Assembly (NCBI GenBank): GCA_024653775.1
Contig: JANLHZ010000098.1
Coordinates: 1-37,428 of the forward strand
Direction of reading: 5' to 3'
Length of the DNA: 37,428 bases
Source of the DNA: Planctomycetota bacterium
GTDB lineage: Bacteria; Planctomycetota; UBA8742; JACQVU01; JANLHZ01
Both the position numbers and the translations under genes were made by a program. A model generated the notes under the pieces. The model saw only the letters and a program-made list of their open reading frames with translations, searched no databases and was not told the DNA's origin. Shown here in pieces: positions 1 to 37,428 of the stretch; the first letter of the stretch is position 1; the number at the start of each line of letters is the position of its first letter.

Positions 1-1
1 T

Positions 2-166
2 TCGAACTGGCAGGTGCGTGAGGACGTTGCGAAAGCGCTTGGAGAGCTTGGACGTGACGCGCTTACCGCGCTTGATGCGCTTCAAAAAATGTCCACGACG
101 TTCGAACGCTGCCCGTCGGTCCGCACCGCGGCCATGGAATCGGCGGAAAAAATCGAACCGCATTAG
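2..166 (+). CDS. C-terminal end of a HEAT-like repeat protein (5' truncated)
   Basis: An open frame enters from the left edge and stops at TAG 164-166, giving the last 54 residues. The visible part begins with alternating helix-like segments (NWQVREDVAKALGELG, then DALTALDAL), a pattern typical of HEAT/ARM-type helical repeats. The remainder is polar and helical and ends in IEPH. No catalytic motif is visible. The call rests only on the amphipathic repeat pattern, so the family is uncertain; the rest of the gene lies outside the window. Confidence 0.5.
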   Translation, partial: SNWQVREDVAKALGELGRDALTALDALQKMSTTFERCPSVRTAAMESAEKIEPH

Positions 167-189
167 AGGCCCAAAAGGAAAGCATTCCA

Positions 190-390
190 TTATGGAGCAT
201 GCGCCTTGTCGCTTTTCTTTTGCGGCGCAGTTTCGCGAAGCACGGGGTGAATGTCCGCGGCCTCGGTTTTGGCGGGCACGTCGATGTATCGTTCGATATC
301 TACGTAGCGCCCTGGCGCCGCGCAGGACGAGATACAAATCGCGCCGAGTGCGAGCAGGAACAGATTTACAATAATGCGTCTGAAAAACAT
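190..390 (-). CDS. Small putative lipoprotein
   Basis: This 66-residue protein starts with a short basic segment (MFFRR), has a hydrophobic stretch to about residue 20, and then a lipobox-like ISSC followed by AAPG. That is the layout of a signal peptidase II substrate, so the mature product would be a lipid-anchored peptide of roughly 40 residues. The rest is polar, with a pair of YVDIERYIDV-like segments and no recognised domain. I chose ATG 388-390 because an AGGG lies about 8 bases upstream; an in-frame ATG at 406-408 would add six residues. It lies downstream of the MamK-family gene on the same strand but is separated from it by a strong terminator, so it is probably transcribed alone. 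Function unknown. Confidence 0.5.
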   Translation of the reverse strand: MFFRRIIVNLFLLALGAICISSCAAPGRYVDIERYIDVPAKTEAADIHPVLRETAPQKKSDKAHAP

Positions 391-441
391 TTCCCTTACC
401 CTGCGCATCGCGCCACCCTCTCCCCGGAGGGGGAGGATTAT

Positions 442-464
442 GCGGACGGGGACGTCCGCGGTCC
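442..464. repeat. Palindromic repeat, copy 1 (GCGGAC...GTCCGC)
   Basis: A 23-base stretch contains GCGGAC, a six-base loop, then GTCCGC and GGTCC. A second copy with one difference occurs at 27061-27083 and a degenerate piece at 36021-36038. Both full copies sit directly next to the T-run of an intrinsic terminator. Confidence 0.6.
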
Positions 465-466
465 CG

Positions 467-497
467 AAAAAAAAAGGGCGGGTGTTATCCCGCCCTT
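467..497 (-). terminator. Intrinsic terminator of the MamK-family gene
   Basis: On the minus strand a perfect 9-bp stem (AAGGGCGGG / CCCGCCCTT) with a 6-base loop is followed by a run of T. It lies about 30 bases beyond the stop of the actin gene and should end its transcript before the downstream lipoprotein gene. Confidence 0.85.
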
Positions 498-526
498 CTC
501 GTTGAGTGTCACAAACTTCAGAGCTA

Positions 527-1654
527 TCAGGACAGGGCTTTCCAGTATTCGTCGGGCATATCGTGCGCGAGTTTCAGCGCGCCGTTGCAGCCGGCGAACA
601 TCGGTTCCTCGACGATTGTCACCTTGCCGCCGCCAAGCTCTTCGAGCGCGTCTTCGAGCGCGTCGTCGAGACCGACGATCTGGCTTCCGCCGCCGGCGAG
701 AAGGACATTGCCCCGGAGCTGCTGCTGGAACTCCGGATCGTACGACGCGATCAGTCTGCGAATGCCTTCCTTCATCGGCTCGACGATGGAAAGGCACGCG
801 TCCTTGATCTGTCCGCTGACCTCGAAGGAAGTCGGACGACCTTCGACCGGGAACTTCACGCTGATCGGACTGTTGACGCGACCGATGAATCCGAAGCGCT
901 CCTTGATGTCTTTCGCCATCTGGACGGTGAGCGACGCGCCTTCGCAGCTCTTCTTCAGGTTCTCGAAGAGCTTTCGATCGACGTAATCGCCGGCGAAGGT
1001 GTTCGTGAGCTGATCGTCCGGATCGGGCATCACGCCGTGCATGCGGCAGAGGTCGGTCGTACCGGCGCCTATGTCGATGACGAGCGCTCCGGTGAGCTGG
1101 TCGAGACCGTACGCGACGCTGAAAGGTTCGGACGCGATCATAACCGCGTCGACGACTTCACGGGCTGCGTCGATGATCGCCTGCTTGTTGTGGATGCTCG
1201 CCTGGGCGGGCGCGCCGATGACGGCGTACACAAGCTCGTCTGGACGGGGCTTCGCGAGGCTTACCACATGCTTCACGAGGTCGCGGGCGGCCTTCGCGTA
1301 GATCTTGGGGTCTTCCTTCGTGTCGCGGTTGTCGGCTTCGCTTCCGCGAATGACGCCGTGCTCGAGGGGACGGTAGAAGTTGCAGGAAAGACGGTGCGCG
1401 CGGGCTTCGGAGCCGAAGAGCACGTCCTTCTTGATGAGCTTGAACGCGACCGGGTCTTTCGGATACCCGACGCAGCTCTCGACGGTCGCGCGAACGCCGT
1501 TCGATGCGGCGATGCTCGACCGGGAAGTTCCGAGGTCGATGCCGACGTAAAGGACTCCTTTGTCCTTCCTCAGTTGAGCGGCGGTCTTTTGCTGCGCCTC
1601 TCTGACAGCGGGTCTTGCGTGATTGGGTTGGGTGGGGCCTTGCGCCTGAGCCAT
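527..1654 (-). CDS. mamK: MamK-family bacterial actin
   Basis: This 375-residue protein has the actin/Hsp70 ATPase fold signatures in order: phosphate-1 GIDLGTSR at 38-45, phosphate-2 VIDIGAGTTDL at 192-202, and an adenosine loop LLAGGGSQIVGLDDA near the C-terminus. The wider pattern (GYPKD at 63-67, VIGAPAQAS at 145-153, SEPFSVAYGLD at 175-185, PDDQLT, AGDYVD, IKERFGFIG, DPEFQ) matches MamK rather than MreB, ParM or FtsA. From memory of Magnetospirillum MamK, E176 and D194 line up with E143 and D161, which are needed for its ATP turnover; the 18-residue spacing is identical. The first 30 residues are an extra Q/A-rich tail. The start at ATG 1652-1654 is fixed by GGAGGT seven bases upstream; a longer frame to 1750 lacks such a site. 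MamK filaments position magnetosomes, but homologues also occur in bacteria not known to make them. No other magnetosome gene is visible. Confidence 0.83.
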   Translation of the reverse strand: MAQAQGPTQPNHARPAVREAQQKTAAQLRKDKGVLYVGIDLGTSRSSIAASNGVRATVESCVGYPKDPVAFKLIKKDVLFGSEARAHRLSCNFYRPLEHGVIRGSEADNRDTKEDPKIYAKAARDLVKHVVSLAKPRPDELVYAVIGAPAQASIHNKQAIIDAAREVVDAVMIASEPFSVAYGLDQLTGALVIDIGAGTTDLCRMHGVMPDPDDQLTNTFAGDYVDRKLFENLKKSCEGASLTVQMAKDIKERFGFIGRVNSPISVKFPVEGRPTSFEVSGQIKDACLSIVEPMKEGIRRLIASYDPEFQQQLRGNVLLAGGGSQIVGLDDALEDALEELGGGKVTIVEEPMFAGCNGALKLAHDMPDEYWKALS

Positions 1655-1738
1655 AGAATTACCTCCAGCGAAAAGAAAGGTGGGACTAGTTGAAGAATTT
1701 CGAGGAATGCGTTCGGGACTGTAAAGTCCATTTCGTAG

Positions 1739-1767
1739 ACTGCGCATCATGTCTCATGATGCGCAGT
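1739..1767. repeat. Perfect 12-bp stem hairpin upstream of the actin gene
   Basis: ACTGCGCATCAT and ATGATGCGCAGT flank a 5-base loop, about 85 bases upstream of the actin start. The left arm is preceded by TTCGTAG, so this may be a member of the GTAG-type REP family seen elsewhere. An operator is the alternative. The rest of the 1655-1962 spacer shows nothing coding. Confidence 0.6.
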
Positions 1768-1923
1768 GTCTATTTCAGCATTTTCGGCCCGGAACTGAAG
1801 GGATTTTTGAAAAAAAATAATTGCGAAACGATGCTTCGCGTCCACGCGTACAACTACCTGTGAACTACGCGGCACTTCCGCCATCGTCCGTGTTTTCACG
1901 GTCAAGATGACCGTGCCACATTT

Positions 1924-1944
1924 AATTCGTGCCGTCTACGAATT
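1924..1944. repeat. Left REP-like hairpin flanking the RAYT gene
   Basis: AATTCGT, a 7-base loop GCCGTCT, then ACGAATT. The 21 bases are the exact reverse complement of 2673-2693, so the transposase gene lies between inverted copies of the same hairpin. Confidence 0.8.
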
Positions 1945-1962
1945 ATTTGTAACATCAACTGA

Positions 1963-2631
1963 TCACTTCGTCTTTGCGGGTCTTCCGCGCTTTCCGGGGA
2001 ACAGATTCTGCCCGAACTGCGCGCCGAGTTCCTTAAGATACTCGTCGTCGCCGATGGGGCGGTTGGCGAAGATGTCTCGTCTGTAAGTCTTCAGCGCTTT
2101 TTCCTCGTCCGCCTTCTTCAGATATTTCTTCCAGTCCGAGGCGGCCTTTCCGAAACTCGAAATCTCTTGAATGAGTGGGTCTTCCTTTCTGGCGCCGACA
2201 TGGAAAGCCGCGCTCGACCAAGGGTACTCCCAGGAATTCTGAACGATTCCCGCACGCACCGGGTTCCGCTCTACGTACTTGATCGCCTCGTACAGGTGCG
2301 GATTGTCGAGCGCGCAGGAATAGAACCGCCCCTGCCAGACGTGACCGTTCCAGCCGTTCTTGCGGTTGAGCTTCCAAGCGTAACTCCGATGCGCCTCGCC
2401 GAAGCAGCCGGAAAACGCGGTCTTGTCCTCTGGGATCGCGATGAAGTGAACGTGATTGCTCATTAGGCACCACGCGATGAATTCGACACCGTTGAGCCTT
2501 GCAAACTTCTTCATGAGCGAGAGATAGATTTCGCGGTCGACGTCTTCGAAAAACACGTCCTGCCGCCGAATCCCGCGCTGAACGACGTGGTGGGGAATAT
2601 CTGGAAGAATGATTCTTGCGGCTCTCGACAT
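1963..2631 (-). CDS. REP-associated tyrosine transposase (RAYT, Y1 HUH family)
   Basis: This 222-residue protein has the RAYT layout. The N-terminus PHHVVQRGIRRQDVFF is characteristic. The HUH metal-binding motif is SNHVHF (H60, H62), GHVWQGRFYS lies at 96-105, and the predicted catalytic tyrosine is Y119 in KYVERNPVRAG. Members of this family cut single-stranded DNA at REP hairpins marked by a 5' GTAG, and are thought to spread them; RAYTs normally occur as single-copy domesticated genes. The surroundings fit: inverted hairpins lie on either side (1924-1944, 2666-2700, 2734-2753), and GTAG-type paired hairpins occur further along the window. The basic C-terminus (PGKRGRPAKTK) may help bind DNA. 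The frame is intact with no sign of decay. Confidence 0.9.
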   Translation of the reverse strand: MSRAARIILPDIPHHVVQRGIRRQDVFFEDVDREIYLSLMKKFARLNGVEFIAWCLMSNHVHFIAIPEDKTAFSGCFGEAHRSYAWKLNRKNGWNGHVWQGRFYSCALDNPHLYEAIKYVERNPVRAGIVQNSWEYPWSSAAFHVGARKEDPLIQEISSFGKAASDWKKYLKKADEEKALKTYRRDIFANRPIGDDEYLKELGAQFGQNLFPGKRGRPAKTK

Positions 2632-2665
2632 TGTTGCACCTGCGTAATTGGTTTTCTAAAAATAT

Positions 2666-2700
2666 TACACTAAATTCGTAGACGGCACGAATTTAGTGTA
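2666..2700. repeat. Right REP-like hairpin of the RAYT locus
   Basis: TACACTAAATTCGT and ACGAATTTAGTGTA form a perfect 14-bp stem around the loop AGACGGC. It begins 35 bases upstream of the RAYT start codon. The arms closely resemble the hairpin at 26011-26043. Confidence 0.8.
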
Positions 2701-2733
2701 TGGCAAAGTTATGGAGATCATTATCGTACAGAT

Positions 2734-2753
2734 AATTCGTAGACGGCACGAAT
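2734..2753. repeat. Second right-hand REP-like hairpin
   Basis: A further copy of the core (ATTCGT, AGACGGC, ACGAAT), in the same orientation as 2673-2693 and about 60 bases from it. Confidence 0.75.
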
Positions 2754-2763
2754 AAAAAGCAAT

Positions 2764-2792
2764 AAAAAAGCGGCGGATCGATTCCGCCGCTT
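2764..2792 (-). terminator. Intrinsic terminator of the double thioredoxin gene
   Basis: On the minus strand AAGCGGCGGA, a 5-base loop and TCCGCCGCTT form a perfect 10-bp stem followed by six T. It lies about 30 bases after the stop codon of the gene ending at 2819. Confidence 0.88.
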
Positions 2793-2818
2793 TCGATATG
2801 GATGAAACGAGACGACGA

Positions 2819-4567
2819 TCAGAATTCCTGACCGTCTTCGTCCGGAGCCGCAGGCGCGGGAAGGCTGGATTCGTCGCCTTCAGAAACTTCGAGGCCGAAC
2901 TGACCTGCGGCGACGCCTGAGCCGCGGACGATCACAAAATATTCGCCCGCGCCGAGGTTGATTTCGATTCTCGAAATCTGATTTTCGCCGGGGATGACGT
3001 CGTCGTGTTCCGCGAGGAGTCTTCCTTCCGCGGAATAGATTTCGACGAGAGTGTCGGTGCGGCCGGTGGTCTGGAACACCAGCGGATTCGAACTTCCCTC
3101 CAGGGTCAGACGGTAAACGATTTCGCCTCCGCGGGTGAAGGAGCCGCTTACGGTGTCGCCACTGCTGAGGTCGTCCTTCGCGAGACCGTCCAGATCGTCG
3201 CGAATCTCGATTTCGTAGTGTAGGGAAGTGGCTCCCGCCTCGCCGTCAAATCCTTCGACAACAAAGTAGTAGTCTTCCCCGGCGCGCCCGAGCGCCGCGA
3301 TGCGGGAGTTGGTATCGCCGCGCGCGACGTCGTCGTTCTCGGCTACCTGCCGGCCGTTCGAATCGTACAGGCTGAGGACGGTGTCCAGAGAGCCGCTGGT
3401 CTCGATGATCAGCCTTCCGCCTTCGAAGTCGCGGATCGCGAACACCGCTTCTTCGTTAGCATCGATCGCCAGCTCGGTGTCGGAGAGGTCGTAGTCAATT
3501 GCGACGTCGGCGAGATCGTCTCTTCTTGGGATCAGCGGGTCTACTCTGAAGTCCCTCTCCGGCGCGAGAATCTTGAGCAGCGCGTCAAGAGCGACGTGGG
3601 AGCGGTCGGTGTCCGCCGACTTCTCGACGATCACGCCTTCCGGGTCGATCAGAACCAGCGTCGGGATGAAAGTGACTTGATAAGTCTGCGCGATTTCGTT
3701 GGAGCCGTCATTCAGGAAGAGCCAGTTGTAGCGTTCCCGGTCGATCACCCCGAGCTGTTTTTCGGCTGTGTCGCCTCGCCAGTTGGTTCCAACGCTGACA
3801 AGCTGCCAGTCGTCGCGTTCTCCGAACTCCTGGAACAGCGGATTGAGCGCGCCCGCCATCACCGAGCGGCAGGGACCGCACCAGGTGGCCCAGAAGTCGA
3901 GGAGGACGTACTTGCCGCGGAGATCGCTCAGCTTGACGCTTTCTTCCTCGCGCACCATCGGGAGGGTGAAATCCGGAGCTTCATTGCCCTCGGACGCGTC
4001 GACTCTTCGCGTGGAAGTCGTGACGGCGCTGGATGTGGTCTCGGATGGCGGAGTCTCTTCGTTTGCTTCGATCGCTGAGCGAAGCGAGCGCACTGGGCCG
4101 TCGCCGTGACCGAGTTCCTTCACGACGCCTTCCTTATCGATGAACACGATGGTCGGAATGCCGCGAACTTCGTAGCTGCTCGTTATCGAGCCGTCCGGAT
4201 CGTGGACGAAGGTCCAGTTATAGCCGTTCTGGTTCGCGAAATTAAGCTGCTTTTCGGCGGTGTCGTTCCTCCAGTTGGTTCCGATGCTGATAAGCTGCCA
4301 GTCCTCGCGATCTCCGATTTCTCTATGGAGCGGGCCGAGGTGATTTCTCATTGCGTTGACGCAGGGACCGCACCAGGTGGCCCAGAAGTCGAGGAGGACG
4401 TATTTGCCCTTGAAATCCGCGAGGGACACTTCCGCGTCGGTGCGGATGTCCTTAAGAGTCCAGGCGGGGGCGTCGTCGCCGGCGCCGAGCGCGAGAGCGT
4501 TAGAAGGCGCGCCTGCGTATGAAACCACGAAAGCCGCCGCGAAGGTGAGTAAAGCAATGAACCTCAT
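2819..4567 (-). CDS. Secreted double thioredoxin-like (TlpA-type) protein with two PPC domains
   Basis: This is a 582-residue exported protein. Residues 1-26 are a signal peptide. Two TlpA/AhpC-type thioredoxin domains follow, each with FWATWCGPC (cysteines 66/69 and 230/233) and a conserved proline loop (GIPT, FIPT). A Ser/Thr-rich linker at about 171-190 separates them. The C-terminal third holds two repeats of the bacterial pre-peptidase type (SLDTVLSLYDSNG...AENDDV and TDTLVEIYSAEG...AEHDDV), a beta domain of secreted proteins. Both thioredoxin domains keep the CxxC pair, so thiol-disulfide exchange outside the cytoplasm is likely; the substrate is unknown. The DNA around the two active sites (about 3870-3915 and 4352-4400) is nearly identical, so the domains arose by internal duplication or are kept alike by conversion. 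ATG 4565-4567 has AAAGG upstream. Confidence 0.85.
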   Translation of the reverse strand: MRFIALLTFAAAFVVSYAGAPSNALALGAGDDAPAWTLKDIRTDAEVSLADFKGKYVLLDFWATWCGPCVNAMRNHLGPLHREIGDREDWQLISIGTNWRNDTAEKQLNFANQNGYNWTFVHDPDGSITSSYEVRGIPTIVFIDKEGVVKELGHGDGPVRSLRSAIEANEETPPSETTSSAVTTSTRRVDASEGNEAPDFTLPMVREEESVKLSDLRGKYVLLDFWATWCGPCRSVMAGALNPLFQEFGERDDWQLVSVGTNWRGDTAEKQLGVIDRERYNWLFLNDGSNEIAQTYQVTFIPTLVLIDPEGVIVEKSADTDRSHVALDALLKILAPERDFRVDPLIPRRDDLADVAIDYDLSDTELAIDANEEAVFAIRDFEGGRLIIETSGSLDTVLSLYDSNGRQVAENDDVARGDTNSRIAALGRAGEDYYFVVEGFDGEAGATSLHYEIEIRDDLDGLAKDDLSSGDTVSGSFTRGGEIVYRLTLEGSSNPLVFQTTGRTDTLVEIYSAEGRLLAEHDDVIPGENQISRIEINLGAGEYFVIVRGSGVAAGQFGLEVSEGDESSLPAPAAPDEDGQEF

Positions 4568-4650
4568 AGATGAGCCTTTCGTCCAGTCGCTAAAAGATGT
4601 CGGTCAATGAAATTGTCCTAAATGATGAACTGAATCGTTCGATTTCGCCA

Positions 4651-5349
4651 CTACTTTTGAAATATGAACGCGAGAACGTGTCTATCGTATTCCTCGCCGT
4701 ACATTTTTGACTTTCCCTGCTTATCCCAGAACGCAAGAATTTCCATCGGACGGAATTCCTCTATCACTTCCTCCCGCGAGAAGAGTTTGCTTGAAATCCC
4801 GCTCACAGGGTCGGTTACGACCCGTTCTCCGGACAGCGCGCCTCCCGGAAGAAGCTGCGAATAGTAGCCGTCATCCACCGCGGCGAGGGAAATAAAAAAA
4901 AGCGCCCCCGGCGCTAGAATTCGATCCAGCTCGAGTTTGTAGCGCTCTCGTTCGAGCGGGCTGACGAGGTGTTTCGAGACGAAAATATCGATCGCTCCGT
5001 CGAAGGAGGAATCCCGCAGGAACTCGTTTCTCTGGTCGATTCGTCCCCGTCGGACGTCGAATCCCGGATTTCCCGCGGTTTCGCGGAGTTTCACAAGCGC
5101 CTCAGCCATTTCGATGGCTTTCGCGGAGCTGTCGATCCCAAGGACCGAAATTCCCTGGTCTGCGAGAAACGCCGCGTTTCGGCCCGTGCCGCAGCCGAGG
5201 TCGATGACCCGCGCGAGCGGATTTTCCGGCCTGACGAATTTTGCGTTGGCGAGGAACCACCTAAGCGTCGTCGAAGGCGATTCCCGCTTGGTGCAGGGAA
5301 TTCCGCCTTTCCGGAATTCTTCGTCCCAGAGGCCCGACATATCTTTCAT
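4651..5349 (-). CDS. Class I SAM-dependent methyltransferase
   Basis: This 232-residue protein has a Rossmann-type methyltransferase core. Motif I is VIDLGCGTG (residues 48-56), followed by the acidic motif II in SVLGIDSS and an IDIFVSKH segment at the position of motif IV. The lead-in LWDEEFRKGGIP resembles small-molecule methyltransferases of the UbiE/tellurite-resistance (TehB-like) group. The acceptor cannot be told from sequence. It is on the minus strand upstream of the thioredoxin gene with an 83-base gap, so the two may be cotranscribed. It is divergent from the HEAT-cyclophilin gene, with 88 bases between the starts. Two starts three codons apart (5349 and 5340) are possible; neither has a strong ribosome-binding site. 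Confidence 0.75.
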   Translation of the reverse strand: MKDMSGLWDEEFRKGGIPCTKRESPSTTLRWFLANAKFVRPENPLARVIDLGCGTGRNAAFLADQGISVLGIDSSAKAIEMAEALVKLRETAGNPGFDVRRGRIDQRNEFLRDSSFDGAIDIFVSKHLVSPLERERYKLELDRILAPGALFFISLAAVDDGYYSQLLPGGALSGERVVTDPVSGISSKLFSREEVIEEFRPMEILAFWDKQGKSKMYGEEYDRHVLAFIFQK

Positions 5350-5437
5350 ATTAGAATTTGACTTTGGTTTTGCCTTCTACGATTTCTACAATCGAAAGTT
5401 GTGTATCAAAAGCAGAAATTCAGAATATAGGTCGGTT

Positions 5438-8074
5438 ATGAAAACATATCTGTTCGCCGCCACGGTATTTTTGGTGGTTGTTTTCGCAAGTTGTTCGTCA
5501 TTTCGCGACAGACGGCAGTCGCTCGACGACGCCGGAAAGTTTGCGGAAACCCGCGGACCGAAGCTCCAGACAATCGCGCTTTACGAGGATCGCAGGTTGT
5601 CGGTCGAGGTTCTGCGCGGTTATCTGACGGACCCGGACCCGGTGGTACGCTCTCGCGCTGCAATCGCTATCGGTCGCTGCTCTGATAAAGAGTCGCTGAA
5701 GGATTTCGAGAGCTGCATCACCCGCGGAACCGACCTCGGGACTCTTGAAAGTTGCATCTACGCCATCGGACTGACGAGGGACTCGATGGGAAGGGGACTC
5801 GTGGGAATGTTCCTCTCCCACGGAAATCCGCGAATCCGCTCAGCGGCGACGGAAGCATACGCTCTTCTCGGCGCTGGGATGGCGCTCGAAAAGCCGGAAG
5901 AGTTGGAAACGAACGAAGCAGGCGCTTCCGTGAATTCTGAGGAGATCGACGAGGAGAAGGAGGAAGACGCGCGCCGGAACTTCGAATTCACTCTCGCTCC
6001 CTGGCGGCTTAACCTGATGGACGAGGACGAGAACGTGCGCTTCATCGCCGCGGCGAACGTGTGGCGGTTCTTCCCCGGACGGGACAAACTTCCGAAGGGT
6101 CGAAAGCCGTACGTGCCGCAGAATCTCGCGGAGGACTGGAATCTCGCCTGCGTCGATGACAGCCCGCGGGTTCGCTCGGCGGCGTGGCAGAGTCTATATC
6201 TCGCGCGGGTGGATCCGTGGGACGAAACCATCTCGCTCGCGGCAGAACTTGACGAGCCGGAATCGATGATGTTCGCGCTCGTGTGCGCCGCGCGTCTGAA
6301 GGCCGGGCAAAGCGTGGACATGCTTCTAAATACGTCTGTCAGCCGCGATTACCGCGTGAACGTGAACCTGATCGGCGCGCTCGGCGGGCTGAAAAGCGAA
6401 GCTGGTCTCGCGCGTCTGCTCGAACTGTTCCCGTACAAGGCCGAGGACGAGAACGAGCCGCTGGAGTTTCACTACAAGAAGGCGATGTGCGCTGCGCTCG
6501 CCAATTCGGCTGACCTAGCGAAGCAGAGCGTCCTCGCGCGTTACTATCTGCTGCGCTGCCTCGGGTTCAGGGAGGACGAGGCCAGGGAGATTTCAGATGG
6601 TTCGATCAGAGACGTGGGCGAGCTTGTCCGGACGTCGAAGATTCCGCGGGGAAGCGCGAACGAACGCGCGAGCGTCGTCGAGAAAGCCATAGGCGCGTAC
6701 GCGGAAGTATTCGGCGCGGAAGGAATCAAGGTTGTCGGCGGACTCGCGTACGATTCCGACCCCATCGTCGCAAGCGCCGCGCTTTCCGAGATCCATCGAA
6801 AGCCGGATATGAAGAGCGTCGAACTGCTGGAGGATTTCGCTGTTATGGATCATTTCCTCGTCCGCGCGGGAGTCGCGAGTTCTTACGCCGAGATACTGAA
6901 GAAGTGCAACGCGAAACTCCATCCGGAGGAAAAGGAGGAAGGCGCGACGGATGAGAACGCCTTGGAGACCGCGGAGGATACAGCGGTTGACGACACCAAC
7001 TACGATGCGCTCAGAAATGAAGTCCTCCGGAGACTGCTTCCGTTCCTTCGCGACGAGGACAAGCTCGTGAACTATCAGGCTATCGACGGACTATCGTCGG
7101 AGTGGGATTACAGAATTCTTGGCCGTCTCCGCGCGGAACTTTCCGCTCACCCCGGCTTCGAGGGAATCGACATCCGCGACTCCGCGGTGAGCGCGATTGG
7201 AGCCGTGAGCGCGAGATGCTTCAAAAACTATCTCGACCAAATTCTCTCCGCGGACCTGATGGACTCGATGCCGTTTTCGATCGAAGTCGAAGACAGCGGA
7301 CAGTTCACGGAAAGCGTTCCACCCGGCGTCTTCAGACTTGCCAGGAACCAGCTTTCGTCCTTTATTCTGTATTGCTTCCACTTCGAGGGCACTGCTGACC
7401 TGGCGGAGCTGTACGGCGCGGTCCGGGCGCTCGAGCGGGCGTGCGAGGATCCATCGATAGCGGTGCGAAACTCCGCGAAGGCCGCGATCGAGAAGATCGT
7501 GAGCGCGTCGATGCCTTCAGTGGGGGAGCCGGAGGCGGGTTCCCTCGAAGCGAGGCAGAAGCAGGCGCTTGAATCCATCTCGGTTCACGTCGCGACCGAC
7601 CGCGCAGACACCGGCACGCTTCCATTCGACGTCCAGAATGATCTGCTTTCCGGAAGGGTGAACGTTCTGCTGGAAACGACAAAAGGCGACATCCGCCTCG
7701 AACTCGACGCCGACGTTGCGCCGATGCACGTTACGAACTACGTGATTCTCGCCAAACGCGGCTTTTATGATAATAACGTCATCCATCGCGCGGAACCGAA
7801 CTGGGTCCTTCAGTTCGGCTGCCCCCGCGGCGACGGATGGGGCGACGCAGGCTATCTCGTCCGGCACGAAGTCAATCCGCAGTATTTCGATGAGGGCATC
7901 GTCGGGCTTGCCACCTCGGGACCGGATACGGGTTCCTGCCAGCCGTTCATAATGATCCGTCCCGGATACCATCTGAACGAAGTCTTTACCGCGTTCGGCA
8001 AGGTGACCGAGGGAATGGCGGTCGTTCATCTTCTCGACAAGGGTGACGTCATCCTCCGCGTTACCGTCGAATAA
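5438..8074 (+). CDS. HEAT-repeat lipoprotein fused to a cyclophilin peptidyl-prolyl isomerase
   Basis: This 878-residue protein begins with a lipoprotein signal (MKTYLFAATVFLVVVFASC, lipobox FASC), so it should be anchored in the cell envelope. Residues from about 50 to 730 are helical HEAT-like repeats with recurring segments such as DPDPVVRSRAAIAIG, DENVRFIAAANVW and DDSPRVRSAAWQSL. They are interrupted by acidic linkers (around EEIDEEKEEDARR and EEKEEGATDENALE). Residues about 740-878 are a cyclophilin-type domain. It starts LLETTKGDIRLEL, has the catalytic-type pair H783-R784 and Q835 in SCQPF (where many cyclophilins have QFF), and ends with FGKVTEGMAVV. The likely role is an extracytoplasmic folding factor with a large protein-binding arm. 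ATG 5438 gives the complete signal peptide; the upstream extension would place it inside the protein. Confidence 0.85.
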   Translation: MKTYLFAATVFLVVVFASCSSFRDRRQSLDDAGKFAETRGPKLQTIALYEDRRLSVEVLRGYLTDPDPVVRSRAAIAIGRCSDKESLKDFESCITRGTDLGTLESCIYAIGLTRDSMGRGLVGMFLSHGNPRIRSAATEAYALLGAGMALEKPEELETNEAGASVNSEEIDEEKEEDARRNFEFTLAPWRLNLMDEDENVRFIAAANVWRFFPGRDKLPKGRKPYVPQNLAEDWNLACVDDSPRVRSAAWQSLYLARVDPWDETISLAAELDEPESMMFALVCAARLKAGQSVDMLLNTSVSRDYRVNVNLIGALGGLKSEAGLARLLELFPYKAEDENEPLEFHYKKAMCAALANSADLAKQSVLARYYLLRCLGFREDEAREISDGSIRDVGELVRTSKIPRGSANERASVVEKAIGAYAEVFGAEGIKVVGGLAYDSDPIVASAALSEIHRKPDMKSVELLEDFAVMDHFLVRAGVASSYAEILKKCNAKLHPEEKEEGATDENALETAEDTAVDDTNYDALRNEVLRRLLPFLRDEDKLVNYQAIDGLSSEWDYRILGRLRAELSAHPGFEGIDIRDSAVSAIGAVSARCFKNYLDQILSADLMDSMPFSIEVEDSGQFTESVPPGVFRLARNQLSSFILYCFHFEGTADLAELYGAVRALERACEDPSIAVRNSAKAAIEKIVSASMPSVGEPEAGSLEARQKQALESISVHVATDRADTGTLPFDVQNDLLSGRVNVLLETTKGDIRLELDADVAPMHVTNYVILAKRGFYDNNVIHRAEPNWVLQFGCPRGDGWGDAGYLVRHEVNPQYFDEGIVGLATSGPDTGSCQPFIMIRPGYHLNEVFTAFGKVTEGMAVVHLLDKGDVILRVTVE

Positions 8075-8203
8075 TTATTCGGCGTCGCTTTATGTTATTG
8101 ATTCGAGTAGGTGAATTTCATTGATTTTCGATTAGCATCGGAGTGTAGTATTGTGGTGAGGTTCGCGAGCTTTCCCCGAAGCGCGCGGACCGGCGGTCGA
8201 AAG

Positions 8204-9739
8204 ATGTCAAAAGCAGCAACAAGTTTCCGCGGACGGAGCGGTTACACCCTCGTCGAGATGATGGTGACGCTGATGATCTGCTCGATGCTCGCGCTCGCGC
8301 TGGGCGGGCTTGTTCAAGGCGCGATGGACCTCTGGAAAGGCGTCGAGGTCACGCGGGAGGTCACGGACTCCGGAATGGGCGTGATGCGCATCATCGAGGA
8401 CGATCTCGGCTCGATATATTGCAGAAACACGGACGATCAGATAGGCGACAACGTGAGATTCATCGCGGATCTCGTCTATCTCGGGCCGGACGACGATCTG
8501 CGGAGGTATCCGCGGATTCGCTTCATCCGCACGCTGCCCGGAGGAGAGGAGGCGAGCCTCGCAACATTGAATGCCGGAGCGATTCCGCTTTCCAATGGCG
8601 ACGCAGGCGACTACCTCCTCGGGATAAAGGACGCTGGCTGCGTTACCGACGTCCCCGATCCGATCACCGGCAAGGACCGCGAGGCGTCCACGATTCGCCC
8701 ACTCGGCGGACTGATGGAAGTCTGCTACATGATGGGACCGGAGCACGAGACAACGACGCTATGGCGCGGAATTCGTTCGCCGATCTATCTTGGGACGCCA
8801 ACGCCGGCGGGGGAAGCGCCTTCATTCATGGAACTCGCGCCATACGAGCCGCTCGATCCCGCGATTCCGTGGGCGAGCGTCATGTCTTCGCTTTCGTCGA
8901 ACGTCATCCACTTTGGCGTGGACATCTGGGTCGACGTAGGAGGCGGTGACGGCTATTTCTCCGACCTCGTGTCCCATCCCGCGCTGAAGGACCCGTCCGG
9001 ACGCGCGCTCGAATTCTGGGACTCCGCGGAAGTCATAGACGATCCGGCGCATCCGGGCGATCCCGCGTACCAGAGGCGACGAGGGTATCCGGACAAGGTT
9101 CGAATCATGGTCGTCGTCGTGCCACGAGGAATGTCGACGAGGACCACTGATCTTGGGTCGGACGTCGCCGCGGACGACGAGGAACTCGAACTCTTCGATT
9201 CGACGGGATTTCCTTCTCCTCCGCGGAACCAGCTCAAGTTCGTGAAGGTCGACGACGAGTGGATCGGGTACGGAGCGGTCGAAGGATACAATCTCACGGG
9301 GCTGGTGCGAGGCGCGCGGGGCACGATTCCCGCGGAGCACTCTGAAGGCGCCATCGTCGAGCCGGACCCGGTTCGTCCGGCGGATATCGTCGGAACGAGG
9401 CTTCTTGACGATCTTTCCGTGGACGATACTTATGACCTTCCGAACGGAATTACGTGGCCTTTCGATGAGGACGATCGCGACAGGCTGCGGAGATTGAGCG
9501 GTCCTGGACTCGATGTCGAGCGCGGCGAAGTGCTTCCGGAGGGCGGAACCGAGCACAGCGCGATCCGCGTCGGAAGCGAATGGATCTGGTACGCCTGGCG
9601 AAACGGAAGCAGCCTGTACGGACTCGTCCGCGGCTACAACGACACGATTCCGCGCAGCCATCGCGCTGGCGAGACCGTCCTTACGGGGACGCTGTTCCAG
9701 AAAGTATTTCACTTCAATACGAACGGAGTCGCCCGTTGA
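8204..9739 (+). CDS. Large minor pseudopilin, PulJ/GspJ-like N-terminus with repeats
   Basis: This 511-residue protein has a type IV prepilin signal: a short basic leader, cleavage expected after G13, Y14 as +1 and the conserved glutamate E18 at +5 (YTLVEMM), then a hydrophobic helix. GspJ proteins are usually about 200 residues, so this one has a long extra C-terminal region. That region holds two copies of one module: VKVDDEWIGY...LTGLVRGARGTIP and IRVGSEWIWY...LYGLVRGYNDTIP, each followed by a histidine. The product is probably a component of a type II secretion or pilus-like machine in the inner membrane and periplasm. The next gene is a second pseudopilin. ATG 8204 suits the prepilin leader; a GTG at 8111 would add 31 residues before it. 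No strong ribosome-binding site is seen. Confidence 0.8.
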   Translation: MSKAATSFRGRSGYTLVEMMVTLMICSMLALALGGLVQGAMDLWKGVEVTREVTDSGMGVMRIIEDDLGSIYCRNTDDQIGDNVRFIADLVYLGPDDDLRRYPRIRFIRTLPGGEEASLATLNAGAIPLSNGDAGDYLLGIKDAGCVTDVPDPITGKDREASTIRPLGGLMEVCYMMGPEHETTTLWRGIRSPIYLGTPTPAGEAPSFMELAPYEPLDPAIPWASVMSSLSSNVIHFGVDIWVDVGGGDGYFSDLVSHPALKDPSGRALEFWDSAEVIDDPAHPGDPAYQRRRGYPDKVRIMVVVVPRGMSTRTTDLGSDVAADDEELELFDSTGFPSPPRNQLKFVKVDDEWIGYGAVEGYNLTGLVRGARGTIPAEHSEGAIVEPDPVRPADIVGTRLLDDLSVDDTYDLPNGITWPFDEDDRDRLRRLSGPGLDVERGEVLPEGGTEHSAIRVGSEWIWYAWRNGSSLYGLVRGYNDTIPRSHRAGETVLTGTLFQKVFHFNTNGVAR

Positions 9740-9791
9740 GAATTAACAATTAATAGTTAATAATTGGCAATTAACAATCGAGAATTAAGAA
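9738..9791. repeat. AT-rich low-complexity repeat between the pseudopilin genes
   Basis: Imperfect repeats of AATTAA, AATTAACAATT and GAATTAAGAATTGAG fill the whole 52-base spacer. It looks like a degenerate simple-sequence insertion. It abuts, and probably supplies, the TTG start of the next gene. Confidence 0.6.
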
Positions 9792-10391
9792 TTGAGAATC
9801 AGGGTCGTTAATCTAAAATCGAATTTCAGACGCAAAGAAGGCCTGACGCTTCTCGAAGTGCTGATTGCGATGACGATATTCTCGTTCGGCATCGTCGGGG
9901 TGTTCGGGCTTCTGAGCGCCGCGGCGGGGCAGCAGCAGCTCGCGCGGGAGAAGAACGAGCGGGCGCTGCTATCGGACTCGATTTTCGCGGAGATTTCATC
10001 CAGCTTCGAGCGGTACGCCGACGCCGACGGAAACGGCTTTCCCGACATTCTCCAGGGCGCGCGGAACGTAACCGATCTCAAGGCGATCCGGATGCCCGGC
10101 ATCGACGTGAAGAACAACTTCTTTGTGGTTCATTTCGAGGAGATCGTTTCGTTCCAGCAGAACCTTCAGGGGAATCCGCGTCGGGAGTTTCTGGTGACCA
10201 TCGTGTTTCCGGATACGACCGTCCCGCCTTCGAGGCTCACCTCTGACGGGGACGCGGGAGTATGGCAGAGTTACTGGAACATTTTCGAAGGTGAGGTTCT
10301 TGCAGCCCGCGCGGGAGCGCAGCCGACGTTCAGCGACGTCGGAAGGCCGCTTGAATACTTCGAGCGGATCGTCCTCGTCTCCGCGCCCTAA
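9792..10391 (+). CDS. Minor pseudopilin, PilV/GspI-like
   Basis: This 199-residue protein has a prepilin leader with basic residues (FRRKEG), predicted cleavage after G17, L18 as +1 and glutamate E22 at +5 (LTLLEVLIAMTIFSFGIVGV). The following helix and the AREKN segment are typical of the PilV/GspI group. The remainder is a variable periplasmic domain. The only in-frame start upstream of the leader is TTG at 9792, because a stop lies two codons before it. With the larger pseudopilin just upstream this makes a two-gene unit. The ATPase, platform and secretin genes of such a system are not in the window. Confidence 0.8.
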   Translation: MRIRVVNLKSNFRRKEGLTLLEVLIAMTIFSFGIVGVFGLLSAAAGQQQLAREKNERALLSDSIFAEISSSFERYADADGNGFPDILQGARNVTDLKAIRMPGIDVKNNFFVVHFEEIVSFQQNLQGNPRREFLVTIVFPDTTVPPSRLTSDGDAGVWQSYWNIFEGEVLAARAGAQPTFSDVGRPLEYFERIVLVSAP

Positions 10392-10472
10392 CTTCAGAGT
10401 TATCGACAAAAGTTGATTCAGTCCGAAAGTCGTGTAAAGTTGAAGTGTCGCGATCACTGCGGAGACCCCCCG

Positions 10473-10826
10473 ATGGACATCAACGAAAAGCTTGACATAA
10501 TCAGAACCAAGCTGAAGAACCTTGAATCGAGAGCCGTCAACACGAGGCTGGCGGACCTGATAGGCGTCACGCAGCCGACGATAGGAAGATGGACCGAAGG
10601 GACGCATCTTCCAGCCGCGAAGAAGCTCCAGAAGATAGACCTTCTGGTGAACACGATCAAAGCCGCGGATTCGGGTAACGTGGACGCGCAGCGAACCCTA
10701 TTGAATCTTCTCTACAACCGCAAGTTCGAGTATCTCAAAATGGGAGTCGAGGGCTTCATGATAGCCGCAGGGCTGGGCTGGGCGCTCGGCGTCGACGATA
10801 AGAAAATCCCCGGACACAAGACATAA
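10473..10826 (+). CDS. Small HTH DNA-binding regulator
   Basis: This 117-residue protein has a helix-turn-helix of the XRE/Cro type at about residues 24-55 (TRLADLIGVTQPTIGRWTEG, then LPAAKKLQKID). In this family the second helix reads the operator. A short helical tail with a glycine-rich, weakly hydrophobic segment (MIAAGLGWALGV) follows, which may serve for dimerisation or membrane contact. ATG 10473 has GGAGA nine bases upstream; an upstream in-frame start at 10413 is less likely. The stop is one base before the rhomboid start, so the two are almost certainly cotranscribed and may be functionally linked. Confidence 0.75.
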   Translation: MDINEKLDIIRTKLKNLESRAVNTRLADLIGVTQPTIGRWTEGTHLPAAKKLQKIDLLVNTIKAADSGNVDAQRTLLNLLYNRKFEYLKMGVEGFMIAAGLGWALGVDDKKIPGHKT

Positions 10827-10827
10827 A

Positions 10828-12315
10828 ATGCAGGTAAGAGCTTACGTTCCATCGAGATCGCGCGCTGTGATTGCGATCATCGCGATCAACATCCTGGTTT
10901 TCGTCGCTCAGGGAAGCGAAGTGCCCGGATATGACGCCGGAATGTGGGGACTCACGCTGAGTGGGGGGAACTTCAATTCCGCGAACACCGTCGAGATTTT
11001 CGGAGTCAGCTACGCGCCAGCGATAAGGGACGGCGAATACTGGAGGATTCCGACGTCGATGTTCCTGCACGGTGGGCTGTTCCACATCGGTTTCAATATG
11101 TACGCCCTCTGGATGTTCGGATCGTTCGTGGTCGATTTTCTAGGCGTGAGGACGTTTCTGCTCTGCTACTTCGGTGGCGGAATCGTTGGCGGCGCGGTGC
11201 AGATGATAGTAAGTCCGCAGGTTCCGTGTCTTGGCGCGTCGGGAGGGGTGTTCGCGGTGCTCGGTGCGTTCTTCGCGTATTTCTATGCGCGGGAGTTCGG
11301 ACTCCAGAGTTTTCTTGCGAATCCGGTGGTCAAAAGCATACTGACTCAGATCGTACTTTACACCCTCTTCACGTACATGCTCGATTTCCCCATAGGACAC
11401 GGCGCCCACATTGGAGGCGTTTTCGCGGGGTTCGCAATCGCGCTCGGCCTGATCGGCGCGTCCACGCGGATAAGATGGTCGCGTCAGTATCGGCGCGTCT
11501 ACCTCGGCGTGACGACTCTCATTTGCTGTCTCATCGTGCTCATTCCGTGCCTTCCTGCAAGCGTCGCCGAGAAGTTCCTTCCGGACGGATACGTTTACGA
11601 GCCGGACGTAAACACGAAGATTTTCTTTGTCGCGACTCTGATCGAAGATTCGGAAAACGACGCATCCTCGGTAAGCCGCGCGATCGAAATTCTGGAAAGC
11701 GTCGAGGATAGGATTCGAGAGAGGGAAGAGGATCCGAAAATTCAGGCGATGTGGTTCATTTACCGGGCGCGCGCGGAATTCCTCAGCGGACCGATCGCCA
11801 CAAGAGCCGAAAGAGCGCAGCGAATCAGAGTCGAAGGAGTCGAGCAGACTCTCTATTATCCATTACTTGCGGACCGTCTTGAAGATGCGCCGAATTCCTT
11901 CGATTTGGGCGATTTGGGAGACGAAAACTCGCTTCAGAGCTTCGCCGACAAATACGGCGCGGAGTTTCGTTGTCCATGGATGCTGATCGCGCGCAAAAGG
12001 CTCGAGGAAGAGAAGTGGAACGAAACGATCGAACTATGCGAGAAGGTCTACGAGATGGAAGATCGCCTCGATATTGCGGAGATCGACAGAATGCCGTACG
12101 CGCTTTATTACGAAGCACTCGCGAGAATCGGTCGCGCGGATAGCGAACAGGGCGACAGCGAAGATGTCATCAAGGCGCTGTTCCGGAAGTTCCTCAGAAA
12201 CGCGGCGAACTTCTCCCATTCGCAAGTCGATATCGATTTAGCGCGAGGCTACTACTCGGACGGCGCGGCGTTTCTCGAAGAACAAGGTGAGCCAGCGTCG
12301 GGCGGGCAGGAATGA
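10828..12315 (+). CDS. Rhomboid intramembrane serine protease with long soluble tail
   Basis: This 495-residue protein has a rhomboid membrane core over residues 10-230. The active-site pieces are HIGFN (H86, N90), GASGG with nucleophile S138, and GHGAHIGG with the general base H194. There are about six or seven membrane segments. Rhomboids cut transmembrane substrates inside the bilayer. After the last helix (LICCLIVLIPCL) comes a soluble, charged, helical region of about 260 residues with TPR-like spacing, which is unusual in length and may choose substrates. The start is one base after the stop of the HTH gene, suggesting translational coupling. A role in regulated proteolysis with that regulator is an inference. 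Confidence 0.88.
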   Translation: MQVRAYVPSRSRAVIAIIAINILVFVAQGSEVPGYDAGMWGLTLSGGNFNSANTVEIFGVSYAPAIRDGEYWRIPTSMFLHGGLFHIGFNMYALWMFGSFVVDFLGVRTFLLCYFGGGIVGGAVQMIVSPQVPCLGASGGVFAVLGAFFAYFYAREFGLQSFLANPVVKSILTQIVLYTLFTYMLDFPIGHGAHIGGVFAGFAIALGLIGASTRIRWSRQYRRVYLGVTTLICCLIVLIPCLPASVAEKFLPDGYVYEPDVNTKIFFVATLIEDSENDASSVSRAIEILESVEDRIREREEDPKIQAMWFIYRARAEFLSGPIATRAERAQRIRVEGVEQTLYYPLLADRLEDAPNSFDLGDLGDENSLQSFADKYGAEFRCPWMLIARKRLEEEKWNETIELCEKVYEMEDRLDIAEIDRMPYALYYEALARIGRADSEQGDSEDVIKALFRKFLRNAANFSHSQVDIDLARGYYSDGAAFLEEQGEPASGGQE

Positions 12316-12364
12316 ACGTCGTGACAATATCCTTCAGCCGGTTATCGGATGATTGACAAAGGTA

Positions 12365-12394
12365 TTGAGTTTCCACCCTCCGCGGTGGTAAATT
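12365..12394 (+). promoter_or_regulatory. Possible sigma70-type promoter
   Basis: TTGAGT (12365-12370), an 18-base spacer and TAAATT (12389-12394) lie 60 bases upstream of the next start. A perfect TTGACA occurs at 12353-12358 without a good partner. The spacer contains the inverted repeat CCACC/GGTGG. Confidence 0.35.
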
Positions 12395-12453
12395 CGGGGT
12401 AATATTCTGACTACCCTCCCGGAAAACAGTAGTCACGCAGGAAAGGAACTAAA

Positions 12454-12813
12454 ATGCAACGCTCAGGATTCTTTGCAGGATTCATTACCGGAGTCAGCTT
12501 CATCGCGCTTTTCATCGCAGGATACGCGCTCGGCTCGATGAAGGCGAAGGACGCGAAAGCAGACTCGGGCAGCGCGGGAGGAGTCACCGCGGTCACGGGG
12601 ATGCTCACGAGCGACAACGAGGCGCTCTGGGTCGTCGACGGCGCGGGAAAGCACATCGCGGTCTACGGCTGCAACGGAAGAACTGTTTCACTGATAGGTG
12701 CGAGGAAGATCGATTACGATCTGAGCGCAGCCCATATCAACAACAGCGGTCTGACGGTCGAGGCTGTCAGAAACCTGACGCAAACAGGTGACGCCCGGGA
12801 AGAAGGGAACTGA
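12454..12813 (+). CDS. Small membrane-anchored protein of unknown function
   Basis: This 119-residue protein has an N-terminal transmembrane helix (FFAGFITGVSFIALFIAGYAL), a short polar linker, and a compact domain with NEALWVVDGAGKHIAVYGC followed by VSLIGARKIDYDL. Paired WVVD/IAVY and LIGAR segments of this kind occur in small hypothetical proteins of planctomycete-like bacteria and look like a beta-rich repeat; no function is known to me. AAAGGA lies about seven bases before ATG 12454. It appears to be a single-gene unit with its own promoter, followed by a block of repeats. Confidence 0.7.
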   Translation: MQRSGFFAGFITGVSFIALFIAGYALGSMKAKDAKADSGSAGGVTAVTGMLTSDNEALWVVDGAGKHIAVYGCNGRTVSLIGARKIDYDLSAAHINNSGLTVEAVRNLTQTGDAREEGN

Positions 12814-12868
12814 CCTTAATTCGTAGCGCAGTCGTTTCGGGTGCAAACTGGACGTGCCGGTCACTTCC

Positions 12869-12918
12869 GGTTCGTAGTGACGACGTAAGTCGTTCGGATG
12901 CCCTCACGGGCACACTAC
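12869..12918 (-). repeat. BIME-like paired hairpin with outward GTAG motifs
   Basis: Order: GGTTCGTAGTG, hairpin ACGAC-GTAA-GTCGT, five bases, hairpin TGCCC-TCAC-GGGCA, then CACTAC (GTAGTG on the other strand). Each hairpin thus has GTAG at its outer 5' foot. It is inverted relative to the 48-bp array at 19726. The left arm of the CGTGCC...CACTT hairpin family (12853-12866) abuts it. The surrounding spacer 12814-12953 holds nothing else. Confidence 0.7.
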
Positions 12919-12953
12919 TAACGTAGCGCGGACGGGACATCCACACTCCCACA

Positions 12954-13931
12954 CTACGCCTTGAGCAGCTCCCGATACAGCCGCGCGGCGTTACCGAAAA
13001 AGATCAAATCGAGTTCATCCGAAGTGAATCCGACATCGAGCAGCGCGTCCGCGAGGTTCGGGAGGTCCGCGAAAGTCCGCAGCCCTGGCAGAGTGTCTTC
13101 GAATCCGTCGAAGTCGCTGCCGATCGCGACGCGCTCGACTCCCGCGATCTCCGCGATGTGCGCGATCGTGCGGGTTACAGTCTCGATCCCCGCCCCGTCT
13201 TTGTAGTTCTTCTCCTCGCAAAGATGCCCCCAGTAGAAATCGACGCCCATCACGCCTCCTGTGTTTGCGATGCTGCGGATGTCGTCGTCGGACAGATTCC
13301 GCGCGAGGTCGATGAACCTGCGAACTCCGGTGTGAGAGCAGATCACGGGTTTCGTCACTATCTTGAGAATGTCCGCGAGAGTCCGCTTCGAAACGTGCGC
13401 GACGTCGACGATTATACCGAGTTCCTCCATCCTGCGGATGAACGTCCTTCCGACCTCCGTTAGTCCGTTATCCTCCGGAGCGAAACAGCCGGACGCGAGT
13501 TCGTTCGAATGGTTCCATGTGATCGTCACCATCCGAAGGCCGAGGCGGTGGAACGCTTCGAGCAGATCGAGGTCGCCCGCGAGCGGCGACGCCCCTTCAA
13601 GGCAGATCGCCACGCCGACGCCTTCGCTGTCCGCGATCGTGCGCTCGAAGCTTGCCGCGTTCGTCACTAGCGACAATCTGCCGTCGCTTTTGGCGCTGAC
13701 TTCGTGAATCCGTCCGATGATCTTCATCGCGTGGCTGGTCGCAGCGGGTCCGCTAAGATTTTTCGGCGTCCAGACGCTCGCGGTGAGGAGCCTCACTCCG
13801 GCTGAGCGCAGATTCCGGAAACTGCCCGCGAGCGTGCACGTCGCGGAAAAAAAGTCCTCGCCGCGCTGGACGAGTTCGTAGAACGTGTCTGCGTGGCAGT
13901 CGATAGCTGGAATGGCCGCGGGAGGTTGCAT
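12954..13931 (-). CDS. Membrane dipeptidase-type zinc peptidase (family M19)
   Basis: This 325-residue protein matches renal-dipeptidase-type enzymes, which hydrolyse dipeptides with a two-zinc centre. The ligand positions are all visible: DCHAD (H13, D15), the bridging glutamate in CLEGASPL (E112), DVAHVS (H179), CSHTGVR (H200) and the aspartate in GSDFDG (D273). The length fits the family. There is no signal peptide, so the bacterial enzyme is probably cytoplasmic. The start ATG 13929-13931 has no convincing ribosome-binding site. It lies downstream of the DUF58 gene on the same strand, but a 142-bp insertion-like repeat separates them. Confidence 0.93.
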   Translation of the reverse strand: MQPPAAIPAIDCHADTFYELVQRGEDFFSATCTLAGSFRNLRSAGVRLLTASVWTPKNLSGPAATSHAMKIIGRIHEVSAKSDGRLSLVTNAASFERTIADSEGVGVAICLEGASPLAGDLDLLEAFHRLGLRMVTITWNHSNELASGCFAPEDNGLTEVGRTFIRRMEELGIIVDVAHVSKRTLADILKIVTKPVICSHTGVRRFIDLARNLSDDDIRSIANTGGVMGVDFYWGHLCEEKNYKDGAGIETVTRTIAHIAEIAGVERVAIGSDFDGFEDTLPGLRTFADLPNLADALLDVGFTSDELDLIFFGNAARLYRELLKA

Positions 13932-13962
13932 CGAAGGTGCGGATCGTCATTTTAAAAAGCGC

Positions 13963-14104
13963 AACTGTTCACGGGGTAGATTCGCAGTCTATAGAAGAAT
14001 TATGTTCGTAGTGTGCTCGTGAGAGCATATTTACAGATAGCGGTGGTTCAAAGAAACGCTTTACGGCGCCACTACAAACGCGAACTACTCCGTGAACAGT
14101 TACT
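13963..14104. mobile_element. 142-bp BIME-containing element flanked by 10-bp direct repeats
   Basis: TAAAAAGCGC occurs directly repeated at 13953-13962 and 14104-14113. Just inside are inverted arms AACTGTTCACGG (13963-13974) and CCGTGAACAGTT (14090-14101). The core 14004-14079 is GTTCGTAGTG, hairpin TGCTC-GTGA-GAGCA, a spacer, hairpin CGC-TTTAC-GGCG, and CCACTACAAAC, so both hairpins have an outer GTAG or its complement. The direct repeat looks like a target duplication, though the right end is shared by one base with the element. Confidence 0.6.
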
Positions 14105-14133
14105 AAAAAGCGCCCAGACCATTTCGGCAGCGA

Positions 14134-15030
14134 TCAGCGCTTTCTTGAACGCTGTCTGAGGAAATGCCGCAGCGGCTCTTCGAACCCGTGGCTGGTGTCG
14201 AGTGTGAGCAGACCTTGATTCGCGTCCAAGAAGATCTTTCGCAGTTCGTTCTGATGCCGATCGAACTCGCGCTGGTATCCTTTTTTGGCGATCCGCGGGT
14301 CGACGTACACTTCGTTTCCCGTCTCCAAGTCGCGGAGAATGACGGAATCCCGAACCTGGAAGTCGATTTCCGCGGGATCGAGAATCTGGAACGCGACGAC
14401 GTCGTAGCGTCTGTGCGCGAGCCTCGCGAGGCAAAGCGATAGCGAACCGAGATCCATCAGGAAGTCGCTGACGATGATGGCGAGACCACGATGGCGGAGA
14501 ACGAGCCCGACGTTTTCTATCAGCGCGGGGAGCAGGCTCGCTCCTTCTGGTTTTGCGCGGACGAGTTCCGACAGCATCAGCGCGAACTGCCTTAACCCCG
14601 TGCGCGGCTTGATCGTTCTGCGGACGGTGTCGGACGCAATCATAAGCCCGCAGGGATCTCGGGACAGCGTCATCATGTACGTCAGCGCAGCCGAGAGGTA
14701 GATTGCGTACTCGTACTTCGACGGAAGCGAACTCTTCGAAGCATATCCCATGCTTCCGGAGACGTCCACTATCACCGCGGAATCGCGCTGGGTTTCAGCC
14801 TCGAACTTCTTGACGTAGAAACGATCCGTCCTCGCGAGCACTCGGAAGTCGATGCCGCGAACGTCGTCGCCGGGCGTATACTTCAGGTGCTCGCTGAACG
14901 TCGCGCTGAATCCCTGCTGCGCGCTCTGATGCAGTCCCGCGTAGAATCCTTCGACGATCATTTTCGCCTGGATGTCTAGCCTCGCGAGCTTCTTGACTGT
15001 TTCAGGCTTCAGGAATTCGAACGCGTTCAT
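14134..15030 (-). CDS. DUF58 / von Willebrand A-like protein
   Basis: This 298-residue protein is a DUF58 family member. The N-terminus has the usual YAGLHQSAQQGFSATFSEHLKYTPGDDVRGIDFRVLART block. The MIDAS-like metal motif is DVSGSM, and further A-domain strands follow (AIIVSDFLMDL, YDVVAFQILDP). DUF58 proteins are normally encoded beside a MoxR-type AAA+ ATPase and are thought to act with it in protein maturation or envelope processes. Here no MoxR gene is adjacent: the neighbours are a dipeptidase and, divergently, a LURP-one-related gene. ATG 15028-15030 is the natural start; three TGTGAA repeats lie 15-45 bases upstream. Confidence 0.88.
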   Translation of the reverse strand: MNAFEFLKPETVKKLARLDIQAKMIVEGFYAGLHQSAQQGFSATFSEHLKYTPGDDVRGIDFRVLARTDRFYVKKFEAETQRDSAVIVDVSGSMGYASKSSLPSKYEYAIYLSAALTYMMTLSRDPCGLMIASDTVRRTIKPRTGLRQFALMLSELVRAKPEGASLLPALIENVGLVLRHRGLAIIVSDFLMDLGSLSLCLARLAHRRYDVVAFQILDPAEIDFQVRDSVILRDLETGNEVYVDPRIAKKGYQREFDRHQNELRKIFLDANQGLLTLDTSHGFEEPLRHFLRQRSRKR

Positions 15031-15044
15031 ATCGAAGAAACTTA

Positions 15045-15071
15045 TTCACACGAGTTCACAGAGGGTTCACA
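15045..15071. promoter_or_regulatory. Three TTCACA direct repeats at helical spacing
   Basis: TTCACA occurs at 15045-15050, 15055-15060 and 15066-15071, immediately upstream of the DUF58 start. The first is part of TTATTCACA, a perfect DnaA-box match. A pair with 11-base spacing recurs near dnaB (31990-32007). Possible regulator site. Confidence 0.35.
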
Positions 15072-15213
15072 ACTTTTCAAACTCGCGATTCGAATCAAGG
15101 AATCGAAGATTTTGTTTTGCGGTCGATAACGTCGCAAGTATCATCTGATCCAGACCGCAGAAAACGAAAGCCGTTCCGCTCGCTCGCACCTGAATTTCCC
15201 ATTGACCAATGGC

Positions 15214-15242
15214 AAAAAAAAAGGGGACGTTTTACCGTCCCC
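15214..15242 (-). terminator. Orphan intrinsic terminator
   Basis: On the minus strand GGGGACG, a 6-base loop and CGTCCCC are followed by nine T. No minus-strand protein gene precedes it for more than 1 kb, so it probably ends a non-coding transcript. Confidence 0.8.
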
Positions 15243-15447
15243 GAGTTTGCGCGCCGTCTGGTAAGTTGGTGAAAGGAGACCATAATTGCGCGCACTTAAA
15301 GCTTGTATAGGGTACAAAAACATTTTGAAAGTACAAGCGCGTCGCCTCGGATTCGAAGAATTACTCTTTAACTACCCTTTAAAAACGCTCGTTGTAGATT
15401 AATAAGACTAAATCATCGTTTTAGCCATCAATTTATGATAGCATAAC
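15214..15447 (-). ncRNA. Candidate small RNA
   Basis: The interval ends at a strong minus-strand terminator and carries no convincing protein. It contains inverted pairs GCTTGTA/TACAAGC (15301-15307, 15332-15338) and two GCGCGC stretches. A minus-strand promoter-like TTGACG-N17-TTATTC lies at 15476-15448. The 5' end is a guess; no known RNA family is recognised. Confidence 0.35.
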
Positions 15448-15456
15448 GAATAATTT

Positions 15457-15486
15457 ATTGACGTATAGCTCGTCAATTTATAAATT
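15457..15486 (+). promoter_or_regulatory. Palindromic, possibly divergent promoter
   Basis: ATTGACG-TATAGCT-CGTCAAT (15457-15477) gives TTGACG on both strands. Rightward it pairs with TAAATT (15481-15486) at 17 bases; leftward with TTATTC at 17 bases. Confidence 0.35.
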
Positions 15487-15550
15487 GGGCCTGAACGGGT
15501 GGGAAAAAGTTTCCTGAAAAATTTTATCTGCCAGGATGACAGCACAGACA

Positions 15551-15578
15551 TTGACTTGATAATAATCATTCGTATTCT
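15551..15578 (+). promoter_or_regulatory. Likely promoter of the LURP-one-related gene
   Basis: TTGACT (15551-15556), a 16-base spacer and TATTCT (15573-15578) lie 56 bases before the start codon in AT-rich DNA. Confidence 0.45.
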
Positions 15579-15634
15579 GATCGATAGGTTAGAAAAACCC
15601 CAATTTAAACAGAAACTTGAAGGTGGAGATAACT

Positions 15635-16210
15635 ATGGGAACACCCTTTGAACACAAGACGTTTCTCGTTCGAAAGCAATTCTGGAAGATCTTCGGCCAG
15701 ACGTTCAGAATCTTCGACGAAGACCAGAAGTTGCTCTTTTACGTCAAGCAGAAGGCGTTCAAGCTGAAAGAAGACATCAGAGTCTACGCCGACGAGGGGC
15801 AGACCGATGAAGTCCTGACGATCAAAGCGCGCAGCATTCTCGATTTCGGCGCGACCTACGACGTGTTCGATCCGGTGAACGACGAAGTCGTCGGCTCTCT
15901 GCGTCGTAAAGGACTTGCATCAATCCTTCGCGACTCATGGCTCATCTTCAACGAAAAGGAAGAGGAAATCGGCACCATCCTCGAGGACAGCATGGGCATG
16001 GCGCTGCTTCGAAGGTTCCTTTCGAATCTGATTCCGCAGAGCTTTCGCATCGAGGTCCACGGAAGCGAAGCCGCGACTTTCAAGCAGCACTTCAATCCTT
16101 TCCTTTTCAAGGGAAGCCTCTTGATGCATGACCACGAAAGCGATCTCGATCCTCGCATCGCAATCGCGGCGGTGGTTCTGCTGATGGCGATCGAAGGCAG
16201 ACAGCAGTAA
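15635..16210 (+). CDS. LURP-one-related (LOR/Tubby-like) protein
   Basis: This 191-residue protein resembles the LURP-one-related family, which shares the Tubby and scramblase beta-barrel fold around a central helix. Typical features are FLVRKQFWKIFGQTFRIFDEDQ near the start, KLKEDIRVYADE, and the pair YDVFDPVNDEVVGSLRRKG and SWLIFNEKEEEIG, in which a strand describes the protein and a basic segment follows. A hydrophobic helix IAIAAVVLLMAI ends the protein, as in tail-anchored or scramblase-like proteins. The biochemical role of the bacterial members is unclear; lipid binding is the usual suggestion. ATG 15635 has GGTGGAG seven bases upstream; an in-frame ATG at 15617 is less well placed. 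Confidence 0.75.
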   Translation: MGTPFEHKTFLVRKQFWKIFGQTFRIFDEDQKLLFYVKQKAFKLKEDIRVYADEGQTDEVLTIKARSILDFGATYDVFDPVNDEVVGSLRRKGLASILRDSWLIFNEKEEEIGTILEDSMGMALLRRFLSNLIPQSFRIEVHGSEAATFKQHFNPFLFKGSLLMHDHESDLDPRIAIAAVVLLMAIEGRQQ

Positions 16211-16309
16211 CTCGTTGCGGAGCGACAGACAAATTATCGTTCGCGAATTGCCTGTACATCGTTGATCGACGGGAGCCGGGGCGATAATTTAGCGGTATAA
16301 AGAGCGTAC

Positions 16310-16381
16310 GTCCTCGTAGCTCAGTGGAAGAGCATCGGTTTCCTAAACCGGGGGTCGCAGGTTCGAATCCTGCCGGGGATA
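16310..16381 (+). tRNA. tRNA-Arg (anticodon CCT)
   Basis: A full cloverleaf can be folded: acceptor GTCCTCG with CGGGGAT (including a G-T end pair), D-arm with AGCTCAGTGGAAGAGC, a 5-bp anticodon stem around TTCCTAA, and T-arm GCAGG-TTCGAAT-CCTGC. The anticodon CCT reads AGG. The discriminator base is A16381 and CCA is not encoded. Confidence 0.93.
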
Positions 16382-16385
16382 GATC

Positions 16386-16451
16386 TAAAATAAGTGGTGA
16401 GTGGAGAGAAAATGCAGAAGTCAGAATGCAGAAGTTCAATCTGAAATCTGA
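16386..16451. repeat. Low-complexity interspersed repeat after the tRNA
   Basis: Short overlapping words such as GCAGAAGT, CAGAATGCAGAAG and CTGAAATCTGAAAT repeat here. The 16382-16596 spacer otherwise shows no gene; it leads to the ribosome-binding site of the next gene. Confidence 0.45.
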
Positions 16452-16596
16452 AATTACACAGCCCCTTATCAGGCGGCTCAGCCACGATTTCTGACAACTT
16501 ATTTTCAGGAATTTCGTTTGCGAATAATTCGTATACAAAGTAATTTTGGAACAAACGCGTTTTGAGCACAATTCAACACCTTGGCTGGAGGACACC

Positions 16597-19500
16597 ATGG
16601 GTCTACTCGACGGAAAAGTTGCAATCATTACCGGATCTGGCGGTGGCATCGGTTTCGAGCACGCGAAGGCGCTCGGGAAAGAGGGCGCGAAGATCGTCAT
16701 CAACGATCTGGGCGGCACTCGCGACGGCGAAGGCGCCGGAACGAAGATGGCCGACGAGGCGGTCACAAAGCTGAAGGAACTCGGTGTCACAGCGGTTGCG
16801 AACTACGATAACGTCGCTCTCTGGGACGGCGCCGCGAATCTCATCAAGACGGGCGTCGACGCGTTCGGTCGGGTGGACATACTCGTCAATAACGCTGGAA
16901 TCCTTCGCGACAAAACCCTCCACAAGATGGAAGAGCCGCAGTGGGACGCGGTGATCGCGGTGCATCTGAAGGGCACGTTCCTGTGCGGAAAGCACTTCGC
17001 AGCGAGGATTCGCGAGCAGGGCGGCGGCGGCGCGATCGTGAACACCACGTCCATCGCGGGGCTTATGGGGAACTTCGGACAGACGAACTACAGCGCCGCG
17101 AAGGCTGGCATCTACGGCATCACGATGACGTGGTCGCAGGAGCTTCGCAAGGACGGAATCCGCGCGAACGCAGTCGCGCCGATCGCGTACACGCGGATGA
17201 CGAACGACCTCGGAAGCGTCCCGGAGAACTGGACGCCCGCGCACATCAGTCCGATAATTGTTTTCCTCGCGAGCGATCTCGCGGAAGCCGTCAATGGGCG
17301 CATCGTCGGGGTGCACGGAAGCGAAGTCTTCGAGTGGAAGATGGGCCGGAGCGAAGGAGTTACCAAGCCGAGCGATGGAATCTGGACGCCGGCGGAACTG
17401 AAGCAGAACTGGGAGAAGCTGCTCGTGGTCGAAAAGAAGTCCGGCGGCGGCGCCGAGGTTTCGAGCGCGGTCCTCGACGCGATCAAGCTGCTTGCGGAGA
17501 CGAAGGACGAGAACCTCGCGAAGTCGATTCTTTCGGGCGCGCCCGCGGGCGCAGGCGCCAAAGCCGCGGCTCCGATGACGCCGAAGGACAAGGTCAACGC
17601 GGTGTTCCCGCTGATCGTCGAAAGCTTCCGCGCGGAGAAGGCGGCGGGCTGGAACGCGAACATCGTGTTCGAAATCGAAGGCGCGGACGCGCAGACGCTT
17701 TCCGTTTCGGACTCGAAGTGCATTCACACCGTCGGGAAAAAAGGAACTCCGACGTGTACGGTGAAGCTCAGCGCGGACACGATCCTCGGTATGATTTCCG
17801 GGACCGTCGATCCGCAGCAGGCGTTTATGAAAGGCCAGATCAAGGCCGACAACCTCAGCGATATGATGAAGTACGGAAGCGTCTTCAAGATGGACAAGTC
17901 GCTGCAGGACAAGGCGAAAGCCATAGTGGAGGGCAAAGCCGGCGGCGCTCCGGCTGCTGGCGGAGGCTCTGCCCCGATGACTCCGAAGGACAAGGTGAAC
18001 GCGGTGTTCCCGCTGATCGTCGAAAGCTTCCGCGCGGAGAAAGCCGCGGGGTGGAACGCGAACATCGTGTTCGAAATCGAGGGCGCGGACGCTCAGACGC
18101 TCACCGTCGCGGACGGCAAGGTAAAGCACGCCGCCTCCAAGCAGGGCACGCCGACGTGCACGGTGAAGCTCAGCGCGGATACGATCCTCGGGATGATCTC
18201 GGGCACTGTCGATCCGCAGCAGGCGTTCATGAAGGGTCAGATCAAGGCCGACAACCTGAGCGATATGATGAAGTACGGAAGCGTCTTCAAGATGGACGCC
18301 GCGCTCCAGCAGAAGGCGAAGGCTATCGTCGAAGGCACCGCAGGCGGCGGCGGAGCTACCGCGGGCGGCGGTGGGGGAGCAGCGCCGCAGACTCCGAAGG
18401 ACAAGGTCAACGCGGTGTTCCCGCTGATCGTCGAGAGTTTCCGCGCGGAGAAGGCCGCGGGGTGGACCGCGAACATCGTGTTCGAAATCGAAGGCGCGGA
18501 CGCGCAGACGCTCACCGTTTCCGACGGCAAAGTTAAGTACGCCGTCGGGAAACAGGGTACGCCGACGTGTACGGTGAAGCTCAGCGCGGATACGATTCTC
18601 GGGATGATTTCCGGGACCGTCGATCCGCAGCAGGCGTTCATGAAAGGCCAGATCAAGGCCGACAACCTGAGCGACATGATGAAGTACGGAAGCGTCTTCA
18701 AGATGGACAAGTCGCTCCAGGACAAGGCGAAAGCGATCGTCGAAGGCACCGCAGGCGGCGCGACCGCAGGCGGCGCAGCGCCCGCAGAGGCGAAGAAGGA
18801 GCCGCAGGACTACATCGGCAGGACGTACCGTAGTGAAGCGACGCTGATTAATCCCGATCAGATCGAGGCTTACGCCCGTGCGACGAACGATCTGAACCCG
18901 CGTTATCTCGATCACGCAAATCGCCGGAATCTGCCGGCGCCGCCGCTGCTTGCGATCCGTTTCGGATTCGCGCTGCTCGGTCAGCTCGTGATGGATCCGG
19001 ACCTCGGTCTCGATCCCGCGAAGCTCGTCCACGGCGAGCAGGAGTTCATCTTCCATCGTCCGCTGCGCTCGTTCGATCTAGTGAACCCGCGCGCCGAGTT
19101 CACGGGTTACGAGGAGAAGAACTCCGGAGTTCTCGCGGAAGGTTCCCAGTTCCTCTGGGTCGACGGCGAACTCGCGACCACGCTTAAAAGCGGCGTCTTC
19201 ATCCGCGGCGCGGGCAGAAAGGCAGCGGAGGCGAAGGCGAAGGGCGAGAAGAGCGAGAAAACGGTTTACGCGTCGCCTGCTAAGGACCACAAGGTTCTCT
19301 TCACGCACAATCAGACCGTCGACAAGGACCAGACATTCAGGTACGCCGAGGCGTCCGGCGACGGCAATCCGATTCACGTCGACGAGAACTTCGCGAAAGC
19401 GGTCGGGTTCAAAGGCATCATCCTCCACGGAATGTGCACGATGGCGTTCTGCGCCACGGCGGTCGTCAACAATCTCTGCGATGCGGCTCCGGAACGGCTC

Positions 19501-19668
19501 GCGCGGATAAAGGTCCGTATGAGCGCGACGGTCTATCCGGGCGACAAGCTCACGATTACCGGCTGGAAGCTCGAGGAAAAGGACGGACTCCTGAAGATCG
19601 GCTTCGACGCGAAAAACCAGGAAGGCGTTTACGTCATCACCGGCGGGGAAGCGGACGTCCGAAATTGA
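16597..19668 (+). CDS. Multifunctional fatty-acid enzyme: SDR, three SCP2 domains, hydratase 2
   Basis: This 1023-residue protein combines parts of the peroxisomal type-2 multifunctional enzyme. Residues 1-270 are a short-chain dehydrogenase with TGSGGGIGFEHA (NAD binding), NNAG and the catalytic YSAAK, expected to oxidise 3-hydroxyacyl-CoA. Three nearly identical sterol-carrier-protein-2 domains begin at about 326, 460 and 597 (each starting TPKDKVNAVFPLIVESFRAEKAAGW), joined by Gly/Ala linkers. From about 735 comes a double-hotdog MaoC-type enoyl-CoA hydratase 2 with the catalytic block GDGNPIHVD followed by GIILHGMC. The human enzyme has SDR, hydratase, then a single SCP2, so both order and copy number differ here. 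GGAGG upstream fixes ATG 16597 rather than the frame start at 16546. No beta-oxidation partner genes are adjacent. Confidence 0.9.
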   Translation: MGLLDGKVAIITGSGGGIGFEHAKALGKEGAKIVINDLGGTRDGEGAGTKMADEAVTKLKELGVTAVANYDNVALWDGAANLIKTGVDAFGRVDILVNNAGILRDKTLHKMEEPQWDAVIAVHLKGTFLCGKHFAARIREQGGGGAIVNTTSIAGLMGNFGQTNYSAAKAGIYGITMTWSQELRKDGIRANAVAPIAYTRMTNDLGSVPENWTPAHISPIIVFLASDLAEAVNGRIVGVHGSEVFEWKMGRSEGVTKPSDGIWTPAELKQNWEKLLVVEKKSGGGAEVSSAVLDAIKLLAETKDENLAKSILSGAPAGAGAKAAAPMTPKDKVNAVFPLIVESFRAEKAAGWNANIVFEIEGADAQTLSVSDSKCIHTVGKKGTPTCTVKLSADTILGMISGTVDPQQAFMKGQIKADNLSDMMKYGSVFKMDKSLQDKAKAIVEGKAGGAPAAGGGSAPMTPKDKVNAVFPLIVESFRAEKAAGWNANIVFEIEGADAQTLTVADGKVKHAASKQGTPTCTVKLSADTILGMISGTVDPQQAFMKGQIKADNLSDMMKYGSVFKMDAALQQKAKAIVEGTAGGGGATAGGGGGAAPQTPKDKVNAVFPLIVESFRAEKAAGWTANIVFEIEGADAQTLTVSDGKVKYAVGKQGTPTCTVKLSADTILGMISGTVDPQQAFMKGQIKADNLSDMMKYGSVFKMDKSLQDKAKAIVEGTAGGATAGGAAPAEAKKEPQDYIGRTYRSEATLINPDQIEAYARATNDLNPRYLDHANRRNLPAPPLLAIRFGFALLGQLVMDPDLGLDPAKLVHGEQEFIFHRPLRSFDLVNPRAEFTGYEEKNSGVLAEGSQFLWVDGELATTLKSGVFIRGAGRKAAEAKAKGEKSEKTVYASPAKDHKVLFTHNQTVDKDQTFRYAEASGDGNPIHVDENFAKAVGFKGIILHGMCTMAFCATAVVNNLCDAAPERLARIKVRMSATVYPGDKLTITGWKLEEKDGLLKIGFDAKNQEGVYVITGGEADVRN
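17572..18774 (+). repeat. Three tandem SCP2-coding repeats of about 400 bp
   Basis: Units begin at 17572, 17974 and 18385 (402 and 411 bases apart). They are nearly identical in DNA, including many third positions, and differ mostly in the Gly/Ala linkers. This points to recent duplication or gene conversion inside the coding sequence. Confidence 0.9.
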
Positions 19669-19674
19669 TGCGAA

Positions 19675-19705
19675 CGTGCCGGTCACTTTCGAAGTGCCCG
19701 GCGCG
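19675..19705. repeat. 3'-end hairpin, CGTGCC family
   Basis: CGTGCCGG-T-CACTT, loop TCG, AAGTG-C-CCGGCGCG: 13 paired positions with one T/C mismatch. It starts seven bases after the stop of the fatty-acid enzyme. A close relative lies after rpsI (28182-28212). It may stop or protect transcripts, although no T-run follows. Confidence 0.65.
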
Positions 19706-19725
19706 TGTGGATCATCGCTCGTACT

Positions 19726-19965
19726 GTGCCCGTGAGGGCATATAAACGCCTGACGGTGTCACTACGAACCGAAGTGCCCGTGAGGGCATATAAACGCCTG
19801 ACGGGGTCACTACGAACCGAAGTGCCCGTGAGGGCATATAAACGCCTGACGGCGTCACTACGAACCGAAGTGCCCGTAAGGGCATACAAACGCCTGACGG
19901 CGTCACTACGAACCGAAGTGCCCGTGATGGCATACAAACGCCTGGCGGCGTCACTCCGAACCTGA
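19726..19965 (+). repeat. Five tandem 48-bp BIME-like units
   Basis: Units start at 19726, 19774, 19822, 19870 and 19918. Each has hairpin TGCCC-GTGA-GGGCA, a short spacer, hairpin ACGCC-TGAC-GGCGT and CACTACGAAC (GTTCGTAGTG on the other strand). The first three are nearly identical and the last two diverge. There are no unique spacers, so it is not a CRISPR array. The last unit overlaps the stop of the next gene. Confidence 0.85.
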
Positions 19966-20613
19966 GGACTCTTCGGAAGCGTTGTCCGGAGTTTGCTCCG
20001 CGCCGATCCACTCCGCGGTCGGGTTTCCGCTCGTGTAGTCGAGCTTCATTCCCGCGCGCATCTGGTCGCCGAACGGGCCGTCCGCGACGAATTCCGCAAG
20101 CTGCTTCTTCAGCGCGTCTTCGTCATAATCCTCCGGAAGTCCTGCGTTTTCACCGGTAAGTTTGACGTTCACATTGTCGGCCTTCAGGTCGAACTTCACC
20201 GTCACCGACTGCGGCGAAAATAGCTGACCTTCTACCTCGCCTTCGAGCGTGGTGCCGAAATCGAACGTGAACTCGATTTCTCCCCACTCGGGATGAATGA
20301 ACTTCCCTTCGCCGCTAAACTTCATCGAAACGGACGCGTTTTCGCCAAACTTGTCGGGCAGGACATTCGTGATCGAAACCTTGCCATCGTCTGATTCGAA
20401 CACCTTAGCCTTGAAATCGTTTTCGACGATCACAACCGAGCCAAGCAGCAGTGTCGCCTTCCAGTAATCCTTGAAGAAGTAGTAACCTACGCCGGCGAGT
20501 CCTGCGAGGATGATCAGAATCACGACGCAGCCGATGCAGCACATCTTGAACGTCGATTTCTGTTTCTGTCTGGGCTGGTTCTGATTGTCATTACTGTAGT
20601 TTTGGTCGTTCAT
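19951..20613 (-). CDS. Membrane-anchored protein of unknown function
   Basis: This 220-residue protein has a polar, Asn/Gln-rich N-terminal tail, one transmembrane helix with a cysteine-rich entry (MCCIGCVVILIILAGLAGVGYYFF, residues 24-47), and an extracytoplasmic, beta-rich acidic domain (FKAKVFESDDGKVSITNVLP, IEFTFDFGTTLEGEV). No known domain is recognised. GGGAG lies about eight bases before ATG 20611-20613. The last codons and stop (GSE, TGA) fall inside the fifth unit of the 48-bp array, so the C-terminus may have been set by that repeat. It converges on the fatty-acid enzyme gene. Confidence 0.75.
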   Translation of the reverse strand: MNDQNYSNDNQNQPRQKQKSTFKMCCIGCVVILIILAGLAGVGYYFFKDYWKATLLLGSVVIVENDFKAKVFESDDGKVSITNVLPDKFGENASVSMKFSGEGKFIHPEWGEIEFTFDFGTTLEGEVEGQLFSPQSVTVKFDLKADNVNVKLTGENAGLPEDYDEDALKKQLAEFVADGPFGDQMRAGMKLDYTSGNPTAEWIGAEQTPDNASEESSGSE

Positions 20614-20763
20614 TTTTCTCTCCCTGGCAGGACATGCATAGCAATAACAGGCGTGAGGGTTGCGCTTTCGCGGGGTACAGGCTATATCCGGATCGATCGT
20701 ACTGCACGCTGAAGGAAGCGGACGCGAACGTCAGGTGCAAGGATTTCGAGGCTGATAACATTT

Positions 20764-20779
20764 AACACCTAACGGTGTT
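20764..20779. repeat. Short hairpin AACACC-TAAC-GGTGTT
   Basis: A perfect 6-bp stem lies in the 20614-20868 spacer upstream of the minus-strand membrane protein. No gene is seen in that spacer. Confidence 0.35.
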
Positions 20780-20868
20780 GAGGAATAGAAGGATTCTGCC
20801 GCGTGGCCCCGAGGAATGCAATAGCCGGAATGAACAACCTTAACGAAATCTTTTTTGTTGCGAGTTTA

Positions 20869-21048
20869 GGAGGCTCAAAATAATAACTTTTACATCTCGC
20901 ATCCCATATTCACGCCATCTTCGTATTGCACTCAATCGTCAAATCCTCATCGGAACTATAGCTACGACTCCGGTTTGACTCTTTCGCGCAATGCGAACCT
21001 GACGCAACTCTGGGCGCGATTTTGTACAATTTATTATTTTGAGCCTCC
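20869..21048 (+). mobile_element. MITE-like element, copy 1 (180 bp)
   Basis: Perfect 18-bp terminal inverted repeats (GGAGGCTCAAAATAATAA at 20869-20886, complement at 21031-21048) are flanked on both sides by TTA, compatible with a 3-bp target duplication. The interior is non-coding. A second 180-bp copy in opposite orientation lies at 35832-36011 and matches along its length (for example CACGCCATCTTCG, AAATCCTCAYCGGAACTA, GCGAACCTGAC in comparable positions). TTA fits the TNA target of IS5/IS1031-like elements, which is only a guess at the parent. Confidence 0.88.
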
Positions 21049-21154
21049 TTAAGTCAATATGAACCTTGTCCAGAGCCGCCTCGTTATTAATGAGCGGTAT
21101 CAGACCAATTTTAATTTCAATTACAACTAGCGGTACACGAATCGAGGAGGCGAA

Positions 21155-23491
21155 ATGTCACCATCGGTGATTTTCGGTGCGTTCAGATTTGGCGCAGTGG
21201 TTTCGACAGTTATCGGTTTTCTGGCGGTCGGGATCGCCACGGCGGAAGAATCCGGGGATTCCGGAGCGGCTGGGGGCGAAACCGCTGAGAGCGGCTCAGC
21301 GAGCGAAGAGACTTCTGAAAACGAGGACGATGAAGTTTCCGAAGATGACGAATCGTCTGGCGAAGAGTCAGGAGAGAACGCCGACGAGGAAGCGATCGCG
21401 GAAGAGGGCGCGGCGGATGCTGAAGTCGCGGAAACTTCAGGACCGGCAAAGGAACACAGGCTTTCGAACATGATCGTGACGTCGCGTCGCAGGGCGCGGG
21501 ATCCCTTCGACGAGCCGGAATTCGTGACGAGCGTGACGCAGACCGACATCCGCGAACGCGGGTTCCGCACGGTGCCGGACGCGCTTCGCGAGGAGGCGGG
21601 CGTACACGTCCAGCACACGCGCGCGGGCGCGGGATCGCCCTTTATTCGCGGAATGACCGGAAACCAGGTGCTCATACTCTATGACGGAATTCGTTTCAAT
21701 AATTCGATATTCCGCGCCGGGCCGAACCAGTATCTGAACATTATCGATCCGTTCACGCTCGATCGTATCGAGGTGGTGCGTGGACCCGCGAGCGTTCTCT
21801 ACGGAACCGACGCGATGGGAGGCGTGATCAATCTGATTCCGCGCAAGGCTCCGGGAGAACCCGGCGGCGGGTTCGGAATCGAGGGCGCCGCGCTTGGAAG
21901 GTACGCGTCCGCCTCGAACGAGACCAGCGGCAACTTCCGCCTCGAAACGTATTACAGCGGCTTCGGTTCGACCATAGGCTACACGCGCAGGAACTTCGCG
22001 AACCTCGTCGGAGGCAGGAACACTGGTCTTCAGGAGCACACGGATTACAGCGAAGAGGACTTCTTCGGTCAGCTTCGGTATCAGATGGACGAATTCAGCT
22101 CGCTGACGCTGAACCTCGCGAGGGTTTCGCAGTTCAACGTCGATCGCAAGGATCAGATCGACCGCGGAAGCGAAGCTCAGCGCGAGTTCGATCCCCAGCG
22201 CGGCGATTTCGGCTATCTTCGTTACGAGGCGAACGGGATGGACGGCTTCTTCAGCGGGATGCAGGCGACGATCTCATATAACGATCAGCGGATGGTCGAA
22301 CGCAGGCGTACGGCGTCGGCCCCGAACACCGAGCGCGTCTACGACGACGAAGTGCGCACCCTCGGCGGCCAGTTGAACTTCAGTTTCGACCTCGGCGGTT
22401 TCAGCGACGTCATCATCGGCGGAGAATACTATCGCGATCGCATCTTTTCGGATCGCATCGACCACAATCGCACCGCTGGAACAAGCTCGAAGAAAACCGG
22501 ATCGTTTCCGGATAAAAGTCTGTACACGATTTTGGCGGCATATATCGAAGACACGGTCCCGATTGGAGAATTCGCGGACATAATCGTAGGAAGTCGTTAC
22601 CAGAAGGCCCGGATCGCAACCGACATCGAGCAGCTCGTCCCCGGCTTCGGACGGCTCGAAGACAACTTCGGAAGCTGGACGGGGAGTTTCAGGTTCACGC
22701 TGAAGCCTGCTGACGAGGTTCACTTCGTCGGCGGAGTGAGCCAGGGGTTCCGCGCGCCGAATATGGACGACCTCGCGGTGATCACTTCGACGAGCACGGG
22801 GCAGGACGTCCCGACTCCAGGGCTTGATCCGGAATCGAGCGTCAACTACGAAATCGGCACGAAGGTTCGGCTCCAGTCGGACTATCTTCTGTGGAGGCGC
22901 TTCGAACTCGATCTGTTCTTCTGGCATTCGGACTATGGCGATCTGATAGTGGCGGTGCCGGGGACGTTCCAGGGGCTTACGATCTATGACGATAACGGAA
23001 ACGGCGTCATAGACGCGGGCGAAACGACTCCCGTGCGCCAGCGAGCGAATTCAGGAGACGCGTACGCGCGCGGAATCGAGTTCTCGCTGAAGTGGGGTCT
23101 TTCGGACAACGTCACCCTCGGCGGCTCGTTCGGATACATCGTGACCAGGGACAAGGAACTGGATAACGTGTTCTCGAAGACTCCGCCCACGAAGGGGATT
23201 GTATCGCTCAGGTACGATTCGGACGACGAGCGGTTCTTTGTCGAGGCCGCGACGTATCTGACGAGGTCGCAGCGGAGGCTGTCGGCGAACGATCTTTCCG
23301 ACATCCGGATTCCGCAGGGAGGCACGGACGGTTTTGCGATCCTGAACCTCCGCGGCGGCTACAAGTGCTGCGAGAACATAAACGCAACCTTCGGCGTGGA
23401 AAACGTGTTCAATCGCGATTATCGCTGGCACGGATCGAGCTTCAATGGCGCGGGCACGAACTTCGTGTTCTCGCTGGAAGTCGGGTTCTGA
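21155..23491 (+). CDS. TonB-dependent outer-membrane receptor
   Basis: This 778-residue protein has a signal peptide (1-30), a 70-residue acidic Glu/Asp/Ser-rich stretch (31-100), a TonB-box-like SNMIVTS (104-110), then the plug domain. Plug landmarks are SPFIRGMTGNQVLILYDGIR, DRIEVVRGPASVLYG and GGVINLIPR. The beta-barrel ends with FVFSLEVGF, whose terminal phenylalanine suits insertion by the BAM machinery. These receptors import bound substrates such as siderophores, haem, cobalamin or glycans; the cargo cannot be read here and no transporter genes are adjacent. The acidic insert replaces the usual short linker and may bind cations or the periplasmic partner. GGAGG precedes ATG 21155, and a MITE ends 106 bases upstream. 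Confidence 0.92.
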   Translation: MSPSVIFGAFRFGAVVSTVIGFLAVGIATAEESGDSGAAGGETAESGSASEETSENEDDEVSEDDESSGEESGENADEEAIAEEGAADAEVAETSGPAKEHRLSNMIVTSRRRARDPFDEPEFVTSVTQTDIRERGFRTVPDALREEAGVHVQHTRAGAGSPFIRGMTGNQVLILYDGIRFNNSIFRAGPNQYLNIIDPFTLDRIEVVRGPASVLYGTDAMGGVINLIPRKAPGEPGGGFGIEGAALGRYASASNETSGNFRLETYYSGFGSTIGYTRRNFANLVGGRNTGLQEHTDYSEEDFFGQLRYQMDEFSSLTLNLARVSQFNVDRKDQIDRGSEAQREFDPQRGDFGYLRYEANGMDGFFSGMQATISYNDQRMVERRRTASAPNTERVYDDEVRTLGGQLNFSFDLGGFSDVIIGGEYYRDRIFSDRIDHNRTAGTSSKKTGSFPDKSLYTILAAYIEDTVPIGEFADIIVGSRYQKARIATDIEQLVPGFGRLEDNFGSWTGSFRFTLKPADEVHFVGGVSQGFRAPNMDDLAVITSTSTGQDVPTPGLDPESSVNYEIGTKVRLQSDYLLWRRFELDLFFWHSDYGDLIVAVPGTFQGLTIYDDNGNGVIDAGETTPVRQRANSGDAYARGIEFSLKWGLSDNVTLGGSFGYIVTRDKELDNVFSKTPPTKGIVSLRYDSDDERFFVEAATYLTRSQRRLSANDLSDIRIPQGGTDGFAILNLRGGYKCCENINATFGVENVFNRDYRWHGSSFNGAGTNFVFSLEVGF

Positions 23492-23531
23492 CTCCAATAG
23501 TGTTCGGCACGATTGGCATTGAACAGTATCG

Positions 23532-23573
23532 GATCGTCCAGTGAAATCCGTCGACGGGTTTCACTGGACGATC
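23532..23573. terminator. Long hairpin after the TonB receptor gene
   Basis: Arms of 15 bp (GATCGTCCAGTGAAA and its complement) pair perfectly; the 12-base loop contains self-complementary CCGTCGACGG, extending the stem. It lies 41 bases after the stop. There is no T-run, so Rho-independent termination is uncertain. Confidence 0.55.
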
Positions 23574-23625
23574 ACGTCAAAATTGGAACGCGGGCAGTCA
23601 TACTCACAAAACTATACGTTTAATA

Positions 23626-23678
23626 TTTTAAGAGTTATTAATGTAATTAACTATGAAATGTATTAATAGCTCTTAAAA
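23626..23678. repeat. AT-rich 17-bp inverted repeat
   Basis: TTTTAAGAGTTATTAAT pairs with ATTAATAGCTCTTAAAA at 16 of 17 positions (the other is a G-T pair) around a 19-base loop. It could act as a terminator on either strand. The rest of 23492-24012 is AT-rich and has no gene. Confidence 0.55.
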
Positions 23679-24012
23679 AACATTACGATTCTATATGTAA
23701 ACGGAATTATTTTCTATTATTTTTAGCAGATACAGAGTAACAAGAATATAGTCCGAACGCAAACATATTTTCATCAGCTTCTTTCTGGCACTGGTTACTG
23801 TGAACTTCCTACATGTCAGGTGTCATTATCTTCGGGATATGATAGCACTTTGATGTAATCATGTCAGAATTGGCAGGCAATCCTGAACAAAAACGCAAAC
23901 GACAAAATTCACCGCAGGAAGCGTGCCGAACACTGTTGGTTCTGACTCTAAGATTTTAATGAAAGACCGCCTCGAACGTCGGAAAACGTTGTAAATTTAG
24001 TTTGGGGAAGAT

Positions 24013-24813
24013 ATGGCGAAAGAGACCTTCACTCAAAAGTACTGGAGCGGATTTCTGTTCTTCGCGGTCATCGCGCTGATGTTCGGTTTCGTTATCTGGC
24101 AGAAGGTCTCAGACGACAGCCCGCCGTCACTATACTATCGCACGCAGAGTCTGTTCTTCGCGACTGAAAGCAGGCTCACTCTCGCGAGGATGGACGGCGA
24201 CAAGGAAAACGAGGACCGCGCGATAGCCGACTATTACAAAGTTCTCGGCAACGCGCAAAAGCTCGACGAAGACTACGACTACGCGATGATCGACATTATG
24301 CAGGCCTACAGTCTGCATTCCATCGGATGGTACACTGGAATTCAGGAGCACTCCCACAAGGCGCGCGAATTTGCGATCAAGGCCCTCGAGAAAATCGCCC
24401 TCGGCAAGGACGCCCCCGTGAAAGTCAGGACGACGAACGAAGAAGACATCCTCGCGAGGCAGAAGATGGAGCGGGAATATCTCGCGCGGATGGTAATTGC
24501 CGAGTCGTACTGGCTCGACTACCAGATCCACGTAGGCGGGCTGGTGCTCGAATCGGACCGCGTCCGGACACCTGAGACGGTGGAAGACCCGGAGGCGGAA
24601 GCGGAGAGACTCGCGCGGAACGCAATCGACAATTTCCAGCGCGCGACGATCGTACTCTCGAAACTCGGACCCCTTCAGGAAGCGGGACCAGGCGGCGGCG
24701 AACCGCTTTTTAGCGAGAGCTATTTTGAAAGTCTGAACGAAATTTACAAGTTCAAGAGCTCGCTCATACAGCCGCTGATGGACGACCATCCTTCCGCGGG
24801 CGATCCAAAATGA
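24013..24813 (+). CDS. Membrane-anchored helical protein of unknown function
   Basis: This 266-residue protein has an N-terminal membrane helix (YWSGFLFFAVIALMFGFVIW, residues 10-29) and then a wholly helical, charged region with TPR-like spacing (DRAIADYYKVLGNAQKLDEDYDYAMIDIMQAYSLHS and REFAIKALEKIAL are typical in flavour). The topology predicts a periplasmic domain. No enzyme motif is visible. GGGGA lies four bases before ATG 24013. It is first in a three-gene unit with 4-base ATGA overlaps that ends in mobA; whether it takes part in molybdenum cofactor work is unknown. Confidence 0.75.
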   Translation: MAKETFTQKYWSGFLFFAVIALMFGFVIWQKVSDDSPPSLYYRTQSLFFATESRLTLARMDGDKENEDRAIADYYKVLGNAQKLDEDYDYAMIDIMQAYSLHSIGWYTGIQEHSHKAREFAIKALEKIALGKDAPVKVRTTNEEDILARQKMEREYLARMVIAESYWLDYQIHVGGLVLESDRVRTPETVEDPEAEAERLARNAIDNFQRATIVLSKLGPLQEAGPGGGEPLFSESYFESLNEIYKFKSSLIQPLMDDHPSAGDPK

Positions 24814-25400
24814 AAATCTGGGTAAAAAAAGTTCCGTCGGTAATCCGTCTCGCGCTGCTCCTCTCTGCGACCGCGGCGCTGCATTTTCAGAAGGACGGAA
24901 GTCTTCAAACCGCGATCTTCGGAATCCTGATCGCGGCGGAGCTGCTTTACTTCTTCGATACCCGCCATAGGTTCGAGGAGACGTCGAAAGACAGCGACGT
25001 TTCGCTATGGTGGCACCTCGGTGACGCTATTTACCGCACGATGTCGATGCTGATGCTCGCGGCGATTTCGAAGGACCTCGGCCCGGACGTCCGCGAAGTC
25101 CCGCTCTGGTGTGCGGGATTCGTTTTCGTCAACGCGATACTTTTCTCAAGCACGCGAATGCTCGCAAAAATGAAAAACAAACCATTCTCAGGCGGCAGAA
25201 TCGAGTTTGCGCGGCCGTATTTGACGAGCGCGCTGGTAATCGTCTGCCTTCTCGATCTTTTCGAGCTTCGGCTTGGCGAGTTCCTTCCAGCCGCGCTTGC
25301 GATCGTCGTCAGCGCGATCTGTTTCGCGTCTGCAATCGAAACCCTCGTGGCGGGAAGGAAACTCTACCTTCGGGATTATGAAACAGGAGTCGCGCAATGA
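24810..25400 (+). CDS. Multi-pass membrane protein of unknown function
   Basis: This 196-residue protein has about five hydrophobic segments (around residues 11-24, 34-47, 76-86, 98-114 and 136-175), consistent with an integral membrane protein with short loops. I recognise no family; the acidic pair motif of CDP-alcohol phosphatidyltransferases is absent. The start overlaps the stop of the preceding gene (ATGA), and its own stop overlaps the mobA start in the same way, so the three genes are translationally coupled. Confidence 0.7.
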   Translation: MKIWVKKVPSVIRLALLLSATAALHFQKDGSLQTAIFGILIAAELLYFFDTRHRFEETSKDSDVSLWWHLGDAIYRTMSMLMLAAISKDLGPDVREVPLWCAGFVFVNAILFSSTRMLAKMKNKPFSGGRIEFARPYLTSALVIVCLLDLFELRLGEFLPAALAIVVSAICFASAIETLVAGRKLYLRDYETGVAQ

Positions 25401-26002
25401 CGCCGGAAAATGCGAATACTTCTCTGATCATCCTCGCGGGCGGGCGCGGGAGTCGAATGCACGGCGCGGACAAGCCACTGATCGAGTACCGCGGCACTCC
25501 GATCATCGAAAGAATCCTTGCTGGGTTTTCGGATCGATTCGCGGAGACGGTCATTTCCACGAATTCTCCCGAGAGGTACTCGCACTTAGGTCTCAGAACA
25601 GTGAAGGACGAGTTCGAGCATTTCGGACCGCTCGCGGGAATTCTCGCCGCGATGAAAATCGTAGACACGCACTGGGCGATGGTCGTGGCGGGAGACATGC
25701 CGCAGGTGGACTTCAGACTCTTCGAGATGCTTCGCGACAAGTTCTCGTCAGTGAATCGAGAGTCCGCAAAACTGATAGTTCCGGACGTCGACGGCTTCCT
25801 CCATCCTCTCGCGGGGCTTTGGAGGGTGTCGCTAGCTTCGGACATCGAAAAGTTCCTCGGCACGGGCGGTCGGGCGGTGCATGTATTCGTATCCGACGTC
25901 GGCGCGGATGCGATGGTCCTCGAACCTGCGGACGACGAGATGAAGGGACTTCTGAACGAACTTCTTGTGAACATAAACGTCCCGGACGATCTTGCGAAAT
26001 AG
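25397..26002 (+). CDS. mobA: Molybdenum cofactor guanylyltransferase MobA
   Basis: This 201-residue protein fits MobA, which links GMP from GTP to molybdopterin to make the guanine dinucleotide cofactor of DMSO-reductase-type enzymes. Visible features are the nucleotide-binding LAGGRGSRMHGADKPL at 13-28, DEFEHFGPLAGILAAM, the metal-binding VVAGDMPQV, HPLAGLW and the C-terminal NINVPDDL. The length is normal. AGGAG lies seven bases before ATG 25397, inside the preceding gene. No molybdoenzyme or other cofactor gene is in the window, so the enzyme it serves is elsewhere. Confidence 0.9.
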   Translation: MTPENANTSLIILAGGRGSRMHGADKPLIEYRGTPIIERILAGFSDRFAETVISTNSPERYSHLGLRTVKDEFEHFGPLAGILAAMKIVDTHWAMVVAGDMPQVDFRLFEMLRDKFSSVNRESAKLIVPDVDGFLHPLAGLWRVSLASDIEKFLGTGGRAVHVFVSDVGADAMVLEPADDEMKGLLNELLVNINVPDDLAK

Positions 26003-26010
26003 CGAGTCGT

Positions 26011-26043
26011 ACATTAAATTCGTGTCAGTCACGAATTTAATGT
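26011..26043. terminator. Perfect 14-bp hairpin between convergent genes
   Basis: ACATTAAATTCGTG, loop TCAGT, CACGAATTTAATGT. It starts 9 bases after mobA and its last base is the first of the glycosyltransferase stop (on the opposite strand). The arms closely match the RAYT-linked hairpin at 2666-2700, so this may be a REP element used as a two-way terminator. Confidence 0.6.
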
Positions 26044-26921
26044 CACATATCCATCAGCGCTCGCGCGTGACCTGCAAACGTTGCGATCCGGCTCGCCAAA
26101 ATCCGCGGATTCGTGAGCGATGGAATTTCGACCAGCAACTTCAGCAGCGCCGCGAAGGGCAGCGCGAGCAGTTCGATGAAGCTGTGGTCGCCAAACAGTC
26201 TGTGCATCGCGAGGGAGTGTTCGCGCTGACGCTCGACCGCGTCTGCGAACGAGAATTCGTGGGAGTGCATCACAACCGCCTCAGGCTGGTAGAGAATCGA
26301 GTAACCGAGGAGTATAGCCCGCGCGGCGAAGCGCTGATCCTCGCCGAATTCGCATGGTCCGAAGCGGATTCGTTCGTAGACGTCGCGGCGGACGATCGAG
26401 GCGTTGTTCGAAAAGAAGCGATATTCCCGATTGTGAAACCCGCGAGGGAAATCCTCGTCGACGTCCTCCCGCGAAACCTTCCTCGGCGCGAGGGAGCTTA
26501 CGAGTTCATTCCGCGCGAGCAGCTTCTCAGCGGCGATTCCGTGCTCCGGACGCGAAACGTGCCTTGCGTACGCCCCCGCCGCGCTTTGGTCGCTTTCCAT
26601 CGCGCTCACAAGTTTCGCGAGGAAATCGTCAGTGTGCGGAACCGCGTCCTGCGTCAGGAAAACGAGGTATTTAGAGGGAGGAGCGCAGACAGCCGCGAGA
26701 TCGCGGGAAAAGCCGTGGTCGAAAGGAATCTGCGTCGGGTGGTCGATGACTGTGGCGCACGCGCTAACGAGCGCCGCGCGGGTGCCATCCGTGGACGATG
26801 AATCGATCGCGATAATCTCGAATTCGCCGACGCCTTTCTGGCGTTCGAGCGCGCCGAGGCATTCCGCGAGCACAGGCATTCCGTTTTTTGTCGGGAGTAT
26901 TATTGAAAGAAGCGCTGGCAT
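26043..26921 (-). CDS. Family 2 glycosyltransferase, rhamnosyltransferase-like
   Basis: This 292-residue protein has the GT-A fold signatures of family 2: LSIILPTKNG at the start, IIAIDSSSTDGT (donor binding), and FLTQDAVP, where the QDA stands in for the DxD motif as in RfbF/rhamnosyltransferase-type enzymes. FFSNNASIVRRDVYERIRF and FGEDQRFAARAILLGY are further family landmarks. A hydrophobic patch near the C-terminus (LLALPFAALLKLLV) suggests membrane contact. It probably adds a sugar to a surface polysaccharide or glycolipid; no cluster is present. I chose ATG 26921 because the family starts there; a GTG at 26957 would add 12 residues. Neither has a clear ribosome-binding site. Confidence 0.85.
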   Translation of the reverse strand: MPALLSIILPTKNGMPVLAECLGALERQKGVGEFEIIAIDSSSTDGTRAALVSACATVIDHPTQIPFDHGFSRDLAAVCAPPSKYLVFLTQDAVPHTDDFLAKLVSAMESDQSAAGAYARHVSRPEHGIAAEKLLARNELVSSLAPRKVSREDVDEDFPRGFHNREYRFFSNNASIVRRDVYERIRFGPCEFGEDQRFAARAILLGYSILYQPEAVVMHSHEFSFADAVERQREHSLAMHRLFGDHSFIELLALPFAALLKLLVEIPSLTNPRILASRIATFAGHARALMDM

Positions 26922-27030
26922 TACATATCGTTCGTTCTTTGTTTTCCGGACACCCACTACGTTTAAGTAATAGTTTATCTGCTGTTATCTTCTAAGAAAC
27001 TATCTCAAGCGAGCGACATCGATAATCCGG

Positions 27031-27060
27031 AGCCGTCAAACGAGACGTTTGACGGCTTTT
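27031..27060 (+). terminator. Intrinsic terminator-like hairpin upstream of rplM
   Basis: AGCCGTCAAACG, loop AGA, CGTTTGACGGCT with a TTTT end. No plus-strand gene precedes it for 1 kb. It could end a small transcript, protect the rplM unit from read-through, or be part of a leader. Confidence 0.6.
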
Positions 27061-27083
27061 GCGGACGAGGACGTCCGCGGTCC
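27061..27083. repeat. Palindromic repeat, copy 2 (GCGGAC...GTCCGC)
   Basis: Differs at one base from 442-464 and directly follows the T-run of the terminator at 27031-27060. The rest of the 26922-27279 spacer has a short TAGGCGCCTA palindrome and AT-rich leader DNA, no gene. Confidence 0.6.
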
Positions 27084-27279
27084 TAGGCGCCTACGATAGT
27101 TTCTAAATATCGCACAATTCAAAATATTACGAAAAAATAGTGACTGTCCCCAGCGTCACGCAAGACTTATCATAAACTGTCGGTGTAAAAAAATAAACCA
27201 GGCTTGTAACCCCGGGAAGCGGAATATAGAATTCCCCGCCTGTATTGCAAAAACTGAAGTGAACGTCAGGAACAGTATA

Positions 27280-27753
27280 ATGAAGAGTTACACGGCGAAG
27301 ATGTCCCGCAGAGAGCGGGAAGATGGCAAACGAGGCGAGTTCACTCCCGCCAACTTTACGCGCAACTGGCACCTGGTCGACGCGAGCGATAAGGTCGTCG
27401 GCAGGCTCGCGACCAAACTCGCGATGATCCTTCAGGGCAAGAACAAGCCGACGTACACGCCCCACATCGACACGGGGGATTTCGTGGTCGTCGTCAACGC
27501 GTCGAAGGTTCATCTGACCGGCAAGAAGTGGGAGCAGAAGTTCCACCGCTATCACACCGGATACGTTGGAAACTTCAGGCAGATCAGCTATGAGAAGCTC
27601 CGCGAATCGAATCCGGAACTCGTCATCCTCCAGGCGGTCAAGCGAATGCTTCCGAAAACCACGCTCGGAAGATCGATGCTCAGGAAACTCAAGATTTACA
27701 GGGACGATACTCATCCGCACGCGGCGCAGCAACCTGTCCCGCTGGAAGTTTAG
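27280..27753 (+). CDS. rplM: 50S ribosomal protein L13
   Basis: This 157-residue protein matches L13, an early-assembling large-subunit protein. It begins MKSYTAK as usual, but a basic insert of about 20 residues (SRREREDGKRGEFTPANF) precedes the conserved NWHLVDASDKVVGRLA. The rest is regular: GKNKPTYTPHIDTGDFVVVVNA, RYHTGYVGNFR and LKIYRDDTHPHAAQQP. AGGA eight bases upstream supports ATG 27280 over the GTG at 27259. The rpsI gene follows after 12 bases, the standard rplM-rpsI pair. Confidence 0.97.
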   Translation: MKSYTAKMSRREREDGKRGEFTPANFTRNWHLVDASDKVVGRLATKLAMILQGKNKPTYTPHIDTGDFVVVVNASKVHLTGKKWEQKFHRYHTGYVGNFRQISYEKLRESNPELVILQAVKRMLPKTTLGRSMLRKLKIYRDDTHPHAAQQPVPLEV

Positions 27754-27765
27754 CAAGGTAAAGTT

Positions 27766-28164
27766 ATGGCAGAAGCAGCAGAATTCATATTCGGCACAGG
27801 TAGAAGAAAGCGCGCCGTCGCGAGAGTCCGTATCCGCAAGGGCAAGGGCAAGATCGAGGTGAACGGCAAGGAGTACACCGAGTTCTTCCCTCGCGAAGAC
27901 CATCAGAACACGATCATCGCGCCGCTCGTGGTGGCGAACAAGCGCAAGGACGTCGATGTATACGTCCATGTGGCGGGCGGAGGCATCTCAGGCCAGGCGG
28001 GAGCGACGCTGCTCGGACTTTCCCGTGCGCTGCTTACCTTCGCTCCCGAGAGCGAGAACGCGCTTCGCGACAGGGGCTACCTCACCCGCGATCCCCGCAA
28101 GGTCGAGCGCAAAAAGCCCGGCCAGCCCGGCGCACGAAAGCGCTTCCAGTTCTCGAAGCGTTGA
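27766..28164 (+). CDS. rpsI: 30S ribosomal protein S9
   Basis: This 132-residue protein matches S9 throughout: FGTGRRKRAVARVRI, GKGKIEVNGKEYTEFF, the GGGISGQAGA loop and LTRDPRKVERKKPGQPGARKRFQFSKR, whose C-terminal lysine-arginine tail reaches the P-site tRNA in the ribosome. The ribosome-binding site is AAGGTAAAG in the spacer after rplM. The two genes are cotranscribed and make equal amounts of their products. A strong hairpin begins 18 bases after the stop. Confidence 0.98.
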   Translation: MAEAAEFIFGTGRRKRAVARVRIRKGKGKIEVNGKEYTEFFPREDHQNTIIAPLVVANKRKDVDVYVHVAGGGISGQAGATLLGLSRALLTFAPESENALRDRGYLTRDPRKVERKKPGQPGARKRFQFSKR

Positions 28165-28181
28165 GTTCGCAACGAGAACCG

Positions 28182-28212
28182 CGTGCCAGTCACTTTGGAA
28201 GTGCCTGGCACG
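28182..28212. terminator. 3'-end hairpin, CGTGCC family, after rpsI
   Basis: CGTGCCAG-T-CACTT, loop TGG, AAGTG-C-CTGGCACG, followed by TTTCTCC. It sits between convergent genes and probably ends the rplM-rpsI transcript. It resembles 19675-19705. Confidence 0.65.
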
Positions 28213-28238
28213 TTTCTCCGGCACATACGAATCGTGAT

Positions 28239-28871
28239 TCATTTCTCGATCTTTGCGAGCCAGAGTTCGTGCAGAAATCGTCCTTCAGGAAAGAACGTCA
28301 CGTTCCGTGCGCCCGCGCCTAGCGACGCGCTCACGATTTCCGACGGCGGGAGCGAAAACCGCGAATGCGCCTTTCCGGAAATCATCGAAGACAGCCTTCG
28401 TTTGAGTCCGTGCATAGAGAGCGGATGGAAAAACGACGCGAGAACGAATCTCTTCGAGACGCGCAGCAACTCGGGAATCAGCGTTCCGCAGACTGCCTGC
28501 GCTTCGAAGTGATGGATCATCCGGAAACAGAAAACGAGATCGAACGAGCCTTCCGCGAACGGAAGCCGGAATCCGTCCGCGCGGACGAACGACGCGCCGG
28601 GCGCGAATTCCGACGCGTATTCGAGCATTTCGAGGGAGTAGTCGGCGCCTACGACGTCGAAGCCGCGGTCCGTCAGAAGTTTCGACCACCGTCCCGCGCC
28701 GGAGGGGACGTCGAGGACTTTCGCGCCCGGCAGAAGATCGAAAGTCGAAAGCGCCCGCAGGACGAGTCCCGCTTCGCGGCGCGATCTCCGCGTGTCCTCG
28801 GAGTTACGCGCGCGGTACTTCGAGGCCCGCTCCGGATTGACGTACTTCTCTTTCGCGTCCCGCAGTCTCAC
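28239..28871 (-). CDS. Class I SAM-dependent methyltransferase
   Basis: This 210-residue protein has a methyltransferase core: motif I VLDVPSGAGRW (residues 53-63), motif II VVGADYSLEMLEYA, and FDLVFCFRMIHHF in the motif IV-V area. The N-terminus, YVNPERASKYRARN, resembles ubiquinone/menaquinone-type and lipid-modifying enzymes, but the acceptor is not identifiable. Its GTG start (28871) overlaps the TGA of the AAA+ ATPase gene by four bases (GTGA), so translation is coupled and the two products may work together. It ends facing rpsI. Confidence 0.8.
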   Translation of the reverse strand: MRLRDAKEKYVNPERASKYRARNSEDTRRSRREAGLVLRALSTFDLLPGAKVLDVPSGAGRWSKLLTDRGFDVVGADYSLEMLEYASEFAPGASFVRADGFRLPFAEGSFDLVFCFRMIHHFEAQAVCGTLIPELLRVSKRFVLASFFHPLSMHGLKRRLSSMISGKAHSRFSLPPSEIVSASLGAGARNVTFFPEGRFLHELWLAKIEK

Positions 28872-30436
28872 TCCTCGCTTTCGAGCTTTTTCAGCATCGC
28901 CTTCGCTTTCACCATCCCCGCGCGGCTGGCTCTTCCGTGGTGCGGAGCGGTGAACTGCGGGGCGTTATCGAGCCGCTCGCGGTTAGCGCGGAGCTTTTCG
29001 AGGGCCTCGTCGAAATACTCCTCCGCGCTCTTCAGAGGGTTCCCGAACGCGACGTCGTAGCCGTAAAGGTTCACCGAGTCTCCCGTGAGACGTTTCAGGT
29101 CCGCTCCGGTAAGGCCATCCGTCTTCGATGCGATCAGATGCGGGTCGAGCTTTCTGAATATTTCGGGCTTCTCGCGCAGCCGCGAGGCGAGAATCTTCGT
29201 GCGCGCCATCGCTCCCGGAAGCTGCATTTCGAGCCACAGCTCGATGCGCCCGCTCCGGATAAGCGCGGGCGGGAGGCTTCCGATATTCATCGCGGTGATG
29301 ATAACGCAGACAGTCGAGCTTTCCTTCGATTCGAGGCCGTCGAGCATCGTCAGAAGGTAGCGGTAAAGCCCCGTCTCTCCCGAGTTCTCGAAGATGACGT
29401 CGCTGTCGTCGATAAAAACGATGCTGGGCGAGTTTTCCTGCGCACTCGAAAAAATGCGGTAGATCGTCTCGTAGAACGTCGTCGTCCCGCTGATGACGGT
29501 TCCGTCGATCAAAAAGAACTTGCTCCCGAGGCGGTGCGCGAGCGCCCTTCCGACGGTGGTTTTTCCCGTCCCAGGCGGGCCGTAGAGCAGCACCCCGCGC
29601 TTAGCGGTGAGGCCTAGACTGTCCGCGAGGTCTGGACGTTCGAGCGGCACGACGACGTCCGCCTCGAGGCTGCGTACGACGTCGTCCACGCCGAAGAGAG
29701 AGTCTAGCGAAACTTCCTCGACCTTGCCCGTGTCGACGTTCGACGCGAGCGCGAGGGTTTCGAGAAGCTCTAGCATGGCGTCCGTCGTGGTCTCAGCGGG
29801 GCTTTTCAGATACACCGAAGCCTTCGCGATCTGGTGCGCACTCAGCTTCGGCGCGAACCTGTGAACGCGGTTCCAGTCGATCTTATCCAGCGCTTCGCCC
29901 GCGATGGAGGCGAACAGAAACCCGTAGTCTTCAGGAGTGAACCTTTCGATCTTCGCGAGCAGGCACCGTTCCGCGAGCGGCGGCGGCGCTTCGTCCTTGA
30001 TACCAATGACGATGCGGAGCTTAGGATCGCTCGAAAGGTGCGCGAGCAGCGTATCGAGCACGATGGACAGAATCTTCGGGCGCGCGGTGACGCGGGTATC
30101 CCAGAGCGCCATGAAAACGTGCACGTCGTCCACGATGACCGTGTTCGAATGTTCGAACTGCGCGAGGATCGCGTGGAGGAATCCCTCTTCGAGCTGATAT
30201 GGATGAAGCCGTTCCGACTCTGTGCCGACGTCCGCCATGGTCACGAGCGGCGCGCCGAGTTCCGCGCTGAGGTTTCGCAGAATCGTAGTCCTGCCCCGCC
30301 CCGGTCGGCAGACGAGTCCGGAAACCTGACCTTTGCCTGCGAGGATCTTCAACTCGTCGTACGCGGTCTGCTGCGCCTGACTGAGTTTCAGCGGGCTGAA
30401 TTTTCGCACGCGCGATTTTCCGTTCGAATCCGTCAT
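28868..30436 (-). CDS. Tandem AAA+ ATPase with a degenerate first module
   Basis: This 522-residue protein has two AAA+ modules. In the first the Walker A is CRPGRGRT (43-50): arginine replaces the catalytic lysine, so it is probably not an active ATPase; its Walker B is VIVDDVH. The second has an intact GPPGTGKTT (286-294), sensor-1 asparagine N384 and a GRIE segment with R397 as in Cdc48/FtsH-type AAA proteins. Its Walker B is VFIDDSD, with aspartate where most relatives have the hydrolytic glutamate. There is no protease or membrane domain. ATG 30436 follows AGGAG; the longer TTG-initiated frame to 30487 is less likely. A methyltransferase gene overlaps downstream. The substrate is unknown; remodelling of proteins or a regulatory switch are the obvious options. 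Confidence 0.8.
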   Translation of the reverse strand: MTDSNGKSRVRKFSPLKLSQAQQTAYDELKILAGKGQVSGLVCRPGRGRTTILRNLSAELGAPLVTMADVGTESERLHPYQLEEGFLHAILAQFEHSNTVIVDDVHVFMALWDTRVTARPKILSIVLDTLLAHLSSDPKLRIVIGIKDEAPPPLAERCLLAKIERFTPEDYGFLFASIAGEALDKIDWNRVHRFAPKLSAHQIAKASVYLKSPAETTTDAMLELLETLALASNVDTGKVEEVSLDSLFGVDDVVRSLEADVVVPLERPDLADSLGLTAKRGVLLYGPPGTGKTTVGRALAHRLGSKFFLIDGTVISGTTTFYETIYRIFSSAQENSPSIVFIDDSDVIFENSGETGLYRYLLTMLDGLESKESSTVCVIITAMNIGSLPPALIRSGRIELWLEMQLPGAMARTKILASRLREKPEIFRKLDPHLIASKTDGLTGADLKRLTGDSVNLYGYDVAFGNPLKSAEEYFDEALEKLRANRERLDNAPQFTAPHHGRASRAGMVKAKAMLKKLESEE

Positions 30437-30512
30437 AAGCTCCTGTTCGGCAGTTGCGCCAGAAGCTGAAGAGATTACCACAAACAACGGCGTCGGGCGA
30501 GGAAGTACCAGT

Positions 30513-30643
30513 GCAATGTTACGCTCACCGGGGTAATCCGTTCGTAGTGTGCTCGTGAGAGCATATTTTCCAAATCGTAGCGAGCGGATTAAAGAATCGC
30601 CTTACGGCGCCACTACGAACGCGAAGTGCCCTGTGAACATTGC
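30513..30643. repeat. BIME-like element, second long copy
   Basis: Outer arms GCAATGTT (30513-30520) and AACATTGC (30636-30643) enclose GTTCGTAGTG, hairpin TGCTC-GTGA-GAGCA, a spacer, hairpin CGCC-TTA-CGGCG and CCACTACGAAC (core 30540-30620). The core matches 14004-14079 closely except in the spacer. No flanking direct repeat is apparent. Confidence 0.7.
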
Positions 30644-30662
30644 CTCGATTCTTAGCTTCCGA

Positions 30663-31874
30663 CTACCGCGCCTCTGGACCGATGAACTTGCGCGCCGCCT
30701 TGTCTTCGCGGGGAGCGGGGAGCGCGAAATCTTCGTTGTTCGATTCGCCGGGCGCTGCTTCGCCGGCGCCTTCGGACTTGTCGATAGTAAGAGAGTCGAT
30801 CTCGTTTCCGTCGATGTCGATTGCCTTCATTTTGAGAACGAGGCCGTCGATCTCGATCTTGCAGGCGTGGTACACGCGGGCCTGCGTGACTGTGTATCGA
30901 TCCGGCTCGCCAAGTTCGTAGAGCGGTGCGCCGCCGCCGCCGGTGAGGATGTAGTGCACGCCGTCCGCAAGGGCGTGGACGTAGTGATGGTCGTGGCCGT
31001 TTATGACCATGTCAACGCCGAGGTCGCGCATCCAGCGGTGCAGCACTAGACGCATCTGCAGTCCCCCCATCCGTCTACCCGGGTTCGTCCCGAACGGAGG
31101 ATGATGGAACGAAACGAACTTCCAATCCGCTTCGACGTGGCTTTCGATGTCGCGCTTCATCCATTCGCGCTGAGCCGCGTTCAGAGGCCAGGTATCGTTC
31201 GAGTCGATGACGACGAAGTGCGCGTTCGATCGGTCGAAACTATAGTACCGCTCTGAATCCTCGCCCTTCGGCATGTCGATGAGGTCCCAGTAAAGGTCGG
31301 CGTCGCCCTCGTGATTGCCAGCGACCATGAAATAAGGCGCTTCTGAAATCACGGGCGCGGTGATCTCGAAGAAATCCTTCCAGCCCGCCGGGTCGGAGCC
31401 GCGGGAAACCATATCTCCGGAGTTGATGACGAAGTCGTACGGCGCGAAGCTCCTTATGACTTCGACGACCTGCTCGTGGCGGTCACGCTGCGACCTGGTG
31501 TCTCCCATCGCCACGAACGACACCGGACCGTCCGTGCGCCAGGTGGTGAAGCTGTGCACCTCGGACTTGTAGCCGTCCGACTCGCAGACGTAGTAGTACT
31601 TCGTGTTCGCGCGGAGTCCCGTCAGCTCGGCGTGGAAAATCGAACCGTTCGCGTCGGCGTAGACGATTTCCTTGAAATCGTCAGGGTTTCGGTCGTATTT
31701 GACGTAGCCGCTTCCGCCAGCCTTCGAAACCCAGGAAACGCTCTGGCTCGTCGGGGTCGCCTTCCCGAGGTACGGGACGGAGTTCCAGTCAAGCTCTGCT
31801 GCATTCGAAACTGGAGTTGCGACGCAGAAGACGAACAAAGTTAAAACGCAAATCGAACTTCTGGATATTCTCAT
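30663..31874 (-). CDS. Secreted purple-acid-phosphatase-like metallophosphoesterase
   Basis: This 403-residue protein has a signal peptide (cleavage expected near residue 25-27, SNAAE). An N-terminal beta domain of the PAP type follows (PTSQSVSWVSKAGGSGYVKY, then YYVCESDG). The catalytic domain shows the two-metal motifs in order: MGDTRSQ, NSGDMV, GNHEG, FHHPPFG and GHDHHYVH. It should release phosphate from extracellular phosphoesters. The last 35 residues are charged and low-complexity. A gap of about 230 bases containing a repeat separates it from the AAA+ gene. The upstream region is shared with dnaB, in the opposite direction. Confidence 0.92.
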   Translation of the reverse strand: MRISRSSICVLTLFVFCVATPVSNAAELDWNSVPYLGKATPTSQSVSWVSKAGGSGYVKYDRNPDDFKEIVYADANGSIFHAELTGLRANTKYYYVCESDGYKSEVHSFTTWRTDGPVSFVAMGDTRSQRDRHEQVVEVIRSFAPYDFVINSGDMVSRGSDPAGWKDFFEITAPVISEAPYFMVAGNHEGDADLYWDLIDMPKGEDSERYYSFDRSNAHFVVIDSNDTWPLNAAQREWMKRDIESHVEADWKFVSFHHPPFGTNPGRRMGGLQMRLVLHRWMRDLGVDMVINGHDHHYVHALADGVHYILTGGGGAPLYELGEPDRYTVTQARVYHACKIEIDGLVLKMKAIDIDGNEIDSLTIDKSEGAGEAAPGESNNEDFALPAPREDKAARKFIGPEAR

Positions 31875-31989
31875 TTTGAAAATCCTTTTACGTGGTTTTT
31901 AGCGCTCGGTTCTTGAATTTTCCAGTGTGGAAAACCTGCCTGAAATTCACAATCTGATACTATGGATCTGTTAGAAGCATAATAACAAC

Positions 31990-32007
31990 TTGTGAATATC
32001 CTGTGAA
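31990..32007. promoter_or_regulatory. TGTGAAT direct pair in the dnaB / phosphatase spacer
   Basis: TGTGAAT at 31990-31996 and 32001-32007, 11 bases apart, is the same word and spacing as upstream of the DUF58 gene. The remaining 31875-32277 spacer is AT-rich and holds no gene. Confidence 0.3.
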
Positions 32008-32192
32008 TTAAAAACTTTTTGACGAACTTATAAAAATCCCCTTGATAGCGGGCATTTGGAGCAACAGAATCCACCCTACCAAACCAGAAGTTAAAGAGTT
32101 GGAAGTTCAGGATTCGGGGCAAGAATCGTTAACCGAAAACAAAATTCCGTCCTACCGGGAAGTTAACATACAGCAGGTCTGAAAAGGGGAGT

Positions 32193-32226
32193 GAAAGCGC
32201 TCGGCAACAACGTCCGTAGCGCTTTC
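32193..32226. promoter_or_regulatory. 9-bp inverted repeat upstream of dnaB
   Basis: GAAAGCGCT and AGCGCTTTC flank 16 bases, ending about 50 bases before the dnaB start. Possible operator or leader hairpin. Confidence 0.35.
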
Positions 32227-32277
32227 CGCCGTAGTCCGCACTTGCGGCAGGTGGAGATGTAATTTGATTGGGGAAAA

Positions 32278-33744
32278 ATGTCCGACGACAAACTCAAAGC
32301 GCCGCCGCACGACAACATAGCGGAGCTATCGCTGCTCGGGTGCGTGTTCTATGACAACGACGTAATCGGCGCGATCTCGAACCGCATTTTCATGGAGGAC
32401 TTCTACGACGTCCGCCATTCGATTCTCTACGACGCGATGACTCACCTCTACGCGAACAAGGTCCCGATCGACCCAGTCACGCTGAAAGTCGAGCTTGAGT
32501 CCCGCCAGCAGTTCGAAACCGTCGGGAAGTTCGAGACTCTGACTGAGCTGATGGACCTCGTTCCGAGTCCCGAGCTTTACGAAAGTTACGCGGAGATCGT
32601 GCTGAACAAGTCGCTGCTGCGGAAGCTGATCGCGGGGTCGAGGCACATAATCGCGGACGCGGAGGCGGACGCCGACGAGGTAGAGGAGGTGCTTAACCGC
32701 GCGCAGGAAAAAATCTTCGAGATAACCGAGCGCAAAATCACCCACCAGACCCTCGATCTCTCCGGTCTGCTCGAGGAGATTTTCAGGAAGCTGATCGAGA
32801 ACAAGGGTCTCGATCTTGGCCTCCGTACGCCGTTTCCGCTTCTCGACGATATGACGGGCGGGTTCAAGCCGGGGCAGCTAATAATCATCGCGGCGAGGCC
32901 CGGAATGGGGAAGACCGCGTTCGCGCTCCGCATCGCGGAACATATCGCGCTGAAGGAGGAGAAGCCTGTCGCGTATTTCAGCCTCGAAATGTCGAGCGAA
33001 AGTCTCGCGGAACGTCTGATGTGCAGCCACGCGGGCGTTCCGAAGAAGAAGCTCCGCAAAGGAAGGTTGTCGGAGATGGATTTCGGAAGACTCTCGCACT
33101 CCTGCGATCTGCTCGGCTCAAGCAAGATTCTGATCGACGATAGCAGCGTCCTTGGCCTCGCGGACCTTCGCGCGAAAGGTCGAAGGCTCGTCTTCAAGCA
33201 GGGTGTGAAGGCGATATTCGTGGATTATCTCCAGCTCATGGACCCTGGGCCGAACTCGTCGCGGGAAAGTCGTCAGGATCAGGTTTCGCGGCTGTCGCGG
33301 GGACTGAAGCAGCTTTCGAGAGAACTGGAAATCCCGATCTTCTGTCTCGCGCAACTAAATCGCGAGGCGGAGAAGCGGTCGAGCAAGGAGCCGCAGCTTG
33401 CGGACCTCCGCGAATCCGGCGCGATCGAGCAGGACGCAGACGTCGTTATCCTGCTTTTCAGGCCGTCGGTGTATATGGAGCGCGGCGACAGCGAGCTTAC
33501 CGACGAGGAGAAAACCAAATCCGAGATCATCGTGGCGAAGCAGCGCGACGGCGCTACAGGTAAGGTCAGCGCGCGCTTCCTCGGAGAGATAATGCGCTTC
33601 GAAACTCCCGAGCAGCAGTTCGACGAGGTCCGCGCGAGTTACGAATCCAGCCGGACGCAGAACACTTCCGGCTTCCCGAGCGACGCGGGGTCTCATCCGT
33701 TCTTCACCTCGGGCGGCTTCGACGACGAGGACGTTGGATTCTGA
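32278..33744 (+). CDS. dnaB: Replicative DNA helicase DnaB
   Basis: This 488-residue protein is a complete DnaB, the hexameric helicase that unwinds DNA ahead of the replisome. The N-terminal primase-contact domain (EAELSLLGCVFYDN-like start) is followed by the RecA-type motor. Walker A is ARPGMGKTA with K212; then FSLEMSSESLAERLMCSHAGV, Walker B IFVDYLQLM, QLNREAEKR and DLRESGAIEQDADVV. No intein is present. The C-terminus is extended and polar. GGGGA lies five bases before ATG 32278. It converges on yidC with only 28 bases between the stops. Confidence 0.97.
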   Translation: MSDDKLKAPPHDNIAELSLLGCVFYDNDVIGAISNRIFMEDFYDVRHSILYDAMTHLYANKVPIDPVTLKVELESRQQFETVGKFETLTELMDLVPSPELYESYAEIVLNKSLLRKLIAGSRHIIADAEADADEVEEVLNRAQEKIFEITERKITHQTLDLSGLLEEIFRKLIENKGLDLGLRTPFPLLDDMTGGFKPGQLIIIAARPGMGKTAFALRIAEHIALKEEKPVAYFSLEMSSESLAERLMCSHAGVPKKKLRKGRLSEMDFGRLSHSCDLLGSSKILIDDSSVLGLADLRAKGRRLVFKQGVKAIFVDYLQLMDPGPNSSRESRQDQVSRLSRGLKQLSRELEIPIFCLAQLNREAEKRSSKEPQLADLRESGAIEQDADVVILLFRPSVYMERGDSELTDEEKTKSEIIVAKQRDGATGKVSARFLGEIMRFETPEQQFDEVRASYESSRTQNTSGFPSDAGSHPFFTSGGFDDEDVGF

Positions 33745-33772
33745 ACTGAGATCGAAACTCTTGAATCGTCGG

Positions 33773-35758
33773 TCACGCCTTCGCGCCCTGCATCTTTTCG
33801 CGGATGCGCTTCTTGATCGTGAGAGTTTCCGTGAGCGACCAGCCGAGAGTGGTGCAGAAGTACAGCATCGGCCCGGACTGGAACGCGTAGAAGAACAGAC
33901 CGAACACGATCATCATGCACCCCATCATCTTCGTCGGATCGGGCTGGCCAGGCTGCGGGGTCTGCTTCGGCTGAGTTTTCTGAAGAGTCCACATCAGCGC
34001 CATATAGATGACTGGAAGCAGGCTGAGATTGAAACCCTCCGGAGTCGAAAGGAACCACAGGTTCACGCCCTTGAACAGATAGAGGCTGTCGGGTTTCGCG
34101 AGGTCATTGATCCAGAAAATGAACCCCGAGTGTCGGAGTTCCACCGCGTTGTAGAAAATCGCGATCATCCCGATAAATATCGGCATTTGCAGAAGCATCG
34201 TCCAGCATCCCTTCGGCAGCGGGGAGAAGTTCTCCTCGCGATACAGACGCATCATCTCTTCGCCGCGTTTGCGGGCGTCGTCCTTGTGCTTGTCGTTCAG
34301 TTCCTTGATCTTCGGCTGGATCACTTTCATTTTCTCGCTGTAAAGGATCATGTTCTTCGTCTGATAGATCGACAGCGGCAGCATCGCGATACGAACGAGG
34401 ATCGTGAGCAGGATTATTGCGAGACCGAAATTCCCGACGATGCCCTCTAGTCCAGTCAGAGAAAAAAGGAAGAAGTCGGAGAGCCATCTCGTGACGACTA
34501 ACCCGGACCAGAGGTACTCCTTCAGCGGCGTCAGCGAATGTTTCTGCAGGACTTCATCGAGTTTGGGGCCTGCGAGCACGTCCATCTGAATACTTGTTTT
34601 CGAACCCGGCATGGGCATGTCCATCGACGTCTCGTAGGACGTGATGAGGTTTTTCGTGTATTCCGGAATCTCGGACGTTATCGAGAGCGGTTTGTACCGG
34701 AAGTTCCCACTCTCCGGATTTACAGGTCTTAGCAGCGCAAAGAAATAGCGGCTCATAAGTCCTGCCCAGACCACGTCCTGCTGACTTCCGCTCATAACCG
34801 CGGGCCTGTAGTCGACCTTTTCCGGCTCGGCGTGTACCTCCTGCGCGGCAATGTCGATTCTTCCGCCCTGCACGTTCGAAAAGTAAACGCCGCCGAAGAT
34901 CGAGCGGACCACGTCTTCGTTATGAAGTCCGGAGAACGCGGCGATCTCGATTCCAAGCGTGCGCTGCGGCGCGCTGACTTCAGCGCTGAGGCTTTTCACC
35001 TCGACTTCGAGCCGGATTCTGTAGTCGTTCTTCTCGATGGAGAATCTCTTGATCATCCGTAGCGAGTGCGGTAGATCGTAAAAATATTCGATGACGATCT
35101 GACCATCCGCGCCAACCGTGAACGGTTTCGACGGATTCGCGAGTTCCCAGTAATCTTCGCCTAGGTTCGCGCCCTCGGGCCAGTTGTTGGGGCGGGTGAT
35201 GTTCAGCGCCAGGGAGTACGGCTTCTGATACGCTCCAAGAAGCACGCAGGCTTGTTCGCGGTCCTTCACCGGGATCTCGTAGTCGTTCTCCTTCTGATTT
35301 TCAGCAGAATCGTAGTACTCGCGCAGGAGCAGCTTTCTAACGCTCGCTCCGACGGCGGTGAACTCGATGAAGTACTTCGGCGTATCCACGAGCAGCAGAA
35401 CTTCGTTCTTCGCGATGGATACTCCCTCCGGAAGTCCGCCCGCGTCGATTTGCGTCTGATCGCTCGCTAGGTAGGCGTCTAGAATCTCGCTTTGCCGGGC
35501 GAGGGTAGTGCCTTCGAGACTTGGGTTCTCGTCGATCGCGACGTTTGCAGAGGAAGGCGGCGAGTTCGTCTCAGGCTGATTTCCCGCAGTCGAAGGCGCC
35601 GGACCGTTCACGGTATTAGCGGGCTGATTCGCTCCGGTGTCCTTGGTCGGCGGCGGATTTCTCCATGAATACCAAAGCATCCACATGCCGACGATCAGCA
35701 TCAAAACGATAAAGGTCGGGTTACTGCCCTGCTGCTGCTGATTATGACTTCCGATCAT
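33773..35758 (-). CDS. yidC: Membrane protein insertase YidC
   Basis: This 661-residue protein is a Gram-negative-type YidC. One N-terminal membrane helix (TFIVLMLIVGMWMLWYSW) is followed by a Pro/Asn-rich linker, a large periplasmic beta domain (about residues 80-390), and the conserved five-helix insertase core. Core landmarks are the groove arginine in ILVRIAMLPLSIYQTKNM, the cytoplasmic hairpin, LPKGCWTMLLQMPIFIGMIAIFYN and the basic C-terminus. It inserts inner-membrane proteins alone or with SecYEG. ATG 35758 is preferred to TTG 35785. The usual rpmH-rnpA neighbours are absent; a MITE starts 74 bases upstream, inside the expected promoter region. Confidence 0.96.
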   Translation of the reverse strand: MIGSHNQQQQGSNPTFIVLMLIVGMWMLWYSWRNPPPTKDTGANQPANTVNGPAPSTAGNQPETNSPPSSANVAIDENPSLEGTTLARQSEILDAYLASDQTQIDAGGLPEGVSIAKNEVLLLVDTPKYFIEFTAVGASVRKLLLREYYDSAENQKENDYEIPVKDREQACVLLGAYQKPYSLALNITRPNNWPEGANLGEDYWELANPSKPFTVGADGQIVIEYFYDLPHSLRMIKRFSIEKNDYRIRLEVEVKSLSAEVSAPQRTLGIEIAAFSGLHNEDVVRSIFGGVYFSNVQGGRIDIAAQEVHAEPEKVDYRPAVMSGSQQDVVWAGLMSRYFFALLRPVNPESGNFRYKPLSITSEIPEYTKNLITSYETSMDMPMPGSKTSIQMDVLAGPKLDEVLQKHSLTPLKEYLWSGLVVTRWLSDFFLFSLTGLEGIVGNFGLAIILLTILVRIAMLPLSIYQTKNMILYSEKMKVIQPKIKELNDKHKDDARKRGEEMMRLYREENFSPLPKGCWTMLLQMPIFIGMIAIFYNAVELRHSGFIFWINDLAKPDSLYLFKGVNLWFLSTPEGFNLSLLPVIYMALMWTLQKTQPKQTPQPGQPDPTKMMGCMMIVFGLFFYAFQSGPMLYFCTTLGWSLTETLTIKKRIREKMQGAKA

Positions 35759-35831
35759 TCGTTCTGAAACTCCGACTGTTGCCAATCATACGTCCGCGCG
35801 AGCTTCGAGGTTCGCCCGGCACAAAGGGTTA

Positions 35832-36011
35832 GGAGGCGCAAAATAATAAGTCATACAAAATCCCGCTCAGATTTATGTCAGGTTCGTTTTGCGAGAAGGA
35901 GCGAAACCGGAAGCGTAGCCGTAGTTCCGGTGAGGATTTCGCGACCGAGCGCAAAGCGAAGATGGCGTGAAGATGTGATGGGAGATGTATGAGTTATTAT
36001 TTTGCGCCTCC
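35832..36011 (-). mobile_element. MITE-like element, copy 2 (180 bp)
   Basis: Perfect 18-bp terminal inverted repeats (GGAGGCGCAAAATAATAA at 35832-35849, complement at 35994-36011), flanked by TTA on both sides. It has the same length as copy 1 at 20869-21048 and lies in the opposite orientation. The interior differs by scattered substitutions and encodes nothing. Confidence 0.88.
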
Positions 36012-36020
36012 TTAACATTA

Positions 36021-36038
36021 GGGACGGGCGTCCGCGGT
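36021..36038. repeat. Degenerate copy of the GCGGAC palindrome
   Basis: GGGACGGGCGTCCGCGGT shares the right half of the repeats at 442-464 and 27061-27083. The spacer 36012-36268 otherwise shows no supported gene. Confidence 0.4.
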
Positions 36039-36268
36039 GTAAATCTTGAGCAGGAAATTTTTACCTCGATGTTCCTAACCCGTACGAGCCGGAACCAAAA
36101 TTCTTCAGTGCCGAGTTGCGGAGCGCACAGATAATTTTTCTGTTTACATGGGATGCATGAGAGCCTCGATCCGGTATTCCCACGGCGTCAGGAAATCAAG
36201 TTATCGGCAGAATTCGCCGATAACCGGGATATGCCCCATTCTGGAGGGAATTTCGTCAGCGGTGAACT

Positions 36269-37428
36269 ATGAGCGAGGAAGATTTCCACGTCGGCCCAGA
36301 TACGATCTATCGCAGGATAAAGTCGAAGCGACCGTTCGACCATAGATCGTTCACGGTGCCAGTGGGCGGACTGTTGCTGCTTCCGGACGGCACGCTAGTC
36401 GAAGGCGGAGACCGCGTCGAGAATTTCGACGGCGGATTCTATTTTTCCAAGCGGGAGATCACGCTGACCTTCCCCTGCGGTGGCACGTCCCGCGACGGAA
36501 AGAAAGTGAAGGGTTTCGTCGAGATCGACTTCAGATTCCGCTGGGATGACGCCATGTCTATCGACGCGTTCAGCTCCGCGTTTCCGGAGGAAGAGCATGT
36601 CACCAGAGACACCGTTCACCGGAAACTCGCTACGCTGCTCCCGAAATACTTCCGCGAGTTCGTCGCGTCGCGAGCCGCGGACAGTCTGCACAAGACGGAC
36701 CTGCGGATTTCGCTTTTCGAGTTCCTGAGCGAAGCCGCGGGTAAGGTGCGGGGCAAGATCGGGCTTGACCTCGTTCGCGTGAAGCAGACGAACCTGATAG
36801 TGGTGGTGACCCGGATTTTCCGGATCGACGAAACCGAAGACGATGAGGACGACGAACTGATCGAGAGCGCCCGCGAATATTGGGAGGAGGAGCGCAAAGG
36901 CCGCGAACTTTCGTCGAACGAGGTGCGAACGTTTTTCCACGCGCTTCTCAGTGCGGGAGTCATTCGCGATGCCGCGAACGAACCAGATTCGAACAGAGAT
37001 GACGCGCCCGCGGTCCCGGCTGCGAAACACATCGACACGAACTTCCTCGCGCAGACCTACGCGAAATCGTCGAAGAGCCTCGAAGCGACGATCCAGAAGG
37101 TTTCCGAGGACACGTCGTTCGTGCTCGACCAGACTCTGCTTGCGGAGTTCCTTTCGTCGCCGACCGTTAAGAAACGGGACCTCCGCGATATTCAGGTGCG
37201 CGACACGTTCGAAAAGGCGGACCCGAAGCAGCGGGAAGAGAAGCCCGCGCAGGCTCAGCCGCTGACGATTCTTGCGGGAAGGGATCTGCTGAGCATCACC
37301 GTCGCGCAGCGAAAGGTCGAAGCGCTGAAGGTGCTCGAAGTCCCGAAGTCCGCGGGATCGGATTTCACTTGCATCGCGCGGGGAATCGAGAGCGCGGGCG
37401 AAAGCTACTACATCGGTACGAAGCGCGA
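36269..37428 (+). CDS. SPFH/band-7-like protein, 3' truncated by the window edge
   Basis: An open frame from ATG 36269 runs off the right edge (386 codons seen). A stop lies two codons upstream, so this is the earliest start; GGTGA four bases before it can serve for ribosome binding. Residues about 28-170 look like an SPFH domain: VPVGGLLLLPDGTLVEGG, SKREITLTFP, then SRDGKKVKGFVEIDFRFRWDD and a helical stretch with KYFREFVASRAADSL and EFLSEAAGKVRGKIGLDLVRVK. That is the strand-helix order of stomatin-type domains, with the usual DG-start strand. There is no N-terminal membrane helix. An acidic helical region and a second, partly seen domain (about 345 onward) follow. The assignment is from pattern only. 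Confidence 0.5.
   Translation, partial: MSEEDFHVGPDTIYRRIKSKRPFDHRSFTVPVGGLLLLPDGTLVEGGDRVENFDGGFYFSKREITLTFPCGGTSRDGKKVKGFVEIDFRFRWDDAMSIDAFSSAFPEEEHVTRDTVHRKLATLLPKYFREFVASRAADSLHKTDLRISLFEFLSEAAGKVRGKIGLDLVRVKQTNLIVVVTRIFRIDETEDDEDDELIESAREYWEEERKGRELSSNEVRTFFHALLSAGVIRDAANEPDSNRDDAPAVPAAKHIDTNFLAQTYAKSSKSLEATIQKVSEDTSFVLDQTLLAEFLSSPTVKKRDLRDIQVRDTFEKADPKQREEKPAQAQPLTILAGRDLLSITVAQRKVEALKVLEVPKSAGSDFTCIARGIESAGESYYIGTKR

Follow-up and report, generated by a model that had tools for sequence, protein, structure and literature searches.

What does a MamK-family actin do in a planctomycete whose genome yields no match to two magnetosome markers? The question is raised by a gene lying 527 bp from the end of contig JANLHZ010000098.1 of a Planctomycetota bacterium (GCA_024653775.1); the whole 37,428-nucleotide stretch analyzed here is referred to as the window. 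The initial annotation of this DNA had called the gene an orphan and left two options, a magnetosome cluster located elsewhere or a filament that organizes something else.

The gene and its local signals

The gene consists of 375 codons and a stop, an exact fit to positions 527–1654, and runs on the minus strand (1654→527) from an ATG at 1654 to a TGA at 527–529. The earlier gene call was exact in its coordinates and wrong in its strand. A plus-strand frame over 527–1654 was rejected as a shadow frame, the true gene being antisense to it. The ribosome-binding site and terminator claimed in the same call are both present on the minus strand: a Shine-Dalgarno GGAGG (1662–1666), read directly from the sequence, precedes the ATG by 7 nt, and an intrinsic terminator (467–497), a strong GC-rich hairpin (−21 kcal/mol by RNA folding) followed by a T run, begins about 30 bp past the stop. 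The hairpin was absent from the minus-strand output of a generic terminator scan. The added Q/A-rich "tail" of 30 residues is real as an extension of about 31 residues before the fold, but it is N-terminal (residues 1–31; 1562–1654, minus strand), the MamK match starting at residue 32–35. A perfect 13-bp inverted repeat (1739–1767) lies 85 bp upstream of the actin start, close to a gene for an IS200-type transposase (1963–2631), and occurs as a single copy in the window and the loci fetched.

Assignment to the MamK family

By its sequence, the window protein is a MamK-family actin and not an MreB. MamK is its top NCBIfam family by a wide margin (NF040964, E 1.3e-123, 412.3 bits against a cut-off of 400), and the match spans residues 35–374, bearing out the MamK pattern along the whole length that the initial annotation had noted. 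The second NCBIfam match, BeeR (NF053558), scores 206 bits, below its cut-off of 530, and two MreB families score far under theirs (66.5 against 293 bits and 52.5 against 366 bits). The broad Pfam family MreB_Mbl is passed at its gathering score, and the match to ParM is weak (10.9 bits). The top PDB chain is likewise MamK (E 4.8e-78), followed by BeeR (1e-43) and MreB (3e-11). Two acidic residues 18 apart, given in the initial annotation as E143 and D161 of Magnetospirillum MamK, were found by alignment as E176 (codon at 1127–1129, minus strand), the counterpart of the MamK catalytic glutamate, and D194 (1073–1075, minus strand), the counterpart of its catalytic aspartate. The same spacing of 18 is seen in 35 of 41 tree rows; the two MreBs measured have 22 instead, and BeeR and a BeeR-like row (L067) have 30.

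A tree had been proposed as the check on this assignment. In a maximum-likelihood tree from which Mad28, ParM and AlfA were left out, the window actin groups with MamK and BeeR and is split at 100/100 from three MreBs, among which is the genome's own separate MreB, encoded on contig C280. Placement inside MreB is thereby excluded. With respect to magnetosome MamK the outcome is less sharp: the MamK of Magnetospirillum magneticum AMB-1 falls inside the window-actin group, at a branching point that is poorly supported.

Magnetosome genes in the genome and the phylum

No magnetosome gene was recognized among the translations of the window, or among the ten window proteins scanned against Pfam, in agreement with the initial annotation. 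The source genome (5.4 Mb, 331 contigs, 96% complete) was searched by name for two magnetosome markers, the magnetochrome domain (PF18509) and MamQ (NF040966), and neither profile gave a match. The magnetochrome profile also found nothing in any of 20 genomes of the class (that of the window and 19 others). The actin, by contrast, occurs in 19 of these 20, the exception (G002) being 54% complete. Because both markers are missing from the window's genome and magnetochrome from the class, in which the actin persists, the second option of the initial annotation, that the filament organizes something else, is the favored one. The term "orphan" holds locally and with respect to a magnetosome; it does not hold in the sense of a stray gene, since the actin is conserved and a partner domain is encoded on another contig (see below).

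Among 60 relatives, the magnetochrome profile matched two, G030 and G054. One contig of G030 (C135) encodes MamP, two MamM/MamB-type CDFs, MamA, MamQ and MamO-like proteins, for each of which the best match is a magnetosome family, although under its cut-off. As this cluster was clearly detected, it serves as a positive control that the magnetosome search works in the phylum. The magnetosome-type cluster of G030 occupies positions 437–6642 of the fetched locus (L187), and the genome also carries a volactin and a D-N gene (described below), without a MamK-family match at E 1e-40. G054 has magnetochrome and MamQ matches together with a MamK-family actin beside a coiled-coil partner (contigs C58, C72 and C232), making it a candidate magnetotactic member with a MamK-family actin system.

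Distribution of the actin and a conserved putative adaptor domain

At a threshold of E 1e-40, a sample of 392 genomes from the phylum yielded MamK-family actins in 142, spread over 42 families. Most class genomes hold one copy, and most genomes here hold one actin of each kind, MamK-family and MreB. Within the window's own class, where neighboring genes were called by codon-usage scoring, nothing is conserved on either side of the actin. In other classes, the same-strand gene directly upstream often encodes a coiled-coil protein that belongs to no Pfam family; such a partner gene is also present in Planctomycetota bacterium DOLJORAL78_63_9 (L004), the actin of which is 58% identical to that of the window. 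At one further locus (L068, G041), the gene directly downstream of the MamK-family actin (5063–7357) encodes a 764-aa protein, one region of which is actin-like but divergent; its branch in the tree is very long.

The C-terminal ~77 residues of the upstream coiled-coil proteins define a domain, here D-C, with the pattern LERRIxKL...GIASIYRxVQGL...K...L..IFxxNLALQ and the conserved motifs GIASVYKEVQGL and IFELN. D-C was detected in 80 of the 392 genomes, every one of which also has the actin, and in none of the 250 genomes that lack it. For no fewer than 63 of the D-C genomes, D-C is encoded on the same strand as the actin and at most 3 kb upstream. Counted by family, the only level at which these co-occurrence counts take relatedness into account, D-C occurs in 26 of the 42 families with the actin and in none of the families without it (put at 54 on the basis of the available labels). 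The association has gaps: 62 of the 142 actin genomes lack D-C at the threshold used, and in the 16 genomes of one family of the window's class (f4) the actin is present and D-C undetectable. Given these gaps, either D-C is dispensable or it has in places diverged beyond detection, and the f4 gap is the main weakness of a D-C adaptor model.

D-C is always C-terminal and is carried on differing N-terminal bodies. In L004, L058, L062 and others the body is a second domain, D-N, with a coiled coil; in L193 and L195 it is a degenerate GGDEF domain, with N-termini that look similar by eye in L202, L203, L206 and L208; and elsewhere it consists of hydrophobic segments, two in L104 (the window's genome) and L111 and one in L108. 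A constant end on variable bodies is the expected appearance of a filament-binding module placed on different anchors. In both GGDEF cases (L193, 4916–5893; L195, 5952–7043) the signature motif looks degenerate, and the gene stands directly upstream of a MamK-family actin. A gene for a CpsD/ParA-like ATPase adjoins the adaptor–actin pair at five loci (L004, at 8301–9071, L058, L062, L065 and L071). The D-C protein of the window's genome (contig C257, 9250–9477; 106 bits) is unlinked to the actin and has two N-terminal membrane helices predicted from a hydropathy plot only.

Searches of D-C and D-N against the PDB returned only chance coiled-coil matches, and searches of the adaptors against Pfam and NCBIfam returned coiled-coil noise or, in one lineage, GGDEF. 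A structure predicted for an adaptor from one sequence is helical (pLDDT 60). No description of either domain was found in family libraries or papers, a survey for which subscription journals and preprints were largely outside the scope. As a putative adaptor domain, D-C is conserved and has apparently gone undescribed.

A second domain, also encoded upstream of volactin

D-N is recognized by the motif LxKRGxxxVRVLxxxxIxxLIxxAV and occurs in 149 of the 392 genomes, 33 of which have no MamK-family actin. Thirty of these 33 encode an actin of the volactin family (PF25216), described from the haloarchaeon Haloferax volcanii (PMC10869688), so that one or both actins accompany D-N in 146 of 149 genomes. 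The link was first seen in G030, in which volactin lies directly downstream of the D-N gene, and at least 66 genomes have D-N encoded no more than 3 kb upstream of a same-strand volactin gene. Volactin-family actins themselves were found in 134 of 392 phylum genomes, often with a D-N coiled-coil gene immediately upstream; examples are L191 (6396–7448) and, in the window's genome, contig C68 (6413–7411; L201). That genome encodes two D-N proteins (C201 and C186) in addition to this volactin, all on separate contigs.

What the filament may hold

Four other accounts of the gene were weighed. The first is that it is a relict, a MamK kept after magnetosomes were lost from a magnetotactic ancestor of the phylum and now serving a new role. 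Magnetosome genes do survive in some members and MamK-family actins are spread across 42 families, which are consistent with such a history, but G030, the member with a magnetosome cluster, has no MamK-family match at 1e-40, the actin is far commoner than the magnetosome markers (2 of 60 relatives), and the tree leaves ambiguous where AMB-1 MamK joins. We regard this account as unlikely. That the protein is an additional shape factor of the MreB kind, acting together with the cell-wall machinery, is very improbable; this would accord with the Pfam MreB_Mbl score and with most genomes keeping one actin of each kind, but the protein falls far below both NCBIfam MreB cut-offs and on the other side of the 100/100 split, and wall-synthesis genes are absent beside the actin. 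Slimmer still is the chance that the protein is a true magnetosome MamK whose cluster lies in a region that the assembly failed to capture. Its high MamK-family score, the division of the genome into 331 contigs with the gene 527 bp from a contig end, and the existence of magnetosome clusters in the phylum (G030) would fit; against this stand the record of magnetochrome and actin in the class (0 of 20 against 19 of 20 genomes), the absence of MamQ here, and the lack of conserved actin neighbors on either side in class relatives. By the presence of a magnetosome cluster in the genome, the one functional criterion examined and judged here from the two markers, the protein is not a magnetosome MamK. 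Least plausible of all is a ParM-type DNA-segregating actin moving a replicon, toward which the ATPase gene adjoining the adaptor gene at five loci might point, but against which stand the weak ParM match, the lack of a conserved small DNA-binding neighbor, and the single copy in most class genomes.

The best reading, and one we consider likely, is of a MamK-family filament unrelated to magnetosomes and held by D-C adaptors. Its observed basis is the family membership and active-site residues of the actin, the absence of two markers, the co-occurrence and adjacency of D-C and actin, and the swapping of domains on the adaptors. The window actin would form a cytoplasmic filament, polymerizing with ATP, and its bacterium would be free of magnetosomes. 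D-C would bind this filament, and the varied N-termini of the adaptors (a coiled coil with D-N, a membrane anchor or a degenerate GGDEF domain) would couple it to cell structures. Because the unlinked C257 adaptor has two membrane helices predicted near its N-terminus, a membrane is the probable anchoring site of the filament. The cargo of the window actin is probably something other than magnets; by analogy with MamK, the filament would most likely position a stretch of membrane or a body inside the cell.

A broader proposal, which we see as evenly poised, is that the phylum runs its MamK-family and volactin-family actins through shared modular adaptors, with D-N upstream of either, D-C specific to MamK-family actins, and anchor domains swapped between lineages. 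If true, this two-actin adaptor code would organize cell structures that have nothing to do with magnetosomes, and it would point to recruitment of magnetosome MamK out of a more ancient, general cytoskeleton. The distribution bears on that same question of whether magnetosome MamK was borrowed from a nonmagnetic cytoskeleton: the actin in 42 families and D-C in 26, with the markers absent in nearly all genomes tested, point to a general filament role. The link between D-C and the actin also yields an immediate set of partner proteins to draw on. Relatives of MamK from nonmagnetotactic bacteria are already known; the adaptor module is without a report in the literature searched.

Comparison with known systems

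Compared with magnetosome MamK (NF040964; PDB 5jyg, 5ljv and 5ljw), the window actin shows full-length similarity, identical catalytic residues at identical spacing, and a score over the family cut-off. It differs in its N-terminal extension and in the lack of both markers from its genome, and across the phylum this actin is linked to D-C adaptors, not to a magnetosome cluster. "MamK actin-ancestors" of planctobacteria have been noted in an abstract (PMC7203096). BeeR is a MamK relative from Verrucomicrobiota, bacteria without magnetosomes (NF053558; PDB 8r2n; PMC11929497). Its N-terminal extension of 30–50 residues resembles the roughly 31 residues before the fold of the window actin; however, the latter reaches 206 bits against the 530 required of BeeR and has a spacing of 18 instead of 30, and BeeR sits with L067 on a separate branch.

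In AMB-1, itself magnetotactic, the gene for a MamK-like protein lies away from the magnetosome island, grouped in an islet with six further mam-like genes (PMC2818848). Both it and the window actin lie outside a main cluster, but no mam-like genes of this sort were found here. In Desulfovibrio magneticus RS-1, MamK works with the coiled-coil proteins Mad20, 23, 25 and 26 of magnetosome clusters (PMC12748827). Coiled-coil partners are common to both systems, and the Mad proteins are set beside D-N and D-C by description, not by sequence. Volactin (PF25216; PMC10869688), finally, belongs to a different actin family and is a second actin in both the window's genome and the phylum, where it, too, has D-N upstream.
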